A stretch of DNA of 64,000 nt from Spirulina major PCC 6313 (GTDB lineage Bacteria; Cyanobacteriota; Cyanobacteriia; Cyanobacteriales; Spirulinaceae). The stretch is from NCBI RefSeq assembly GCF_001890765.1, contig NZ_KV878783.1, positions 4,306,771-4,370,770 of the forward strand, written 5' to 3'. Below are positions 1 through 64,000 of this stretch, one piece after another; the stretch's first letter is position 1; each line of letters opens with the position of its first letter. A program made the position numbers and the translations under genes. The notes below the pieces were generated by a model. That model saw only the letters and a program-made list of their open reading frames with translations, did not search any database and was not told the origin of the DNA.

Positions 1-537
1 CCAGAGGGCCTGCTCAAGTTGGGTATGGGTCAGCACTTGGCGGGGGTGGCGCAGGAGATAGTCCATCAGTTGAAATTCGCGCCCGGAGAGTTGGACGGTG
101 TGGTCTTGATAGGTCAAGATCAGGGTATCGCAATCGAGGCGCAGATCATCAAGGGCGAGGCTGTCCCCTTGCCAGAGGGGCGATCGCCGTCCCAAGGCCC
201 GCACCCGTGCCAATAATTCCAGCACATTCACTGGCTTAATCAGATAGTCATCCGCCCCCGCATCGAGACCCGTAATCCGGTCTGCGATCGCATCTTTCGC
301 CGTCAAAAATAAAACCGGAGCACCCTTACCCCCTTGGCGATACCGCTGGCACAACTCCACCCCGCTGATCTGCGGTAACATCCAGTCTAAAATCAGCAAA
401 TCATAGTCCCGGTCTGCAAGTAATGAGGCAGCGATCGCCCCATCTCCCACCGCATCAACACTATGCCCCGCCTTCGTCAACGCCCGTTGCAGGGGTTCTA
501 ATTGCATCGGATCATCTTCCACCAATAAGACCTTCAT
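1..537 (-). CDS. OmpR/PhoB-type response regulator, C-terminus cut by window edge
   Basis: The reading frame starts at the ATG complementary to 535-537 and is still open at position 1, so only about 179 N-terminal residues are visible. The protein begins MKVLLVEDD, has the phosphoacceptor region LLILDWMLP, the conserved threonine in FLTAKD and the lysine in YLIKPV, which is a complete receiver domain. The start of a winged-helix DNA-binding domain follows (QLSGREFQLMDYLLR). It is therefore a canonical transcriptional regulator of the OmpR/PhoB class. The partner kinase is not in the window and would lie to the left. The gene diverges from the small membrane protein at 586. The regulon cannot be told from the sequence. 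Confidence 0.9.
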   Translation of the reverse strand, partial: MKVLLVEDDPMQLEPLQRALTKAGHSVDAVGDGAIAASLLADRDYDLLILDWMLPQISGVELCQRYRQGGKGAPVLFLTAKDAIADRITGLDAGADDYLIKPVNVLELLARVRALGRRSPLWQGDSLALDDLRLDCDTLILTYQDHTVQLSGREFQLMDYLLRHPRQVLTHTQLEQALW

Positions 538-585
538 GGCTTGCGTTGCTCCCGTTGAGCATTAACTCTTCACTATCATGATCCC

Positions 586-996
586 ATGACTCGAAAAAGA
601 CGCACGATCTTCGCCCCGCTCCTGTCCCAAGGAGGACGCTGGGGGCTTGAATTTTGGTTACCGCTGCCACTGATTGCCCTGGGCATCTGGGGCGGTGCAG
701 GGTGGCTCGATGGCCGCGTGCTCAGCCAGCCCCGTACCATTCCAGACGACACCATCCCCATTCGTCAGGGTGAAACCTACTTAACCATGACCCTCACCGT
801 CACTTCCATTGATGCGGAGATTGATGAGCAGTCGGGCAGTACCAGCGTCGTGGTGCAAACGGTGGGGAGTAGTTTACAAGCACTAGAGTTTGAATATCCG
901 TTTGTGGACTTTGCGGAGGTGGAACGAGCGATCGCCACCGATCTCGACCTGCCCGTCACCACCATTCAAACCCTCGTCCGCTATCGCCTCGATTAA
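586..996 (+). CDS. hypothetical protein with one N-terminal membrane segment
   Basis: 136 residues, family not recognised. A basic N-terminus (MTRKRRT) is followed by one hydrophobic stretch at about residues 22-42 (FWLPLPLIALGIWGGAGWL), then a polar domain of about 90 residues rich in T, V and acidic residues. This fits a protein anchored in the membrane with its C-terminal domain outside the cytoplasm. It diverges from the response regulator on its left with a spacer of about 48 bp, so the two may share a control region. It converges on the symporter gene at 1001 with almost no gap. Composition and HIP1 content match the surroundings, so I treat it as a real gene of unknown function. Confidence 0.6.
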   Translation: MTRKRRTIFAPLLSQGGRWGLEFWLPLPLIALGIWGGAGWLDGRVLSQPRTIPDDTIPIRQGETYLTMTLTVTSIDAEIDEQSGSTSVVVQTVGSSLQALEFEYPFVDFAEVERAIATDLDLPVTTIQTLVRYRLD

Positions 997-1000
997 CCGA

Positions 1001-2503
1001 TCAGAAGTTTGCTTCCGTCGGGGCTTTGTTAGGGTCGCGGCTAATTTTCTTACCCTTGCCACCCGTCATCAGCGAAACCCCCACAAACGCCGCTAAACCC
1101 ACCAAGGGACTAATCAACGTCGGGAAACCATCAAAATCTGGGGTGAAGATCGGGTTTGGAATATAAAGCAGGGTGTTGTCGCTGCCGAACATCGTCGGCA
1201 TCAAGACAAAAAACGCCAAGCGGGTGATTGTGCCGAGGATGATGCAGGCTAACGCGCCGTATTCATTGGCTTTGGGCCAAAATAACCCCCCAGCCAAGGG
1301 AATTAATAACCCCGCAAACCCCAGGTCAAACGCCAGGAGGAGCAGAATCCCGGTTTGGGGCACGAGCACCGCGAAAATCACGCCCAAGGCGGTGATCACT
1401 ACCGCCATCATCCGCGTGATCGCCAGGAGGCGATCGCCCGCTGCATTGTGGTCATCGTGGCGAATCCCAATGATATTATGGGCAATCACCGACGACGTGC
1501 CCAGAATCGCCCCATCCGCCGTTGACAGCGAAGCCGACATAATCGCCGTAATCACCAACAGCCCCAGGGCCGGCGGCACAACCCCCGACAGCAGGTTAAA
1601 CAGCAACGGTTGATCCGCATTACGCGCCACATCAGCAGCCTCTAAAATAGTCGGAGCCGCCAGCGCCAACATCGAAAACGGCACACCGATCAACACCGTA
1701 CCCGCCGACCCAATTAAACAAGCCCTCTGGGCCGTTTCCGGACTATCGGCCGCAAAAACCCGCGCCATAAAATCAATCGCGACAATATCCCCCAAACCCA
1801 GAGCCAGCAGTGTTGCCCAGTTAATCGCAGCCCCAAAGCTGGGGTCTGTTAACTGTTCGAGGTCAAAGGGCCCCATGCCTTCGGGAACCGTGAAACCATA
1901 ATTAATCGCCACAAACCCGATCAATCCAACCGTCCCAATCAATGCAATGCCCACTTGAATCGCATCGGTATAGGCCACCGCAAACAGGCCACCACTGGCG
2001 GTGTAAATTAACACCACCAACGCGATGAGAATCACCCCCGCCACATAGCTGGTTCCCAGAAACGACTGAAATAAAAATCCCCCCGCCACTAAGTTTCCTG
2101 CTAAGAGAAAGGCAAAACTAAGCACCATAATGATCGAGGCGATCCATTCCGTGAGGCGGTTATATTTCACCCGATAAAAATCCGGCAAGGTAATTAACCC
2201 CATGCGGTTCATCGGCTTCGCAAAAAACAGCCCCGTTAAGAATAAACAGAGGGCTAATCCTAAGGGTAACGAAGCCCCCGCCCAAAAACCGAATTCTCCC
2301 GCGAGATCGGTGTTTCCTAAGGTGGCGTTAGAGTCTACAGATTGGGCCATTAAAGTTGCGGCGGCGAGGGGCAAAATCAACCCACGACCCGCGACTAAGT
2401 AGTTCACACTATCACCTTTGATCTGTTTCGCGGCCCAAAGTCCAATGGCTAAGGTCAGGACAAGAAATGCAATAATTCCCCAAAAGAAAATCTGATTTGG
2501 CAT
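1001..2503 (-). CDS. sodium:solute symporter (SSF family), candidate guanidine or urea transporter
   Basis: 500 residues with about 12-13 hydrophobic helices, the normal size for the SSF family (PutP, PanF, Dur3-type). It starts MPNQIFFWGIIAFLVL. The early helices carry the SSF-like pattern YLVAGRGL followed by AATLMAQSVDSNATLGN, and a central region reads TASGGLFAVAYTDAIQ, which resembles the family signature. It is the last gene of the leftward gdmH operon, 101 bp after the hypB-like gene and with no visible terminator between them. The known family role is Na+-coupled uptake of small solutes, including urea by Dur3-type members. That this one carries guanidine, or its product urea, is inferred only from operon position under a guanidine riboswitch. 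Synechocystis uses an ABC system in the equivalent place. Confidence 0.85.
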   Translation of the reverse strand: MPNQIFFWGIIAFLVLTLAIGLWAAKQIKGDSVNYLVAGRGLILPLAAATLMAQSVDSNATLGNTDLAGEFGFWAGASLPLGLALCLFLTGLFFAKPMNRMGLITLPDFYRVKYNRLTEWIASIIMVLSFAFLLAGNLVAGGFLFQSFLGTSYVAGVILIALVVLIYTASGGLFAVAYTDAIQVGIALIGTVGLIGFVAINYGFTVPEGMGPFDLEQLTDPSFGAAINWATLLALGLGDIVAIDFMARVFAADSPETAQRACLIGSAGTVLIGVPFSMLALAAPTILEAADVARNADQPLLFNLLSGVVPPALGLLVITAIMSASLSTADGAILGTSSVIAHNIIGIRHDDHNAAGDRLLAITRMMAVVITALGVIFAVLVPQTGILLLLAFDLGFAGLLIPLAGGLFWPKANEYGALACIILGTITRLAFFVLMPTMFGSDNTLLYIPNPIFTPDFDGFPTLISPLVGLAAFVGVSLMTGGKGKKISRDPNKAPTEANF

Positions 2504-2604
2504 AATAAAGTTCTCTCAATGTTGATGTGTCATTGTGATTTTCCCTCGATCGCTTTCCCTTTCAACATCTACACCAGACTTCAGGTGAGAGCAGACCCAA
2601 TCAA

Positions 2605-3303
2605 TTAATGGGTAAGCAGTGGAGAAGACACCATGCCCTGTACTTGCGATCGCACCCAATCGAACCATAAATCGAGGCCCTCGCCTGTCTTCGCTGATAC
2701 CGGAATAATCGCAGCATTAGAATTCATCTGACGCACATTAGCCACGAGCATTTCCAGATCTAGATCCAGATAGGGTGCGAGATCCATTTTGGTCACCAAA
2801 AGACAATCCGCCTCCTGGAACATTAAGGGATATTTCAAGGGCTTATCTTCCCCTTCGGTCACACTTAGAAGTGCAACTTTAGCGTGTTCTCCCACTTCAA
2901 ACTCCGCCGGACAGACGAGATTCCCCACATTTTCCACAAAGACGAGATCAAAGGTTGTGGGATCATAGTCATGGGAAAGTTGATGCAGCCCCCCGGCGAC
3001 CATTTTGGAATCCAAATGACAGGCGCGACCGGTATTAATCGCAATCACCGGCACATCGTATTGACGGAGGCGATCGGCATCTAATTCCGTGGTCATATCC
3101 CCTTCAATTACCGCCATTTTTAACTCAGCATTCAGGGTCGCCAGGGTGCGTTCAAGGAGTTCCGTTTTACCTGCGCCAGGACTACTCATTAAATTCAGAC
3201 AATGAATTCCCCAGCGATCGAAATGGTCGCGATTGTGATCCGCTCCGGCTTGGTTGGCATGGAGCAAATTTAATTCCAGGGCAGCGTCGAAGGTTTGGTG
3301 CAT
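2605..3303 (-). CDS. hypB: HypB-like GTPase, nickel insertion accessory protein for guanidine hydrolase
   Basis: 232 residues, a SIMIBI-class P-loop GTPase. The Walker A motif is [12 protein letters not shown] at about residues 41-52, and [16 protein letters not shown] is the typical HypB switch region. [13 protein letters not shown] includes the Cys-Pro of the HypB metal site, and [15 protein letters not shown] is the guanine-specificity motif (TKxD). It lacks the His-rich N-terminal nickel-storage tail of some HypB proteins. It lies between the hypA-like gene and the symporter in the gdmH operon. No hydrogenase or other hyp genes are present, so its client is most likely the guanidine hydrolase, as reported for the equivalent Synechocystis genes (Sll1079, GhaB). 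The ATG at 3301-3303 gives a normal N-terminus. Confidence 0.9.
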
Positions 3304-3375
3304 GGGAATACCTCACAATAGGGAATGATGGGGACAGATTTAAACAAGTGTTAGGGGGATCATCGTTGACCCGAT

Positions 3376-3762
3376 TTAGCAGGACGTGGGGGATGCGATC
3401 GCATCTTCTTCGTGATATGAATATTCAATCCGATCAATTTTTAACTCACGCCCAGAGCGAATCTCCTCCATCGGAGCGTGACAGGTCGGACAGGCATATT
3501 GCAGCCCCATTTGAGGCGCATACTCTGCCTGACAGGAATGGCAAAACGCAATCAATGGCATTTCTTGAATCATCAAGCGCACCCCCTCCAAAAACGTGCC
3601 TTGGGTCTGAGCCGTAAAGGCAAACTCTAAACTGGCCGGTTCCACACAGGTGAACTGTCCCACGATTAAATGAATCGCTTCAATATTGGGCGTACCATGC
3701 TGATGTTCAAACCAATCCCGGACGGTCATAATCAATGCCTTAGTCATGTCTGTTTCGTGCAT
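3376..3762 (-). CDS. hypA: HypA-like nickel metallochaperone for guanidine hydrolase
   Basis: 128 residues from the ATG at 3760-3762. The frame stays open upstream, but this start gives the invariant MHE N-terminus of HypA, whose His2 is a nickel ligand, and has an AGAGG-type ribosome site. The C-terminal half carries the zinc-binding pairs CHSC (x about 14) CPTC, the structural zinc site of HypA. It follows the GST gene by 20 bp and precedes the hypB-like gene by 72 bp. In Synechocystis the homologues next to gdmH (sll1078, ghaA) activate the nickel-dependent guanidine hydrolase. Operon position supports the same job here, not hydrogenase maturation. A dual role elsewhere in the genome cannot be excluded. 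Confidence 0.9.
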   Translation of the reverse strand: MHETDMTKALIMTVRDWFEHQHGTPNIEAIHLIVGQFTCVEPASLEFAFTAQTQGTFLEGVRLMIQEMPLIAFCHSCQAEYAPQMGLQYACPTCHAPMEEIRSGRELKIDRIEYSYHEEDAIASPTSC

Positions 3763-3782
3763 AAAAATTGCCTCTAAAAACG

Positions 3783-4391
3783 TCACATTGAATCCGTAAT
3801 TAAACAATGATTAGGTTGAGTTTTGACCCGTGCAAACCATGCTTGAATTGCCGTAAAGGGTGACAAATCAAATCCCCCTTCATCCGCCACATGGGTATAG
3901 GCATAGAGCGCAATATCAGCAATGGAATAGGACTCATTGACAAAAAATGTATGGGTTTTTAAATGGTCTTCCATCACCTGGAGGGCGGCATACCCTAAGG
4001 GGCGTTTTTGGTCGAGTTGTTCCCGAAATTTTTCGCCTTGATTGAGGCTGTGGAGCCAATAACGGGAGGTGGCGATATGGGGTTCATGGCTGTATTGCTC
4101 AAAGAATAACCAGCGCATCACCTGAGCTTGATCCCAAGGATCATCGGGAAAAAAGGCGGTGTTTTGACTGAGATAATACAGGATGGCATTGGATTCGGCG
4201 AGGTATTGACCCGGCGACACTTCGAGGACGGGAATGCGCCCATTGGCATTAATCGCTAAAAAGTCAGGGGTGCGAGTTTCTCCGGCAATAATATTTTTTT
4301 CAATGTGCTCGAAGGGAATCTCTAATTGACGCAATAAGAGCCGCACTTTATAGCCATTCCCTGAGGGTAAAAAATCGTAAAGTCGATACAT
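3783..4391 (-). CDS. glutathione S-transferase family protein
   Basis: 202 residues, the usual GST length. An N-terminal thioredoxin-fold domain (about 1-80) has the candidate catalytic serine in DFLPSGNGYKVRLLL, the cis-proline stretch GRIPVLEV and the glutathione-binding ESNAILYYL motif. A C-terminal all-helical domain includes YSIADIALYAYTHVA. It lies between gdmH (69 bp gap) and the hypA-like gene (20 bp gap) on the same strand, so it is almost certainly co-transcribed under the guanidine riboswitch. GSTs are not a known part of guanidine degradation. Possible roles are detoxification of a co-imported electrophile or redox support of the nickel chaperones, but neither is shown by the sequence. 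Confidence 0.88.
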   Translation of the reverse strand: MYRLYDFLPSGNGYKVRLLLRQLEIPFEHIEKNIIAGETRTPDFLAINANGRIPVLEVSPGQYLAESNAILYYLSQNTAFFPDDPWDQAQVMRWLFFEQYSHEPHIATSRYWLHSLNQGEKFREQLDQKRPLGYAALQVMEDHLKTHTFFVNESYSIADIALYAYTHVADEGGFDLSPFTAIQAWFARVKTQPNHCLITDSM

Positions 4392-4460
4392 TTTGAGGAT
4401 GCTCCGGTATCACCATAAAACAGGTCAGGGCTGGCGCGATCACCAACCCTAACCGTGGGG

Positions 4461-5636
4461 TTAACGCCAGGGTTGATCCACCACTTGGGCTTCGGGGTGG
4501 ATGTAACTAGGGGTTGCTTTGCGGGGGAGTTGTTCGGAGACGACGAGATGGGCGAGGGTGTCGCAAATTACCCGTGTTGCCATTAAGGCGGTCATGTCGC
4601 TGACATCGTAGGGCGGTGAAACTTCGACAATTTCCATGCCGCATACGTTGGTTTCCCGAATAATTCGTTTCAGTAGATAGAGGGCTTCACGGGGTAATAA
4701 ACCGCCGGGTTCGGGCCAGCCGGTGCCGGGGACAAAGCCCGCATCAATGCAGTCAATATCGAAGCTAATCCAGACGCAATCGGTGCCGTCGGTGGCGCGG
4801 GCGATCGCAAAATCCGCCGCCGCATCTAACCCCATTTCGGTAATGTCCGTGACGGTGAGAATATTCGTTTCCCGTTCGCGGCACACCTTCACCCCTTGAC
4901 GCGGCACTTGCCAACCCCCAATCCCCAACTGCACGAGGTTTTTCGCGGGGGCATTGGCGATATTTGTGGCGTGGAACCACGGACAGGTGTGCATCCGTTC
5001 ATCGAGGTCGGTTTCTTGGGTATCCACATGGCGATCGAAGTGAATAATGCCTACTTTTTGATCGCCTAGATGCTGACAAATGCCGCGCACCGTGGGAAAT
5101 CCGATCGAATGATCGCCCCCTAAAATCATCGGAAATGCCCCGGAACTAAAGACATGGGCGACCCCTTTAGAAATCTGATCAAAGGACTTTTCATTATTCG
5201 CAGGAATCGTGAAAATATCCCCTACATCACAGAGGGTAATTTGTTCACGCAAATCCACACCAAATTCAAAGTTGTAGGGGGTGTAGAGGGCGGAAATGCG
5301 GCGAATGCCTTGGGGGCCGAAGCGTGTGCCGGGGCGGTAGGTGGTGCCGGAATCGTGGGGCACACCGATGATCGCCACGTCATAATTGCCCACTTGGCGC
5401 ACGTCTTCAAGATAGGGGGCCTTCATGAAGGTGTTAATCCCGGCATAGTGGGGCAGTTCACCCCGCGAGAAGGTGGGAATGGTGCGGTCTTGGATGCTGG
5501 CGGCGGCTTCTAGGCCGAATTCTAAGCCCTGATTCACTTCCTGTTGCCAGCCGGTGAGGGGGAGGTGTTGTTCCATCCCTAGGGCGCGTTGGGCTTCGCT
5601 TTGGCCGTTGGGGGGTTGAAAGGCTGAGTCTGTCAT
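4461..5636 (-). CDS. gdmH: Ni-dependent guanidine hydrolase (arginase/agmatinase superfamily)
   Basis: 391 residues of the ureohydrolase superfamily, close in length to the characterised Synechocystis GdmH (Sll1077), which hydrolyses guanidine to urea and ammonia. Metal ligands are visible: GGDHS (His176), FDRHVDTQ (Asp201, His203, Asp205) and SFDIDCID (Asp293, Asp295). Two departures from ordinary agmatinase motifs are Arg in place of Ala in FDxHxD, and GTGWPEPGG in place of GTGTPEPGG. An N-terminal extension of about 60 residues is also present. It is often annotated speB, but the guanidine-I riboswitch upstream and the HypA/HypB pair downstream point to guanidine, not agmatine. It is the first gene of the leftward operon. 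The start ATG is at 5634-5636. Confidence 0.9.
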   Translation of the reverse strand: MTDSAFQPPNGQSEAQRALGMEQHLPLTGWQQEVNQGLEFGLEAAASIQDRTIPTFSRGELPHYAGINTFMKAPYLEDVRQVGNYDVAIIGVPHDSGTTYRPGTRFGPQGIRRISALYTPYNFEFGVDLREQITLCDVGDIFTIPANNEKSFDQISKGVAHVFSSGAFPMILGGDHSIGFPTVRGICQHLGDQKVGIIHFDRHVDTQETDLDERMHTCPWFHATNIANAPAKNLVQLGIGGWQVPRQGVKVCRERETNILTVTDITEMGLDAAADFAIARATDGTDCVWISFDIDCIDAGFVPGTGWPEPGGLLPREALYLLKRIIRETNVCGMEIVEVSPPYDVSDMTALMATRVICDTLAHLVVSEQLPRKATPSYIHPEAQVVDQPWR

Positions 5637-5664
5637 TGATTTACTCCGATGTAGGGATGCGCTG

Positions 5665-5728
5665 CAAAATAATTAGCCCGGAAGAATTCACCATTCAAGG
5701 GGTCTGAATGATGTTGTTCTCCCGGGCT
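5665..5728 (-). terminator. riboswitch expression platform: competing terminator hairpin
   Basis: On the minus strand AGCCCGG (complement of 5722-5728), which lies in the 3' part of the aptamer, can pair with CCGGGCT (complement of 5675-5681). The latter is followed by AATTATTTTG (5665-5674), a T-rich tail. Pairing of this 7-bp stem would disrupt the aptamer P3 helix. This is the logic of an ON switch: ligand-bound aptamer keeps P3 and allows read-through into gdmH, and ligand-free RNA terminates. The pairing is seen in the sequence, and the regulatory direction is inferred from known guanidine-I switches. Confidence 0.7.
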
Positions 5729-5834
5729 TTTATCCCGCCGTGGGGTTATCGACATTTGTTAAGGGTGGATAACCTGTCTCTCTTGGTCCAGTCGTTTTAT
5801 TTGTTGAGGATAAAACCGGAACCCTAGAGACCTA
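5716..5834 (-). ncRNA. guanidine-I (ykkC) riboswitch aptamer
   Basis: Read on the minus strand, the leader of gdmH contains the conserved blocks of the guanidine-I aptamer in order. These are CTCTAGGGTTCCGG, a stem-loop of the form GTTTTAT...ATAAAAC, CTGGACCAAGAGA (canonical CUGGUCCGAGAGA with two changes), and CCACGGCGGGATAAAAG followed by CCCGGGAGA. An extra stem GGTTATC/GATAACC is inserted between the GAGAGA block and the CACGG block. The near-invariant 3' block makes the identification firm by eye. It lies about 80-200 nt upstream of the gdmH start and is followed by a terminator-like stem. It would sense free guanidine and control the whole gdmH-GST-hypA-hypB-symporter operon. Confidence 0.92.
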
Positions 5835-5839
5835 TTGAA

Positions 5840-6184
5840 TTGTTGCCCCGTAGTGTATGGTGCTCCTCAGGAACTGCACCGTATCAATGGCTACGAAACT
5901 GCGATCGCGCCATAACTTTTCATCTTCATCAACTGCCGAGATCATGGGGGATCATGAATTTTTCTCTCAAAAAGACGAGATGCCCTCGACCCCTGTGAGA
6001 TCATGGAGAGAAGAGTTGAAGCAGTCTGCGTTTGATCCCTCTCTCCGTCAGGGCAGCGAGCTAGAAGCTCGCACTACAGAGGATTCCAGCAATGGTAGTG
6101 TGAGCCTCTGGCTCACTTAGTACTCGATCCAGACTCGTAACTTGATTGATGGATAAGCAGTAGCCCATTCTTTTGGAGGATGCT
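5840..6184. other. intergenic region between the riboswitch and the universal stress gene
   Basis: This holds the promoter side of the gdmH operon (reading left) and the leader of the universal stress gene (reading right). An open frame at 5857-6120 has no recognisable family and ends in a dispersed repeat, so I do not call it a gene. The right end contains repeat copy A (6102-6166). Confidence 0.5.
6102..6166. repeat. dispersed 65-bp repeat, copy A
   Basis: The stretch starting GAGCCTCTGGCTCAC and continuing through GATCCAGACTCGTAACTTG to CAGTAGCCCA recurs in the same orientation at 40998-41062 with about 80% identity by eye. It begins with the short dyad GAGCC-TCT-GGCTC. It sits just upstream of the universal stress gene. 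The function is unknown. Confidence 0.6.
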
Positions 6185-6715
6185 ATGGATACACAAGCAC
6201 AGGCGATCGCCCTTACGGACACCACTCCGACCCCAATTCAACGTATTTTGGTGGCGTTAGACCTCGATCCCAAACACCAAAGCCCGCAGGTGTTGGCCCA
6301 AGCGGTGCAGATGGCAAAATTGCACAATAGTAAATTGATGCTCTGCCATGGCATGAGTGACCCGTTACCGCCTGCGTCCAATGTGTTTGCCAGTGGCAGC
6401 CTGGGGATGTATGGCAGTTCCTATTCGCCGGAATTATTTGAACAGTCCCAAGCGGCGGTGCGGGCGGAGCGCGATCGCTTAATTAATGAACTGACGGCGA
6501 TCGCCACGGCCATCCAAGACCAGGGCGTGAGCACTGAAGTGAGCGTCAAAGAAGGGGAACCGAGCCACTATATTTGCAAACTAGCGCAGGATTGGGCTGC
6601 GGATCTCGTCGTGGTGGGCCGTCGTGGCCGGACAGGACTTGCAGAAATCGTGATGGGCAGTGTGAGCAATTATGTGGTTCACCATGCGCCCTGTGCGGTG
6701 TTGGTGGTGCAGTAG
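6185..6715 (+). CDS. universal stress protein (UspA family)
   Basis: 176 residues, one Usp domain. The N-terminal IQRILVALDLDP is the nucleotide-binding strand with the Asp. The C-terminal part has DLVVVGRRGRTGLAEIVMGSVSNYVVHHAPCAVLVVQ, with the G-2x-G-9x-G-[S/T] ATP-binding pattern typical of the MJ0577-like subgroup. An insertion of about 40 residues between strand and helix (SDPLPPASNVFASGSLGM...) is common in cyanobacterial members. The ATG at 6185 is preceded by GGAGGA at 6175-6180 and is preferred over the upstream TTG at 6173, which overlaps that site. The stop is directly adjacent to the converging kinase stop at 6716, so the 3' ends touch. Confidence 0.92.
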   Translation: MDTQAQAIALTDTTPTPIQRILVALDLDPKHQSPQVLAQAVQMAKLHNSKLMLCHGMSDPLPPASNVFASGSLGMYGSSYSPELFEQSQAAVRAERDRLINELTAIATAIQDQGVSTEVSVKEGEPSHYICKLAQDWAADLVVVGRRGRTGLAEIVMGSVSNYVVHHAPCAVLVVQ

Positions 6716-8143
6716 TCATTGCGGCGGCGGGTAGCTCCAGGGTTGCAGGGGGATCAACGGCGCAGGCTGGCGGGGTGATGCCCTGTCGGGGTGAATCGGC
6801 AGATGAATGGTGAAGGTGCTGCCCTGGTTGGGGGTGCTGGTCACGGTGATCTGGCCGTGATGGCGGTGGGCGATCGCTTTCACGAGGGCCAGTCCTAACC
6901 CGGTTCCTCCGGTTTGACGTGAGCGATCGCTCGTCACCCGGTAAAAGCGTTCAAAAATGCGTGGCAGATCAGCGGGGGCAATGCCGATCCCGTTGTCTTG
7001 AATCGTGATCAGTGCGGTGCGATCGCTCTGGTCGAGGCGGAGGTGAATCGCGCCGCCGGGTGGGGTGTAGTGAATGGCGTTGGCGATGACGTTCGCGACG
7101 AGGCGGTAGAGTTGGGGTTCATCGCCCCACACCGGCAGGGGCGCGGCGGGAACGTGACTCGTCAGGGTGAGGTCAGCGGCGATCGCCAATTCTAAAAATT
7201 CCTCGGCCAAATCACTGACTAAATCATTCAGACAGCAGCGTTGCAGGGGGGTGGTGGCGGTGTTTTGTTCAAGGCGACTGAGGAGTAAAAGGTCATTAAT
7301 CAACTGGCTTAAGCGTCGTCCCTGCCGCTCCACGGTGGTTAAGAGGGGGAAGAGGGTTTGGGGATCAGTGGGGGCCAGGTGGGTGATCGCATCTACGGTG
7401 GCGAGAAGACTGGCGAGGGGCGATCGCAATTCGTGGGCGGCGTTGGCGGTGAACTGTTGTTGCTGCTGGTAGGACTGATAAATGGGGCGCATCGCCAGAC
7501 CCGCCAGCCCCCAACTCGACAGCGCCACCACCAGGAGCGTCACGGGGAGTGCGATCGCCAAAATCCAGCCAATGCGCTGCGCTTCAGCCTCCAACGCGGT
7601 TAAGTCCCGGCCAATTTGTAGATAGCCCCAAGAATCATGGCTGTGCCCCGCCAAAGTCTGCCCCTCAGCATTGTGCAAAATGGTGGTGAATTGGCGGTAG
7701 CGTTTGCCATCGGGGGGGGTGATGGTTTGCCAGACAGGGGTGAGGGCAGTTTCCGTGGGGGCGGGTTGATTGGGGGAAAAGGCCAGCAGTTCACCGTGAT
7801 GATCAAACAAGCGAATGTAGTAGAGGGTGCGATCGCTCACCCCCGTCGTATGGCGTTGAATCAACGTTCTGTTAACCGTGCAAGCCTGTCCCACCAGACA
7901 GAGATCCGGAACGATACGCTGCAACACCTGCGTCGGATCACCCGTGGTCGGCAAAAGTGGCTCAAGGCTGTCATGGAGGGTTCCCGCGATCGACTCAATT
8001 TCCCGCTCCATCGCCCCCCAATTGGACTGCACAATCGAACGATAGACCCCATAGGCCGAAAGACTGAGAATCCCCCCCATCACCAGGGAATACCACAGGG
8101 CCAAGCGCACCCGACTCCGGCGAAAGAGGGGGCGAATGCTCAT
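6716..8143 (-). CDS. nrsS: sensor histidine kinase, NrsS/RppB-like, probable metal sensor
   Basis: 475 residues. TM1 is at about 14-36 ([19 protein letters not shown]), followed by a periplasmic domain of about 150 residues containing Cys82 and Cys88 (LCLVGQAC) that could help bind metal. TM2 is at about 193-213. The HisKA domain has the H-box [12 protein letters not shown], and the HATPase has N, G1 and G2 boxes ([26 protein letters not shown]). The N-terminal sequence closely resembles cyanobacterial NrsS/RppB, the nickel-responsive kinase. Its ATG overlaps the stop of the regulator gene (ATGA), so the pair is translationally coupled. It is divergent from the efflux genes it presumably controls. 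Ligand assignment to nickel is by similarity and context; Co or Zn is possible. Confidence 0.85.
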
Positions 8144-8832
8144 GGTGGGCCCCCAAAGCGATAGCCCTGGCCAGGAACGGTTTCAATCGGGCAGGGACAG
8201 CCATGGTTCGCCAGCTTCCGGCGCAGGAGCCGCATCTGGGCCGCCACCACATTGCTCATGGGTTCCTCGTCGAGATCCCAGAGTTGCTGCCGGATTTTGC
8301 TGCCGGACAGGATGCGATGGGGGTTTTGCATCAAGTAGGTGAGAATTTGAAATTCTTTGACCGTGAGGGGAATGGTTTGCGGTGGGTCTGGGGTAGTGAA
8401 CCGCAGGGCGTTGTTGGCATCGTTGAGGGTGAAGGGGCCGACGCTGAGATCCTGGGGTTGGATCTGGGGCGATCGCCGCTGCAAGGCCCGCAACCGCGCC
8501 AACAATTCCGCCATCACAAAGGGTTTAACGAGGTAGTCATCCGCCCCGGCATCCAAGCCTGCAACGCGGTTTTCCGGTTCCCCCAGGGCGGTGAGCATCA
8601 GCACCGGCAGCGGGTTGTGGTGCGATCGCAATTTTTGACAGAGGGCCAACCCCGACAACCCCGGCACCATCCAATCCACGATCGCCACGGTGTAATCCGT
8701 CCACTGATGTTCCAAGCACAGCCAAGCCTGCGTCCCATCTAGCAACCAATCCACCACATATTTTTCGCCGATCAAGACCTGCTTAATCGCTCTACCCAAA
8801 TCCTCTTCATCCTCAACAAGTAGTACACGCAT
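8140..8832 (-). CDS. nrsR: OmpR-type response regulator, NrsR/RppA-like
   Basis: 230 residues. The receiver is complete: [23 protein letters not shown] (phosphoacceptor Asp), [12 protein letters not shown] (Thr) and DDYLVKPFV (Lys). A winged-helix effector domain follows, with [23 protein letters not shown] and a recognition helix near [18 protein letters not shown]. The domain layout and the alanine/leucine-rich recognition helix resemble NrsR (RppA). The gene is first in a minus-strand pair with the kinase and diverges from the metal-efflux genes across a 126-bp spacer containing a TTTCA direct repeat. The likely role is activation of the efflux operon when the kinase senses excess metal. 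Confidence 0.87.
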
Positions 8833-8880
8833 CCTAATGATTTAACCGCCACCGGCTCGATCATACCGAATTCGCTCCCA

Positions 8881-8896
8881 TTTCACCTGATTTTCA
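8881..8896 (+). promoter_or_regulatory. candidate NrsR operator, TTTCA direct repeat at 11-bp spacing
   Basis: Two TTTCA pentamers at 8881-8885 and 8892-8896 are spaced exactly one helical turn apart, as OmpR/PhoB-class regulators require. They lie in the spacer between nrsR and the adaptor gene, followed about 20 bp later by a weak -10-like GGCTATGG. This is inference from spacing and position. Confidence 0.4.
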
Positions 8897-8958
8897 TCCC
8901 CCCTGTGGCAGGCTATGGGGACATTATCCATTGCCCAACGAAAAGGAGCATTCTTCTG

Positions 8959-9621
8959 ATGAAATCCATGCCATTCGCCAGTGCCATGCTTGGGGTCAGT
9001 TTAATCCTGGGAACCCCCAATGTTGCGATCGCCCATGTGGGCCATGGGGATGAATTTCAAGCCGAAGGCGGCATTAATCGCGTCCAGGTCAACCCCGACA
9101 CCGATGCCATTTTCGGCATTCAAGTCGCGCCCATTGAAGCCGCCCCCGATGGCAGTGCCACGGTGCTAATCCCCACCACTGCCCTAGTGGATGCGGATGG
9201 CCAGTCCCTGGTTTTTGTGCAATATGAAAATTTCTATGAGCCAGTGCCGGTCACCCTGGGGGCGACCCAAGGGGAGACGGTCGAGGTGACAACGGGCTTG
9301 TCAGTGGGTGAGCAACTCGTGACCCAGGGGAGTTTGTCTCTCTATGCCGAATCACGCAAGACCCAAACCGCTGAAACCGATGCACCGGAAGCGACAGCGG
9401 CTCCCACCGCAGCGGTAGAGACCCCCCAACCAGAGACCCCAACGGTGGTGACGGAAACCGTAGAAACCGCCGCAGTTCCAGACGAGGCAGCGGGTGGCTT
9501 GCCCTTGGGTGTCATGGCGATCGCTGGGGGCGTGGTGGCCCTGGTCGGGGGGGCGATCGCATGGTTCGTGGGTGGCCGTGGGACGAAGCGTCGCACCGCT
9601 GGCAAAGATGGAGACATTTAA
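8959..9621 (+). CDS. short periplasmic adaptor-like protein of the metal RND pump (NrsB-like)
   Basis: 220 residues from the ATG at 8959, which has AAAGGAG at 8942-8948; an upstream in-frame start at 8905 lacks such a site. A signal peptide (about 1-25) is followed by a short metal-binding-looking stretch AHVGHGDEF. The central part (LIPTTALVDADGQSLVFVQYE, VEVTTGLSVGEQLVTQGSLSL) matches the membrane-proximal domain of HlyD/CusB adaptors. Missing are the alpha-hairpin and lipoyl parts, since family members usually have 350-500 residues. The C-terminus has a T/P/E-rich linker and one membrane helix (GVMAIAGGVVALVGGAIAW). The RND gene begins 6 bp downstream. It may be a minimal adaptor that needs another partner, or a metal-sensing accessory protein. 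Confidence 0.75.
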   Translation: MKSMPFASAMLGVSLILGTPNVAIAHVGHGDEFQAEGGINRVQVNPDTDAIFGIQVAPIEAAPDGSATVLIPTTALVDADGQSLVFVQYENFYEPVPVTLGATQGETVEVTTGLSVGEQLVTQGSLSLYAESRKTQTAETDAPEATAAPTAAVETPQPETPTVVTETVETAAVPDEAAGGLPLGVMAIAGGVVALVGGAIAWFVGGRGTKRRTAGKDGDI

Positions 9622-9627
9622 GCCATC

Positions 9628-12600
9628 ATGGTGAACTCACTTCTGAATCAAACCCTCAAAACCGCGATCGCGCAGCGGTGGTTAATCGTGGGGGGAGCGA
9701 TCGCTGTTACCCTTTGGGGCCTATTCAGCGTCACCCAAATGCCCCTCGATGTTTTTCCCCCCTTTGCGCCGCCCCAAGTGGATATCCAAACCGAAGCCGT
9801 GGGGCTAGCGCCGGAAGCCGTGGAAACCCAGATCACGATCCCCATTGAAAGTGCGGTGAATGGACTGCCGGGGGTGACGACGGTGCGATCGTCCTCCAAG
9901 GTAGGACTCTCCATGGTGCAGATTGTCTTTGACCAAGAGGCGGACATTTACCAAGCCCGCCAAGCGGTGACGGAACGCCTCCAGCAGGTGACCAACCAAT
10001 TACCCGATAATGCTCATCCGCCGCAAATCTCGCCTCTCCTCTCCCCCTTGGCGACAATTTTGCAATATTCATTCACGACCACTGACACCGGGGAAACCGC
10101 GTTAATGGAACTGCGGCGACTGGTGGATGTCACCCTGCGTAATCAGATTTTGGCCGTGGCGGGGGTGTCCCAAGTGACGGTGTATGGTGGCGATGAGCGT
10201 CAAGAGCAGGTCTTGGTTGATCCGGAACGGTTGCGATCGCGCAATGTCTCCCTCAACGAAGTCACCGCCGCCGCTCGTGGTGCGAACGCCAACGCCCCCG
10301 GTGGCGTTCTCATCGGTGGCGGTCAAGAACTGCTCGTGCGTGGCCTTGGTTCCGTGCAGTCGATCGCAGACTTGCAGCAATCCGTGGTGAAAGTAGACCA
10401 GGGCAACCCCATCCTGCTCCAAGATGTGGCAGAGGTGAAAACCGGCTCGGCCCTGAAGCGCGGCGATGCCAGTTTTAACGGGGAACCGGCAGTCGTCTTG
10501 ATGATCAACAAACAGCCCGCTGTGGATACGCCCACGGTGACCCAGGCCGTCGAAGCCGCGATCGCTGAACTGCAACCCACCTTTCCTGCTGATGTGCAGA
10601 TGACCCGTACCTTCCGCCAAGCGGACTTCATTGATGCAGCGATTCACAATGTCAGCGGCTCCCTGCTGCAAGGGATCGTGATCGTGGCGGTGATTATGCT
10701 GCTGTTTTTGATGAACTGGCGTACTGCGATCATTACCCTCAGTGCGATTCCCCTGTCGTTGCTCGTGGGGTTGATGTTCATGAAGGCTTTTGGGTTGAGC
10801 ATCAACACCATGACCCTGGGCGGGCTGGTGGTGGCGATTGGGTCGGTGGTGGATGATTCGATTGTGGATATGGAAAACTGCGATCGCGGTCTACGCCAAA
10901 ACCAAGCCCAGGGCAACCCCAAGCACCCGTTTCAAGTGGTCTATGAAACCTCGGTGGAGGTGCGCTTGGCGGTGATTTTTTCCACGGTGATTATCATCGT
11001 TGTGTTTGCCCCGATCTTTAGCCTGACGGGGGTTGAAGGCCGGATTTTTGCGCCAATGGGTTTAGCCTATCTGTTCTCGATCGCCGCTTCTACCCTCGTC
11101 GCCATGACCCTGTCCCCGGCCCTCTGTGCCCTTTTATTGGCCGATCAACCCCTTCCCCCAGAGGGTACGGTGGTGTCTCGCTGGGTTGAACGGCTCTATC
11201 GTCCGTTGCTGCGGCTTTCCCTGCGATCGCCCCAGATCATCCTCGGTGCGGCCCTCGCGGCCTTGGTGGCCAGTGCTGCCCTCGTGCCCTCCTTGGGGCG
11301 AGTCTTTTTACCCGAATTTCAAGAACGCTCCTTGGTCAACTCCATGGTGCTGTTTCCGGGGGTCTCCCTCGACATCACCACGGGCGCAGGCAAAGCCTTG
11401 GCCAATTCATTACAGGACAATCCTTTGTATGACTGGGTGCAGGTGCGGGCCGGTCGCGCTCCCGGTGATGCGGATGGGGCTGGGGTGAACATGGCCCACG
11501 TAGATATTGAACTCAGTGCTGCGGCCCTGCAAGATCGTGAGGCCAGCGTCCAGCAATTGCGAGCGGCGTTTTTGCAACTGCCCGGTGTTGCGCCCAACAT
11601 CGGCGGGTTTATCTCCCACCGCATGGATGAGGTGCTGTCGGGGGTGCGCAGTGCGATCGCCATCAAAATCTTCGGCCCCGACTTAGCCCAACTCCGCAGC
11701 ATCGGCGAACAAGTCCGCAACAGGATCGAACCGATCGCGGGGGTGGTAGACCTCCAACTCGAACCCCAGTTACCGATCCGCCAGGTGCAAATCCAGTACG
11801 ATCGCACCGCCGCCGCCGCCTACGGCCTCCGCATGGATCACCTCTCCGAATTGGTAGAAACCGCCCTCAATGGTCGCGTCGTCTCCCAAGTCGAAGAAAA
11901 TCAGCAGTTTGTTGATATTGTCGTCTCGCTCCCCGCCGCCGCTCGGAGTCATCTGGATGCGATCCGGGCGATTCCCCTCTCCACGCCCACGGGGGAGATG
12001 ATCAGCCTCGGAGACGTGGCGACGGTGGACTACGGCATGGGGGCGAATGTGGTGAATCGGGAAGATGTATCGCGCTTAATCGTTGTCTCGGCCAACGTGG
12101 CCGATCGCGACCTCGGCAGCGTCGTCGGGGAGATTCAGTCCCAAATTCGCCAAAATGTCCCCTTACCCAAGGGCTACTTTATCCAGTACGGCGGCCAGTT
12201 CGAGGCGGAGCAAAACGCCACCCATAACCTGCTGCTCTATAGCGGTCTAGCGGCGATCGTCATCACCGTGTTGATGTTCTTTTCGGTGCAATCCTTCCCC
12301 GCCACCATTGCCATCATGATCAATCTCCCCTTGGCACTCGTGGGCGGTATTTTGTCCATCGCCCTCACCGGCGGGGTGATCTCGGTGGCTTCCCTGGTGG
12401 GGTTTATCACCCTGTTTGGCGTGGCGGTGCGCAATGGCCTCTTGCTTGTGGATAACTACAACCGCAAGTTTGCCCAAGGGATGCCGATTAGGGCGGTGAT
12501 TACCCAAGGCTCCCTAGACCGGGTCAACGCCATTCTGATGACCGCCTTCACGTCGGCATTGGGGATGTTGCCCTTAGCGATCGCCCATGGCGCTGGTAAC

Positions 12601-12801
12601 GAGATTCTGCAACCCTTAGCGATCGTCGTGCTGGGCGGACTAGTCACCTCCACCACCTTAACCCTCCTTGTGATCCCGGCCCTCTACGCCCAATGGGGTC
12701 GCTGGCTGATGCCCAAGCCCAAACGCACCGATCTAACCGATCTAAACATCACCCCCACCAGCAATCCATCACCTCAACCTAAGGTCATGGATATCCGTTG
12801 A
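9628..12801 (+). CDS. heavy-metal efflux RND transporter, CzcA/CusA/NrsA-like
   Basis: 1057 residues, the full length for an inner-membrane RND pump. TM1 is near the N-terminus, two large periplasmic loops are present, and two blocks of six helices occur at about 340-530 and 870-1030. The TM4 signature IGSVVDDSIVDMEN carries the acidic proton-relay residues and is the form found in cyanobacterial NrsA-like pumps. The likely reaction is H+-driven export of a divalent metal, most probably Ni and/or Co given the neighbouring NrsRS-like system. The last base of the final Arg codon and the TGA stop (12799-12801) belong to an inserted IS200/IS605-type MITE whose end is at 12798. The encoded C-terminus MDIR would be the same without the insertion. 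Confidence 0.9.
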   Translation: MVNSLLNQTLKTAIAQRWLIVGGAIAVTLWGLFSVTQMPLDVFPPFAPPQVDIQTEAVGLAPEAVETQITIPIESAVNGLPGVTTVRSSSKVGLSMVQIVFDQEADIYQARQAVTERLQQVTNQLPDNAHPPQISPLLSPLATILQYSFTTTDTGETALMELRRLVDVTLRNQILAVAGVSQVTVYGGDERQEQVLVDPERLRSRNVSLNEVTAAARGANANAPGGVLIGGGQELLVRGLGSVQSIADLQQSVVKVDQGNPILLQDVAEVKTGSALKRGDASFNGEPAVVLMINKQPAVDTPTVTQAVEAAIAELQPTFPADVQMTRTFRQADFIDAAIHNVSGSLLQGIVIVAVIMLLFLMNWRTAIITLSAIPLSLLVGLMFMKAFGLSINTMTLGGLVVAIGSVVDDSIVDMENCDRGLRQNQAQGNPKHPFQVVYETSVEVRLAVIFSTVIIIVVFAPIFSLTGVEGRIFAPMGLAYLFSIAASTLVAMTLSPALCALLLADQPLPPEGTVVSRWVERLYRPLLRLSLRSPQIILGAALAALVASAALVPSLGRVFLPEFQERSLVNSMVLFPGVSLDITTGAGKALANSLQDNPLYDWVQVRAGRAPGDADGAGVNMAHVDIELSAAALQDREASVQQLRAAFLQLPGVAPNIGGFISHRMDEVLSGVRSAIAIKIFGPDLAQLRSIGEQVRNRIEPIAGVVDLQLEPQLPIRQVQIQYDRTAAAAYGLRMDHLSELVETALNGRVVSQVEENQQFVDIVVSLPAAARSHLDAIRAIPLSTPTGEMISLGDVATVDYGMGANVVNREDVSRLIVVSANVADRDLGSVVGEIQSQIRQNVPLPKGYFIQYGGQFEAEQNATHNLLLYSGLAAIVITVLMFFSVQSFPATIAIMINLPLALVGGILSIALTGGVISVASLVGFITLFGVAVRNGLLLVDNYNRKFAQGMPIRAVITQGSLDRVNAILMTAFTSALGMLPLAIAHGAGNEILQPLAIVVLGGLVTSTTLTLLVIPALYAQWGRWLMPKPKRTDLTDLNITPTSNPSPQPKVMDIR

Positions 12802-13027
12802 CGTACTCCCCCGCATAAATGACGGGGGATTCTGGGTTCAGACAGCAATTGCAGGCGTAGCCCGTCTTATCTTGCCTAGCCCAATGGACAACGCCTTGCC
12901 CATAAGGTGCTCACCCCGGAATTTTCCTTCGCGCTAGCGAACGCTTTTATCGTATCGCCACCGAATCAATTCGGTTATTCGCTTATATCCCCCGAATAAA
13001 ATTCAGGGGGCTTTAAGCATCACGCTC
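12798..13027 (-). mobile_element. 230-bp IS608-like MITE, copy 1
   Basis: Read on the minus strand, the element follows a TTAC target (complement of 13028-13031). It starts GAGCGTGATG, has the left guide AAAG before the hairpin CCCCCTGAA/TTCGGGGG, and ends with the right guide GAAT before CCCCCGTC...GCGGGGG and the cleavage site TCAA (complement of 12798-12801). These four tetranucleotides are the cis signals of the single-strand transposon IS608. No transposase or tnpB is left inside. The right third resembles the 3' end of the tnpB element at 18350-19607, including CCATTGGG and CCTGCAATTGCTGT. It is about 97% identical to the copy at 24452-24681 and of identical length. It would be mobilised in trans by a TnpA elsewhere. 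Confidence 0.88.
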
Positions 13028-13068
13028 GTAAGCCCTGGTGATGTCGGACGGTCTAGAAGGAACGGGGT

Positions 13069-13102
13069 CACCGCGATCGCTGCCTAGGCAGCGATCGCGG
13101 TG
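13069..13102. repeat. perfect 34-bp palindrome built from two HIP1 sites
   Basis: Seventeen bases starting CACCGCGATCGCTGCCT are followed without a spacer by their exact reverse complement. Each arm contains a HIP1 octamer. The palindrome lies between MITE copy 1 and the J-domain gene, whose first possible GTG codon (13100) is inside it. It could act as a bidirectional terminator of the RND gene or as a protein-binding site. Confidence 0.8.
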
Positions 13103-13663
13103 TTATTCTGGATTAACCCGTTATTCTGTGCCATTAAACCGGTGGATCTAGCAGCGTGCTACCAATTACTAGGACTGGAGTGGGGTTCGCCCTTGCCCGA
13201 AATCAAGGCGGCCTATCGTCGATTGGCGCGTCAGTATCACCCCGATATGCATCCCCACAATCCTACGGCGGTGCAGGCTCAGTTTGTGGCCTTGACCCAC
13301 GCCTATGAACAGCTACTCCAAGCCCAGTCATTACCCGGCATCACCGCCTTTCCGGCTGCATCGGAGCAGGATCAACAGCTTAAACGCCAGGCCTACCGCA
13401 ATTTACAACCCCTGTTGCGCAAAGGACGGTTTGCGCGGGCGGTGGCGTTGATCGAAGGCTTGGCGATTCGGCTGCCGGATGATCCAGAAGTGCGGCAATG
13501 GCAAGCGATCGCCTATTACCAATGGGGAAAATCCTTGATCGACCAAGGCCACGCCACCAAAGCGAAAATCTACCTCCGCAAAGCCCTCCGCACCGACCCC
13601 CACAACCGCACCCTCTGGGCCGAAGTGGAACACCAAGTCCACCGCCTCGCCCAAGTGCGCTAA
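13100..13663 (+). CDS. J-domain protein with C-terminal TPR-like helices
   Basis: 187 residues if the GTG at 13100 is used. That codon is inside a palindrome, so the in-frame GTG at 13142 is an alternative giving 173 residues. The N-terminal J domain (about 15-80) has YQLLGLEWGSPLPEIKAAYR and the HPD tripeptide (QYHPDMHP) needed to stimulate DnaK ATPase. The C-terminal half (about 95-180) forms TPR-like helix pairs (KGRFARAVALIEGLAIRLPD, AIAYYQWGKSLIDQGHATKA). It is likely a DnaK co-chaperone with a protein-binding tail. It is separated from the RND gene by the MITE and has no clear operon partner. Confidence 0.85.
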   Translation: MLFWINPLFCAIKPVDLAACYQLLGLEWGSPLPEIKAAYRRLARQYHPDMHPHNPTAVQAQFVALTHAYEQLLQAQSLPGITAFPAASEQDQQLKRQAYRNLQPLLRKGRFARAVALIEGLAIRLPDDPEVRQWQAIAYYQWGKSLIDQGHATKAKIYLRKALRTDPHNRTLWAEVEHQVHRLAQVR

Positions 13664-13667
13664 GGGC

Positions 13668-14366
13668 TTAAGACTTTACATCCCCGTTTAAGGTGCTCGG
13701 ATCAATCCCTAACTCGCGTAACTTAGCAAAGGCGCGATCGCGCTGCTGTTGTGCTTTGTCCCGCTGCTGTTGTGCTTCGTCTCGCTCTGCTAAGATGTCC
13801 CCCGGATCTTTGAACGGTTCCCCATCGGGATAGAACACCGCCAACCCCTCCGCCGCTGACCAGGTGAATTGAATACCCAACAGCGGCGATGACCACGGCA
13901 GAGTCAGGGGCATAATGCTCTCAAAATCATCGTCAACGCTAGAGCGCACATAGCCCATAAAATCGGGCAAATCAGGATTGTAGAGATAAAACTCTAATAC
14001 CCCATACTCACGATAAAAATCGAGTTTTTTTAGCATTTCCAGAGCCGTATTACTCGGCGACAGAATTTCAAACACCACCTGCGGCGCAATTCCCGCTTCT
14101 TCCCATTGTTTATAGCTGCCGCGCCGACCGGGGGGACGGTCTAAGGCGACCAAAACATCCGGGGCTTGACAGGGAACCGGCGGCTCGGTCACTCGGACGG
14201 GATACCAAAGCAGATCGCCCGCGACGAAGGCGGTGCGATCGCGCAATAAATACTTCAGATTCGCCACTAGCCGAACAATCCAATCATACTGAAGCGTATT
14301 TTCAGCCATCGGTTGACCATCCGAATCAGGGTATAAGACTTGAAGCGATCGTGGCGCTTGAACCAT
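13668..14366 (-). CDS. Uma2 family (DUF820) PD-(D/E)XK nuclease-like protein
   Basis: 232 residues from the ATG at 14364-14366. The frame extends further upstream but into the converging gene's leader. The Uma2/DUF820 core is visible: CQAPDVLVALDRPP (Asp), PQVVFEILSPSN (Glu of the E-x-S pattern) and DKLxxY-like KLDFYREYGVLEFYLYNP. A tail with repeated DEAQQQRDKAQQQRDRAF forms a short charged coiled coil, as in many cyanobacterial Uma2 proteins. These proteins occur in many copies in cyanobacteria, and their natural role is not settled. The gene converges on the J-domain gene and diverges from the DUF2301 gene. Confidence 0.88.
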   Translation of the reverse strand: MVQAPRSLQVLYPDSDGQPMAENTLQYDWIVRLVANLKYLLRDRTAFVAGDLLWYPVRVTEPPVPCQAPDVLVALDRPPGRRGSYKQWEEAGIAPQVVFEILSPSNTALEMLKKLDFYREYGVLEFYLYNPDLPDFMGYVRSSVDDDFESIMPLTLPWSSPLLGIQFTWSAAEGLAVFYPDGEPFKDPGDILAERDEAQQQRDKAQQQRDRAFAKLRELGIDPSTLNGDVKS

Positions 14367-14434
14367 AATGCTCACCAACGACAATGTATGCCACTCATTA
14401 TAATTAACCCAACCCTCACACCCTCGGAGGCTCG

Positions 14435-15106
14435 ATGCAATCATCCCCTGAATCCATGATTTACCACGGCCAATTTGGCGAATTTACGATCACCGACCAT
14501 GACCGGCGCGAAGTGATCCTGTATCGAGCTGGGTTAACCGTGGCGGCGCTGAGTTTCGCCCTCGGTACGTTGTTGGTCTGTCTCCAAGCCCCCAGCCCTG
14601 GGCTATGGCAGATCGTGACGCTGCTCTTTGCTCTGTTTACGGCGGGGTTGGGGGTGAGCTTGTGGTTTATTCATATTTATCTGCGCCCCTTACATCGGGC
14701 ATTACAGGCATTTTGGGCTATTGGCACGATCGCCAGTGGTGCGATCGCCCTCACCCAACCCGAACTCCTCCCCCTTGCCCTCTACTATCACCCGATCCTG
14801 ATCCTCGGTGTGGGCTTCACCTTCGCCGCCCTCACCGGAATTTACTTCAAAGAAGCCTTTTGCTTTAACCGCTTGGAAACGAAAATCTTAACGCCCCTCG
14901 TCCCGATCCTGCTTCTGGGTCATCTTTGGGGTGGCCTATCCGTGGGAGTGGAACAGGGTTTATTAATCACCTGGGCGGTGTGCTTCCTGGTCTTCAGTGG
15001 ACGGAAAGTGGTGCAGGCGATTCCCCCCGATCTTGGGGATAAATCCGTTTTTGCAGAACTCCAACGCCAAGCCCAGGCCCGTAGTGCATTCAATTCGGGT
15101 CAATGA
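14435..15106 (+). CDS. DUF2301 integral membrane protein
   Basis: 223 residues with about 6 hydrophobic helices between residues 30 and 190, starting MQSSPESMIYHGQFGEF. The ATG at 14435 follows CGGAGG at 14425-14430. The pattern YxGxFGEFTITDxDRREVxLYRAGL, then helices, then GIYFKEAFCFNRLETKILTPLVPILLLGHL, is characteristic of the cyanobacterial DUF2301 family. The function is unknown. It diverges from the Uma2 gene and appears to be monocistronic. Confidence 0.82.
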   Translation: MQSSPESMIYHGQFGEFTITDHDRREVILYRAGLTVAALSFALGTLLVCLQAPSPGLWQIVTLLFALFTAGLGVSLWFIHIYLRPLHRALQAFWAIGTIASGAIALTQPELLPLALYYHPILILGVGFTFAALTGIYFKEAFCFNRLETKILTPLVPILLLGHLWGGLSVGVEQGLLITWAVCFLVFSGRKVVQAIPPDLGDKSVFAELQRQAQARSAFNSGQ

Positions 15107-15395
15107 AAACGCCGGTCTTAACCTAATCAAAATAAGTCATGGTTATCCTGGGGTTATTCGGCGTTGAGACTTTCCTCTCTTGCCCAAGTTCAACCGATCG
15201 CACCTCAAAATACCAGAGGTCAGAGGGTCAAGGCTGCCATGATCTTGAGCCATGCAGATCAGCCATTGCGTCGGGGAACAAGGGCGATGAATGGCGAAGT
15301 GTGATCGTCGAGGTTGCAACGGGGGCATCGAATCCATTGGTTTCTAAAAGTCTGACATGACGTTGTGCGATCGCAATTGAGGAGTACGTTCCCTG

Positions 15396-16457
15396 GTGTC
15401 TGTTGTCTCGTCCCGCCGTTTTCGTGGTTCCACCGTGCCCTACGGGTTCCTCCAGAGCCTCCATTTAGCCGCAACGGTCGATCAATTGCCGCTCGATGGC
15501 TTTTGCATCCCCATCACCACCAGCGGTCGTGATGTGGCCCAATCCCTCCATCTCCATCCCCAGCGTCCGGGGGTTATCCTCCTGCGGGATCAGAACTTTG
15601 TGGGCATGATTTCCCGGCGGCGTTTTTGGGAACAAATGAGTCGCCCCTACAGTTTGGAACTCTTTTCGCAGCGACCGATTCAGCATTTATATCAGTTCAT
15701 TCAGTCCAAACCATTACGCTTACCCGGTTCCACGTTGATTGTGGATGCCGCATGGCAAGCTCTACAGCGATCGCCCGATCATCTTTATGAACCGCTCATT
15801 ATTGAACTTGAGCCGAACAGCTATCGCCTGCTCGACATCCATCACCTCCTAATTGCCGACTCTTATATCCACCAACTGACGATTCAACTGCTGCAAGAGT
15901 CATCCCAACAGCTAGCCCAAGCCAACGAAAAATTCAAAACCCTCGCCACTCGCGACGGATTAACCGGGATTAGCAATCGGCGGCAGTTTGATGAATCATT
16001 ATTGTTGTTGTGGACGATGGCCACCGATCATCAGCACCCCATCACCCTGCTTTTGATGGATGTGGATTTTTTTAAGGCTTTTAACGACCACTATGGCCAC
16101 CTGGCCGGCGATGATGCTCTGCGTCAGGTGGCCCAAACGATTCAGCAAACGGTGCAAGATCCTAACGCGGTGGTGGCTCGCTATGGGGGGGAAGAGTTTG
16201 CGGTGATTTTGCCCCAGTGCGATCGCACCTTGGCGATCGCCATCGCCCAACAGATCCAAGCCCAGATCACCACCTTAGCTCTGCCCCATGCCGCGTCACC
16301 CGTTACCCCCCACATCACCCTGAGCATGGGACTCATGACCCTCTGTCCCTGTGTCCACAACACCCCTCAGCATCTAATTGCTGGCGCAGATCAAGCCCTC
16401 TACCACGCCAAACAGCAAGGGCGAAATCGTTATCTATACAAACAAGACTGGGTATGA
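15396..16457 (+). CDS. diguanylate cyclase (GGDEF domain)
   Basis: 353 residues from a GTG at 15396. The N-terminal region of about 165 residues resembles a CBS-like sensory module found in cyanobacterial signalling proteins (PGVILLRDQNFVGMISRRRFWEQM). A short coiled coil (SSQQLAQANEKFKTLATRDGL) leads into a GGDEF domain at about 185-345, with DGLTGISNRRQFDE, LLMDVDFFKAFNDHYGH and the active-site loop RYGGEEF (GGEEF, catalytically competent). There is no RxxD inhibitory site directly before the loop (VQDPNAVVARYGGEEF). The likely reaction is 2 GTP to c-di-GMP. There are no transmembrane segments, so it is cytoplasmic. The preceding 290 bp hold nothing recognisable. Confidence 0.9.
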   Translation: MSVVSSRRFRGSTVPYGFLQSLHLAATVDQLPLDGFCIPITTSGRDVAQSLHLHPQRPGVILLRDQNFVGMISRRRFWEQMSRPYSLELFSQRPIQHLYQFIQSKPLRLPGSTLIVDAAWQALQRSPDHLYEPLIIELEPNSYRLLDIHHLLIADSYIHQLTIQLLQESSQQLAQANEKFKTLATRDGLTGISNRRQFDESLLLLWTMATDHQHPITLLLMDVDFFKAFNDHYGHLAGDDALRQVAQTIQQTVQDPNAVVARYGGEEFAVILPQCDRTLAIAIAQQIQAQITTLALPHAASPVTPHITLSMGLMTLCPCVHNTPQHLIAGADQALYHAKQQGRNRYLYKQDWV

Positions 16458-16559
16458 ATCGGGACGTGCGATCGCACTCTCCCGCAACGAACACCCCAAC
16501 ACCCCCAAGCACCCCGAATTCGTACAGATAACCTTGCCATGGTCAAGTGGTGCATGGGC

Positions 16560-16815
16560 TAAGCTTACAAGGCTAAAAACCGACAGTCCTGGAAGCATTT
16601 AAGGGTAAACAGGCAGCGTAATGAGTGGACGGATTGCCTGCGTCATCCAATCTAACGATTTGGTCGCCTCGGAAGACTTGAATGTGAACGGGTTAGTCTG
16701 GGAGCGGCATCGGGCTGAGTCGATAGTGAAGCGGGTTTGTCTCCTGCGCCTTGGACTAACTACCGTGGGGCACACGGAAAGTGTCAAGTCTGCTCATCGA
16801 CTCATCAAGTATGAG
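16560..16815 (+). pseudogene. tnpB remnant without ends
   Basis: Translated pieces in two frames give the TnpB RuvC-II area: NDLVASEDLNVNGLV, where the Glu of the catalytic motif is kept, and the later LTTVGHTES. A frameshift lies near 16655. The same DNA occurs in inverted orientation inside the element at 61396-61855, about 85-90% identical by eye from AAGGCTAAAAACCGACAG to CCGTGGGGCACACGG. No left or right hairpins are found here, so this is a dead fragment of the same family. Confidence 0.7.
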
Positions 16816-17080
16816 TAGAAAGATTTTTCAATCGAGCATCAACGTAGAGCTTCGCTCTCCTGATCGCATCTGTTCGGCTGAAAGCGCAGGGGACAGCGAC
16901 CGCACAGCCCATCTTGTCATTTGCCCACACGGAATAGAAAATTTGACCATTTTCGTCACTTTGGTCTACCTCTAGTCGCCATCCCCGGTAAGTAAACGAC
17001 CAAATGATATGAGGGAAATCAGGGTTCAAGATCATATCATAACTCGATTGGATAATCATTATTAAATGGCTCCACCTCAC
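16805..17080 (-). CDS. small hypothetical protein
   Basis: 91 residues, no family name known to me. The core IIWSFTYRGWRLEVDQSDEN followed by IFYSVWANDK and then a helix (SRTDAIRRAKLYVDARLK) has the look of a small alpha/beta protein with balanced composition, and resembles small conserved cyanobacterial proteins. Several Met codons near the N-terminus (positions 1, 8 and 16) leave the start uncertain. The tnpB remnant ends within its 3' edge. Confidence 0.5.
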   Translation of the reverse strand: MRWSHLIMIIQSSYDMILNPDFPHIIWSFTYRGWRLEVDQSDENGQIFYSVWANDKMGCAVAVPCAFSRTDAIRRAKLYVDARLKNLSTHT

Positions 17081-17101
17081 TGAGGTAGAGCTGTGTATAC
17101 G

Positions 17102-17205
17102 CCCTCAAGCCAAACTACCTGGAGCCGTCGCAGTGCTCCGCCTATACTGAGAAGCGGTTAGGGGGTGGTGAAGCGGCGCACGACAGAGTCAGATTGGCTT
17201 GAGGG
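17102..17205. repeat. 104-bp stretch bounded by a 12-bp inverted repeat
   Basis: CCCTCAAGCCAA (17102-17113) and its exact reverse complement (17194-17205) enclose a GC-rich segment that can itself fold (GGAGC...GCTCC). It lies downstream of the superoxide dismutase gene on the other strand. It may be a structured RNA, a terminator or a small mobile repeat. Confidence 0.5.
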
Positions 17206-17236
17206 ATTGAAGACAATAGTGTAGACCCGGTATTAC

Positions 17237-17836
17237 TTAGGCCGCTGCCAGATTTTGAGCGGCAAAATCCCAATTCACTAGGCTATCTAAGAAGACTCCA
17301 ATGTACTCAGGACGCTTGTTCTGGTAATCCAAGTAGTAAGCATGCTCCCAAACATCCATAGTCATTAGAGGAATCTGTTCACTGATGAGGGGGTTCTCAG
17401 CATTGAGCGTTTTCGTTACTTTGAGAGTGCCATTGTCCAAGACTAACCAGGCCCAGCCACTGCCGAATTGACTGGCTCCGGCAGATTTGAACGCTTCTAC
17501 AAATTTCTCAAAGCTGCCAAAATCAGTCTCGATTTTTCTAGCCAAAGTGCCTGTGGGCATACCACCCCCTTGTGGTTTCATGCTGTTCCAATAAAAGGTG
17601 TGGTTCCACGCTTGCGCAGCATTGTTAAACAGCCCACTTTTTTCAGCATCGCCTGCAATTGCTTTGATCACATCTTCAATCGGCTTGTTGTCTAGATCGG
17701 TTCCTTGAACGGCAGTATTGAACTTACTGACGTAAGCGGCATGATGTTTATCGTGGTGGAACTCTAAGGTGCTCTTTGAGATGTAAGGCTCAAGGGCGGT
17801 GTAGTCGTAGGGTAAAATGGGAAGCTCGTAAGACAT
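17237..17836 (-). CDS. sodB: superoxide dismutase, Fe/Mn type
   Basis: 199 residues from the ATG at 17834-17836. The longer upstream frame encodes an implausible Cys-rich N-terminus. Sequence order matches the Fe/Mn SOD family: YELPILPYDYTALEPYIS, metal ligand His in LEFHHDKHH, second His in NHTFYWNSMKPQGG, and Asp and His in LMTMDVWEHAYYLDY. The QFGSGWAWLV segment is typical. The FeSOD form is suggested by overall similarity to cytosolic cyanobacterial SodB, but the metal cannot be fixed by eye. There is no signal peptide, so it is cytoplasmic. It removes superoxide generated by photosynthesis. Confidence 0.93.
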   Translation of the reverse strand: MSYELPILPYDYTALEPYISKSTLEFHHDKHHAAYVSKFNTAVQGTDLDNKPIEDVIKAIAGDAEKSGLFNNAAQAWNHTFYWNSMKPQGGGMPTGTLARKIETDFGSFEKFVEAFKSAGASQFGSGWAWLVLDNGTLKVTKTLNAENPLISEQIPLMTMDVWEHAYYLDYQNKRPEYIGVFLDSLVNWDFAAQNLAAA

Positions 17837-18349
17837 AATTTTTTGGTTCTCTCTCAACAAAATGAATATTCTGCCTATGGACAAGCAGAACTGAGATGTA
17901 GTCAGCGGTTCAAGCAATGAATTTATGCAGCATTCAATGATGCAATAGCCTAAAATCATAAGTCTGAGCCTGCGATTAACACAGCCTCAAGCTATCAAAT
18001 CATCGCAAGAAAATCTATACCCCTAGGAGGCATCTGTTGAGCTAGCGATCGCAATTCATAGTTGCACAGAACCCCAGTTAAGTCGTGACATCTAGCCATG
18101 AATTATACGAATTTTCCCGATCTAATCATGTGGATAAAAACTTAATCAAAATTTTATTTGAAATGTGGATGAAAGATGTCCATTAGACCCGACTGCTTAC
18201 CCACAAATTGATCTTATCCCCAATCTATCCCAATCCTAAGTCAATGAAAAATCAAGCTCTCATCTTCAGCCCCTCTCCCCCACTGGGATGCTTTCCTGTT
18301 ACTGGGTTTCAGGCTTCCATCGGTATCTTATTTTTACTGAAATTTTTAC
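17837..18349. other. AT-rich intergenic region upstream of sodB
   Basis: About 510 bp of AT-rich sequence between the sodB start and the left end of the tnpB element. It should contain the sodB promoter, reading left. I see no gene, repeat or clear operator. It ends with the TTAC target (18346-18349) of the insertion. Confidence 0.4.
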
Positions 18350-19607
18350 GAATGTAAAGCGTAAAGCCCCCGTTTTCCAAACGGGGGATATAAGCGAAGG
18401 GCTGAATTTATTCAGCCGTGATACCGAGGTATCATAGCAACCATGAAAACGCTCAAGTTCAAGCTCTACCAGCATAAGCGGAATAGATACCTCAAGCGGA
18501 CAATCAATGCCGCAGGGCGTATCTACAACCATTGTGTTGCCCTCCACAAACGGTACTACCGAATGTGGGGCAAGCACTTGAACTGCGCCCGACTGCAAAA
18601 CACATCGCCAAGCTTCGGAAACGGAACCCCTGGTGGTTGCAGGTGGGTTCTCAAGCCGTACAGGATATCTGCCAACGGATTGAGAAAGCCTATCAACTCC
18701 TCTTCAAGCACAACAAAAAAGGACGTTCGCCCGCCAAACTTTAAGAAGACCCGAAAGTACAAATCCTTCACCCTCAAGCAGGCTGGGTACAAATTCCTCG
18801 GTGGCAACCGGGTCAGGATTGGGAACAAAGTCTATCAATATTGGCACTCTCGCCCCATTGAGGGCAAGGTCAAGACCGTGACGATATAACGAACTCCCTT
18901 GGGAGAGCTGTTCATGATTGTCACGGTAGATACCCTGTCAGAACCCCAAGTCAAAACCGAGACAGGTAACATTGCTGGTTTTGATTTTGGACTTAAGACC
19001 TTCTTGACCTGTTCTGAGGGATTCAAGATTGATGCCCCCTTGTTCTTCAAGCAGTCACTTAACTCGGTTCGCAAAGCGAGTCGAGAGTTGTCCCGTAAGC
19101 AAAAGGGTTCAGCGAATCGAGAACGTGCCCGATTGAACTTAGCCCGAAAGCATGAAGATATTGCCCATCGACGGCGGGACTGGTTTTGGAAGTTAGCCCA
19201 TCAACTGACGAATCAGTTTGATGTGCTGTGTTTTGAAACCTTGAACCTCAAGGCGATGCAGCGGCTTTGGGGGCGTAAGGTGAGTGATTTGGCGTTTCGG
19301 GAGTTTCTGCAAATCCTGGAGTGGGTGGCGACGAAGAAGGGGAAGCGGGTGGTCTATGTTGACCGCTGGTTCCCTTCGAGCAAGACCTGTTCAAGTTGTG
19401 GTCATATTTTGGAGCATCTGGATTTAGAGACTCGCCATTGGCGGTGTCCCAGTTGCTCGACAGAGAATGACCGGGATGAGAATGCGGCGATGAATATTAA
19501 AGTGGCTGGGGCTTCAGCCATTGGGTTAGGTGATGTCAGACAGGCGTTGCCTGCTATTGCTGTTTGATCCCAGAATCCCCCGTTTTCTAAACGGGGGAGT
19601 AAGTCAA
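18350..19607 (+). mobile_element. IS608-like element carrying only tnpB (IS1341 type)
   Basis: The target TTAC (18346-18349) is followed by the left end with guide AAAG and hairpin CCCCCGTTTT/CGGGGG. Then come tnpB, the right guide GAAT, hairpin CCCCCG...CGGGGG and terminal TCAA (19604-19607). These match the cis-acting signals of IS608. There is no tnpA, so transposition would need a TnpA in trans. The 3' end of tnpB plus the right end is where an omega RNA is expected, with the guide read from the flank starting TGAAACTGC. The 1258-bp element lies between sodB and the crr6 cluster. Confidence 0.88.
18443..19567 (+). pseudogene. tnpB: tnpB, RNA-guided nuclease gene with frameshifts and a stop
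   Basis: The frame starting MKTLKFKLYQHKRNRYLKR is shifted near 18595 (after NCARLQ), returns near 18735, and meets TAA at 18887-18889 where AAA (Lys) is expected in KTVTIKRTPLGEL. The second half (from about 18899) is uninterrupted. It keeps the RuvC Asp in AGFDFGLKTF, the Glu in LCFETLNLKAM, the zinc finger CSSCG (x about 17) CPSC and the final Asp in DRDENAAMNI. The rebuilt protein would have about 370 residues, a normal small TnpB. Degradation is therefore recent and limited to the N-terminal half. Confidence 0.88.
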
Positions 19608-19665
19608 TGAAACTGCTATATCTTTGATCACGACCTAGAAATCACTATTTAGCAAAGTCGATACG

Positions 19666-19920
19666 ATGGAACCTCTCAATCAGTTTGACCTCACCCAACC
19701 CGGTCGGCCCATGCCCACCGAGGCTGAACGGGCCGCCCATCGCCAGGCTGCCCGCCACCAAGCCCGCTTTGATGGGTATGAACAACTGACCGAACTTTGT
19801 CGGATTGGGGAAGTGGCGATGGCGACCCACCTGGCCGAGCGGCATTCAGGTTGGGGCTATGAAATCGTTGATGGTACTGTGATGGAAAGACTCCCACCCG
19901 ATGAAACACGAGTGTTATGA
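19666..19920 (+). CDS. small hypothetical protein coupled to crr6
   Basis: 84 residues, not recognised. It is hydrophilic, with an amphipathic helix (AERAAHRQAARHQARFDGYEQLTEL) and a short tail (HSGWGYEIVDGTVMERLPPDE). Its TGA overlaps the ATG of the next gene (ATGA), which supports real translation and coupling. The first ATG (19666) is taken as start. It is possibly a small assembly factor acting with CRR6, but only position suggests that. Confidence 0.6.
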   Translation: MEPLNQFDLTQPGRPMPTEAERAAHRQAARHQARFDGYEQLTELCRIGEVAMATHLAERHSGWGYEIVDGTVMERLPPDETRVL

Positions 19921-20384
19921 CCACGATTACCCTCACCCTTGAGCATTTGACCCGCCTTGATTTGGGGCCGGTGCAGACTGCGATCGCACCCCTCCTCGCC
20001 GACCCCCTCCCCACCGACCCCGACCCCCTCCGCTTCACCATCGAGATCCCCCGCGACCCCACCGACCCCCGCGAACTGTCTGAACTCCCGGAAGTGCGGC
20101 TCTGGTTTATCCGCCTCGATGCCGTCTATCCCTGGCTGCCCTATTATCTTGACTGGACAAGCGAACTGGCCCGCTACACCGCCATGCTCGTCCCCCATCA
20201 ATTCAGCCGCACCGAAGGCATCCAGTTCAACCCCGAAGCCCTCGAAATCTTCATCATGGCGAAAGTCTTTGCTGTCCATCGCTGGCTCCAGGCCCACCAC
20301 ATCAGCCAAACCGGCAAGCTCCGCGCCATGACCCAAACCCTTGGTTACGATCTAGACAGTCGCTTTTTTGAACAGCTTGGCTAA
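19917..20384 (+). CDS. crr6: CRR6-family protein (DUF1817), NDH-1 assembly factor
   Basis: 155 residues. Family-type features are LRFTIEIPRDPTDPRELSE, EVRLWFIRLDAVYPWLPYYLDW, ELARYTAMLVPHQFSRTEGI and the FNPEALEIFIMAKVFAVHRWL helix. In plants and cyanobacteria CRR6 acts in maturation of the NdhI subunit and assembly of the NDH-1 hydrophilic arm. Length is normal. It overlaps the upstream small gene by 4 bp and the downstream J-protein gene by 1 bp (TAATG), so three genes form a tight translational unit. The J-protein neighbour fits an assembly or chaperone role. Confidence 0.78.
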   Translation: MTTITLTLEHLTRLDLGPVQTAIAPLLADPLPTDPDPLRFTIEIPRDPTDPRELSELPEVRLWFIRLDAVYPWLPYYLDWTSELARYTAMLVPHQFSRTEGIQFNPEALEIFIMAKVFAVHRWLQAHHISQTGKLRAMTQTLGYDLDSRFFEQLG

Positions 20385-21064
20385 TGGTTGCGCCCAATCC
20401 CTACCAGATTCTGCAAATTTCCGCCGATGCCACCGCCGCCGAGGTGAAGCAGGCCTACCGTCGCCTGGCGAAACAATTTCACCCCGACAGTCAAAATAAT
20501 ACGGCGAGCCATGAACAGATTGTGGCGTTGAATGCCGCCTATGAGGTGTTGAGTGATCCGGAGCGTCGCCAATCCTACGATCGCCAACGGGAGGATCGCC
20601 GCAATCGCCGCGTCGATCGCACCGCCGCCGCCCAGGATATCTACAACCGGGATCATCGCGATCGCCAACGCCACACCGGTGAACTCTCCCGCTGGCTCCA
20701 GCGCATCTATGCCCCCGTGGATCGGATCATCACCCAAATCATTAGCCCCCTCAATGATCAGATTGACGACCTCGCCGCCGATCCCTTTGATGATGAGTTG
20801 ATGGACAATTTCCTGCTGTATATCGAAGACTGTCGCGCCGCCCTAGAGCAAGCCCAAACCCTCTTTCGCTCCCAACCCAATCCCCCTCAAGCGGCAGCCA
20901 CGGCGACCCATCTGTACTATTGTCTGAATCATTTGGGGGATGGACTGCTGGAGTTGGAATGGTTTACGAGTAACTACGACCATAATTATTTGCACACGGG
21001 CCAGGAGTTTTTTCGCATCGCCCGTCATTTCCGCCAAGAAGCGGCGGGACGCTTGCCCCTCTGA
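20384..21064 (+). CDS. J-domain protein (DnaJ family) with cyanobacterial C-terminal helical domain
   Basis: 226 residues. The J domain (about 1-65) reads NPYQILQISADATAAEVKQAYRR with HPD in KQFHPDSQNN and the helix IVALNAAYEVLSDPERRQSYD. An Arg/Asp-rich linker follows, then a helical domain (about 100-220; ELSRWLQRIYAPVDRIITQII, LYYCLNHLGDGLLELEWF) with no G/F or zinc regions, so it is a type III J-protein. It starts on the stop codon of crr6. The likely function is to recruit DnaK to a specific client, possibly NDH-1 subunits given the context. Confidence 0.85.
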   Translation: MVAPNPYQILQISADATAAEVKQAYRRLAKQFHPDSQNNTASHEQIVALNAAYEVLSDPERRQSYDRQREDRRNRRVDRTAAAQDIYNRDHRDRQRHTGELSRWLQRIYAPVDRIITQIISPLNDQIDDLAADPFDDELMDNFLLYIEDCRAALEQAQTLFRSQPNPPQAAATATHLYYCLNHLGDGLLELEWFTSNYDHNYLHTGQEFFRIARHFRQEAAGRLPL

Positions 21065-21211
21065 TGCCCGATCCAATGCGCCTCCTTCACCTACAATGGA
21101 GCGGTGTTAATCCCATGGAGGTTGGGCGATCATGGTGGATTTCGTTAGCCTTGAACAGGGCAGCACAGTCAACGGATCGGATACAATCACGCCATTAACT
21201 GGGTTAACAGT

Positions 21212-21892
21212 ATGAACGGTTTCCCTTGTGTCTTGGTGGTGACAACTAACCTCTCCTTGAGTCAGCAGATTGAGCGTGACCTAACGATGGCTGGGTATGG
21301 CGTGATCAGTAGCGAAACCTTGAATGCCCTAGAGCAACAGGTTGCCGCGATCGCACCAGCATTAGTGGTGATTGATCAAGGCGAGTTTGGCGAGGTGGGT
21401 TTACAGCTTTGTCGGCAGCTCCGCAATCAGGGAAATCGTTTTCCGATTTTGTTGTTGATGACATCAGAACGGTTAGCAGATCGCGTCGCTTGTCTCGAAG
21501 CCGGAGGCGATGACTATATTGTGGCTCCCTATCAGGGCGATCGCTTCCTCTCCCAAGTGCGGTTTTATCTACAACCCCCCCGCGAAAGTGATGAACAACT
21601 GCGGTTTGGCGATCTCGTCCTTGACCTCAGCACCCGCCGCGCCATTCGCAATGGCCGCGAGTTTGACCTCACCATGAAAGAATTTGAACTCTTGAAATAT
21701 CTAATGCTGCATCCCCGTGAGGTGGTTACCCGTGAGCAGATTCTCGAAAATGTCTGGGGCTATGACTTTATGGGGGAATCCAACGTAATTGAAGTGTATA
21801 TTCGCTACCTCCGCCTCAAAATTGAAGACGAGGGCGAAAAGCGATTGATCCAAACGGTGCGGGGTGTGGGCTATGTGCTGCGGGAACCCTAG
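21212..21892 (+). CDS. OmpR-type regulator with atypical receiver, NblR-like
   Basis: 226 residues. The receiver keeps an Asp at the phosphorylation strand (ALVVIDQGE) but lacks the two acidic residues normally following strand 1 (VVTTNLS in place of xEDD). Ala replaces the conserved Lys (YIVAPYQ). Such a site is unlikely to be controlled by ordinary phosphotransfer. The C-terminal winged helix is intact (FDLTMKEFELLKYLMLHPREV, LENVWGYDFMGESNVIEVYI, RTVRGVGYVLREP-like end). The overall sequence resembles NblR, the orphan regulator of phycobilisome degradation and stress survival, which also has a non-canonical receiver. It is monocistronic, with no kinase adjacent. Confidence 0.8.
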   Translation: MNGFPCVLVVTTNLSLSQQIERDLTMAGYGVISSETLNALEQQVAAIAPALVVIDQGEFGEVGLQLCRQLRNQGNRFPILLLMTSERLADRVACLEAGGDDYIVAPYQGDRFLSQVRFYLQPPRESDEQLRFGDLVLDLSTRRAIRNGREFDLTMKEFELLKYLMLHPREVVTREQILENVWGYDFMGESNVIEVYIRYLRLKIEDEGEKRLIQTVRGVGYVLREP

Positions 21893-22056
21893 GGATCTTC
21901 CGCAATTGTTCGGTGGGCAATGGGGCAAGAAACTCTTTACTATTGATCCTATGTCGGATGATGAGTCGCTCTGGTGAATCACAGACAGATTCGACGGTGG
22001 GATGTCATCGCCTGGGGATGCTTGTTTTTTCGTGATCCTTGAACAACACTTTTTCT

Positions 22057-22611
22057 ATGATGCGGGTCAAGCACATTTCACATCGTTGGTATTGGGTGAT
22101 CATTGTCGTGATCGGTTTTGGCTTAGGGAGTTGTGCAACACCGACGGAACCGAGTACATCAGACCCTTCATCACGCACGGAATCCCAGGTAATTACTGAC
22201 CTTAGTTCCTCTTCTCAAATTTTGCCCATCGAAGCGATCGCCACCGTTCCCAGCAAAAACATCGAGCTACAACTAGAAGTGGCTCGGACTCCTGCGCAGC
22301 AGTCCCTCGGCTTGATGAATCGGGAGTTAGACAGCTTGCCGGAAGACCAAGGGATGTTGTTCCCTTTCGACCCGCCGCGGCCGGTGACGTTCTGGATGAA
22401 AAATGTTCAGATCAACCTGGATATGATTTTTCTGCGGGAGGGGGTTGTGGTGGCGATCGCTGCCGATGTGCCCCCCTGTACGAGCGATCCTTGCCCAACC
22501 TATGGCCCGCCAGTGGTGGTGGATCAGGTGATCGAAGTGCGGGGCGGCCAGTCCCAAAAGATGGGCTTAGCCGTGGGCGATCGCATAACGTTAGAATTTT
22601 TGCAAAACTAA
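22057..22611 (+). CDS. DUF192 family lipoprotein
   Basis: 184 residues from the ATG at 22057 (or 22060). The upstream TTG adds only six residues. The N-terminus is a lipoprotein signal: KHISHRWYWVIIVVIGFGLGSC, with the Cys of a lipobox-like GLGSC at about residue 28. The DUF192 domain covers about 65-183: LEVARTPAQQSLGLMNRE, GMLFPFDPPRPVTFWMKNV, LDMIFL and VIEVRGGQSQKMGLAVGDRI. The family forms a small barrel and its function is not established. The extra PPCTSDPCPTYGPP loop with two Cys is common in cyanobacterial members. It stands alone, transcribed rightward. Confidence 0.88.
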   Translation: MMRVKHISHRWYWVIIVVIGFGLGSCATPTEPSTSDPSSRTESQVITDLSSSSQILPIEAIATVPSKNIELQLEVARTPAQQSLGLMNRELDSLPEDQGMLFPFDPPRPVTFWMKNVQINLDMIFLREGVVVAIAADVPPCTSDPCPTYGPPVVVDQVIEVRGGQSQKMGLAVGDRITLEFLQN

Positions 22612-23056
22612 TCGTTCAAACTTCCCACAACAGTGTAAAATCAGCTACACTATCGAATCAAATGCTCCGATCCGTTCATTAGAATTGCAAATTTTGTCGC
22701 GTCTCCCAAGGGTTTTCGGCGTTAAACCATACCCTTTATTGATCAGGCTCAACAAGATCAAATTCCATGCCATCGGAGAATAGCTGCAACCCACTCCGAG
22801 CCATAGTTGGTGTCAGTGTTTCGGTCTGAGATTTAAGCCTTGGGCGGATTGTTTAGCAATCGGCGCTTAAATCTGAGCACCATGCGGTTAGATCGAGGAG
22901 CACAGGCAACTCGTTGACAGCGTTGCGGGGTCAATCCCCGCTAGAATCGCCATTCATTCAATCCCTGGAGTGGACAGATCAGGCACTGGCCCTTCGGGTT
23001 GAGGATAGTTTCGATAGTCATTCACAATCAACAGCAGCACAATTTAAAGCAATCCA
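22612..23056. other. long leader upstream of the DUF2949 gene
   Basis: About 445 bp without a credible gene. A dyad AGATTTAAGC ... GCTTAAATCT (about 22830-22876) and a small hairpin near GCGGGGTCAATCCCCGC (about 22923-22940) could fold in a transcript. No known riboswitch consensus was recognised. Confidence 0.4.
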
Positions 23057-23068
23057 TAAGGAGGTGAT
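23057..23068 (+). promoter_or_regulatory. unusually complete Shine-Dalgarno sequence
   Basis: TAAGGAGGTGAT matches the entire anti-SD tail of 16S rRNA over 12 bases, 7 bases before the ATG at 23076. This decides the start of the DUF2949 gene against the longer open frame from 22914. Such full sites are rare among the genes of this window. Confidence 0.85.
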
Positions 23069-23075
23069 ACTACTC

Positions 23076-23285
23076 ATGCACACAGGAACCTACGCCCGTT
23101 TAATTAAATTCTTACACGATGAGTTGTCGTTATCAAAAGATTCCATTGCGATCGCTCAACGGTCGTTTGAGAAAAATCCGGGTTCATTCCCGATGATTCT
23201 CTGGCAATACGGTCTTGTGACCCTCGAACAACTCGATCGCATTTTTGATTGGCTTGATAGTTCCCCCAACACTAGTAATTCTTGA
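23076..23285 (+). CDS. DUF2949 family small protein
   Basis: 69 residues, MHTGTYARLIKFLHDELSLS onward, ending in a helix-turn pattern PMILWQYGLVTLEQLDRIFDWL. This is the whole length of the cyanobacterial DUF2949 family; the function is unknown. The pattern (aliphatic helix, then xPxxLWQxGLVTxEQLDxxFxWL) resembles the two repeats in the C-terminal half of the WecG/TagA fusion at 31227-32393. The perfect ribosome-binding site and a terminator hairpin right after the gene suggest a strongly expressed single-gene transcript. Confidence 0.85.
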   Translation: MHTGTYARLIKFLHDELSLSKDSIAIAQRSFEKNPGSFPMILWQYGLVTLEQLDRIFDWLDSSPNTSNS

Positions 23286-23344
23286 ACGATGGTTTTCTTT
23301 CCAGATCCCACAAATCGCTCACAATCTAGACAACAGCAAGCTTG

Positions 23345-23380
23345 ACAACGGGAGAGGGACTACCTTTCCCGTTGTTTGTT
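23345..23380 (+). terminator. intrinsic terminator of the DUF2949 gene
   Basis: The 8-bp stem CAACGGGA/TCCCGTTG (23346-23353 with 23367-23374) is followed by TTTGTT. It lies about 60 bp after the stop at 23285. Confidence 0.6.
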
Positions 23381-23507
23381 GAGACCGGGCGAGACCCGGA
23401 TCACCGTTGGACTCCATCACAACCGATCATGGGCTGAAAGTCTCCAGACTCAGAATCTGAAGCAGGGTAATAGAATAAAAGCGGACTTGTGAACCTGTGG
23501 AGTTGCC

Positions 23508-24380
23508 ATGATTGAGAATCGACTCGATGAAATTTGTGCGATCGCCCGTGAAGTGGCGTGGGGTGCGGCGAATGTGTTGCGATCGTTCTATCGTGGCGAA
23601 ACCGACCTGAACATCAAAGACAAAAAAGGCGACCCCGTCACCGCCGCAGACATGGCCGCCAATCGCTATATCCTCGACAATTTTGCCGCCAAGTTTAGCG
23701 GCGAACCCTTCGGCTACCTCAGCGAAGAAACCTACGACCTGGAAAAGATGGAGGCATTCCCCCAAGATTGGGTCTGGATTATTGACCCCCTCGATGGAAC
23801 GCGAGATTTTATTGAAAAAACCGGCCAATATGCCGTCCATATTGCCCTCACTTATCAAGGTCGCCCCCAAATCGGCATCGTCGTCATCCCTGAAACCGAT
23901 AAACTCTACTACGCGATCAAGGGCCAAGGCACCAAAGTCGAACGCTCCGACGGGACGACCACCCCGATTACGGCCTCACCCCGAAACCGGATTGAAGACC
24001 TCGTTTTGGTAGCCAGTTGGAGCCATCGCAATCCCCGCCTCAATCTGATGTTGGAGCGGATTCCGTTCAGCGATCGCAAATTCGTCGGCAGCGTCGGCTG
24101 CAAAGTCTCCACCATCCTCGAACAAGACACCGATGTCTACATTTCCCTCTCCGGAAAATCCGCCCCCAAAGATTGGGACTTTGCCGCCCCAGAATTAATC
24201 CTCACCGAAGCCGGCGGTCAATTCACCAGCTTTGAAGGCAAAACCCTCCTGTACAACCAAGGCGATGTCAACCAGTGGGGCGGACTCATGGCCAGCAATG
24301 GCCCCTGTCACACTGATCTCTATACCCTCGCCTCCAAACTGCTCACCGAGATCGACGCAGAACTCGCAGCCGCTGAATAA
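23508..24380 (+). CDS. cysQ: 3'(2'),5'-bisphosphate nucleotidase / inositol monophosphatase family
   Basis: 290 residues. Motifs of the Mg-dependent, Li-sensitive phosphatase superfamily are present: DPVTAADMAANRYI, YLSEET (Glu metal ligands), WIIDPLDGTRDF (the DPxDGT signature) and the C-terminal WDFAAPELILTEAGG. This subgroup hydrolyses PAP or PAPS in sulfur assimilation, and sometimes inositol phosphates or fructose-1,6-bisphosphate. The long N-terminal helix and the CysQ-like spacing favour PAP phosphatase. It has no signal peptide and is monocistronic. Its 3' flank holds a dispersed hairpin repeat and MITE copy 2. Confidence 0.88.
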   Translation: MIENRLDEICAIAREVAWGAANVLRSFYRGETDLNIKDKKGDPVTAADMAANRYILDNFAAKFSGEPFGYLSEETYDLEKMEAFPQDWVWIIDPLDGTRDFIEKTGQYAVHIALTYQGRPQIGIVVIPETDKLYYAIKGQGTKVERSDGTTTPITASPRNRIEDLVLVASWSHRNPRLNLMLERIPFSDRKFVGSVGCKVSTILEQDTDVYISLSGKSAPKDWDFAAPELILTEAGGQFTSFEGKTLLYNQGDVNQWGGLMASNGPCHTDLYTLASKLLTEIDAELAAAE

Positions 24381-24387
24381 CCGATCC

Positions 24388-24431
24388 CCCTCACCCTCAG
24401 TCCCTCTCCCCGCAAGGGCGAGGGACTTTGA
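24388..24431. repeat. dispersed hairpin repeat, copy 1
   Basis: A CCCTCACCC...TCCCTCTCCC...GGGCGAGGGACTTTGA unit that recurs in inverted orientation at 63081-63126 near the right end of the window. It lies directly after the cysQ stop and can form a hairpin (TCCCTC...GAGGGA), so it may double as a terminator. Confidence 0.6.
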
Positions 24432-24451
24432 CCATTTGCTCCTTCCTTTAC

Positions 24452-24681
24452 GAGCGTGATGCGTAAAGCCCCCTGAATTTTATTCGGGGGATATAAGCGA
24501 ATAACCGAATTGATTCGGTGGCGATACAATAAAAGCGTTCGCTAGCGCGAAGTAAAATTCCGGGGTGAGCACCTTATGGGCAGGGCGTTGTCCATTGGGC
24601 TAGGCAAGATAAGACGAGCTACGCCTGCAATTGCTGTCTGAACCCAGAATCCTCCGTCATTTATGCGGGGGAGTACGTCAA
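24452..24681 (+). mobile_element. 230-bp IS608-like MITE, copy 2
   Basis: Same length and about 97% identical to copy 1 at 12798-13027, in opposite orientation. TTAC (24448-24451) precedes the element. AAAG then the hairpin CCCCCTGAA/TTCGGGGG form the left end, and GAAT, the hairpin CCTCCGTC...GCGGGGGAG and TCAA (24678-24681) the right end. It has no coding capacity. The right part keeps sequence shared with the tnpB element's 3' end, so it could still supply an omega-RNA-like transcript whose guide would be the chromosomal flank starting TTCCCAATTGGC. It sits between cysQ and the mrr-like gene without disrupting either. Confidence 0.88.
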
Positions 24682-24743
24682 TTCCCAATTGGCAGCAGGA
24701 TCTAAGGGATGGGGGCTGACAGATACACCTGAGATACACCCGA

Positions 24744-25661
24744 TTAAATCTGACGAAACCAAGTCGGATGAATCGTAACCACTTCAATCATCTTGGTCTC
24801 CACACCCAGCTTTAAATCTTTCAACAAGATGCACAGTTGTTCGCCATCAATGAGATCTAATGCGGGCGCACCATCGCGGGTTGCCTCTTGCTTGGCCGCA
24901 GAGGTGAATGTTCCTGTTGTGACGAATAATCCTCTGTCGGTGCGCCCTACCATTGCCCCCCGAAAATCGCGAATCGCTGAAGCCCCCACAGAACCGGCAT
25001 AACGTTTGCATTGAAAAAAGACCGGGAAGCTTAACATCGCCATTTTTAACACCCCAATTCCATCAATTCCCCCGTCTCCTGTTTTCCCGGTCACCTCCAC
25101 TTTGATAAAGCCCGATTGACGTAAAACTCTCTGACAGAGACGCTCAAAAGCATCGGGAGCCATGGTTTTTAACTCTGCTAGTAGATGCTCAATCCAGACA
25201 TTCGACTCTACGGGAATATCTGCTCGATTATTCCACTGAATTTCAGGATCAAGATTTGCATCTGCATCAGATTGGCTGCCCCGATCTGCGGGATTTTCAC
25301 ATTGGGTAGATGAGGGGGAATCGGATGCTTTCAGTTTTTCAGTCACAAATCGCTTGATTTGAGTTTGGTTGATGGTCTGTAGGGCTTGACCTTTGGGGGT
25401 TAACGCCCAAACGCCGCGACTCACATTTTCAACGGCTTCATAATGTTTGAGGTAGGTTCTGGCCCAGGCTAAACGATAGGCGATTTCTGTTTGGGGGCCA
25501 TCTTTGTGGAGAACGGATTGCTGGGCTTCACTGAAGTGGCCGGATGCGCAGACGCGATCATAAATTTCTTGAATCGTACCAGACTCACCCAATTGTTTGA
25601 GGACTGTCAGGGTTGGTTCAAAAAAATGGTCAAAGGGTGGAATGAGAGAATCTGAAGACAT
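24744..25661 (-). CDS. Mrr-type restriction endonuclease
   Basis: 305 residues from the ATG at 25659-25661. The N-terminal Mrr_N winged-helix domain (about 1-90) reads VLKQLGESGTIQEIYDRVC and HYEAVENVSRGVWALTPKG. The C-terminal PD-(D/E)XK domain (about 160-290) has FERLCQRVLRQSGF, GKTGDGGIDGIG (Asp), FFQCKRY (Q-x-K) and an IRDFRGAMVGRTDRGLFVTTG helix-strand typical of Mrr. Mrr-family enzymes cut methylated or foreign DNA. No methyltransferase is adjacent, so it is probably a stand-alone type IV-like system. It ends 62 bp from MITE copy 2. Confidence 0.88.
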   Translation of the reverse strand: MSSDSLIPPFDHFFEPTLTVLKQLGESGTIQEIYDRVCASGHFSEAQQSVLHKDGPQTEIAYRLAWARTYLKHYEAVENVSRGVWALTPKGQALQTINQTQIKRFVTEKLKASDSPSSTQCENPADRGSQSDADANLDPEIQWNNRADIPVESNVWIEHLLAELKTMAPDAFERLCQRVLRQSGFIKVEVTGKTGDGGIDGIGVLKMAMLSFPVFFQCKRYAGSVGASAIRDFRGAMVGRTDRGLFVTTGTFTSAAKQEATRDGAPALDLIDGEQLCILLKDLKLGVETKMIEVVTIHPTWFRQI

Positions 25662-25710
25662 AGGAGACGAAGGGAATTTCAAGTTGGATTTTATCGGATT
25701 TGAGTCTGGA

Positions 25711-26664
25711 TTATCGTTTGGCGATCGCCCGATCGCGCAGCGTAATAATCCCCAGCGTCACCACCACCACGCCCAACACCTGCACCCAGGTCAACGATTC
25801 CCCGATCGCAACCCAGGCCAAAATCAGCGTTAACGTCGGATTACTCGATCCAATCAGCGCGGCTTGATTAGCGCCAATTTGCCGAATCCCCAAATTTTGC
25901 AACACATGGCCTGCTAAGGTTGCCAGGGCAGAAATCAAACTACCGATCCATAACCCCTGCCAGGCGATATCCGGGGGTAAATCGAGGGTGAAGGGCAACA
26001 AGATCGCAGCGAAAATGAGAGTGATCGCGAAACTGAGCCAGGTGAAGGGGATGGGGTGCAACGCTTGGAAACTTTGTTGCCCGACGAGGCTATAGCCCGC
26101 ATAGGCAAGGCCCGCCGCCACCCCGCAGATCATGCCAATGCCTTGCTGGGGAGCGGCGTTGATGCCACTAGGGGATAGGGTGAGGGCTGTGCCGCCTAAC
26201 ATCATCACCATCACCACTATTTGCAAGCGGGTGGGGGCTTGCTGGCCGAGGAGGGTGGTGAGGATTAGGGTGAAGAGGGGATAGAGAAAAAAGAGAATCA
26301 GGGCGATGCCGGTGGGAATCAAACCAATGGAAATGTAGAGCAGGGCTAGATAGAGAAACATGAGGCTGCCGCCCGCGATCGCTTTTTTCAAGAGGGGGCG
26401 GTTTTGGCGGTGGCGGAGTTGGGCGATCGCCCCCCACAGGGGCGGATAAAGCCGCAATGACACCACACTCAGCACCGGCACCACCCACACCATCCGCAAC
26501 GCCAACAGCAAAAACGAATTCGCCAAAGACGGCTCCACAAACCCGCCCACCCCCTCCCAACCAAACACCGAGGAGGTATTAAACAAAATTCGCACCGTCA
26601 CATTTTGAGCGCAGAAACAGAGAGCGGCGAGCAGTACAATGCTAATCCCAGACATGATGATCAA
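25711..26664 (-). CDS. EamA/DMT superfamily transporter
   Basis: 317 residues with ten predicted membrane helices arranged as two EamA repeats of about 140 residues. Signs are FLYLALLYISIGLIPTGIALILFFLYPLFTLIL in the first half and QIGANQAALIGSSNPTLTLILAW followed by VLGVVVVTLGIITL in the second. This is the usual size for a drug/metabolite exporter of the RhaT/EamA group. The substrate is unknown. The first repeat carries an insertion (FNTSSVFGWEGVGGFVEPSL) in its periplasmic side. The start may be Met1 or Met4. Confidence 0.85.
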   Translation of the reverse strand: MIIMSGISIVLLAALCFCAQNVTVRILFNTSSVFGWEGVGGFVEPSLANSFLLLALRMVWVVPVLSVVSLRLYPPLWGAIAQLRHRQNRPLLKKAIAGGSLMFLYLALLYISIGLIPTGIALILFFLYPLFTLILTTLLGQQAPTRLQIVVMVMMLGGTALTLSPSGINAAPQQGIGMICGVAAGLAYAGYSLVGQQSFQALHPIPFTWLSFAITLIFAAILLPFTLDLPPDIAWQGLWIGSLISALATLAGHVLQNLGIRQIGANQAALIGSSNPTLTLILAWVAIGESLTWVQVLGVVVVTLGIITLRDRAIAKR

Positions 26665-26762
26665 ATTTCCCGTAGTGGCAAGTCAACAGGGTTTCACTTT
26701 AGCTTGATTTTCACCGCAGCATCTCAAGGAGTGAAATTCACCATCAAAAATCCTAGGCTGAT

Positions 26763-27896
26763 TTAAAAAAGATGCACGCTAATAAATGTTGAGCTAGCTA
26801 CCGCAAGCAAGCCAATCATAATCCCTTGACAGATTCGTAAATTTTGACCTCCTCGCAGCAAGAAAAAGAGGGTATATAAATCAATAAAGGTGCGGGGATA
26901 GTTAAACACATAGTCCAAAATATACATACTACTCATCACAACCACCGCACCGTACCCCACCGTTCCCAACAGCACGAACTTATTCACTTCAAGCTTGATG
27001 ATTGCGATAATCAAGCTAACCAAAATTAAGAGACATAACACCCCAAACATATAGCCATCAAACCCATTTTTCAAATCAAAATCTAGACTAAAAAAGGATT
27101 TAATTTTCGCTGAAATGCCAAAAAATGGCGCAACAAAATTTGTAGTAGTGCCTGGAATAGTTTGGCTATTAAATCGTGTGAGCACGTAACCATTCCATAA
27201 CACACTTGGTATAATTGCCGGCAAGAAATAACGCCAATCTGCTTGGCGAGAATCCCAAACACTGACCCCCATCAGCGTCAACCAAATTAATAGAGATGTT
27301 TCGCGGGTGAGGCAGGCTAGCATGATCGCAACGGCAGACCATTGGGGCTTTTTAATACTGTAGGTGTAGAGAGCGATCGCCATCAGCACGGTATTCAATC
27401 CATCAGCCGTTGAAAAAGCCAACACAATCCAAAGTCCTGGAATACTCAAGACACCCAAAGCGGGCCAAATTTGCTGCTGCCATGTTTCTAAATATCGACC
27501 CAAAACCCATACTAAAATAGGGATCGAGAGAATATTAATTAAAACCATCATATAGGGGATAAGCTGTGCATTTCCCAACCCCAAAATATAGCTCAAGAGT
27601 GGATAGAAGATGCGACGATAGCGAAATGGCGGATCATCGAGAGCAGCGATGGAATCGGGATTTTGGAGGAAGGGATCGAGGGCGATCGTGAAGAAGAGTT
27701 GACCATCGTAGCCGAATTCATCGAATTGGTATGTTGTTTCAGGATTGGCATAGGGGGAGAGCGGTAAAACATTGCCGATCCGCATGAAGCTGGTGATGTT
27801 GTGATCAAACCGAATGAAGACTGCGATCGCGATCGCTAGGGCAACGAAAAACGCAATGATCGTATATTTCCAAACTGGATGTTTAAATAAAAGCAT
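26763..27896 (-). CDS. polytopic membrane protein of the GYDGQ type, paralogue 1
   Basis: 377 residues with about ten hydrophobic helices. An early periplasmic loop contains FDEFGYDGQLFFTIALDPFL and DDPPFRYRRIFYPLLSY. This loop with its GYDGQ and RYRRI motifs is typical of a family of bacterial membrane proteins that look like GT-C glycosyltransferases (AZOBR_p60025-like). The Asp/Glu-rich loop after TM1 would then be the catalytic region. It is about 40-50% identical by eye to the next gene, 34 bp upstream in transcription order, so the two are a tandem duplication. The acceptor and donor are unknown. Confidence 0.75.
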   Translation of the reverse strand: MLLFKHPVWKYTIIAFFVALAIAIAVFIRFDHNITSFMRIGNVLPLSPYANPETTYQFDEFGYDGQLFFTIALDPFLQNPDSIAALDDPPFRYRRIFYPLLSYILGLGNAQLIPYMMVLINILSIPILVWVLGRYLETWQQQIWPALGVLSIPGLWIVLAFSTADGLNTVLMAIALYTYSIKKPQWSAVAIMLACLTRETSLLIWLTLMGVSVWDSRQADWRYFLPAIIPSVLWNGYVLTRFNSQTIPGTTTNFVAPFFGISAKIKSFFSLDFDLKNGFDGYMFGVLCLLILVSLIIAIIKLEVNKFVLLGTVGYGAVVVMSSMYILDYVFNYPRTFIDLYTLFFLLRGGQNLRICQGIMIGLLAVASSTFISVHLF

Positions 27897-27930
27897 TAAC
27901 TATACTGAATTTTTAACTAGCAAAAGATAT

Positions 27931-29085
27931 TCAGGAATGTCCGACCAGAAAAAACAAACTTGATGCCAAAAGTCCCCCCATCATAGTCCCTTGAATATAT
28001 CGAACTTTTGATATACCTGAAATCCAAAAAAATAGAATGTAAAGGTCGATAAAAGTGCGCGGGTAATTAAAAAAGTAATCTAATATGTTAATGCTGCTCA
28101 TGATAAAAACCATGCTGTAGAGCGAGATGCTAATCAGAATTAGGCGGTTCTGTTTGACATCTAGCAAACTCAGTTTTATCCCCACTCCAATTATTAAAAT
28201 CAATAACATAAAACAATACAGATCATAGATAGATTTTGGGTTTAGTCCTGAATTTAGAAGAGTCGTTAGCTTTTCCATGATTCCCATCAATGGAATCGTG
28301 AAACTATCGGTTGCGCCGGGGATTTGAGTTGCCGCAAATCGAGTTAAAACGGCATAGTTCCACAATATCATTGGAATTAAGGCGGGGATACTGTAGCGCA
28401 AATCTTGATATTTTCGATTCCATCCGCTGGTGATGAGCCAAGCAATACCGATGAGCAGTGAAGTTTCACGGGTTAAGGTTGCAAGGGTCAGGGCAAGGGC
28501 AGCCCAAATCGGGCGTTTGAGATGATAGTTGTAGATTACTAAACTGATCAGCATAGTATTGAATAGATCAGCCGTGGAAAACACAAGACTAATCCAAACA
28601 CCGGGAATACTGAGAATTCCCAATGCTGGCCAGGTTGGTAGAGTGTGGCGATTGAGAACATCACTAATGCACCAGATGATGACAACAATCGCAAGGCTAT
28701 TGATGAGCACCATGACATAGGGAATAATCGCAGAATTGCCAAATCCTAAACTATAACTGAGGAGGGGATAGAAGATGCGACGATAGCGAAAGGGTGGGTT
28801 ATCGAGGGCAGCAATGGAAGCAGGATTATTGAGGAAGGGATCGAGGGCAAGGGTGAGGAATTGTTGACCATCGTAGCCTAATTCATTGGGGATAATTGTG
28901 GTGGTTTCGGGGTCGAGATAGGGGGAGAGGGGGAGAATTGAGCCAATGCGAAAAAAGCCGGTGATGTTACTGTCAAACTTGAACCAATAGAGGAGAAGAG
29001 TGGTACAGATGACAACGATCGCGGCAATCAAACTATTCCGTTGCGGTGCAGTTAACGCACAAAGCCAAGGATGGGCGCGGGTCAT
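27931..29085 (-). CDS. polytopic membrane protein of the GYDGQ type, paralogue 2
   Basis: 384 residues, same topology as its neighbour at 26763-27896. ELGYDGQQFLTLALDPFL and DNPPFRYRRIFYPLLSYSLG form the signature loop after the first helix, with shared blocks FSTADLFNTML, ALATLTRETSLLIG and NILDYFFNYPRTFIDLYIL. It has about ten membrane helices. It precedes the paralogue by 34 bp and is probably co-transcribed. The GT-C-like interpretation is inferred from layout. I cannot name a substrate. Confidence 0.75.
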   Translation of the reverse strand: MTRAHPWLCALTAPQRNSLIAAIVVICTTLLLYWFKFDSNITGFFRIGSILPLSPYLDPETTTIIPNELGYDGQQFLTLALDPFLNNPASIAALDNPPFRYRRIFYPLLSYSLGFGNSAIIPYVMVLINSLAIVVIIWCISDVLNRHTLPTWPALGILSIPGVWISLVFSTADLFNTMLISLVIYNYHLKRPIWAALALTLATLTRETSLLIGIAWLITSGWNRKYQDLRYSIPALIPMILWNYAVLTRFAATQIPGATDSFTIPLMGIMEKLTTLLNSGLNPKSIYDLYCFMLLILIIGVGIKLSLLDVKQNRLILISISLYSMVFIMSSINILDYFFNYPRTFIDLYILFFWISGISKVRYIQGTMMGGLLASSLFFLVGHS

Positions 29086-29230
29086 GAATGATTTGGGAGA
29101 GGCTGAATATCTTCCTTGGCATACCGTATTTTTGTTCGGGCTGTCAATAGAGTGAGGGGGGCGATCGCAGGGTCTCTGGCAGAATTAACGCCATAATAGA
29201 AGGGATGTTGTGAGCAAGGGAAGAGGCAAG

Positions 29231-30013
29231 ATGATTGGCGCGATCGCAGGAGATATTATTGGCTCGGTGTACGAATGGAATAATATCAAAACGAAAGAAT
29301 TTCCGCTGTTTAGTCCACAGTGTTTTTTCACTGATGATACGGTTTTAACGGTGGCGCTGGCCGATTCAATTTTAACGGGGACGAGCTACGTTGAAAATTT
29401 AAAACAGTTTTTCCAATGGTATCCCGATCGCGGTTATGGAAATCGGTTTCACCACTGGGCCAGTCAGGCGAATCCGCAGCCCTATTACAGTTGGGGAAAT
29501 GGGGCAGCGATGCGGATTAGTCCGGTGGGCTATGCCTATGATGACCTCGAAACCGTATTAACAAAAGCGGCAGAGTTTACCGCCGTTACCCACAATCACC
29601 CCGAAGGGATTAAAGGCGGCCAGGCCACGGCGGCGGCGATTTTTTTGGGGCGCATGGGTCAGTCTAAATTAGAGATCAAGACCTACATTGAATCACAATT
29701 TGGCTATGATTTAAGCCGATCCGTGGATGACATTCGCCCCACCTATGCGTTTACGGAATCATCCCAAGAGACTGTGCCCCAAGCGATTCGGGCTTGGTTT
29801 GAGGCAACGGATTTTGAAGATGCGGTGCGGACGGCGGTGTCCTTGGGGGGAGATTCGGATACCTTAACCTGCATTACGGGGGGAATTGCCCAGGGGTTTT
29901 ATGGCGGGGTTCCGACGGCGATCGCAACTCAGGTTTATGCCCATTTGGATGACCGTTTAGCCAGAATTACCCGTGATTTTATGGCGATGGTTGAGAGGCA
30001 GCACGGTGGTTAG
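29231..30013 (+). CDS. ADP-ribosylglycohydrolase (DraG/ARH family)
   Basis: 260 residues from the ATG at 29231, which has GAAGAGG upstream. A GTG seven codons earlier is less likely. Family motifs are GAIAGDIIGSVYEW, the metal-binding CFFTDDTVLTVALADSIL, AMRISPVGYAY, THNHPEGIKGGQATAAAIF and GGDSDTLTCITGGIAQGFYG, with both Mg2+ sites complete. It removes ADP-ribose from modified proteins or hydrolyses related compounds. No ADP-ribosyltransferase or nitrogenase gene is nearby to indicate a partner. The gene converges on the DUF39 gene with 4 bp overlap. Confidence 0.9.
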   Translation: MIGAIAGDIIGSVYEWNNIKTKEFPLFSPQCFFTDDTVLTVALADSILTGTSYVENLKQFFQWYPDRGYGNRFHHWASQANPQPYYSWGNGAAMRISPVGYAYDDLETVLTKAAEFTAVTHNHPEGIKGGQATAAAIFLGRMGQSKLEIKTYIESQFGYDLSRSVDDIRPTYAFTESSQETVPQAIRAWFEATDFEDAVRTAVSLGGDSDTLTCITGGIAQGFYGGVPTAIATQVYAHLDDRLARITRDFMAMVERQHGG

Positions 30014-31203
30014 GTATCGAGGCGCATGGCGGTATCAATGCGGTCTTGGGAGAGGAAGGCGCGATCGCTCGGTAACGGGGCAACGGGTTCCGTGAGGGTG
30101 AAGTCTCCGGCGGTGATCCATTGTTTGAGTTCTTCGGCGACCCGTTGCGATCGGTATAAACTCGCCAGGGGCGCGGTGCGCACGGTTTGGCCTTCGATGC
30201 TGATCCGGCCACTTTTTAACTGTGCATAGGAGACGAGGCCAAAGGTAGGACGTACCCGACGCGGAATCGAAAAATCCATCACCGGTGCAACGATCGCATC
30301 ATCCTGCACCGCACAGCGTGCCACCACCGCCTCATTCAACACCGGCATCGGCACACCCACCCCCAACATGATCGACGGGCCGTAATGCTTGAAATAGCAG
30401 CCCCGCACCCAGTCCGGCGACATCTGTTTGGCATCACCGATCAAGGCTACAGTGGCGGCGGGGCCGATGGGGGTGCGGTTTTCGAGGCGTTTTTGTAAGG
30501 GAAAATGTTGCGTGCCTTCCCAGGCCACATAGCCCACACCGCCACCGAGGAAAATTTTAGTGCCAATCCCCACCACGGTTAAATCCGGGTCATTCAACAA
30601 AGGAGACATCGCGCCGGGATTGGAATAGACGGCATTGCCAAGGGTGGGTTGCAGCACCCCCAGATAGGTGTAGAGGGGGCGATCGCTCCCATTCACTCCC
30701 ACGATAAAGTTTTGATATAAATTACGCGGATTAAACAAATAAAACTGATTGATCGCCTCCGCCCGAATCGACGTATCCAACGACGCACGGGGATAACAAT
30801 CGGTCACATGACCCGTCGCCCGCAATGGCACAGATTTACCCGCGATCAACGCCTCAATCACATGACCACCGCCCCGCTCTTGCGCTTCACCGTCCGGGGG
30901 AATTTCCTGGGGCATCGTCGCCCCCAAATATAAATCCACCGCCCCCAATCCCGCATACACCGGCACATCATCGAGCCAACAGTGACGAATTTTAATCGGT
31001 GGATCGGTATGGCCAATATTGAGCATCGCCCCGGTGGACTCCATCGGCTCAAACGTGCCCGTGGTGATCACGTCCACCGTTGCGGCAATGTCGGCGATGG
31101 ACTCGGTGAGGGCCCGTTGCTTCACTTCGGTGACGGTGAGGGCGATCGCCGTTTTCTGGACAATCTTGGCATTGATTTCGGTAATTGTGCGCTGCACACC
31201 CAT
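30010..31203 (-). CDS. DUF39 / homocysteine biosynthesis (aspartate-semialdehyde sulfurtransferase-like)
   Basis: 397 residues. The N-terminal RTITEINAKIVQKTAIALTVTE and central FEPMESTGAMLNIGHTDPPIKI, YAGLGAVDLYLGA and GGGHVIEALIAGK are features of the DUF39 family. In methanogens and some anaerobes this family works with a ferredoxin/CBS partner to make homocysteine directly from aspartate semialdehyde. GHVTDCYPRASLDTSI holds a conserved-looking Cys that could be catalytic. The cyanobacterial version lacks an adjacent ferredoxin or CBS partner here. The biochemical role in cyanobacteria is inferred from family only. It converges with the ADP-ribosylglycohydrolase gene. Confidence 0.8.
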   Translation of the reverse strand: MGVQRTITEINAKIVQKTAIALTVTEVKQRALTESIADIAATVDVITTGTFEPMESTGAMLNIGHTDPPIKIRHCWLDDVPVYAGLGAVDLYLGATMPQEIPPDGEAQERGGGHVIEALIAGKSVPLRATGHVTDCYPRASLDTSIRAEAINQFYLFNPRNLYQNFIVGVNGSDRPLYTYLGVLQPTLGNAVYSNPGAMSPLLNDPDLTVVGIGTKIFLGGGVGYVAWEGTQHFPLQKRLENRTPIGPAATVALIGDAKQMSPDWVRGCYFKHYGPSIMLGVGVPMPVLNEAVVARCAVQDDAIVAPVMDFSIPRRVRPTFGLVSYAQLKSGRISIEGQTVRTAPLASLYRSQRVAEELKQWITAGDFTLTEPVAPLPSDRAFLSQDRIDTAMRLDT

Positions 31204-31226
31204 CCCCGTTTTGCTCCTCTGCGTTT

Positions 31227-32393
31227 CTACAATGGTCGTGGTTTGTAGAAGTATACCCGCTCAAAACTATTGACATTATTTTTGCTCGCTAACCGTTGGG
31301 CCCGCCGAAAAAAGTTCACCGTTTCATCTTTGACCCAACCATATTGAATTGCCAATAACTCTAGGGCGATCGGTTCAATGCTTTGGTCTTGAATTAACTG
31401 ATCGATTTGGTCGTCATTTAATAGCCCTGAAACTTGTAAATATTCTGTCAAATTATAGGATCGCTTCTGTTTTAACCATTGCGGTAACTCCACCAGAAAA
31501 AAGCGAACCGTTTGGGGATTGACCCAACCCTGCTGCACAATCAATTCCCCAAAGCGTTGGGACGGTGCTTGACCTTGTTTTTCAAGCAAAAATTCGACTT
31601 GATCCATCGAGAGTAACCCTGCTTCATGGAGCAATAACCCCAAGGGTTTTTTATAGCGATACTGATTAAATTTTTGTTGCGTGGCGAGCCAAAACATCGG
31701 CAAAATGTCGAATAAGTAGCGTTTCCACAGCCGCCGAGGTTCTGCCCAGAGACGATACAGCCACTCTAAGCCCCACCGACTCATGTTACGGGGGGCACGG
31801 CGAGTTACGCCCGCCTCAAAATCAATCGTCGCCCCGATCGCAAGGAAAATTTTAATCTGGGAGAGGCGATCGCGATATTTATAAATCCATTTTTCCTGCT
31901 TGGGTGCGCCGACTCCAACGGCCAGCACATTCGCATCGGTGGCTTGAATAATATCGAGAATTTTTTCGCATTCCTCAAGATTCCGTTCAAAGCCAAAGGA
32001 GGGGGAATGGACACCCACCACTAATTCTCGTCCGACTTTCTGGTTGATGCGCTCCTGGGCTTGTTGGGCCACGCCTTCCCGGGAGCCGAGGAGGAAAACA
32101 CGAATGTCTGGATCGTCTTTGTAATATTCATAAAAGGCAGGAAAAAAATCTGAACCGGAAATTTTTTCTTGAATGCGTTTCCCTAAAAATAACGAAATCC
32201 ACATTAATATTTGACTGTCACAAATAACATAGTCAGCGGTTTGATAGACGTGGAAAAATTCAGGATCATGTTGAAGTTTGATAAGGTGATCTACGTTGGG
32301 GGTAATGATAAATCCCCCTTGTTTGATCTGCCGGAGCAAGTTCTTTAAGGAAATATTATCAATGGAGATATTAAGAATATCAAATTTGGTCAT
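31227..32393 (-). CDS. WecG/TagA/CpsF glycosyltransferase fused to two DUF2949-like repeats
   Basis: 388 residues. Residues about 1-250 are a GT26 enzyme: GGFIITPNVDHLIKLQHDPEF (with the Asp of the active site), DYVICDSQILMW, VFLLGSREGVAQQAQE, VGVGAPKQEKWI and AGVTRRAPRNMSRWGLEWLYRLWAEP. It would transfer ManNAc-like sugars to a lipid-linked acceptor in polysaccharide synthesis. The rest (about 255-375) holds two copies of a helical unit: LLHEAGLLSMDQVEFLLEKQ with RFGELIVQQGWVNPQTV, and YLQVSGLLNDDQIDQLIQDQ with ELLAIQYGWVKDETV. These resemble the DUF2949 protein at 23076 and the N-terminal domains of GspE/MshE ATPases. The fusion is unusual, since TagA normally ends after the first part. Confidence 0.87.
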   Translation of the reverse strand: MTKFDILNISIDNISLKNLLRQIKQGGFIITPNVDHLIKLQHDPEFFHVYQTADYVICDSQILMWISLFLGKRIQEKISGSDFFPAFYEYYKDDPDIRVFLLGSREGVAQQAQERINQKVGRELVVGVHSPSFGFERNLEECEKILDIIQATDANVLAVGVGAPKQEKWIYKYRDRLSQIKIFLAIGATIDFEAGVTRRAPRNMSRWGLEWLYRLWAEPRRLWKRYLFDILPMFWLATQQKFNQYRYKKPLGLLLHEAGLLSMDQVEFLLEKQGQAPSQRFGELIVQQGWVNPQTVRFFLVELPQWLKQKRSYNLTEYLQVSGLLNDDQIDQLIQDQSIEPIALELLAIQYGWVKDETVNFFRRAQRLASKNNVNSFERVYFYKPRPL

Positions 32394-32473
32394 GAGGCAG
32401 CCTAGGACGATACCAAGGAGTGAGGAAATGGGAATCAGTCTTGGGGAATATCACTTGGCGACGATTGTGATTC

Positions 32474-33547
32474 TTACTCTAGTACCGAAGGGTGAGAGGG
32501 AAAATCCGGAGGTAATGGGTCAGACTTCCAAATATTGAGAATATCTTTCAAAACGATTTCTGTAAACCAAATCTGGCCGACGATGGTGAGGGGCAAGGAG
32601 AGGAAAAGACCGGGAATCCCAAAGGCGATCGCAAAAAAGAGTTGGGCGAGGAGGGTGAGGGCGGGGAGTTTGAGGGCGGGGCGGGTGAGGAGGCGGCGGG
32701 CGAGGAGGTTGCTTTCGAGTTGTTGGATGGTGATGTAGAGCAACAGGACGATCAGGGATTTCCAGGGTTGATCGAGGAGGGCGATCGCCATGGGGGGGAT
32801 GGCACTGAGTCCAGCACCGAGGGTGGGGATCAGGGTAAACAGGCCGGCGATTAGGGCTTGGGAGAGGGCGAGGGGAATCCGTAGCAAGAGGAGACCGATG
32901 AAGCTGAGGAGGGTGACGGTGAGCATGTTGACGACGATGCCTTCAAACCACCGTTGTAGGGCGCGATCGCAGGTGGCCAAAATCTGATTCACCCGTGGAC
33001 GATAGAAGGCGGGAAACATCCTTAACACACCCTGACGATAGGGGTTTGGGTCTACGAGCAGCATCAAGGTTAGGGCTGTCAAGAGTAAGACATTCAGCAT
33101 CGCCCCTAAGGTGCTAGAAAAAATCGTCCACCCCTCGCCGAGGATGTTATTGCCCAATTCGGGGAGTTGTGCGCCCATATCCTGCCAATTGGGGAGCAGG
33201 GCCCAGACGCGGGGACTGAAGCGATCTTCAAATTGGGCAATCCACGGGCCGAGGCGATCAATGCCCTCCATGACTTCTTGGGGCAGTTGGTTAATTTGGG
33301 CGACGACGGGCGGGACGAGCAGACCAAAAAAGCCCACAATCAAGACCAGGGAGAGGGCGATCGTCGCCATCACGGCCCGACCCCGGCCGAGGGATTTAAA
33401 ATTTTGCTGTAAACCCCGCACCACCCCTGATAGGGCATTGGCGAGGATAATCGCGCCCAAGACGACCACCAGCAGTTGACGCACCTGCCAGGCTCCGTAC
33501 AGCCCGATCAGCAGCAAGATGAGTCCGAACCAATGACCAAATTTCAT
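32474..33547 (-). CDS. AI-2E family transporter
   Basis: 357 residues with about eight helices in the order typical of the family (former UPF0118): two N-terminal helices, a large extracytoplasmic loop (INQLPQEVMEGIDRLGPWIAQFEDR), then a helical bundle including FTLIPTLGAGLSAIPPMAIALLDQ and the PALKLPALTLLAQLFFAIAFGIPGLFLSLPL end. Family members include TqsA-like exporters and Na+/H+-antiporting variants, so the substrate is open. It lies 11 bp after the small membrane protein at 33559-33759 on the same strand and is probably co-transcribed. Confidence 0.87.
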   Translation of the reverse strand: MKFGHWFGLILLLIGLYGAWQVRQLLVVVLGAIILANALSGVVRGLQQNFKSLGRGRAVMATIALSLVLIVGFFGLLVPPVVAQINQLPQEVMEGIDRLGPWIAQFEDRFSPRVWALLPNWQDMGAQLPELGNNILGEGWTIFSSTLGAMLNVLLLTALTLMLLVDPNPYRQGVLRMFPAFYRPRVNQILATCDRALQRWFEGIVVNMLTVTLLSFIGLLLLRIPLALSQALIAGLFTLIPTLGAGLSAIPPMAIALLDQPWKSLIVLLLYITIQQLESNLLARRLLTRPALKLPALTLLAQLFFAIAFGIPGLFLSLPLTIVGQIWFTEIVLKDILNIWKSDPLPPDFPSHPSVLE

Positions 33548-33558
33548 GATTTCAAGGG

Positions 33559-33759
33559 TTAAGCGGGGGGCGATTGACGCAAGGCTCGAACAGTGAGGAG
33601 AAGGGCGAGGAGGATGGGGGGCAAGGCGACGAAGGCGATCGCATGACCTCGCGTTGGGGCAATTGCCACGAGGGGGCCAACATATTTAATCACCCCCGAA
33701 ATTCCGGCCGCCCCTAGGAACACTTTGAGAATGAGTTCAGTGACATCACGCAGGGGCAT
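33559..33759 (-). CDS. small membrane protein upstream of the AI-2E transporter
   Basis: 66 residues from the ATG at 33757-33759 (MPLRDVTELILKVFLGAAG...). The frame is open further upstream, but that part is polar and low in quality. There are two hydrophobic segments: VFLGAAGISGVIKYVGPLVAI and AIAFVALPPILLALLLTV. The family is not recognised. Close spacing to the transporter gene suggests a functional pair. Confidence 0.6.
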   Translation of the reverse strand: MPLRDVTELILKVFLGAAGISGVIKYVGPLVAIAPTRGHAIAFVALPPILLALLLTVRALRQSPPA

Positions 33760-34479
33760 AGGCAAACCGTCTGAGGGTGGAGAGGAATTGCCCTCGATTT
33801 TAGCGGGTTGGCGATCGCCTTGCCTAGCGGCCTGCCCCAAAATCCCCGATGCGGGGGTAAACCCGGTGGGGCTACGGATCGATCATGGCTGATTCCGGTG
33901 GCGATCGTATCGTAATTGTGCGGGGTTGTCAGGATGGCGATCGCAGGATTATCACTCCGACTCTATTTAACGATTGGCACTTCAAAGGAGTTCCCCCTCT
34001 GCTTCAATGGGCCCGATTCCCGTGGCCAAAACACAGCACCTTTTTGAGGTTTACATGATTCGCATCCGCATCGGGCAATCCAGTGCATAAGCGGCGTTAA
34101 ACATAATGGGAATCGGACAAGATGATCAAGGGAAGATTCGGGACAACGAGGGATAGAATCCCTGAAATACAGTGATCCCAAACCCAAAAGGGGTTTAATG
34201 AATGCGCTGGATCGGGGCTTGTGGAGATCGGGAGAATCTTCGTAATCTTTGCTCATTTTGAGGGTCGTGATTGAACGATTCTAGAGTTGAATGCTTGAGC
34301 AAAGATTAAGAATGCTGGATATCACGAAGTTCTCATGTCTAGACGAAAAGAAATGTAATTAATTGTGTGCAGATCCCGTTAGCTTTTCGATCTATAGAGA
34401 TAATGTGCCTAGACCTCTCATTGGGTTTGAAATCAGTGAGAAATGATTTTCCTTCTTGCTGTGTGCTCAAGCGTTCCTC
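33760..34479. other. 720-bp region without a supported gene
   Basis: Several short open frames exist (for example 33963-34256 on the minus strand and a 58-codon frame from 33885 on the plus strand), but none shows a recognisable family or ribosome site. The right third is AT-rich and should contain the promoter of the hybrid kinase gene. Nothing else was recognised. Confidence 0.4.
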
Positions 34480-37236
34480 ATGTCTACGTCCTGCCCTAAC
34501 CTCCACGCTCTGATTCGTCCAGTGCCGGTGTGCTCTCCTCAGGTCACGCTCACATCGCTCTTGGGATTATTTTCAGGAACCACGACGGATGTGGTGGTGT
34601 GCTTGGATGCGGACTATAAACCCTTGGGGACGATTTCCCTGGCGACGCTGTTGCCCTTCCTCCAAGCACCGCAACCGGATCAGTCCTTTTCGTCCACTTG
34701 GCTGCACTCGCTCCCGATTGTCACCCTTGATGAAAGTTGTGATGCGATCGCCGCCTTCATCCACGAAAATCCGAAAAAATACTATGCGGTGGTAGACACC
34801 GAGGGGAAATTTCAGGGCCTCGTGAATGGTTGGCAACTTTTACCGCAACTGCTACGCCCGGAACTCACCGAGCGCATGACAGCGTTGCTGATGCTGCTCG
34901 ATCATATCCCGATGCCCCTGCGCCTCGAAACCGAAACCGGGCAAGTGTTGCAACAAAACAAAATGTGGCAACATCAGGTTGATCCCCAAGCTGAATTTCT
35001 CCAGGAGAATGTTGGCCTCGACAGTGCACCCGCCAACCCGATGATTCCCGTATCGTCACGGCAGGACAGCACCCTTTCCACCACTGTATCGACGCTGAAA
35101 TTTTCAGGGCCGAACCTAGCCTCCGACAATCAGCATATTTGGAAGCTGCTCCGCTTTCCCCTCTCGATTCCCCTCGCCCATGCGGGGGAACCGCTGCGGC
35201 TGGTACTGGCGACGGATATCACCGAACAGCGACAACTCTGTAAAGAATTAACCGCCAAAAATGCGGATTTAGTCCAACTCAATCGCCTCAAAGATGAGTT
35301 TTTAGCCTGTATTACCCATGAATTAAAAACGCCTCTGACGGCGGTGCTGGGGCTGTCCAATCTGCTCAAGGATGCCAAGCTTGGCCCGTTGAATCCTCGC
35401 CAAAGCCGCTATGCCCAGTTGATCCATCAAAGTGGACGGCAACTGATGGGGGTGGTGAATGACATTCTGGATTTAACGCGCTTAGAAACGGGGCAACTGA
35501 AGCTGAATCCGGAGCCGGTGCAACTGGCATCGCTGTGCGATCGCGCCTATGAACAGGCCCTGGCCCAAGTGGTGAGCAGCCATAACCCCGACGCGGAAAA
35601 AAGCCAACAAACCCGATTCACCCTCACGATCGAGCCGGGTCTAACGGGTCTGGTTGCCGATGAGTTGCGCTTGCGGCAAATGCTGAGTCACCTGTTGGAA
35701 AATGCCCTGAAGTTCACGCCCCCCACGGGGCAAGTGGGGTTAACGGTGAGCCGGTGGCAAGGCTGGATTGACTTCACCGTCTGGGATACGGGGATCGGGA
35801 TTCCAGAATCTGATCAACATCTGATTTTTCAGAAGTTCCAACAGTTGGAAAGTCCCCTCACTCGCCAATTTGAAGGCGCGGGCCTGGGCTTAGTTTTGAC
35901 TCAACGCTTGGCCCGTGCCCATGGGGGTGATATTTCGTTTATCTCAAAGTCTGGCCATGGCAGTCGCTTCACCCTATTGTTACCCCCTAGCCCACCCCAA
36001 GGGGCGGCAAAAAAAGCCAATGGCACAACGGTACAACAACCCACGCCGAATCAGTTGGTGATGATTGTGGAGGCTGTGCCCCACTATATTGAAGGGTTGA
36101 CGTTGTATTTGCAGCAGTTGGGCTATCGAGTGTTGATTGCGCGATCGGGCACTGAGGCGTTGGAAAAAGCCCGGCAAATTCAACCTCGGATTATTTTTCT
36201 CAACCCGTTGCTGCCGTTGCTGTCGGGGTGGGATGTGTTGACGCTGTTGAAATCTGATCCGAGTACCTGCAATATTCCGGTGCTGGTGACGGCAACACGG
36301 GCGGAGAAGAACCAAGCGAAGCAGAATCGGGCCGATGGGTTTTTGACACTACCGGTGAAGTTAGCCCCACTGCGGGAGAGTTTGCTTAAGATTCAAACTG
36401 CGTTGGTGGGTGAGACGCGGAATATTACGATTTTGCATTTGAATGCCCAGGAGAACCCGGCAGTCGAGGGACATTCTCCCTTTGTTCGGGAGTTTGGCGG
36501 GGAGATTGCCCACCATACCGGGCCGGTAAATTACCGGATTTTGGAGGCGGATGATCTAGAGCAGGCGGATATTTTGGCGCGGGTGTGGAAGCCGGATGCG
36601 CTGTTGTTGGATGGGACACAGTTGCAGAATGCGGGGTCGTATTTGCGATCGCTCACCAGTTATCCGGCCTTGACCGTGCCACCGTTGATCACCCTGGACA
36701 ATCAAACCACAGCGATCGCCAACCAATACCCCGAACTCACCGTCTGTCCCTGCCTGATTCCGATCACCACCGACAGTATTCCCGCCCTGCTGCAAGTGAT
36801 TCAAGTGGCCACCGGCATCACCGTCCAGCCCAATATTTTGGTAGCCAGTGATGAACTGCGCCTGCCCCCCTCCGCCCCTCCGGAACACCACGCCCCCCAC
36901 AGCTTTATCCACGCCCTCACCCAATACCTCCAAACCGCCGGATTCCGGACGGTGCTCTCCAAATCCTGGCCCGAAATTCAACGGCAGTTAGCCAATAACC
37001 GGATTAATCTTTGGGTGTTGCATATCCATGAACCCACCGCTGAATCCTTCTGGCTCGAACGCCTCGCTGCGATCCGCCAACAGTACCCCACCTTGCCGAT
37101 TCTGCTGGTGGACTATCGCGATGAGTCCAAAGATACGGTGTCTTCCCTCTGTGCCCATGCCACCTGCACGATCACCGATGCTGACCAATCCATGACGACG
37201 GTGCTACAAAAAATCAATCAACTGATTCTGGGCTAA
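34480..37236 (+). CDS. hybrid histidine kinase with CBS-like sensor and three degenerate receiver domains
   Basis: 918 residues from the ATG at 34480. Residues about 1-140 form a CBS-pair-like sensor (TTDVVVCLDADYKPLGTISL, KKYYAVVDTEGKFQGLVNGW). A PAS-like stretch follows at about 150-260. HisKA has the phospho-His at about 280 (ITHELKTPLTAVLG), and the HATPase has NALKFTPP, DTGIGIPE and GAGLGLVL. Then come three receiver-like domains. The first has Asn where the phospho-Asp should be (IIFLNPLLPLLSGWD), the second has a poorly placed Asp (PDALLLDGTQLQ), and the third lacks it (INLWVLHIHEP). There are no membrane segments. The kinase core looks active, and the receivers may act as docking or regulatory domains. 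It overlaps the converging epimerase gene by 23 bp. Confidence 0.85.
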   Translation: MSTSCPNLHALIRPVPVCSPQVTLTSLLGLFSGTTTDVVVCLDADYKPLGTISLATLLPFLQAPQPDQSFSSTWLHSLPIVTLDESCDAIAAFIHENPKKYYAVVDTEGKFQGLVNGWQLLPQLLRPELTERMTALLMLLDHIPMPLRLETETGQVLQQNKMWQHQVDPQAEFLQENVGLDSAPANPMIPVSSRQDSTLSTTVSTLKFSGPNLASDNQHIWKLLRFPLSIPLAHAGEPLRLVLATDITEQRQLCKELTAKNADLVQLNRLKDEFLACITHELKTPLTAVLGLSNLLKDAKLGPLNPRQSRYAQLIHQSGRQLMGVVNDILDLTRLETGQLKLNPEPVQLASLCDRAYEQALAQVVSSHNPDAEKSQQTRFTLTIEPGLTGLVADELRLRQMLSHLLENALKFTPPTGQVGLTVSRWQGWIDFTVWDTGIGIPESDQHLIFQKFQQLESPLTRQFEGAGLGLVLTQRLARAHGGDISFISKSGHGSRFTLLLPPSPPQGAAKKANGTTVQQPTPNQLVMIVEAVPHYIEGLTLYLQQLGYRVLIARSGTEALEKARQIQPRIIFLNPLLPLLSGWDVLTLLKSDPSTCNIPVLVTATRAEKNQAKQNRADGFLTLPVKLAPLRESLLKIQTALVGETRNITILHLNAQENPAVEGHSPFVREFGGEIAHHTGPVNYRILEADDLEQADILARVWKPDALLLDGTQLQNAGSYLRSLTSYPALTVPPLITLDNQTTAIANQYPELTVCPCLIPITTDSIPALLQVIQVATGITVQPNILVASDELRLPPSAPPEHHAPHSFIHALTQYLQTAGFRTVLSKSWPEIQRQLANNRINLWVLHIHEPTAESFWLERLAAIRQQYPTLPILLVDYRDESKDTVSSLCAHATCTITDADQSMTTVLQKINQLILG

Positions 37237-38269
37237 CCCATTCCACCCCTAGACCTGGCGCAGGGGCGGGGATTAAGCACCCATCCGCGTAGGTCATTCC
37301 TTGGAAGGGATCATCCTGGAGATTGAGGTGACTGTCGAGATCGATGTAGTGGGCGTAGGGGGCTAACTGATTGAGGGCAGCGTTGGAGAGGCTGCTGTCG
37401 GCGTAGCAACCGTACATGATCTGAAGTTTGTGGCTTTGGGCGGTGTGGATCATGCGGAGCACTTCAGTGAGTCCCCCGGCTTTCATCAGTTTAATGTTGA
37501 TGCCATGGACGACGGGGGCAAGGCGGGGAATATCAGCGGCGGTGAAACAACTTTCATCGACAAAAATGGGCAGGGGCGATCGCCCATACAGGGCGGCAAA
37601 GTCCCCTTCATCCTCCACGGGTAGGGGTTGTTCGAGGTGACGCACGCCCCGATCCGCGAGCCAATCGGCCATGGCGATCGCTTCCTCTAAGCGCCATCCC
37701 CCATTGGCATCAACGGTAAATTCTCCATCGGGAGCCGCCGCCTGCACCGCCTCAAACATGGCGCGATCGGCCTCGATGCCCACCGGAGACCCCAGCTTAA
37801 TCTTGAACTGTCGCGCCCCCAGTTGATCTTGCCATTGTCGCACCCGCGCTTGGGCCAGGGCCGGATCACTAATCCCCACGGTGACCGAAGTGGGTACGCT
37901 GTGCTGCGGCTCTAGGCCCCACAGTTGCCAGAGGGGCAGCCCCGCCCGTTTCCCCAACCAATCATGCAATGCTGTATCCAATGCCGCCCGCGTCGCTGAG
38001 GACAGGGAGGCAATTTCAGCGGCGATCGCTTGACGTTGGAGGGGATGGTACTGCCGCAGGATCGGGGCGATCTGGCTTAGTTCCGTCTGCATGGTGGTGG
38101 CGGTGAGGCCCTCCTGGCGGGTGACGGAAAAGGCCGTGGCCTCGCCCCACCCCTCAATGCCGTCGGCGTAAATGCGCACCCAGAGGTTGGTGTTTTGCGT
38201 GGACGTGCCGCGACTAATGGTTAACGCAACGCGCTTATGGACGGTGAAGGGAGTGATGGTGATATCCAC
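37214..38269 (-). CDS. dipeptide epimerase (enolase superfamily, L-Ala-D/L-Glu epimerase-like)
   Basis: 351 residues. The N-terminal capping domain (about 1-120) is followed by a TIM barrel with the muconate-lactonising-enzyme subgroup residues: KIKLG (Lys acid/base), DANGG and LEQPLP and VDESC (metal ligands Asp, Glu, Asp), INIKLMKAGG (second Lys) and the DLDSH stretch that lines the dipeptide pocket in Ala-Glu epimerases. Two catalytic lysines on opposite faces fit a racemase or epimerase. The probable job is murein peptide recycling. It could also be an o-succinylbenzoate synthase, but the DxD feature near the C-terminus argues for dipeptides. Confidence 0.85.
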   Translation of the reverse strand: MDITITPFTVHKRVALTISRGTSTQNTNLWVRIYADGIEGWGEATAFSVTRQEGLTATTMQTELSQIAPILRQYHPLQRQAIAAEIASLSSATRAALDTALHDWLGKRAGLPLWQLWGLEPQHSVPTSVTVGISDPALAQARVRQWQDQLGARQFKIKLGSPVGIEADRAMFEAVQAAAPDGEFTVDANGGWRLEEAIAMADWLADRGVRHLEQPLPVEDEGDFAALYGRSPLPIFVDESCFTAADIPRLAPVVHGINIKLMKAGGLTEVLRMIHTAQSHKLQIMYGCYADSSLSNAALNQLAPYAHYIDLDSHLNLQDDPFQGMTYADGCLIPAPAPGLGVEWVSPESVD

Positions 38270-38293
38270 AGAGTTTTAAGGAGATCGCGGGGG

Positions 38294-39781
38294 TTAGCGG
38301 TTATAGCGTTGGGTCAGGGTGAGGAGGCGATCGCTCAAGGCCTCGGTTAACTGTGCTGAAGATTGGTAACGCCACCGCCAATTTCCTGCATTCACGCTCG
38401 GATCATTCATCCGCGCCCGACCGTCCAAATCCAGCAAATCCTGGAGCGGCAAGATCGCTTGATTGGCCACTGACGCGAGGGCAAGGGTGATGAACTCCCA
38501 ATTCATCGCGGTGATCTGTGCGGGGGTCTCGTAACCGAGATACTGCGCCACGTTGTGCCGTTCGGTGTCTCCCGTTGTGGCCCACCAGCCGAGGGTTGTG
38601 TCGTTGTCGTGAGTGCCGGGATAGACAACACAGTTTTGGCTGTAGTTGTGGGGTAAATAGGGGTTGTGGCTGTCGTCCCCAAAGGCAAACATCAGGATCT
38701 TCATGCCCGGAAAATCAAAGCGATCGCGCAAGGCCTCCACTGGCGGCGTAATCACCCCCAGATCCTCCGCCATGACCGGCAGTGAGCCGAGGCGATGGCC
38801 CAAGGTTTGAAAAAAGGCCTCCCCCGGTGCGGGAATCCATTCGCCATTGAGGGCGATCGTTTCCTCTCCCGGCACTTGCCAATAGGCCTCAAAGCCTCGG
38901 AAATGGTCAACGCGCACCAAGTCCACATACAACAACGTCGCCCGGAACCGGTCTACCCACCAGGCGAAGTCCGTCGCTTCGAGGGTCTCCCAGTCATAGA
39001 CCGGATTACCCCAGAGTTGCCCCGTGGCGCTGAAATAGTCCGGCGGCACGCCCGCCCGGTAGGCCGGTGCAAGGGTATCAGGGTCGAGTTTAAAAATCTC
39101 CCGATTCGCCCACACATCGGCACTATGTTCGCAGACATAGATTGAAACATCGCCGATGATCTGAATATTGCGATCATTGGCATAGCGGCGCAGGGCTTGC
39201 CATTGGGCGAAAAATTTAAACTGGACAAATTGATGGTAGGTGATGCGGTGGCTTAACTCGGCCCGTTTTGCTGCCAATACCGCCGGATCGCGCCGCGCTA
39301 AACCCGGTTCCCACTGATGCCACATCCGTTCCGGTTGCTGTTCATGGATCGCAATGAACAAGACGTAATCCTCTAACCACCCGGCCTGCGCTTGGCAAAA
39401 CTGCTCAAATTCTGGGCTGGGGCTAAAGTTGCCGTAGGCCTGTTCGAGATAGTGGGTTTTATGGGCAATGACGCGATCAAAATCCACCTGTTCCGGGTTC
39501 ACATCATCCAAGGGGGCGATCGCTGCCGTGATTAACCCCTCCGCCGCCAGTTGATCCAGACTGATCATCAGGGGATTGCCCGCAAAGGCACTGAAATTCA
39601 TTGTGTAGGGCGAATGTTCATACCCCGTCGGCCCCAAGGGCAAAATTTGCCACAGTTTTTGACCGCTGCGCACGAGGAAATCAACGAAATCATAGGCAGC
39701 TTGGCCGAGATCGCCAATGCCATAGGGGCCAGGTAGTGAGGTGGGATGAAGCAAAATACCACTTGCGCGGGGAAATGCCAT
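38294..39781 (-). CDS. malQ: 4-alpha-glucanotransferase (amylomaltase, GH77)
   Basis: 495 residues, normal for bacterial and plant D-enzyme-like MalQ. It starts MAFPRASGILLHPTSLPGPYGIGDLG. Catalytic motifs are VDLVRVDHFRGFEAYW (nucleophile Asp), MAEDLGVITPPVEALRD (acid/base Glu) and YPGTHDNDTTLGWW (third Asp). It transfers malto-oligosaccharide units in glycogen and maltodextrin metabolism. It is separate from the epimerase gene by 24 bp on the same strand, but shared regulation is not evident. Confidence 0.95.
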   Translation of the reverse strand: MAFPRASGILLHPTSLPGPYGIGDLGQAAYDFVDFLVRSGQKLWQILPLGPTGYEHSPYTMNFSAFAGNPLMISLDQLAAEGLITAAIAPLDDVNPEQVDFDRVIAHKTHYLEQAYGNFSPSPEFEQFCQAQAGWLEDYVLFIAIHEQQPERMWHQWEPGLARRDPAVLAAKRAELSHRITYHQFVQFKFFAQWQALRRYANDRNIQIIGDVSIYVCEHSADVWANREIFKLDPDTLAPAYRAGVPPDYFSATGQLWGNPVYDWETLEATDFAWWVDRFRATLLYVDLVRVDHFRGFEAYWQVPGEETIALNGEWIPAPGEAFFQTLGHRLGSLPVMAEDLGVITPPVEALRDRFDFPGMKILMFAFGDDSHNPYLPHNYSQNCVVYPGTHDNDTTLGWWATTGDTERHNVAQYLGYETPAQITAMNWEFITLALASVANQAILPLQDLLDLDGRARMNDPSVNAGNWRWRYQSSAQLTEALSDRLLTLTQRYNR

Positions 39782-39922
39782 AGCTGAGGAATTCTCTCAA
39801 TCGAATGAAGTGCCATGTTCATTACACCATGGCGATTCGGCGATCGCTGTATTTTGCCCGATTTGATCCTAATTTGTTCAAGCCAGGATGGCTCTCACGA
39901 ATGATGCGCATCCTGACCAATC

Positions 39923-39956
39923 AAAAAAGAGAAGCCAAGTTTGACTTCTCTTTTTT
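39923..39956 (-). terminator. intrinsic terminator after tRNA-Glu
   Basis: A near-perfect hairpin AAGAGAAG...CTTCTCTT flanked by A and T runs. Read leftward from tRNA-Glu it ends in a T run, so it should terminate the tRNA transcript. Because of the A tract on the other side it could also work in the opposite direction. Confidence 0.8.
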
Positions 39957-39960
39957 GTGA

Positions 39961-40033
39961 TACCCCCAAGGGAATTCGAATCCCTGTCGCCTCCGTGAAA
40001 GGGAGGTGTCCTAGGCCTCTAGACGATGGGGGC
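39961..40033 (-). tRNA. trnE-UUC: tRNA-Glu (UUC)
   Basis: The 73-nt minus-strand cloverleaf begins GCCCCCATCGTCTAGAGG. The acceptor stem is GCCCCCA with TGGGGGT plus discriminator A. The anticodon arm is CCTCC-CTTTCAC-GGAGG with anticodon TTC, and the T-loop is GGATTCGAATTCC. CCA is not encoded. In cyanobacteria this tRNA also supplies glutamate for tetrapyrrole synthesis. It is followed on the same strand by a strong terminator. Confidence 0.96.
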
Positions 40034-40174
40034 CTGTCTTTTTTCGCTTGATGAGCGCAGTTTTGAAGGGCGCGTTTCACTCGAACGTTTCTAACTATAG
40101 CGAACCCCTATGGGACTGTCAAGAATATTTTTAGAATTTTTTGATCTGCTGCGGCTCCAGCCCTGAATCATCCC

Positions 40175-40717
40175 CTAGAGTTTGCCAAAGCGGAGTTGGC
40201 TGAGTCGCTGTTGAGCTTGGGGGTCAAGGCCGCTAAACAGAAAACGGCGGGACGATTGTTTGGGTTTGCGATCGCGATGCACCCGGCGACGATTAGACTG
40301 CTGCACCGCGATCGCCAATTGCCGCGCCGACAAACATTCCGCCCCGTACCCACTAGCCGTCTGCTGTTGGGCATAGTCCGATGTAGCGACGATCAACCGT
40401 TTGCGGGTGACTTGGCGGGCATGGTGGGCGCAGGACTTTTCAATGTAAGCATCAGCGGTTTGGGCGTAGTCCGTATAATGCACGGACAGATGGGGCGTGT
40501 AGGCTTCGGTGTAGGCTTTTTCGCGGCGAGCGTAGGCATCAAAGACCACTTGGGTTTGAAAATCCTGCAAGGCGGCGTAGTTAATCAACTGTTCAATCAG
40601 GCGATCGCGGGCCGCATCAAGACCCTCTTGCTGTTGCAGTTGTTTGAGATCGGGCCAAGCCCCGATCATGTTGTAGCCATCGACCAGGAGACGAGCAAAA
40701 AAACGGGGAGCAGTCAT
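40175..40717 (-). CDS. NYN domain protein (YacP/Rae1-like RNase)
   Basis: 180 residues. The NYN/PIN-like fold is seen in LLVDGYNMIGAWPDL (catalytic Asp, with Asn), then TQVVFDAYARRE, VHYTDYAQTADAYIEKSC (Asp pair) and RLIVATSDYAQQQTASGYGA. These match the YacP family, whose Bacillus member Rae1 is a ribosome-associated endoribonuclease. The basic C-terminus (RRRVHRDRKPKQSSRR) would bind RNA. It is a stand-alone gene upstream of tRNA-Glu on the same strand. Confidence 0.88.
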   Translation of the reverse strand: MTAPRFFARLLVDGYNMIGAWPDLKQLQQQEGLDAARDRLIEQLINYAALQDFQTQVVFDAYARREKAYTEAYTPHLSVHYTDYAQTADAYIEKSCAHHARQVTRKRLIVATSDYAQQQTASGYGAECLSARQLAIAVQQSNRRRVHRDRKPKQSSRRFLFSGLDPQAQQRLSQLRFGKL

Positions 40718-41144
40718 GATTGAGGTTAGCGTCTAAGAGCGTCATAAAAACAGCAGGAATAGTAAGGGGGTCTTGTTCGGATGGTTGCAATGCGATCGCC
40801 ACCCAACCGGGCCGCCATTGCATCAATGCAATCTCAACTGCAACCAGCACAAGTTTTGAGCAAGAACCTCACATCATGTTAACAATGATTGCGAGTTGTA
40901 ACTGAATCAATCATCACAAAGTTAGTGCTTGATGTTCTCGATCTCTCTGCTTCACAGATGCGATCGGTTGTTAGGGCGTTTCAGGCATGGGACTGTCAGC
41001 CTCTGGCTCACGCATACCAGATCCAGACTCGCAACTTGGGTGATGTATCAACAGTAGCCCAAGCCCGGAGAAAGATTGAGGGAGAGGGCGACATGGAATG
41101 CACTCTGAACCCTTTTGATTAGATGTGACGCACCATCGCCCCCA
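40718..41144. other. intergenic region with dispersed repeat copy B
   Basis: 427 bp. The left end should contain the promoter of the NYN gene. An open frame at 40889-41122 overlaps the repeat and has no family, so I do not call it. Confidence 0.4.
40998..41062. repeat. dispersed 65-bp repeat, copy B
   Basis: It matches 6102-6166 in the same orientation, with shared blocks AGCCTCTGGCTCAC, GATCCAGACTCG, AACTTG and CAGTAGCCCA. The reading frames over the two copies differ, which argues against a protein-coding origin. Confidence 0.6.
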
Positions 41145-42431
41145 CTATGCCGCCGCTTGCATGAGTTCTTGGTAAGTCTCAAGGATTTTCTGAGCTTTAG
41201 AACTCCACGTAAATTCTTTGCTTCTCTGGACGGCTTGCAGTGACATGTGATGGAGTAAGGCGCGATCGCTCACCAATATTTCAATGGATTTCTTTAATTC
41301 CTGGACAACAAAATTTCTCGAAATCGGATTGATTTTAAATCCAGTTTTTTCAGTGACATACTCACCAATTCCACCATGATCAACAACAATACAAGGCAAC
41401 CCATTCGCCATCGCCTCTATCACAACCGCACCACCAAATTCACGAACAGATGGAAAACAAAAAACATCAGATGATCTGTAATACTTCAATGTCTCTTGTT
41501 GTTGAACCCATCCCGTAAAACTAACTTTGTCTTGAAGCTCTAGCCGCTTAACTTGTTGCTCTAAAGCAGTTCGTTCTCCACCATCACCAACAATCGTCAG
41601 GAAAACCTTGTGCTGAATAGATTCTTCTAACTTGTAAAGCGCATCAATCAAAATATCCGCCCCTTTATAGGGCACAAGGCGACCAACAAAGAGAAGATGA
41701 ACTTCTGTCCTATTCTTTGATTCAAGATCACTTTTTTTATCATTATGCAAGAAAGACTCTTTAATACCATTCTCATAAAATATTTTGACTTTGTGATTTT
41801 CAATATTAAATAAATCTTTAATGAGCTTCAACGTATAAGTAGATCCAACAAGAATATGATGAGCCTTCTCATAAGTTTCCCGATAACCCGGAATGATAAA
41901 TCGACCGATTGCTCGGAGAAAATTAAAATTAGCAAATTCTCGTTTTGCAACATCTTTGAAACCATCTGGAAAAGGAACACCTCCATTGACTGGCCCAATC
42001 ACAAATGGTGTTCGTTTACATGCCTTAATGATTTTCGCAGGATAGCGTGGCATCATCGGGGTGATCACATGGACAATATTATAGTGGCCTCTGATCACCA
42101 ATTTGTTGAAATGGTGGTAAACAAGGTGGTTGAATTCATGATAAATAGGATATGTCAACGTATGATAGATCGGCCAAATCACCCGGCCATTGATCTTACT
42201 AAAGCGTTCGACAAAAGCATAGTATTTCTTGATGAAGCTGCTTTCGGAAATATAAGCGATATCTCGATCTGGATGTAGTCTTTCTAGCGCATCTTTATTC
42301 CTTGCATGCGTCACTAGGGTGGTGTTGACGTGACGACTAATCTGTTCATAAAAGCAGTAGCCTTGAAATGGAACTGAAGACCATTCAGGATTACACTGCT
42401 CAATAATCAAAAGAATTTTCGTGTTTTCCAT
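41145..42431 (-). CDS. glycosyltransferase family 4 protein
   Basis: 428 residues from the ATG at 42429-42431; an ATG five codons upstream is possible. GT-B fold. The N-terminal part has a His-rich stretch (YHTLTYPIYHEFNHLVYHHF). The C-terminal part has LLFVGRLVPYKGADILIDAL, LTIVGDGGERTALEQQV, VSFTGWVQQQETLKYYRSSDVFCFPSVREFGGAVVIEAMANGLPCIVVDHGG, with the EFGGAVVIEAMA donor-sugar motif of GT4. It probably makes a surface polysaccharide. The gene is AT-richer than most neighbours, which may reflect transfer. It has no operon partners. Confidence 0.88.
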   Translation of the reverse strand: MENTKILLIIEQCNPEWSSVPFQGYCFYEQISRHVNTTLVTHARNKDALERLHPDRDIAYISESSFIKKYYAFVERFSKINGRVIWPIYHTLTYPIYHEFNHLVYHHFNKLVIRGHYNIVHVITPMMPRYPAKIIKACKRTPFVIGPVNGGVPFPDGFKDVAKREFANFNFLRAIGRFIIPGYRETYEKAHHILVGSTYTLKLIKDLFNIENHKVKIFYENGIKESFLHNDKKSDLESKNRTEVHLLFVGRLVPYKGADILIDALYKLEESIQHKVFLTIVGDGGERTALEQQVKRLELQDKVSFTGWVQQQETLKYYRSSDVFCFPSVREFGGAVVIEAMANGLPCIVVDHGGIGEYVTEKTGFKINPISRNFVVQELKKSIEILVSDRALLHHMSLQAVQRSKEFTWSSKAQKILETYQELMQAAA

Positions 42432-42446
42432 GATTCTTTCCTGCAT

Positions 42447-43380
42447 TTAATTTTTCTCTTGTGAGTAGACTTTTTTTCGCAAGAGTTTAGACTGGATCTA
42501 TTAAAGAGCAATCAAACTCAGATTCTTATGTCGGCAGTGCTAAGAATGTAGTGAAAAATGACCGAAACCAAAGCTTTTTCTATCTGATTCCACTACTTGC
42601 ATACCACTATAGCGGTTTGCATTTTGATCAGGTACAGCCCTTACTCTCAATTTCTCTCCCAGCAGGACGATGGACGTTGAGGCGTGTTGCATGATTTTTC
42701 TATACTCATGAGGTGCGCTCCCTACTCCAAGCTCTTGTCCTAGCTAGGACGAGGTAGGACGAGGAACTTGAGAATGTGTCTCATGGATTGAGACAAGTCG
42801 ATACTCTTTTGTCACGAAATCTTGACTTAAACGAAGATATTAGTACACTTGCCCTTTTGCTTGAATTTAACTCCAATTATATTTTGAAAAATCCTGAGAA
42901 ATTGATCTGGTTGACCCATTTATCTCATGTTCTCTTGCAGATCTATCTCACATTTTTCAGGTTGTGCTAAAAAAAGGGGTGGATTGCAGAAGTGTTGAAT
43001 GGTTTGTTTGTTCTAGTTGAATTTGGACACACTAATCCTATGAAAAGCCAAAATCAACATCGTGGAATTAACTTTCTAAACCAATGTACATAACTGATTT
43101 GCTCACACATGAACGCTTGCAAATAGCGGAGCTTATCTAACAAACTCTTTCTCGCTTCTTTTGGGATTTCAGTCAATTGCAGTATCAGATATCCTAAAAG
43201 CGTTGTCTTGGGCTACATTAAGCTTTGACCGGGACAAGGCGAATGGTGATTGGACGGCAATTCAACGCTGGCAGCATTGGCTAACACAGATAGCATGATT
43301 GCAGACCGTGTGGCGCTATGGCCACCGTTCTGTGGTTTCAGGGCTGCGATCGCCCCTAAGGTGCTGGGGGACTGAGGGGG
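42447..43380. other. 930-bp region without a supported gene, possible remnant DNA
   Basis: AT-rich compared with both sides. A 64-codon open frame at 42776-42970 has no recognisable family. The stretch 43150-43300 contains coding-like pieces that I could not assign to any transposase. It probably includes decayed accessory DNA together with the promoter of the glycosyltransferase gene. Confidence 0.35.
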
Positions 43381-44238
43381 TTATGGCGCGATCGCATCGG
43401 GCGGTAAGTGGATTTCGGGGTCTTGGGCAACCCAGCCGATGGGGGAGGCTTGGCGCACTTCAAAATGAAGATGGGGCGGGGGAATATCCGGCTGGCCGCT
43501 GGTGCCGACGCGGGCGATCGCTTCTCCGGCTTGCACCCATTGCCCCACCTCCACCAACGTATCTTGCAGATGGGCGTAGCGGGTCTGCCGTTCTGTGCCA
43601 TGTTGCAAAATCACTAAAGTACCATAGGCATTTTGTGAACCCACAAACACCACCACCCCCGGCGAGGCAGCAAGTACCGTGGTTCCCGGTTCTGCGAGTA
43701 AATCCATGCCGCTGTGAAAGGTTTGCTCTGTGGCGTTGGGTGTTGCGTCGTACCATCCGTAGGCTAAGCCGATGGTGGCGGGTTGGGGGAGGGGATAAAG
43801 GCTCAAACCAATGTAGGTATCGCGGCGGCTCGGATCATTGTCGTTCTGAGGATTACCAGGGATAAACGCAAGGCTCGCCGGGGCTTGGCAGCCGTTGAGT
43901 TCAAACAGGACATCCGCCCGGACTCCGTAGGCTTGGGCCAGATCTTGCCAGGTTGCACCGGCGGGAACCTGAACCGCGATGCCATTGAAGGGCGGAATTT
44001 TGACAATGCGGCCGGGGGCGATCGCATTACCCGCTAGATCGGGGTTAAAGGTGCGCAGGGTTTGGGGCGTGAGGCGATAGCGTTGGGCGAGGCTGCTCAC
44101 GGTGTCGCCAGCTTGGGCGGTGTGGGTTTGAAACCGATTGAGCGCCGGGGGTAAACAGAGCGGGGACGATTGTGCCAGGGTGGCGGGGGCGACTCCACTC
44201 AATCCGATCACGGTTGTGGCTAAAAGACGAAGCATCAT
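43381..44238 (-). CDS. M23 family metallopeptidase with LysM domain
   Basis: 285 residues. The signal peptide is about 1-22 (MMLRLLATTVIGLSGVAPATLA). A LysM domain at about 38-82 reads HTAQAGDTVSSLAQRYRLTPQTL. A second weaker LysM-like unit (VQVPAGATWQDLAQAYGVRADV) follows at about 88-115. The C-terminal lysostaphin-type M23 domain has the zinc motif HSGMDLLA (HxxxD), a conserved His in RYAHLQ and HLHFEV (HxH). It cuts peptidoglycan peptide bridges in the periplasm, or acts as an EnvC/NlpD-like activator. The active residues are present, so an enzyme is likely. Its start codon overlaps the upstream gene's stop (ATGA). Confidence 0.92.
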   Translation of the reverse strand: MMLRLLATTVIGLSGVAPATLAQSSPLCLPPALNRFQTHTAQAGDTVSSLAQRYRLTPQTLRTFNPDLAGNAIAPGRIVKIPPFNGIAVQVPAGATWQDLAQAYGVRADVLFELNGCQAPASLAFIPGNPQNDNDPSRRDTYIGLSLYPLPQPATIGLAYGWYDATPNATEQTFHSGMDLLAEPGTTVLAASPGVVVFVGSQNAYGTLVILQHGTERQTRYAHLQDTLVEVGQWVQAGEAIARVGTSGQPDIPPPHLHFEVRQASPIGWVAQDPEIHLPPDAIAP

Positions 44239-44837
44239 GGTGTGTTGTTAAAGAGTGTGGTGAGCAAGCCCGCCAGATAAAACCGACTGTAACCGATCAG
44301 ATACAGACCATTAATCGCCACCAAAATTCCCCGACTCCATCCCGTTTTCAGCACTGTCCAAGCAAGGGGCGACAATCCCAACACGAGGAGCAATTCTACC
44401 CCTGCTACGATGCGGCCATGGTGGCGGGGGTCCCAATAGGAGAGGGGGCTGATGAAACGGTAATTGCTGAGGGGGAAAAAATGGCGGTGGGCATCGTCGT
44501 GATGAACGGGAATATCAAGCAGGGAATGGCCGATCATACTCGCAAAGAAAAAGAATCCCCAGCGCCATTGACCCCAGAGGCAGAGGAGGAGGCCCAGTAT
44601 CGCCAGGGGAAACGAATGCCCTAGGGTAATTGCGGTTTGCCAGCCCACGGATTCGTAATAGGTTTCTGACCAAATCTGCGCTTCGGGCAGGCGATAGATG
44701 AGTTTAGCGACGGCGTAAAAGAGGAAGATGGGGAGATCGGGCGCGATCGCACCCCAGGTAATCGCCGTCACCGCATCCGGCGCAAGGCCATAGCCCAACG
44801 CCACCACATTCAAAACATAATGACTCGGTGTGTTCAT
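44235..44837 (-). CDS. YdjM/DUF457-like membrane protein
   Basis: 200 residues with about five hydrophobic segments. MNTPSHYVLNVVALGYG, the APDLPIFLFY stretch and MIGHSLLDIPVHHDDAHRHFFPLSN give an Asp/His arrangement like the membrane-bound metal-dependent hydrolase (YdjM/DUF457) family. The catalytic function is not proven for these proteins. It is translationally coupled to the M23 peptidase gene by a 4-bp overlap, suggesting a cell-envelope role. Confidence 0.7.
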   Translation of the reverse strand: MNTPSHYVLNVVALGYGLAPDAVTAITWGAIAPDLPIFLFYAVAKLIYRLPEAQIWSETYYESVGWQTAITLGHSFPLAILGLLLCLWGQWRWGFFFFASMIGHSLLDIPVHHDDAHRHFFPLSNYRFISPLSYWDPRHHGRIVAGVELLLVLGLSPLAWTVLKTGWSRGILVAINGLYLIGYSRFYLAGLLTTLFNNTP

Positions 44838-44906
44838 CCTGATCCTGTCTCGATAATGATGAGCGATCGGATCATCCCAACAACAATCAGGGGTTATTGG
44901 TTATTG

Positions 44907-45137
<231 letters not shown>

Positions 45138-45204
45138 CAGCTTTTCCGACTCCTTTTTGACATCAACAATTGAACAGCAAGGCTGAATCCAATGGTGGCG
45201 CGGG

Positions 45205-45768
45205 TTATTTCACCGCTTGCACCGCATTCACTGAAAAATTATTTTTCTTCAGTTCCTCGGCCAACACTAAGCCATTTTCCACCCGATCCACAAACAGCAC
45301 CCCATTGAGGTGATCCATTTCATGCTGAATCACACGGGCTAAGAGACCTTTGGCTTTCATCCGTTGGGGGCGGCCTTGTTCATCTTTAAACGACACCTCA
45401 ACGGTTTGAGGGCGGGTCACGGGCAAGTAGACCCCCGGAATACTTAAACAGCCTTCTTCGGCATCACAGACCCCATGACTGACGGCGGTGATCTTAGGAT
45501 TAATCATAACCAAGGGGAGATTTGCCGGATTGCTGGGGTCACAGTCAATCACAATCAATTGTTTATGAACCCCCACTTGGGGCGCGGCCAAGCCAATCCC
45601 ATCGGAACTGTACATGGTTTGGAGCATTTCACGGGCTAATTGACGAATGGCATCGTCTACCTTCGCAATCCGTTTAGCCGGTTGGCGGAGCACCCGCTCG
45701 CCCAAATAATGCATATCGAGGGGCGGTTTGGACAGTTTTTGTTTTTCAACAACGATCGAGGCAGCCAT
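45205..45768 (-). CDS. def: peptide deformylase
   Basis: 187 residues. All three motifs are present: GIGLAAPQVG (motif 1, GxGxAAxQ), EEGCLSIPGV (motif 2, EGCLS with the metal-binding Cys) and QHEMDHLNG (motif 3, HExDH). It removes the N-formyl group from nascent proteins in the cytoplasm. The first 20 residues are an extension without motif, which is common in cyanobacterial PDF. It is a single gene, divergent from the GPH-type symporter gene. Confidence 0.96.
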   Translation of the reverse strand: MAASIVVEKQKLSKPPLDMHYLGERVLRQPAKRIAKVDDAIRQLAREMLQTMYSSDGIGLAAPQVGVHKQLIVIDCDPSNPANLPLVMINPKITAVSHGVCDAEEGCLSIPGVYLPVTRPQTVEVSFKDEQGRPQRMKAKGLLARVIQHEMDHLNGVLFVDRVENGLVLAEELKKNNFSVNAVQAVK

Positions 45769-45930
45769 ACGCGCTTGAAATAGTAAAGATATCTATACGG
45801 AAATTCGCTTTAATCTTAACAGTTCTCGGTGGAGGACTTCCGCCTTGCCCCGAAATCTGGAAATCAGGCGCAAAGCGATCGTGGCATAGTGGGGACATTG
45901 TGAACCGGTTAACCCCTTTTGTGTGGTGCT

Positions 45931-47376
45931 ATGAGTATCGAATCCACCTTTGATTCTGACGCGGAACTCTCCCGTGAACCGGCGGTTCCCCTCACCTTGA
46001 AAACCCAACTTAGCTATGGCGTGGGGGAGGTGAGCAGTGAGATCACCGGGAGTATTTTGGTCTTTTTTTGGCTCTATTTTCTGACGAATGTGGTGGGGTT
46101 GCCGCCGGCTCAGGCGGGGTCTGTTTTAATTATTGCGCGGGTGTGGGATGCGGTACTTGATCCCTTGGTGGGGTGGTTGAGTGACCAGACACGATCGCGC
46201 TTCGGGCGGCGGTATCCTTGGATGCTCGGCGGGGCGATTCCCCTGGGGGTGAGTTTCGCATTTTTGCTCTGGGCGATGCCGTCGGCTCCCTTGCAGTGGC
46301 GTTGGCTCTACGCGACGGCGATGGCGTTGCTGTTTTACACGGCGTTTACGGTGGTGATTGTGCCCTATTCCACCCTGGGGGCAGAATTAACCCACCAGTA
46401 CCAAGAACGCACCCGCCTCGTCAGTGTGAAGGCTTCGTTTACGATTGGCAGCAGCATTATGGCGTTGATCTTGGCGCAGGTCATTTTTGGGGTGATCGAG
46501 GATGAGGTGCTGAAGTATCAGGTGTTGGGGGGAATTTGTGGCGCGATCGCTTCCCTCAGTATGGTGATCTGCGTTTGGGGAACCCGCGATCGCTTCGCCG
46601 CCATGCAAGCCTTCCGCCATCGCCCCGTCAAACCGCCCCCACTGCCGATCCGCCAACAAATTCACATGGCCGTTAGTAACCGTCCCTTTCTCTTCGTCGT
46701 TGGGATTTATCTCTGTTCCTGGCTCGGTTTGCAGGTCACAGCGGCGATTTTGCCCTACTTCGTTGTGGAATGGATGGGATTAACAGAGCAGGCCTTCACC
46801 CAAATGGCCTTAACCGTGCAGGGAACCGCGTTTTTGATGATGATCTTTTGGCGGCGGTTGAGTTTGCGACTCAGTAAACGGGCGATCTATCTGTGGGGTG
46901 TCCCCTTAACCTTTGTGGCGCAGTTGGGTTTGTTTACGCTCCAACCGGGTCAAACGGGCTTGATGTATGGGTTTGGCATCTTGGCCGGGATGGGGTTATC
47001 AGTGGCGTATTTGATTCCTTGGTCGATGTTGCCCGATGCGGTGGATTTTGATGAACTGCGCACAGGGCAACGGCGGGAGGGCATTTTTTACGGGTTGATG
47101 GTGCAGATGAAGAAGTTAGCGATCGCCGTCACGATTTTCTTCATCAGTCGCCTCCTCGATTCCTCCGGCTTCGTCACCGATAACCTCAGCAACCCCGAAC
47201 AACCCGCCGCCGCCCTCTGGATGATTCGCCTCCTGATCGGACCAATTCCAGTGATCAGCCTCGTGGTGGGGATGATCCTCGCCGCCGCCTATCCCCTCTC
47301 CCAAGCCGTTCACGGTGACATCATGCTCAAACTCGCCACCCAACGCCGCCAACCCGAAACCCCACCGGAACCCTAA
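45931..47376 (+). CDS. GPH/MelB-type MFS symporter
   Basis: 481 residues from the ATG at 45931; the frame also opens at a TTG four codons earlier. It has twelve helices. LSYGVGEVSSEITGSILVFFWLYFLTNVVGLPPAQAG and the DAVLDPLVGWLSDQTRSRFGRRYPWMLGGAIPLG loop (D-P-x2-G-x2-S-D, RxGRRxP) are the signature of the glycoside-pentoside-hexuronide:cation symporter family. The C-terminal half has YLIPWSMLPDAVDFDELRTGQRREGIFYGL. It imports a sugar or related solute with Na+ or H+; the substrate is not predictable. Confidence 0.88.
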   Translation: MSIESTFDSDAELSREPAVPLTLKTQLSYGVGEVSSEITGSILVFFWLYFLTNVVGLPPAQAGSVLIIARVWDAVLDPLVGWLSDQTRSRFGRRYPWMLGGAIPLGVSFAFLLWAMPSAPLQWRWLYATAMALLFYTAFTVVIVPYSTLGAELTHQYQERTRLVSVKASFTIGSSIMALILAQVIFGVIEDEVLKYQVLGGICGAIASLSMVICVWGTRDRFAAMQAFRHRPVKPPPLPIRQQIHMAVSNRPFLFVVGIYLCSWLGLQVTAAILPYFVVEWMGLTEQAFTQMALTVQGTAFLMMIFWRRLSLRLSKRAIYLWGVPLTFVAQLGLFTLQPGQTGLMYGFGILAGMGLSVAYLIPWSMLPDAVDFDELRTGQRREGIFYGLMVQMKKLAIAVTIFFISRLLDSSGFVTDNLSNPEQPAAALWMIRLLIGPIPVISLVVGMILAAAYPLSQAVHGDIMLKLATQRRQPETPPEP

Positions 47377-47542
47377 TGCTCTCTTGTTGAGAGTTTCTCC
47401 AGAAATGAGAAATTATTCCGCCATTGTGCGGAAGAGGGCGCGATCGCGCAACTTTCGCCCCAGAGGAATCGTCCCAAAGAAATCAAGAGCACCTTGACTT
47501 CTGGGCAAGATGCTCCTGCGTCACTCAATCGTGTGGTGTTAT

Positions 47543-47597
47543 TTAAACCAGTGGATTTTGGTCTTACCGTGTTGCGACCAAATATCCACTGGTTTAA
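47543..47597. repeat. long imperfect inverted repeat
   Basis: TTAAACCAGTGGAT plus TTGGTC (47543-47563) pairs with GACCAA plus ATCCACTGGTTTAA (47576-47597) around a 12-nt loop. The stem of about 20 bp has one small bulge. It lies between the symporter gene and tRNA-Leu. It may terminate the symporter transcript or be a small palindromic repeat. Confidence 0.75.
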
Positions 47598-47783
47598 TTC
47601 TATTCCTCACACCGCCTTCACTGTAAGCCCATGGCTTGGGATTATGGAGCACTAGAGTGACAGTCTGTAAATCGGCATTCCCATGAATTTTCCCCCAGGG
47701 TAAAGGCGGACAGCAGCATCGTGGCTCAGGTTTGACAAAATCTCAAAAATTCAGTACATTAGATAACTGCGTTTCCAATGCGT

Positions 47784-47867
47784 GCGGAACTGGCGGAATT
47801 GGTAGACGCGCTAGATTCAGGTTCTAGTGGGAGCAATCTTGTGCGAGTTCAAGTCTCGCGTTCCGCA
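47784..47867 (+). tRNA. trnL-CAG: tRNA-Leu (CAG)
   Basis: 84 nt with a long variable arm. The acceptor stem is GCGGAAC with GTTCCGC plus discriminator A. The D-arm is GGCGGAATTGGTAGACGC, and the anticodon arm is CTAGA-TTCAGGT-TCTAG with anticodon CAG. The variable arm is TGGGAGCAATCTTGT, and the T-arm is GCGAGTTCAAGTCTCGC. CCA is not encoded. Its 3' end served as an integration site: a similar 23-bp sequence recurs at 48760-48782. Confidence 0.95.
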
Positions 47868-47868
47868 T
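47846..47868 (+). repeat. att-like direct repeat, copy in tRNA-Leu
   Basis: The 3' end of tRNA-Leu (AGTTCAAGTCTCGC then GTTCCGCAT) matches 48760-48782 at 20 of 23 positions. Together they bound a 0.9-kb segment of foreign-looking sequence with an integrase-like fragment. Confidence 0.65.
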
Positions 47869-48759
47869 AAACAGTAAACCCTTATAAATCAATAGTTCTA
47901 GCGATTTGCTAGGGCTATTTTTTTTGCCATCTACCAAAAATCTACTAAACCCATTATACCCATTGGTAATCTGGTAGACGCTACCAGTGGTACAGGGGAT
48001 AAGCACCGATGATAAATCAGAGTACATTTCTCTGGCAGTGGGGAGAGCTTACCACAGACGCTCACACCGTCAAGGGTCACTACGGTACTCACTCCCTACG
48101 AGTTCCGTGTCTACGTTTATCCCCTTGACTGTGCTCGCTAGTCTGTGACCCATTCTTCTTTGTTGCCAGAGGGAATGTCTCTCCGTGGTACAGCTAACGT
48201 GGTTACAGGACAATCACTGGCAACGACTACAACAGCGATCGCCAAAAAAAAATCACCCCCAATCTGTGAGGGTGAGTACCTATCCCTGAAATCGTTAAAC
48301 AAAGCGTTAAACGATTTTTCAGGAATACCTACATACCCAGAAGTGTTGAATGCCAGAAATCCCCGCTAACGGTAAACTCTGTTAATGCTTGACTAATTTT
48401 CCAGCATTTATCTACAGCGTTAATAATACCAGCGTCATCAAATTGTTCACCGCTAGATTTAACCGTGATTTTGTCTGTATCAGGGTTAACAAACTGAATC
48501 ATCAAGAATTTAGATTTTTGCAGTTTCAGCCGCACCCCCTTAGGACAGTCTTTAGCTTTACGCTTGTAGAGTTCAATTGTATCAGCATACCCCTTGTATT
48601 CATTAGATTTACTAATGGGGGTATCGTCGTTAGATTTACCGTTTTTCGTTGAATTAGTGTCTACCATTTATCTACCAGATTGATTAACTGGTAGATTCAG
48701 GTAGATGGTTAGGGTGACGTGTTATCAAGCGTTTCAGACGATATGAACGGCATAAGCCT
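47869..48759. mobile_element. degraded integrative islet downstream of tRNA-Leu
   Basis: About 0.9 kb enclosed by tRNA 3'-end repeats (47846-47868 and 48760-48782). It is AT-richer than its surroundings. It contains short repeats of tRNA-like words (GGTAGA, GATTCAGGTAGA) and one fragment resembling the N-terminus of a cyanobacterial tyrosine integrase. No complete gene remains, so it looks like the relic of an integrated element. Confidence 0.6.
48329..48667 (-). pseudogene. fragment resembling the N-terminus of a phage-type integrase
   Basis: 112 residues. KDCPKGVRLKLQKSKFLMIQ, then a short strand-helix and QALTEFTVSGDFWHS, have the layout of the arm-binding N-terminal part of cyanobacterial tyrosine recombinases (GRLxLxF...LSxGDF). 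The catalytic R-H-R-Y domain is missing: the frame stops at 48329 and nothing downstream continues it. The orientation, toward the tRNA end, and the flanking att-like repeats agree with an integrase relic. Similarity is by eye and modest. Confidence 0.5.
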
Positions 48760-48782
48760 AGTTCGAGTCTCGCCATCCGCAT
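48760..48782 (+). repeat. att-like direct repeat, distal copy
   Basis: AGTTCGAGTCTCGC then CATCCGCAT. Its CATCCGC end fits the acceptor stem of another leucine tRNA (GCGGATG type) better than the tRNA-Leu here. It may therefore be the 3' tail of a different tRNA-Leu isoacceptor brought by the element. Confidence 0.6.
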
Positions 48783-48809
48783 TGGATTAAGCCAAAAAAA
48801 CCTCACCAT

Positions 48810-48842
48810 AAGACCCTAGATTGATCGCCAATCTAGGGTCTT
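48810..48842 (-). terminator. strong inverted repeat, probable terminator of rnhA
   Basis: The 14-bp perfect stem AAGACCCTAGATTG/CAATCTAGGGTCTT has a 5-nt loop. It lies downstream of rnhA on the minus strand. The T run follows about 16 nt after the stem, so efficiency is uncertain. Confidence 0.6.
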
Positions 48843-49068
48843 ATTCTTGTCCAGAAGGGTCGCGATGGGGATGGATAACCCCATCCTCTCCAGATCGCTC
48901 GGCTGGAGCGGGAATGGGAGGTTATCCCTCAAGACATTGAGCCGAAAAAACGGGAATTGTTCACCGTTGAAGTCAATTCCCTGCCCCCCTTGAGGCAGAA
49001 AACGAGGGGCAAGACAGAGGCGCGATCGCAATCGTAAGATCGTTCCGTCGCCACCTCCAATCTTGCAT

Positions 49069-49956
49069 TTAGTCCACACGTTCAAGTTGCCAAAGAATTT
49101 GGTTCCCTTCCCGACGAACCCGTGAAATGACCCAATTACGCCATGACCAATGATCGCCACGACTGGTCACTGCGCTTGCATTGACATCCATCAAATCCGC
49201 CAGTTCGGAACTGCTGATTAGGTAGCCTTTTTCTGCAACCTCCTCGGCAATTCTTAATGTTTCAATCAGATGATCTAGTCGCAACATCCGTGTCTCGCGG
49301 GGCAAGTATTGATCATCGAGAGTCCCGGAATTAACGTCACTCATGGTCGATTGCATCTCGAAAAGATTAGTTTGTTTATCGTTGTAACGTATCGTTAAAG
49401 GCTCCAGTGAGTCTGATAAGCCTGTTACCGGATTTCCACTGATTTCCGACCAAATTGTAACGAAGTCCGCTGGAATATCACATCGTAATGAAGGATTTTT
49501 TCCTTGGGCAAAGGCACTTGCGATCGCATCAGCGGCCTCATTTCCTGCTACGCCACGATGGGCCGGAACTGTTTTCCATTCAAGGGGTGGAGAGGCTTGT
49601 TTTAATGACAGTAATTCTTGCCAGAGGTCTTGGTTTTGAACCGGCTTCCCAGCGGCGGTTGTCCAGCCTCGTTTTTGCCATCCGTTCACCCATTGGGTAA
49701 TCCCTTTTTGCACATATTCACTATCGGTATAAAGGGTGGCTGGGCTGTGTTGGCCACTGCGTTGCCAGAGGCGCAGGGCGGCGATCGCCCCCTGTAGTTC
49801 CATCCGATTGTTGGTGGTTTGGGGGTCACTGCCGCCTAATTCCGCGATCGCGCCATCGGAAAAATATACCACCACTCCCCACCCTCCCGGCCCCGGATTG
49901 CCAGAACAGCCTCCATCCGTATAGATAGACTGAATCATAATGGGTTGCTGGGCCAT
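49069..49956 (-). CDS. rnhA: ribonuclease HI with C-terminal extension
   Basis: 295 residues, about twice the size of E. coli RNase HI. The N-terminal RNase H fold (about 1-150) has all four catalytic acids: IYTDGGCSGNPG (Asp14), NRMELQGAI (Glu), TLYTDSEYVQ (Asp) and NEAADAIA (Asp). The basic handle (WVNGWQKRGWTTAAGKPVQNQDL) is also present. The C-terminal part (about 210-295) has a winged-helix-like pattern (RLDHLIETLRIAEEVAEKGY, SSSELADLMDVNASAVTS, GNQILWQLERVD) seen in cyanobacterial RNase HI proteins. It degrades RNA in RNA-DNA hybrids. The extension may add nucleic-acid or protein binding. Confidence 0.92.
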   Translation of the reverse strand: MAQQPIMIQSIYTDGGCSGNPGPGGWGVVVYFSDGAIAELGGSDPQTTNNRMELQGAIAALRLWQRSGQHSPATLYTDSEYVQKGITQWVNGWQKRGWTTAAGKPVQNQDLWQELLSLKQASPPLEWKTVPAHRGVAGNEAADAIASAFAQGKNPSLRCDIPADFVTIWSEISGNPVTGLSDSLEPLTIRYNDKQTNLFEMQSTMSDVNSGTLDDQYLPRETRMLRLDHLIETLRIAEEVAEKGYLISSSELADLMDVNASAVTSRGDHWSWRNWVISRVRREGNQILWQLERVD

Positions 49957-50796
49957 AAAACCGATCTCCCTGTTGAGTACTGTTGTCTATCTTAAATGTC
50001 AAATTGACACTCCCACAGTACGAAGGGCGATCGCCGTTTAAATTTTGGCCCAAAAGAAGGAGCGATCGACAAACCGCTCCTCAGGAGATCGTAGTTTTAA
50101 TGACACTAACTACCCAAACTGAAATAGAAATTTTTTGTAGTGCGTAGCGCAACAGACAGTCCGCACCGCAACACTCAAGCATGAATGGCATTTTTTAGAG
50201 CCGACAGACCCCAAACAGCCCCAGACATGGCGCGGTTGCCCTTGAAGACAATGCTGCATCCGGCTGACCGAGACAGGGTCGCGATTGATCACAGCAGGGC
50301 GAGAAAAATTGCCGAGACAGGGCAGAGGGGAAACCTTAACAGCGGTTTTCAGCAGTGGAAGACAGGCCGCTCCTGGGGTGTTTTGCAATCTGACATCGAA
50401 TTGCTGTCCTTACTTATTTCTTCAGCCCGAATCACAAGTTTTATGCAAATTGTCGAAAACTTTTTTTTGAATTAGGAGCCAATTTCTCTGAAATGCTCAT
50501 AAGACAAGGGTTTCAGGATTCTAATTGATTGTTAGATCAAATTCAGAATAACGGACGGGAACATGAAGATCGGCGCAAGGCTGGCGGGCTGGGCGCTCTG
50601 AACGGTGTCACCGGGGTTAAAGCTGTGATGGAGTCAAGAGCAGCGGGGCGAGACTTGCGATCGCACCGGTTCAAGAATTCAAGAATAGCGGTCACCCGTT
50701 GTACTGGGGTGGAGGTTGGAGCCGTGTTTGCAGGGCAACGGTGGGGGCGCGATCGCCTGATGAACGGTCACGCAGATCAGAGGGGCTAGATTCCCG
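49957..50796. other. 840-bp region without a supported gene
   Basis: It contains the rnhA promoter on the left. Around 50100-50400 both strands have long open frames and the sequence looks constrained, but no protein family was recognised; an untranslated RNA or repeat element is possible. The stretch 50529-50789 has an open frame with no family. Confidence 0.4.
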
Positions 50797-50991
50797 TTAA
50801 CGGCTAGGGGTCAGGCGCACACGGCCCGCATCCATTTCGGCCATCAGGAGTTCAAGGGCTTCATAGTCCACATCGGAAATGTGGCCGAGGCGCGTGAGTT
50901 CAACGTTAATTTCGTTTTCAATCTCAGGTGTTAGGCGGCGAATATGTAACGCTTTTTCCACCAAGCGGCGAATTAATGGTGCTCGTTTCAC
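50797..50991 (-). CDS. small conserved-looking cyanobacterial protein
   Basis: 64 residues from a GTG at 50989-50991: MKRAPLIRRLVEKALHIRRL, an acidic helix (TPEIENEINVELTRLGHIS) and DYEALELLMAEMDAGRVRL. It is hydrophilic and helical with no Cys. The balanced, repeated helix pattern and lack of low-complexity sequence suggest a genuine gene. The family name is unknown to me. Confidence 0.65.
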   Translation of the reverse strand: MKRAPLIRRLVEKALHIRRLTPEIENEINVELTRLGHISDVDYEALELLMAEMDAGRVRLTPSR

Positions 50992-51156
50992 TGATCCATA
51001 CTGCGTTTAAGTGGATGTCTTCATCATCCAATTTTCGTTCCCCTCAGGATGTGATCCATGAAATGGAGTTTGGTGATCCAAATCACGTCTTAAGTGTGGA
51101 ATATACGCATAAACTCGGCAAATTCAGAGCGATCGCAGCCTCAACGCTCTCACCCC

Positions 51157-51588
51157 TTAACTACACCGAGGCCGCCGACCATAGTGCCGATAGTGCCAAT
51201 AGTCCTGCAAAATTTGACCATGATCAAAGCAGAGCGGGTCTGGCATTGCCCATGGGTAAAAGACTCCCACGGTTTTCGCATCATCAGCCGCACGGGGTTC
51301 GCCGGTGGCGGTGGCGATCAAAACGGTGCTGATCGTATGTTTGCGTTGATCGCGCTGGGGATCGGAATACACGTAAAACTGTTCAATCAGGGTCACATCA
51401 AGGCTAATTTCTTCGCGGGCTTCGCGCCGGGCGGCGGTTTCCACCGATTCGCCGTAATCAATGAAGCCGCCGGGAATCGCCCAACCGTAGGGGGGATTAT
51501 TCCGCTCGATCAGGATGATGGGGCGATCGCGCTGATCCACGAGTTCGATAATAATGTCTACGGTGGGAACCGGGTTACGATAGGTCAT
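51157..51588 (-). CDS. NUDIX hydrolase
   Basis: 143 residues from the ATG at 51586-51588; the frame runs on upstream but encodes a Cys/Pro-rich stretch over the gpsA leader. The Nudix box is [18 protein letters not shown] followed by REEI, matching GX5EX7REUXEEXGU, with N-terminal [24 protein letters not shown]. It hydrolyses a nucleoside diphosphate linked to another moiety; a subgroup with similar [13 protein letters not shown] acts on ADP-ribose or NAD-related compounds. It is divergent from gpsA, with an 81-bp spacer. Confidence 0.9.
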
Positions 51589-51669
51589 GCGTTCAAAGAC
51601 GAAACGAGCAGCAACAAGCTGAACGGAAAAAAAAGAGTGCGTTTTTGATTGTATCGGAGCAGGAGCACA

Positions 51670-52617
51670 ATGGCAGAGCAGTACGGGCGAATCACAATTG
51701 TAGGGGCAGGGGCGTGGGGGTCGGCATTGGCAACCCTGGCCACCGAGGGGCAGAACGAGGTGCGGCTCTGGTCGCGGCGCAGTGGTCAAGCCCTAGGGCC
51801 GTGGGTCGAGACGAGTGATGTGCTGTTGATCACGGTGTCGATGAAAGGGGTGCGGGATACGATCGCCCGCCTCCAAGCCATCCCCCTGCCGCCGGATTTA
51901 ATCATCGTCACCGCCACCAAAGGCCTTGATCCGGAGACCCAGCAAACCCCCGCCCAGCTTTGGCACGCGGCGTTTCGGGATCATCCCATTGTTGTCCTCT
52001 GCGGGCCCAATTTATCGAAGGAAATTCAACAGGGTTTACCCGCTGCGACGGCTGTTGCCAGTGACGATCTAGAGGCGGCGGCAACGGTGCAGCATTATTT
52101 TGCCAGCGATCGCTTTCGGGTCTATTTCAACGAAGATCCGCTGGGGACGGAGTTGGGCGGCACGTTAAAAAATGTGATGGCGATCGCGGCTGGGGTTTGT
52201 GATGGGTTGGCGTTGGGAACCAATGCCAAGGCCGCCCTATTAACGCGGGCCCTGCCGGAAATGGTGCGGGTGGGGGTCACCTTAGGCGCACAACCCGATA
52301 CCTTTTTTGGCCTATCCGGGTTAGGGGATTTGCTCGCCACCTGTAGCAGCCCGCTGTCGCGCAATTATCAAGTAGGCTATGGTCTCGGCCAGGGCAAGAC
52401 TTTAACCGAAATTTTGGATCATCTCGAAGGCACAGCGGAGGGGGTGAATACCGCTGCGGTTTTGGTGACGTTAGCCCAGCGAGATGCGATCGCTGTCCCC
52501 ATCGCCACCGCTGTGCATCACCTCCTCCAAGCCCAGATCACCCCTCTCGATGCCGTCCAAAGCCTGATGGAGCGAGACCTCAAATCCGAATTTGGTGCCT
52601 GGCTGCGCCGGTCATGA
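51670..52617 (+). CDS. gpsA: NAD(P)H-dependent glycerol-3-phosphate dehydrogenase
   Basis: 315 residues from the ATG at 51670 (GGAGC 4-8 bases upstream); the open frame starts seven codons earlier. The Rossmann motif is [16 protein letters not shown]. The family signature [19 protein letters not shown], and the catalytic Lys in [14 protein letters not shown] with [14 protein letters not shown] are present. It reduces dihydroxyacetone phosphate to sn-glycerol-3-phosphate for membrane lipids. Length is slightly short because the insertion after the first helix is missing, as in many cyanobacterial GpsA proteins. Confidence 0.94.
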
Positions 52618-52622
52618 GCCAC

Positions 52623-52657
52623 AAAAAAAGCTGAGAGATGAACGACCATCTCCCAGC
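52623..52657 (-). terminator. intrinsic terminator of ftsH
   Basis: On the minus strand GCTGGGAGATGG pairs with CATCTCTCAGC and is followed by seven T residues (complement of 52623-52629). It lies about 50 bp after the ftsH stop and just behind the converging gpsA stop. Confidence 0.85.
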
Positions 52658-52704
52658 GTTGGATCATTAAAGGTGGATCTGAGGACTACATCAAAGCAGT
52701 CTGA

Positions 52705-54591
52705 TTACAGTTGCGGCGCGAACTGTTCTTTTTCCGGAACTTCCGTATATTCCGCCACGATCTGCCGGAACTCTGCGCCGTCGATCGTTTCCTTTTCGAT
52801 CAACAGATCAACTAAGCGATCGATCACGACACGATTATCGCGGACGATTTGGCGGGCGCGTTGGTGGCATTGTTCGGCAATCTCGCGCACCTGGGCATCA
52901 ATGCGAGTGGCGATTTTTTCTGAATATTCAGAGCGATTCATCAAGCCATTACCGAGGAACACTTCACCGGCTTGGTCTTCGAGAGACAGCGGGCCGAGAT
53001 CACTCATTCCGAAGCGGGTCACCATTTGCCGCGCCATGCTCGTCACCATTTGCAAATCACCGCCGGCCCCGGTGGTCACTTCCGCATGACCGAACACTTC
53101 TTCTTCGGCAGCCCGGCCACCCAAGGCCCCGCAGATCCGAGCGGTCAACTGAGAGCGGGTGGTTAAGCCCTGCTCTTCGTTGGGGGTAAACCAGGTTAAG
53201 CCTTGAGCTTGGCCACGGGGAACGAGGGTCACTTTTTGCACTGGATCATGTTCTTTGACGAGCGTACCAACGATCGCATGGCCCACTTCGTGATAGGCAA
53301 TCAAGCGCTTGCTCTTGCTATCCACCAAGGGCGTGCCTTCCATCCCCGCAACGACACGATCCACCGCGTCATCAATTTCGAGGATCGTGATCGCCTCTTT
53401 GCGGCGGCGGGCGGTGAGAATGGCGGATTCGTTGAGGAGATTCGCCAAATCAGCACCACTAAAGCCAGGGGTACGGCGAGCGATCGCTTCTAAGGACACA
53501 TCCGGCGAGAGCTTCTTATTGCGGGCGTGAACTTCCAACACTTTTAAACGGCCTTTGAAGTCCGGCGCATCCACAATCACCTGACGGTCAAAGCGACCCG
53601 GACGCATCAACGCCGAATCGAGCACGTCGGGGCGGTTCGTTGCCGCAATGATAATAATGCCGGTGTTGCCTTCAAACCCGTCCATTTCCGTCAGGAGTTG
53701 GTTTAAGGTTTGTTCCCGTTCATCGTTACCGCCGCCGATGCCTGCGCCCCGTTGACGACCCACCGCGTCGATCTCATCAATAAAGATCAAACAGGGGGCA
53801 TTTTCCTTCGCTTTCTTAAACAGATCACGCACACGAGACGCACCCACCCCCACAAACATTTCCACAAATTCCGACCCGGAAATACTGAAGAAGGGTACGG
53901 CGGCTTCGCCAGCGATCGCTTTTGCCAAGAGGGTTTTACCCGTTCCCGGCGGCCCCACGAGCAGCACCCCTTTCGGAATCCGCGCCCCCACAGCGGTAAA
54001 GCGTTCGGGCTGTTTCAAGAACGTCACCACCTCTTGCAGTTCTTCCTTGGCTTCGTCAATCCCCGCCACATCATCAAACATCACCCCGGTTTTCGCTTCC
54101 ATCTGGAACCGAGCGCGAGACTTCCCAAAATTCATCGCTTGGCCAGGGCCGCCGGGCATATTGCTCGACCGACGGAACAGAAAGAACAACGAACCAATCA
54201 ACAACAGCGGGAAAATCAAGTTCCCCAAGAATCCCCACACCGCGCCTTCACTGCGCACCGGATGAGAATCTAGGGTGACCCCTTCTTGGCGGAGTTTCGC
54301 CACGAGTTCCGGCGCATTGCTCGGCAGGTCTACCCGCAGGGTTTGGGTGCGGCCATCCAGTTGCGGATCGGTGGCTTGAACGATCGCCGTCCGTCCCCCT
54401 TCATAGAGGTCAACACTTTGCACCCGATGGGCATCCACATACTCCAGAAAACGCCCGTAGGTCATCCGGGTGCTTGCACTGTTATTGCCCATATCATTGG
54501 CGTTCCCCGTCATGCTGCCTTGCCAGAAAAAGAAGCCAACTAACAGGGCGGGTAATGTCCACAGGAGGATGATTCTCCAAGAAAATTTCAT
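52705..54591 (-). CDS. ftsH: ATP-dependent zinc metalloprotease FtsH, FtsH2-type
   Basis: 628 residues from the ATG at 54589-54591, giving [21 protein letters not shown], the N-terminus typical of cyanobacterial FtsH2 (Slr0228). Two membrane helices flank a lumenal domain. The AAA+ module has Walker [14 protein letters not shown], the pore loop region [16 protein letters not shown], Walker [12 protein letters not shown] and second-region-of-homology [20 protein letters not shown]. The protease domain has the zinc motif HEVGHAI. It is a membrane hexamer that removes damaged D1 in photosystem II repair and other membrane proteins. All key residues are present. Confidence 0.95.
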
Positions 54592-54921
54592 AGGTAGCAG
54601 TCTCGTAGTGATGATCAATGACGCTAGGATAGCCGCCTAGCTACGGCAGAAATTGCGTTTAAAGAGCAAATTTTTTATAGAGAATTGGCAAAAAGTGCCA
54701 AGGTTTCTTAACTAAATTTAACGTAATTCTCACAATAGGGGCAAGAACTCCACAGAGTTCCCCTAGGGGCGGGAATGAATCCAGCACCCGCTATCCCGCC
54801 GAACCCTTATTTTGGTGGGCATTGCCCACCTACTGCAATGCCCACCAAAATAAGGGTTCAGCCTTTCCAAAATGTTCTAACCACCAAGATCATGGCTATA
54901 TGAGGTGCTTGTCCTCCCGGA
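54592..54921. other. ftsH upstream region
   Basis: 330 bp that should hold the ftsH promoter only if it reads leftward from about 54.6-54.75 kb, an AT-rich stretch. The right part is taken up by the 24-bp inverted repeat at 54801-54859. No gene is seen. Confidence 0.4.
54801..54859. repeat. perfect 24-bp inverted repeat with 11-nt loop
   Basis: GAACCCTTATTTTGGTGGGC then ATTG (54801-54824) is the exact reverse complement of 54836-54859. The loop is CCCACCTACTG. Transcribed, it would make a very stable hairpin. It lies between ftsH and the DUF2202 gene and resembles interspersed palindromic repeats of cyanobacteria. Confidence 0.9.
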
Positions 54922-55449
54922 TCACTGTAGGCGCTGTTGACACCGCTCAAAAGCACGTTGGTGCTTTTCACTCGACACGCGCCGGAATTGGCTGAATAAA
55001 TCCCGTAATGCCGGTTCGCTGACCCAAGTGAGAAACTCGTCATACATCTGAACATTAAGAATTTCTGCTTCGATGCCCATGGCACAGGCCGCCGCTATGC
55101 TTTGGGGGGCTGCCACGGTTCCGGCAAAGGTGTCAGGCGGAACAGGCAATCCATACTGTTCAAATAACGTCTGCAACCGTGCGGCATGGCGTTCTTCGGC
55201 CTGCACAATATTGGTGAAGGGGCGCACAGCTCCATATTTTTCGATCACTGCCGTATAAAAGGCGTGGGCATGATATTCGTCTTCAATGGCTGCGATCATT
55301 GCGGCCTGGGTTTGGGCATCAATGCGTCCGGTTGATTGTGCCGGGGTCTGCTGCCCGATCGCAACTCCTCCCCACAAAGCGCCCAGCGCGATCGCACTAC
55401 CAAACCAACCCACCATTTTTAAGGGTTTTCCCCATCTATGTTGTCCCAT
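54922..55449 (-). CDS. DUF2202 ferritin-like protein, secreted
   Basis: 175 residues from the ATG at 55447-55449. There is a signal peptide or anchor of about 35 residues (KMVGWFGSAIALGALWGGVAIG). A ferritin-like four-helix part follows with metal-ligand patterns: IEDEYHAHAFYTAVIEKYG (E-x2-H), VQAEERHAARLQTLFEQYGL (E-x2-H), MGIEAEILNVQMYDEFL and VSSEKHQRAFERC (E-x2-H). This layout is the DUF2202 domain, a ferritin superfamily member of uncertain function. It is possibly periplasmic iron handling or oxidase activity. It is a single gene downstream of the NDH-1MS operon on the same strand. Confidence 0.85.
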   Translation of the reverse strand: MGQHRWGKPLKMVGWFGSAIALGALWGGVAIGQQTPAQSTGRIDAQTQAAMIAAIEDEYHAHAFYTAVIEKYGAVRPFTNIVQAEERHAARLQTLFEQYGLPVPPDTFAGTVAAPQSIAAACAMGIEAEILNVQMYDEFLTWVSEPALRDLFSQFRRVSSEKHQRAFERCQQRLQ

Positions 55450-55717
55450 CTTGACCTCGCATGAATCTATAACTATTTGTTCATTTACCAAAATCATAGG
55501 ATTAAGCGAGGGAACAGCCATCGATCCTTAGTCACAGATTGCGCGATCAGTGGCCGGGGCGATATGGGCTAAACGTCACGGTTGTCGCAGAGTTTATCAG
55601 CAGGACAACGCTGGCACAGGGAGAACGCGAAGGGAGAAGCCACTGCAAAAACTCACCCAAAAGGACTACGACGGATGCCGCAGAGGGACAACAGTTCGGG
55701 GGAAGCAAGAGCCATAA

Positions 55718-56119
55718 TTAGCCCATTAAAACCACGGTATCAATAACATGAATAATCCCGTTCGTCGCCTCAATATCCGGCGCGAGTACCGTCGCATTTT
55801 TTACTTCAAAAACCTCACCACACCGCACCGGAATCGGCGACCCTTCTAATGAGGTGACAGTATCTAGTTCCTTGAGTTCGGCGGTGGTATAGCGACCGGC
55901 AACAACGTGATATTTTAAAATGCGTTGCAGTTGGGGAATATTTTGCACCAAGGTGTCCACTGTGCCCGGCAGTAATTTCGCAAAAGCGTCATCATTGGGG
56001 GCAAACACCGTTAAGGGCCCAGGTTGTTGTAAAGCGTCGCCGAGGCCTGCCACCGTAACGGCGGTGACAAGGGTTTTAAACGCATCATTACTAACGGCAA
56101 TTTCAACGATGTTTGGCAT
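55718..56119 (-). CDS. cupS: CupS, fasciclin-domain subunit of the CO2-uptake NDH-1MS complex
   Basis: 133 residues, exactly one fasciclin (FAS1) domain: [37 protein letters not shown] (H1-like motif), [15 protein letters not shown] and [16 protein letters not shown] (H2-like motif). There is no signal peptide, so unlike most FAS1 proteins it is cytoplasmic. In Synechocystis the same small protein (Sll1735, CupS) follows cupA and is a subunit of NDH-1MS. Here it is the fourth gene after ndhF3-ndhD3-cupA, 113 bp downstream of cupA. The identification rests on domain plus operon order. Confidence 0.92.
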
Positions 56120-56232
56120 TTTCAGTCTTCAGAAATATAAATGATTGGGAAAAATAGTCAGTCTAGACAATCAACCAACTATTGACGCTTGAACTGATGG
56201 ACTATCACCGGGGAATACAATGCGCCCAATGC

Positions 56233-57534
56233 TTAGCGATAGTCCTGGGATTGAATATCGCTGAGGCGGGCTTCCGGACGGAGGAAGCGATCCATTTGGG
56301 CCTCGAAAAATTGACGATTTTTCAGGAGGTGCTCCGGGTTGGGATCATCCAAGGGATAGAGGAGAGCCGTGCGCAGGGCTTGGATCACAGCCGAGGTGAC
56401 GTTATACATCGATCGCTGAAATGTAATCCCCAGTTGAATCAACATATCATCTTCACCCCGGCAATAGTTTTGGTAATAGTCCAATAAATAGGGGGGGAGA
56501 AAATGGAGCATATCTTGCATTAACAACGTCGGCGGAATGCCAGCCGTACCGACGGGGAACACATCAGCGTAAAGAATGCCGTAGTGGAAGTCTTTTTGTT
56601 CTTCGGGGACTTGGTGGGCTTGGGCGTTGTAAGACTTCGTGCCTCGGAAGGGAGCGGTGCGATAGAAGACGGCTTCAACATAGGGGAGTGCTGCTTCATA
56701 GAGCCACATGAACCCTTTGGATTTGGGGATGATTTCGTAACATTCATCGCCAATGTAAACGTGGTGATAAATGGGCCGACCGGCGGCGATAAAAATGCCA
56801 TTGACGAGAAAATCCATTGCGTCGGGGACGGTTTTGAATTTGCCTTCATCGTAGAGATCGCTCATTTCAAAAAATACCGGAGCCATCACTTCCCAAAATA
56901 GCCCTAAGTTGGCGTAGTAGGAGAGTTCGCGAACTTTTTCGTAGAACATTTCCGGGAAGAGTTTATACAGGCCCAACATCAGAGGGTTACCTTTGAAATA
57001 GGCTTTGATGGCGCGATCGCTGTTCGCAATATATTCCTCACTTTCGAGATAGTCGTAAAACTGGCCGCCCATGCCTTGGTGCCAGAGCATGGCTTGCATA
57101 CAGGCTTCGGCGAATTCCATGTTGATGCGATCGTGCCAGAGGTGATGAAAGAGTTTAGGGAGTTTTTTCTTTAGTTCACCGCGATCCATGAATTCGAGGA
57201 GTTCCGGGTGGGCGGAGGCTTCACCCTTTTGCCAGACGCGGAAGTCGGCGGTGTCTCCGGCGTAGTGGTTGGGGAGATCGAGATATTCCTGGGGGAGGAA
57301 GTATTTAAAGAAGGGCAGGGGGTCGAGGAAAACGCGCTCGGCAATGTACAGGAGGTCACGCCAGTAGAAGTCCATGGGGACGGCGTAGGCTTTGTAGATG
57401 CCGATGATTTGCATTAGGTTTTCTTCGGTGTCGGGGAGCATGGAGCCGCCCGCTTCGAGGCGATGGATGATTTCGGCGTATTTGTGGGTGGAGGGGGGGA
57501 TTTTGGCGGTGGGGTTTTCGAGGGTGGTGGTCAT
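56233..57534 (-). CDS. cupA: CO2 hydration protein CupA (ChpY)
   Basis: 433 residues, the usual CupA/CupB size. Sequence blocks such as MLPDTEENLMQIIGIYKAYA, PMDFYWRDLLYIAERVFL, NHYAGDTADFRVW and HFLPPYLLDYYQNYCRGEDD are typical of the CO2 hydration protein family (ChpXY). It holds a zinc site proposed for CO2-to-bicarbonate conversion at NdhF3/NdhD3. Several His and Glu residues are in the conserved middle part (LFHHLWHDRINMEFAEAC). It follows ndhD3 by 26 bp. The ndhF3/ndhD3 neighbours make this the inducible, high-affinity CupA, not constitutive CupB. Confidence 0.94.
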   Translation of the reverse strand: MTTTLENPTAKIPPSTHKYAEIIHRLEAGGSMLPDTEENLMQIIGIYKAYAVPMDFYWRDLLYIAERVFLDPLPFFKYFLPQEYLDLPNHYAGDTADFRVWQKGEASAHPELLEFMDRGELKKKLPKLFHHLWHDRINMEFAEACMQAMLWHQGMGGQFYDYLESEEYIANSDRAIKAYFKGNPLMLGLYKLFPEMFYEKVRELSYYANLGLFWEVMAPVFFEMSDLYDEGKFKTVPDAMDFLVNGIFIAAGRPIYHHVYIGDECYEIIPKSKGFMWLYEAALPYVEAVFYRTAPFRGTKSYNAQAHQVPEEQKDFHYGILYADVFPVGTAGIPPTLLMQDMLHFLPPYLLDYYQNYCRGEDDMLIQLGITFQRSMYNVTSAVIQALRTALLYPLDDPNPEHLLKNRQFFEAQMDRFLRPEARLSDIQSQDYR

Positions 57535-57560
57535 GGTGAGGTTTGGGGGTAGGGAGTGGG

Positions 57561-59045
57561 TTAGGGGTTGGTGGTGGCGATTTGGGCGATCGCAGGCTGG
57601 TGTAATTCAACCACGAGGCTGTTTGTGGTGGGTTCAATCCAATGCAGGAGGGCGTTGGGTTGCACACCAAAGTAAAGGATGATCGCCGTGAGAACAAGGG
57701 CGGGCCATTGCTGGCTGAAACCGATGCGGGTGTAGTAGGCGCGATCGTTGTCGAGCTTGCCGAAGCAGGTGCGGTTGATCAAGATGACGAAATAGACCGC
57801 TGTCAGACCGGAGGCGATGATACAGAGGAGGGTGGGAATCGGGAAGGTGGCGAAACTGCCTTGGAAGACGATGAATTCTGCCGCAAAGCCGACGAGTCCA
57901 GGAATTCCCGCGCTGGCCATTCCGGCGAGAATCAACAGGGAACTGGTGAGGGGCAGGCCGCGCACCGGGTTCATTAAGCCGTTGAGGACACCGAGGTCGC
58001 GGGTTCCGGTGGTTTTTTCCACAATCCCGACGAGGAAGAAGAGAAGGGCGAGGATCAAACCGTGGGCGACCATTTGTGCGATCGCACCTAAGACACTCAA
58101 TTCTGTCCCCGCAGCGGCGGCGACGAGGATGTAGCCCATGTGCCCGATGGAACTGTAGGCCACCATCCGTTTAATATCCCGTTGAGCGATCGCGCTGATT
58201 GCCCCGTAAATCACGCTGACCGTACCGATAATCGCCAACCCAGGGGCGACGGTTTGCCAAGCGGTGGGGAAAAGCTGCAAACCAAAGCGCAGCAAACCGT
58301 AGGTTCCGAGCTTGGCGAAAATGCCCCCTAACAGCACTGTGGTGGCGGGAGAGGCTTCGACGTAGGTATCTGGCATCCAGGTATGGAGCGGAACGAGGGG
58401 GATTTTAATCCCAAAGCCGATCAAAAGGGTGGTGAGCAAAATCAATTGCGGAATCAGATCCAGATTTTGCACTTTCAGATCGCTAAATTCAAAGCTGGGG
58501 GACTGACTGAGGAAGGTCGCACCCAAAAAGCCCGCCAGCACTAAGAGGCCCGAAACGGCGGTGTAGAGCAAAAATTTTGTGGCGGCGTAGCCGCGTTTTT
58601 CGCCGCCCCAAATGCTGATCAAGAGGTAGAAGGGGATCAGTTCGAGTTCGTAGAAAATGATGAACAGTAGTAGGTTTTGCGCCATCAAAGCCCCGGCAAT
58701 CCCAGCATTGATCAGCAGGATGAGGCTGTCATGGAGGCGGGTGCGTTCGAGGTTGCTGCGGTTGGTGTAGAGGGCGATCAGGGTGAGAAGGCTATTGAGG
58801 GCCAGGAGAGGAAGCGAGAGACCATCGACACCGAGACTGTAGTTGAGTCCTACAGGGTCAATCCACCGGTGAAACTCGCTGAATTGGAGACCGCCGAGGC
58901 TGAGGTCAAACTGACTGAAGAGATACAGCGTCCAGATCAAGGAGGCGATGCTAAAGGCTCCGCCGAGGAAGCGGCTGAATTGGGGTTTGAGGACGGCGAT
59001 CGCGATCGCACCCAGTAAGGGAATGACTAACAGGGGAGTGAGCAT
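57561..59045 (-). CDS. ndhD3: NAD(P)H-quinone oxidoreductase subunit 4, NdhD3
   Basis: 494 residues from the ATG at 59043-59045; a TTG three codons earlier is also in frame. It has fourteen membrane helices. Family motifs are LILLINAGIAGALMAQNLLLFIIFYELELIPFYLLI (with the conserved Glu), the Lys-containing TKFLLYTAVSG, PLHTWMPDTYVEA and AQRDIKRMVAYSSIGHMGYI (with the TM12-type Lys). It is an antiporter-like proton-pumping subunit of the NDH-1MS complex in the thylakoid. It is the second gene of ndhF3-ndhD3-cupA-cupS, so it is the D3 paralogue. Confidence 0.94.
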   Translation of the reverse strand: MLTPLLVIPLLGAIAIAVLKPQFSRFLGGAFSIASLIWTLYLFSQFDLSLGGLQFSEFHRWIDPVGLNYSLGVDGLSLPLLALNSLLTLIALYTNRSNLERTRLHDSLILLINAGIAGALMAQNLLLFIIFYELELIPFYLLISIWGGEKRGYAATKFLLYTAVSGLLVLAGFLGATFLSQSPSFEFSDLKVQNLDLIPQLILLTTLLIGFGIKIPLVPLHTWMPDTYVEASPATTVLLGGIFAKLGTYGLLRFGLQLFPTAWQTVAPGLAIIGTVSVIYGAISAIAQRDIKRMVAYSSIGHMGYILVAAAAGTELSVLGAIAQMVAHGLILALLFFLVGIVEKTTGTRDLGVLNGLMNPVRGLPLTSSLLILAGMASAGIPGLVGFAAEFIVFQGSFATFPIPTLLCIIASGLTAVYFVILINRTCFGKLDNDRAYYTRIGFSQQWPALVLTAIILYFGVQPNALLHWIEPTTNSLVVELHQPAIAQIATTNP

Positions 59046-59081
59046 GGTTCGCAAGGATGAAGACAGTGAATGGGTTGAGGA

Positions 59082-60932
59082 CTATTGCAGAGCTTGGATC
59101 AAGGGGAACGCCAGGATCGCGCCAAAGAGAATCGTGCCGAGGAGAATCGAGAGGGCATAGAACTGCACTTGACCGGTGGTGTTGTATTTCAACCCCTGAC
59201 CGCTGGCGAGGGTGAAAAGACCGACCAAGTTCACCGCACCATCGACGAGGATGCGATCGCACCAGTCCACCACTTTGGCCGCCAGACCCACAGCGGCGAT
59301 CACCGTTACTTTGTACAGTTGAGCGGTATAGAGGTCATAGGCAAAGAAATCCTGCACCGCCGGAACCGGGAGCCGAATCGGTTTCGCCACTCGCTCGCCG
59401 CCGTAGAGCCAGAGGCCCACGCCCCCGCCCACAACCGTGGAGGTCATCAGGAGGAGGGCAGCCGGTGTCGTCATCAAGCTCAGGCTCGGCAACAAGCCCA
59501 CCGCAATCAGCAATTGGGGTAAGTGGAGAGCAACCCCCAGCAGCACCATCATCGGCAGCACCAACGCCCACAGGCCTTCGGGGGAGCGGCGTGTCCAATC
59601 TGTCACCGGTCCGGTGAACAGTTGACCAAAGACCCGCGCCAAACTGCACGCTGTCAAGCCATTGACCACCAGCATCACCGCGAGGAGAACCGGGTTATTC
59701 ACACCGTTGGCAATCTCAGCCAAGCCCCAGAAGCAGCCCAACGGTGGCACAGCAACAAGGGAAAGCGCACCCACCACATAGCAGATGCCAGAAATGGGAC
59801 GGCGTGACCAAAGGCCACCGAGTTGGGTAATGTCTTGGGAAATATTGTTGAGGATGATGCCGCCGACACTCATCAGGATCAACGCCATGGCGATCGCATA
59901 GGTCAAGAGCAAGATTAACGCCTTGTCCCCTTGACCCGTGCCCACGGCAACAAACACTAACCCCAGGTAAGAACTCGTGGCGTAGGAAAAGACCCGTTTA
60001 ATATCTACCTGAGCGAGGGCGATCGCGGCACAGGTCACCGCCGTGAAAGCACCCACAAAAATTTCCGCCGTCACCACCGTGGGCGACAGGTTCAAAATCG
60101 GCTGCATCTTGATTAAGACCCAAGCCCCCATCGACACCACCACCGCATTCCGCAGCACCGTCGCCGGCATCGGCCCTTCCATGGCTTCATCGAGCCACAA
60201 TTGCAGCGGAATTTGCGCACATTTCCCGATCGGGCCAATGAGCAGGGCAAACCCTAGCAAGGTGGCTGTGGTGGGGTCGAGGGGGTTGGTTTGGGCCCAG
60301 GCGGCTAACTCATCAAAGTTCCAGGTTCCCGCCAAGGGATAGAGGGCGACCACCCCCATCAGCAAGACCAAATCCCCCACCCGTTTGGTGAGGAAGCCAT
60401 CCCGCGCCCCAGTCACCACCAGGGATTGATTGAACCAGAAGCCAATCAGCAGGTATGTGCCCAGGGTGAGAATTTCCAGCATCACATAGCTGAAGAAGAG
60501 TGAATTGGTGAGGGACAGAGAGGTCATCCCCGCTTCAAACAGAGCGAGGAGGGCATAGAAGCGGGCCCAGCCCCAATCCATTTCGAGGTAGGCGATCGCG
60601 TACACCTGCGTCAAGGCGTTCAACCCTAAAATCACCACCAATGCACCCACCGTCGTCGCAGACGCTTGCACATCAAAGGCAATATCCAGGTTTGCCGCGT
60701 GGAGCCAATTGATCGAAAATTGGACGGGTGTTGACCAGACCTCGCGCAGGGCAAACAAACTATGGGTAAATGCGGCTAGGGTCATCAATAAATTGATGTA
60801 ACCCGCCGGACGCGGGCCAGTGCGTCGGATCAGTCCCGGCGACCAGGGTATGGTCAACACCGCACCGATTAGCGCATAGCAGGGAATCAACCAAATGCTT
60901 TGACTAAAGGTATTCATCGAGAAATCGGTCAT
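59082..60932 (-). CDS. ndhF3: NAD(P)H-quinone oxidoreductase subunit 5, NdhF3
   Basis: 616 residues (611 if the Met at 60915-60917, giving MNTFSQSIWLIP, is used). About sixteen helices are present. SNSLFFSYVMLEILTLGTYLLIGF (with Glu), KRVGDLVLLMGVVALYPLAGT, PLQLWLDEAMEGPMPATVL and AQVDIKRVFSYATSSYLG (with Lys) are NuoL/NdhF motifs. The long C-terminal horizontal helix and extra helices follow. It is the first gene of the operon and the core antiporter subunit to which CupA binds. In Synechocystis the operon is induced by low CO2 through NdhR (CcmR). Confidence 0.94.
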   Translation of the reverse strand: MTDFSMNTFSQSIWLIPCYALIGAVLTIPWSPGLIRRTGPRPAGYINLLMTLAAFTHSLFALREVWSTPVQFSINWLHAANLDIAFDVQASATTVGALVVILGLNALTQVYAIAYLEMDWGWARFYALLALFEAGMTSLSLTNSLFFSYVMLEILTLGTYLLIGFWFNQSLVVTGARDGFLTKRVGDLVLLMGVVALYPLAGTWNFDELAAWAQTNPLDPTTATLLGFALLIGPIGKCAQIPLQLWLDEAMEGPMPATVLRNAVVVSMGAWVLIKMQPILNLSPTVVTAEIFVGAFTAVTCAAIALAQVDIKRVFSYATSSYLGLVFVAVGTGQGDKALILLLTYAIAMALILMSVGGIILNNISQDITQLGGLWSRRPISGICYVVGALSLVAVPPLGCFWGLAEIANGVNNPVLLAVMLVVNGLTACSLARVFGQLFTGPVTDWTRRSPEGLWALVLPMMVLLGVALHLPQLLIAVGLLPSLSLMTTPAALLLMTSTVVGGGVGLWLYGGERVAKPIRLPVPAVQDFFAYDLYTAQLYKVTVIAAVGLAAKVVDWCDRILVDGAVNLVGLFTLASGQGLKYNTTGQVQFYALSILLGTILFGAILAFPLIQALQ

Positions 60933-61097
60933 CCTAGTGGGGTAAAGCTGGGGCTAGACTTCCGCGATCGCACCGGAACATCACCGAACAAAATCCCAAC
61001 AGAACAATTCTGTTGTTACAGGGATTCCGGGCGATTACATTGCCAAAAGTCTATGGCTTGATTCAGAGTATAGTGTTTTATGAATGAAAAAACAAGT

Positions 61098-61119
61098 AAG
61101 ATTGACTAATGTCAATCTT
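61098..61119. promoter_or_regulatory. candidate NdhR/CcmR operator upstream of ndhF3
   Basis: AAGATTGAC-TAAT-GTCAATCTT is a 9-bp perfect dyad about 170-190 bp upstream of the ndhF3 start, in an AT-rich region. It contains a LysR-type box (ATTGAC-N4-GTCAAT). NdhR, a LysR-type repressor, controls this operon in Synechocystis. Assignment is by position and symmetry. Confidence 0.45.
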
Positions 61120-61395
61120 GAATATTCATAATCATTAGCCTTCCCAAACGGTGAAGACTCAACTGCTATCCCATCCTTGCCCCAGTGTGGTGATTTGGGT
61201 GGGGGATGGCCTGTTTAATACCCGCCTTGGGCTTAACCCGTTGGTTGGCAACAAAAGGGCGCGATCGCCTCCTCTTTCCCCTGGTGGCTGCGATCGTCCT
61301 TGGCCTCAACACCCTCTGCCCCGGACTCAATCACCGCTCGCCCCGCTGCATCAATGTGCGAAATTAAGCTGCGGATTGAGTCCCAGCCCAGGAGT

Positions 61396-61855
61396 TGACA
61401 CTCCCCGTCGCTTCAGCGACGGGGATTCTTGGTTCATCGACCGGACTTAACTCAGCAGGATTGCTCCAACTCAGCCAGCGGCCCAATCTCCCCAAGCGGA
61501 TAACTTCCCGTGTGCCCCACGGTAGTTAGTCCAAGGCGCAGCATACAAACCCGCTTCACTATCGACTCAGCCCGATGCCGATCGCAGACTAACCCTTTCA
61601 CATTCAAGTCTTCCTAGGCGACCAAATCGTTAGATTGGATGACGCAGTCGGCAATCCGCCCACTCATTACGCTGCCTGCTTACCCTTAAATGCTTCCAGG
61701 CCTGTCGGTTTTTAGCCTTGTGATCGTTCTTGGACGTTTGAAATCCAAGATAGCAGCCTAACACCACTGGCTCAAGGAGGGCGACTCAAGTCGCTCGTGT
61801 CGTCTTTCATCCCCGCAATCAATTGACGGGGCTTTCAGACTCCCGCACTATTTTC
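61396..61855 (-). mobile_element. 460-bp IS608-like element with tnpB remnant
   Basis: On the minus strand TTAC (complement of 61856-61859) precedes the left end. The left guide AAAG and hairpin CCCCGTCA/TTGCGGGG follow. The right end has guide GAAT, hairpin CCCCGTCGCT...AGCGACGGGG and terminal TCAA (complement of 61396-61399). The hairpins differ in sequence from those of the other three elements, so it is another subfamily with the same target rule. Inside, about 250 bp are a decayed tnpB shared with 16560-16815. Confidence 0.85.
61490..61745 (-). pseudogene. tnpB remnant inside the 460-bp element
   Basis: The inverted counterpart of the fragment at 16560-16815. It includes the region encoding the DLNV motif of the RuvC-II site and the CGTGGGGCACACGG stretch. 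It has several frame disruptions and no start, so there is no functional product. Confidence 0.7.
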
Positions 61856-62021
61856 GTAAGCATTTTTTCCAACCGTCAACAAAAAGTGTCAAATTGTATC
61901 TTAAACTGTATATTTAATCACAAACTATCTAATGGTATCGTGGTGTTTTCCTTAATTTTCAACCCAGGGCGAAAGCACTAATGATAGAATCGCCATCAGA
62001 TGAGGTTCAATCCATGGTGCC

Positions 62022-63017
62022 GTGAGCCGTACAGCAACACTTAATTACTTCCAGCCAACCCTGACTTCCCTTTCGGAACATAACCGCCTCCGCTTATTTT
62101 CCGGGTCAGCGAACATTCCCCTTGCCCAAGAAATCGCCCGCTATCTGGGCATGGACTTAGGCCCCATGATTCGCAAGCAATTTGCGGATGGTGAACTGTA
62201 TATCCAAATCCAAGAATCAATTCGTGGCTGTGATGTCTATATCATTCAGCCCACTTGTCGTCCGGTGAACGATCACCTGATGGAATTACTCATCATTATT
62301 GATGCCTGTCGGCGGGCTTCGGCCCGGCAAATCACGGCGGTCATTCCCTACTACGGGTATGCCAGGGCCGATCGCAAAACCGCCGGCCGCGAATCCATCA
62401 CCGCGAAACTCGTGGCGAACCTGATGACCCAGGCCGGGGCCAATCGGATCGTTGCCATGGATCTGCATTCGGCCCAAATTCAGGGCTATTTTGATATTCC
62501 CTTTGACCATGTTTATGGATCTCCGGTGCTTTTAAACTATCTCCTCAGTAAGCAACTAGAGGATTTAGTGGTGGTGTCCCCCGATGTGGGGGGCGTTGCA
62601 CGGGCGCGGGCCTTTGCGAAAAAATTGAACGATGCACCGTTAGCGATTATTGATAAACGTCGCCAAGCCCATAATGTGGCGGAAGTGATGAATGTGATCG
62701 GGGATGTGCGGGGTAAGACGGCGGTGCTCGTGGATGACATGATCGACACAGGGGGCACGATCGCAGAAGGTGCTCGCTTCTTACGGGAACAGGGAGCACG
62801 GCAGGTCTACGCCTGTGCAACTCATGCGGTGTTATCGCCCCCTGCGATTGAACGCCTGTCCAGTGGTGTGTTCGAGGAGGTGATTGTCACCAACTCGATC
62901 CCGCTCCCGGAGACGAAACACTTTGAGCAGTTGCGGATTTTGTCCGTGGCAAACCTGATCGGGGAAACCATTTGGCGCATCCACGAAGATAGCTCCGTGA
63001 GTAGTATGTTTCGCTAA
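62022..63017 (+). CDS. prs: ribose-phosphate pyrophosphokinase
   Basis: 331 residues from a GTG at 62022; an in-frame upstream ATG is not available. Motifs are RLFSGSANIPLAQEIARYLG, the flexible loop YARADRKTAGRESITAK, the divalent-metal site AMDLHSAQIQGYFDIPFDHVYG and the PRPP-binding loop VLVDDMIDTGGTIAEGA. It makes PRPP from ribose 5-phosphate and ATP for nucleotide, His and Trp synthesis. The N-terminal extension of about 15 residues before NRLRLFSG is normal in cyanobacteria. It is a monocistronic gene. Confidence 0.96.
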   Translation: MSRTATLNYFQPTLTSLSEHNRLRLFSGSANIPLAQEIARYLGMDLGPMIRKQFADGELYIQIQESIRGCDVYIIQPTCRPVNDHLMELLIIIDACRRASARQITAVIPYYGYARADRKTAGRESITAKLVANLMTQAGANRIVAMDLHSAQIQGYFDIPFDHVYGSPVLLNYLLSKQLEDLVVVSPDVGGVARARAFAKKLNDAPLAIIDKRRQAHNVAEVMNVIGDVRGKTAVLVDDMIDTGGTIAEGARFLREQGARQVYACATHAVLSPPAIERLSSGVFEEVIVTNSIPLPETKHFEQLRILSVANLIGETIWRIHEDSSVSSMFR

Positions 63018-63080
63018 TCCCATGGGCAACCAGTGCCCTCGTCGCGACTCGTGGTTGATCTTCAGGATGAATGCCACTCC

Positions 63081-63126
63081 TTCAAAGTCCCTCGCCCATT
63101 CTGGGAGAGGGATTTCGGGTGAGGGC
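63081..63126. repeat. dispersed hairpin repeat, copy 2 (inverted)
   Basis: The reverse complement carries CCCTCACCC...TCCCTCTCCC...GGGCGAGGGACTTTGA, as at 24388-24431. It lies between prs and the GerMN-like gene and can form a hairpin, so it may terminate prs. Confidence 0.6.
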
Positions 63127-63222
63127 TAATGGATCACGTCTCAGAAATAACGCTACAGATGAAATCATGCAGGCGAGGGGCTTAAGCCCCTTGTGCGATC
63201 GCCTGACTTGAGCGAATGGGTT

Positions 63223-63735
63223 TTAAAGAACGATCGCATCCCCCTGTTCGGTGAATTCAACGGTGGTGATTTGCCATTCGGGGTTTTGGGTGAGGGTTTC
63301 GCGCAAGCTGCCGAAGAGGGCGAAACTTTCGCATTGTGAGAGGGAACTGAGGTGGCGGGGACTGTCGGGGGGGAGGCGGAGATCAACGATCGCGCTTTGG
63401 GTTTGGGGGTTGACGCTGACTCGGTAGCCGGCGATCGCAAAATCTGCTGTGTTGAATTGTTCAATCACGGCAGCGATCGCACCGTCTAAACTTTGGTCGG
63501 GCGGCACGGTTGCCACGCTGGGAACCAATGCTGCACAGTTGGGATCGGGGAAATAGACTTGAATCGTGGTGGTGTTGGTCGATGGCGGGGTCAGGTCAGG
63601 GTCGGGGACAGTCTGCGCCACGGCGGGCTGGGGGGCAGGGGTGGAGGATTCCATGGCACGGGGGGCGATCGCACAACTGTTGAGCAGCATCACCGCTCCC
63701 CCGATTAATCCCGTCAAACCGATCCGTTGTAACAT
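63223..63735 (-). CDS. GerMN-domain-like lipoprotein
   Basis: 170 residues from the ATG at 63733-63735. The lipoprotein signal is MLQRIGLTGLIGGAVMLLNSC with Cys at about 21. A Pro/Thr-rich linker of about 40 residues follows, then a domain of about 110 residues with IQVYFPDPNCAALVPSVATV, SLDGAIAAVIEQF and SAIVDLRLPPDS, which fits the GerMN pattern (strand-helix-strand with a VDL core). GerMN lipoproteins in cyanobacteria have no known role, and this is not a sporulation gene here. It is single. Confidence 0.75.
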   Translation of the reverse strand: MLQRIGLTGLIGGAVMLLNSCAIAPRAMESSTPAPQPAVAQTVPDPDLTPPSTNTTTIQVYFPDPNCAALVPSVATVPPDQSLDGAIAAVIEQFNTADFAIAGYRVSVNPQTQSAIVDLRLPPDSPRHLSSLSQCESFALFGSLRETLTQNPEWQITTVEFTEQGDAIVL

Positions 63736-63889
63736 AGCCGCCTCCAAACTTTTTCTCTGAACCGCTTAAAATCTTCATCCGGCCTGCCCAGTTAACAATC
63801 CGGACAAGTTTCCACCCCCTTGGCCCGCCTGCCCCAAAACCCTGGAAGCGGTGCGATACACTGATGACTTCAGTACGTCAGGAGGGGCG

Positions 63890-64000
63890 ATGTTAGGGAG
63901 TTTAATCTGGATTTTGGGGGTGGGATTTCTCCTGGGGCAGGGGGCGCGATCGCTGAAGTTGCCGCCCTTGGTGGGGATGATTGGGGCGGGGATTCTCCTG
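63890..64000 (+). CDS. N-terminus of a probable cation:proton antiporter, cut by window edge
   Basis: The ATG at 63890 follows GGAGGGG. The visible 37 residues are MLGSLIWILGVGFLLGQGAR then SLKLPPLVGMIGAGILL. This is the first helix and the LPPLVGMIGAGILLG pattern seen at the N-terminus of CPA-type Na+/H+ antiporters. The rest lies outside the window, so the assignment is provisional. Confidence 0.6.
   Translation, partial: MLGSLIWILGVGFLLGQGARSLKLPPLVGMIGAGILL

Follow-up and report, generated by a model that had tools for sequence, protein, structure and literature searches.

In the cyanobacterium Synechocystis PCC 6803, the operon sll1077-sll1082 combines a Guanidine-I riboswitch with genes for GdmH, HypA/HypB homologues and an importer, which is an ATP-driven ABC transporter (PMC12186494, PMC8390497). 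In comammox Nitrospira, a riboswitch controls an ATP-free secondary importer beside a guanidinase; this permease belongs to the APC superfamily, is possibly proton-coupled, precedes the enzyme and has no nickel chaperones nearby (PMC11410670). The locus analyzed here lies in a 64,000-nucleotide stretch of Spirulina major PCC 6313, hereafter called the window. It resembles the Synechocystis operon in its Guanidine-I riboswitch, its gdmH gene, its hypA/hypB genes and the presence of a proposed importer gene, whereas the ATP-driven ABC transporter is replaced by a single-gene symporter of the SSF family, accompanied by a GST-like gene. Like comammox Nitrospira it would combine a riboswitch-controlled secondary importer with a guanidine-degrading enzyme nearby, the SSF being a different transporter family. 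We propose that the SSF protein encoded at positions 1001 to 2503 is very probably a Na+-coupled guanidinium importer and forms the uptake arm of an operon for guanidine-nitrogen assimilation, with its substrate, its import direction and its Na+ coupling all being predicted.

All genes of the cluster are located on the minus strand and are separated by gaps of 20-101 nt. At its head lies the aptamer of the Guanidine-I riboswitch (RF00442; 5717 to 5838; 81.8 bits by cmscan with a gathering cut-off of 63), followed by the expression platform (5666 to 5728), a terminator-like hairpin of 12+10 bp (-31.2 kcal/mol) that continues into the U-rich tail AATTATTTT. This hairpin spans 54 nt (5728-5675), and the aptamer match runs 12 nt into its 5' arm. 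Based on this overlap and on the ON behavior published for guanidine-I riboswitches (PMC11410670), the layout is best read as a transcriptional ON switch. The first gene, gdmH, encodes a 391-aa homologue of Ni-dependent guanidine hydrolase (4461 to 5636; Pfam Arginase, E 5e-78). It is followed by genes for a 202-aa GST-like protein, a putative accessory (3783 to 4391; Pfam GST_N/GST_C), a 128-aa hypA-type Ni chaperone (3376 to 3762; TIGR00100, E 2e-33) and a 232-aa hypB-type Ni-inserting GTPase (2605 to 3303; TIGR00073, E 2e-90), the latter two scoring above the cut-offs of their models. After a gap of 101 nt (2503-2605) the row ends with the SSF gene (PF00474, E 7e-36), an intact reading frame of 500 codons with its ATG at 2503 and its stop at 1001. 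The first-pass annotation had placed an SSF gene at the end of a gdmH cluster, and this picture is borne out by the open reading frame, the Pfam SSF match, hypA/hypB, gdmH and the riboswitch. Two elements are additions to that earlier picture, namely the GST-like gene, which is found again in other guanidine operons, and, in the gap that separates this gene from gdmH, a terminator-like 14-bp hairpin (4423 to 4454) followed by TGTTTTATGG.

Among solved structures, the window GdmH matches best with 7esr/7oi1 (E 4e-244), which we take to be the Synechocystis guanidine hydrolase, and then with 9fek (E 3e-172), both entries carrying the name 'agmatinase 2'. The next kind of match is proclavaminate amidinohydrolase (E 5e-49). 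The best solved match reaches 813 bits versus 156 bits for guanidinobutyrase/guanidinopropionase, a margin of more than 600 bits. Judged by its sequence, the identity of this arginase-family enzyme as GdmH is secure.

In the proposed mechanism, intracellular guanidine would bind the Guanidine-I aptamer, and the guanidine-bound aptamer would prevent the terminator hairpin (5728-5666). Release of the terminator would allow expression of gdmH, of the GST-like gene, of hypA/hypB, whose products would load Ni, and of the symporter gene. With Na+ and the membrane potential as driving forces, the symporter would bring in guanidinium, which GdmH would split into urea and ammonium; urease, encoded elsewhere in the genome, would complete the breakdown. 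Both urease and UrtA are present in the S. major genome. The second hairpin (4454-4423) is a possible attenuator; since it is situated after gdmH, it might take the genes beyond it partly out of riboswitch control, and read-through past it as far as the SSF gene is likely. Terminator-like sites number 13 in the region versus 6.8 (sd 3.1) in shuffles. A promoter scan of the gap between hypB and the SSF gene gave one weak match (2565-2538), and the region in total holds 6 matches versus 6.2 expected. The succession of an aptamer and a hairpin with a T-rich tail also occurs at the riboswitches that precede the SSF gene in three cyanobacterial loci (L042, L048, and L052); a clear T-tail after the aptamer was not seen in the actinobacterial loci L096 and L101.

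The window protein scores 124.4 bits against the Pfam SSF family (PF00474; TC 2.A.21), for which the gathering score is 22.8, and is thereby a member of this family. Nine NCBIfam SSF models match as well, all under their curated cut-offs. The named equivalogs PutP (112 bits, cut-off 515.5), PanF (98 bits, cut-off 328), MctC (40.5 bits, cut-off 670) and ActP (31 bits, cut-off 750) were ruled out, as the scores are far under these cut-offs. An AlphaFold2 model, calculated from an alignment in which the window protein is joined by 55 out of 77 full-length relatives, shows a typical SSF fold (pLDDT 88.8, pTM 0.88) of the LeuT type, with predicted helix breaks in TM1 at 56-57 and in TM6 at 242. Carriers with the LeuT fold bind their substrate and Na+ at the breaks of TM1 and TM6. 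The fold matches include CHT1 (9bim, Z 45.8, 24% identity), SiaT (36.7), SGLT1 (33.9), NIS (33.6) and DUR3 (26-33). CHT1 (SLC5A7), the human choline carrier, is the closest solved relative by fold and by sequence (E 3e-23), and it carries a small monocation together with Na+. The DUR3 urea transporters belong to the same family and have the same fold, but are remoter than CHT1 and absent from the profile matches at E<=0.001; moreover, urea is neutral, whereas guanidinium is a cation.

The orthologues of this protein share a characteristic set of residues, counted on 84 distinct members (the 87-row alignment contained three identical pairs). D57, N59, T61, and N64 are invariant in the 82 members covering them, N137 and D244 in all 84, and position 239 is D in 81 members and N in three. 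S327/T328, the TM8 Ser-Thr pair of the Na+ site, is constant in 84 of 84. The consensus motifs read DSNATLGNTD in TM1, with S, A or T as second residue, and GDIVAIDFM in TM6. PutP and PanF of E. coli have the TM8 pair in common with the clade (S340/T341 in PutP, presumably the Na+ ligands), but differ in the pocket. At 57, 59, 61, 64, 137, 239, and 244, PutP carries S, W, L, L, G, Y, and H, respectively; PanF carries S, S, F, G, and Q at the first five of these positions. A profile alignment, used for PanF in TM6 because the multiple alignment displaces it by an insertion, gives V and H for the last two. CHT1 has Gly, Gly, Gly and Ala where the clade has D57, N59, D239, and D244. Six paralogues (24-29% identity) all lack N59 and D239, and five of them D57; the exception, L219, has an Asp in column 57 that is possibly a shifted counterpart of the PutP Asp. 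All 25 haloarchaeal proteins share D57, N59, D239, and D244. Identity to the window protein is 49% or more among orthologues, but does not exceed 29% for the next SSF proteins of the 14 genomes searched, hence the clade is sharply bounded in those genomes. From the alignments and the predicted helix breaks we infer that D57, N59, D239, and D244 take part in guanidinium recognition. The sequences suggest that it is D244 that reads the guanidino group: position 244 is Asp in the three paralogues beside agmatinase-like genes and His in the other three, and because those three paralogues share it, D244 may mark guanidino groups in general.

The presence of the SSF gene in cyanobacteria is rare and linked to guanidine genes. 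Of 386 genomes of the cyanobacterial phylum, 121 have the riboswitch, 58 have gdmH (E<=1e-120) and seven have the SSF (E<=1e-60). All seven SSF genomes possess gdmH versus a base rate of 58/386 (1e-6 in a hypergeometric kind of test that ignores relatedness). A riboswitch lies within about 4.2 kb of the SSF gene in five of the seven, the window's own genome included, with a chance expectation of roughly 0.2% per genome. Since the SSF is that rare, yet in five out of seven cases close to a riboswitch, the association is not due to chance.

To compare importers, same-strand genes were recorded up to about 9 kb downstream of the riboswitch in 67 regions, which take in the 68 riboswitch places found in the window's order and class besides the window's own; six of these regions are cut by contig ends. 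GdmH is combined with an ABC importer in 44 regions and with an SSF in three, while an ABC importer alone is found in six and an SSF alone in one. The rest consists of five regions having GdmH without either importer, five having the carboxylase route alone and three having the carboxylase route with an ABC importer. In total, 53 regions have an ABC importer, four an SSF and ten neither, and the two importers occur together in none of the 67. When the window is included, the SSF is present in four of the 53 GdmH regions, and those four are without ABC importer (hypergeometric 4e-4, ignoring relatedness). Genes for the binding protein, permease and ATPase of a guanidine ABC importer are absent from the S. 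major operon, and a search of the genome for the guanidine-type ABC binding protein returned nothing at E<=1e-20. Matches to this protein in ABC-type control genomes are 61% (G008) and 54% (G014) identical, the query having been taken from G109. Both importers are not exclusive per genome, because one genome (G170) has an ABC-type gdmH operon plus an SSF elsewhere behind its own riboswitch, and another (G070) encodes a 50% identical homologue of the ABC binding protein elsewhere.

A context-blind search with the SSF protein alone, in a collection where 84,980 species are represented by a single genome each, extends this linkage beyond the phylum. The best 80 of 186 relatives were examined, 30 of them cyanobacterial, 25 actinobacterial and 25 haloarchaeal, and guanidine genes were sought within 6 kb of each SSF gene. 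One of the 30 cyanobacterial relatives is labeled Chloroflexaceae, yet is nested in the cyanobacterial clade of the tree. This tree was built in a rapid IQ-TREE run that included no bootstrap, and its outgroup branches are very long; 17 rows were left out by redundancy thinning, as were rows under 480 aa. Its root and the order of the three groups are not relied on. Among these best 80 of 186, every one of the 25 actinobacterial loci contains guanidine degradation genes, 12 having GdmH (59-71% identity) and 13 a DUF1989 gene. Those DUF1989 proteins that were scanned against NCBIfam match 'urea amidolyase associated protein' models, and we take DUF1989 proteins for the carboxyguanidine deiminases that act in the guanidine carboxylase route; a urea/guanidine carboxylase of the 1200-aa type is present in 12 of these 13 loci. 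A riboswitch is found somewhere in ten of the 25 actinobacterial loci, all ten being GdmH loci, and no guanidine riboswitch was detected in the scanned stretch of the 13 DUF1989 loci or of L099 and L103.

The 30 cyanobacterial loci comprise 16 with gdmH, 14 with a riboswitch and 18 with either. No guanidine gene lies within 6 kb of the SSF gene in the other 12, but gdmH is located elsewhere in ten of these genomes; L066 has a riboswitch only and Hydrocoleum (L059) has neither. A whole-genome search covering these 12 unlinked loci together with L042, L047, and L048 returned gdmH in 13 of 15, all except L059 and L066. In three cases (L047, L061, and L065) gdmH is near the SSF gene, yet the entire genome gave no Guanidine-I match, nor did the locus of L055. 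The riboswitch immediately precedes the SSF gene in 10/55 bacterial loci, i.e., in the cyanobacterial L042, L048, and L052 and the actinobacterial L096, L101, L102, L104, L106, L110, and L112; the same applies to the SSF of G170 (L149). L102 is counted here as the start codon picked in that locus is too far upstream, which explains the apparent overlap with the SSF gene. Five arrangements are observed: the SSF gene can follow other genes in an operon, stand alone after a riboswitch of its own, diverge from gdmH, precede gdmH (L096), or adjoin genes of the carboxylase route. A Rubrobacter plasmid carries in a row a riboswitch, an agmatinase-family (gdmH-like) gene, the SSF gene, a formamidase gene and urease genes, which reads as a complete guanidine-to-ammonia module.

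The linkage of SSF genes with gdmH or guanidine riboswitches, which the first-pass annotation had raised for a single genome, thus recurs in cyanobacteria and actinobacteria and with two degradation routes. Its idea that an SSF protein takes the place of the transporter in a guanidine operon is likewise supported, given the riboswitch upstream in ten loci, the two adjoining routes and the replacement of the ABC importer. The riboswitch, GdmH and the carboxyguanidine deiminase route have a single small molecule in common, guanidine, which is therefore proposed as the substrate. The functional assignment of the clade as Na+/guanidinium symporters is well supported by comparative genomics.

The haloarchaeal relatives provide a lead only. 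An agmatinase-family (ureohydrolase) gene, about 35% identical to GdmH, lies within 2 kb in 24 of the 25 loci, and 19 loci have a PhoU/AbrB-type gene cluster. One of the enzymes finds its best solved match in 7esr (E 6e-59), followed by 9fek (4e-48) and guanidinopropionase (6e-46). There was no confirmed guanidine gene near the SSF in the 25 loci, and no guanidine riboswitch in the four archaeal loci scanned (L068, L073, L079, and L194). As a control, seven further SSF loci were inspected, consisting of the six paralogues (one locus cut short by a contig end) and the second SSF gene of the S. major genome. They are free of guanidine riboswitches and have neither DUF1989 nor carboxylase genes nor a close GdmH in their neighborhood, but three of the seven, all paralogues, adjoin an agmatinase-like gene with 32-36% identity to GdmH. 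Claims resting on distant ureohydrolases, the haloarchaeal ones included, are consequently weakened. Only tentatively can the clade be regarded as a dedicated Na+/guanidinium family of cyanobacteria, actinobacteria and haloarchaea, which would mark guanidine assimilation in halophilic archaea by its agmatinase-family neighbor and a PhoU/AbrB-type regulator.

These distant ureohydrolases also bear on the substrate, as the SSF could import another guanidino compound, such as methylguanidine, guanylurea, agmatine or guanidinobutyrate, that is then converted to guanidine or hydrolysed. The haloarchaeal orthologues beside a distant agmatinase-family gene and the three actinobacterial paralogues that share D244 beside agmatinase-like genes are in line with this. 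GpuP of Pseudomonas is indeed an SSF protein for 3-guanidinopropionate, a guanidino acid, and its gene adjoins a ureohydrolase. In the bacterial loci, however, the SSF is linked to GdmH-type and DUF1989-type enzymes, and the window enzyme itself falls far from guanidinobutyrase/guanidinopropionase in the bit scores given above. Such a substrate is therefore unlikely.

Urea, either imported from outside or moved as the product of GdmH in a DUR3-like manner, was the alternative substrate named by the first-pass annotation. It is suggested by the plant DUR3 carriers within the SSF family and among the fold matches, by urea being the product of GdmH, and by the urease genes near the SSF on the Rubrobacter plasmid. 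Nevertheless, UrtA and urease are both encoded in seven of the seven SSF genomes of the phylum sample, so that urea import is already covered by UrtA, and the solved relative nearest by sequence and fold is the monocation carrier CHT1 rather than DUR3. In actinobacteria, 13 of 25 members are located beside DUF1989 genes, and 12 of these 13 have the carboxylase as a further neighbor; the carboxylase route has no free urea intermediate (PMC12186494). The guanidine riboswitch that immediately precedes the SSF gene in ten loci points in the same direction, since ykkC RNAs bind guanidine and reject urea (PMC7266159). The UrtA/urease distribution, the pairing with a urea-free route and the proximity to CHT1 together disfavor urea, and we consider its transport by this SSF quite improbable.

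Export of guanidine for detoxification, comparable to SMR exporters, is a function with very little probability. A riboswitch does precede an SMR-cluster gene, whose representative matches Pfam SMR, in the four distant-phylum regions fetched out of 60 such genomes. The SSF, by contrast, holds the seat of the ABC importer beside catabolic genes, and a catabolic operon gains nothing by expelling its own substrate. Carriers of the SSF family with an intact Na+ site typically work inward. The exporter was rejected on this gene context. That the SSF is a mere bystander with an unrelated substrate, placed after hypB by chance, can be dismissed as next to impossible: the lack of guanidine genes within 6 kb in 12 of the 30 cyanobacterial loci and the terminator-like hairpin upstream in the window would fit it, but it is rejected by the linkage across phyla in five arrangements and by the seven control loci.

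With guanidinium import as the preferred reading, the fold and the family of the protein are known, and it is the substrate assignment that is new within the literature searched. Among the literature matches listed, no paper connects an SSF protein to gdmH, to guanidine carboxylase or to a guanidine riboswitch. Nor is a guanidine uptake carrier of this kind reported in the literature searched, in agreement with the novelty that the first-pass annotation had presumed. If the assignment is true, a third, Na+-driven class of importer would stand beside the published ABC and APC guanidine importers. The sequence signature could give a substrate to genes that are annotated only as 'sodium:solute symporter family protein', and the SSF would represent a single-gene module for guanidine uptake that is suited to laboratory tests. 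It would also account for the uptake of guanidine in some cyanobacteria, in various actinobacteria and perhaps in haloarchaea.

At four actinobacterial loci (L101, L102, L104 and L106), gdmH, encoding a homologue of the Ni-dependent guanidine hydrolase, and the SSF symporter gene are divergently oriented, and the guanidine riboswitches that precede them belong to two different classes. Both riboswitches lie in the intergenic region, at approximately 7.6-7.96 kb: Guanidine-III is on the same strand as gdmH, and Guanidine-I is on that of the SSF gene. In the window, a terminator-like hairpin of 14 pairs (4423-4454) is located between gdmH and the GST-like gene and might control how much GdmH is made relative to the products of the distal genes. 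This GST-like gene (3783-4391) recurs in the SSF-type guanidine operons of L043, L045, L053, L055, L092 and L134, and also in the ABC-type operon of L147. A methyltransferase-like gene follows gdmH in L043 (5254-6021), L044 (2772) and L055 (5050).

The ABC-type operons of L129, L142, L146, L156, L169 and others are followed by a Rieske/ring-hydroxylating oxygenase-type gene. A Rieske gene is reported in the same position in Synechococcus (PMC10119275).

A separate group of actinobacterial SSF proteins (L216, L217 and L218), with 24-29% identity to the window SSF protein, is encoded next to an agmatinase-like gene and has the same aspartate at position 244 in TM6 as the window SSF protein. Members of this group are possible carriers of larger guanidino compounds.

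One MAG contig labelled Chloroflexaceae (L060) carries a guanidine operon of the cyanobacterial type, nested within the cyanobacterial clade, and is probably misbinned. Among the named cyanobacterial SSF loci (L038-L066), several belong to genera with marine or saline habitats (Moorena, Xenococcus, Prochloron, Hydrocoleum and Acaryochloris). Habitats of this kind would suit a Na+-driven carrier.
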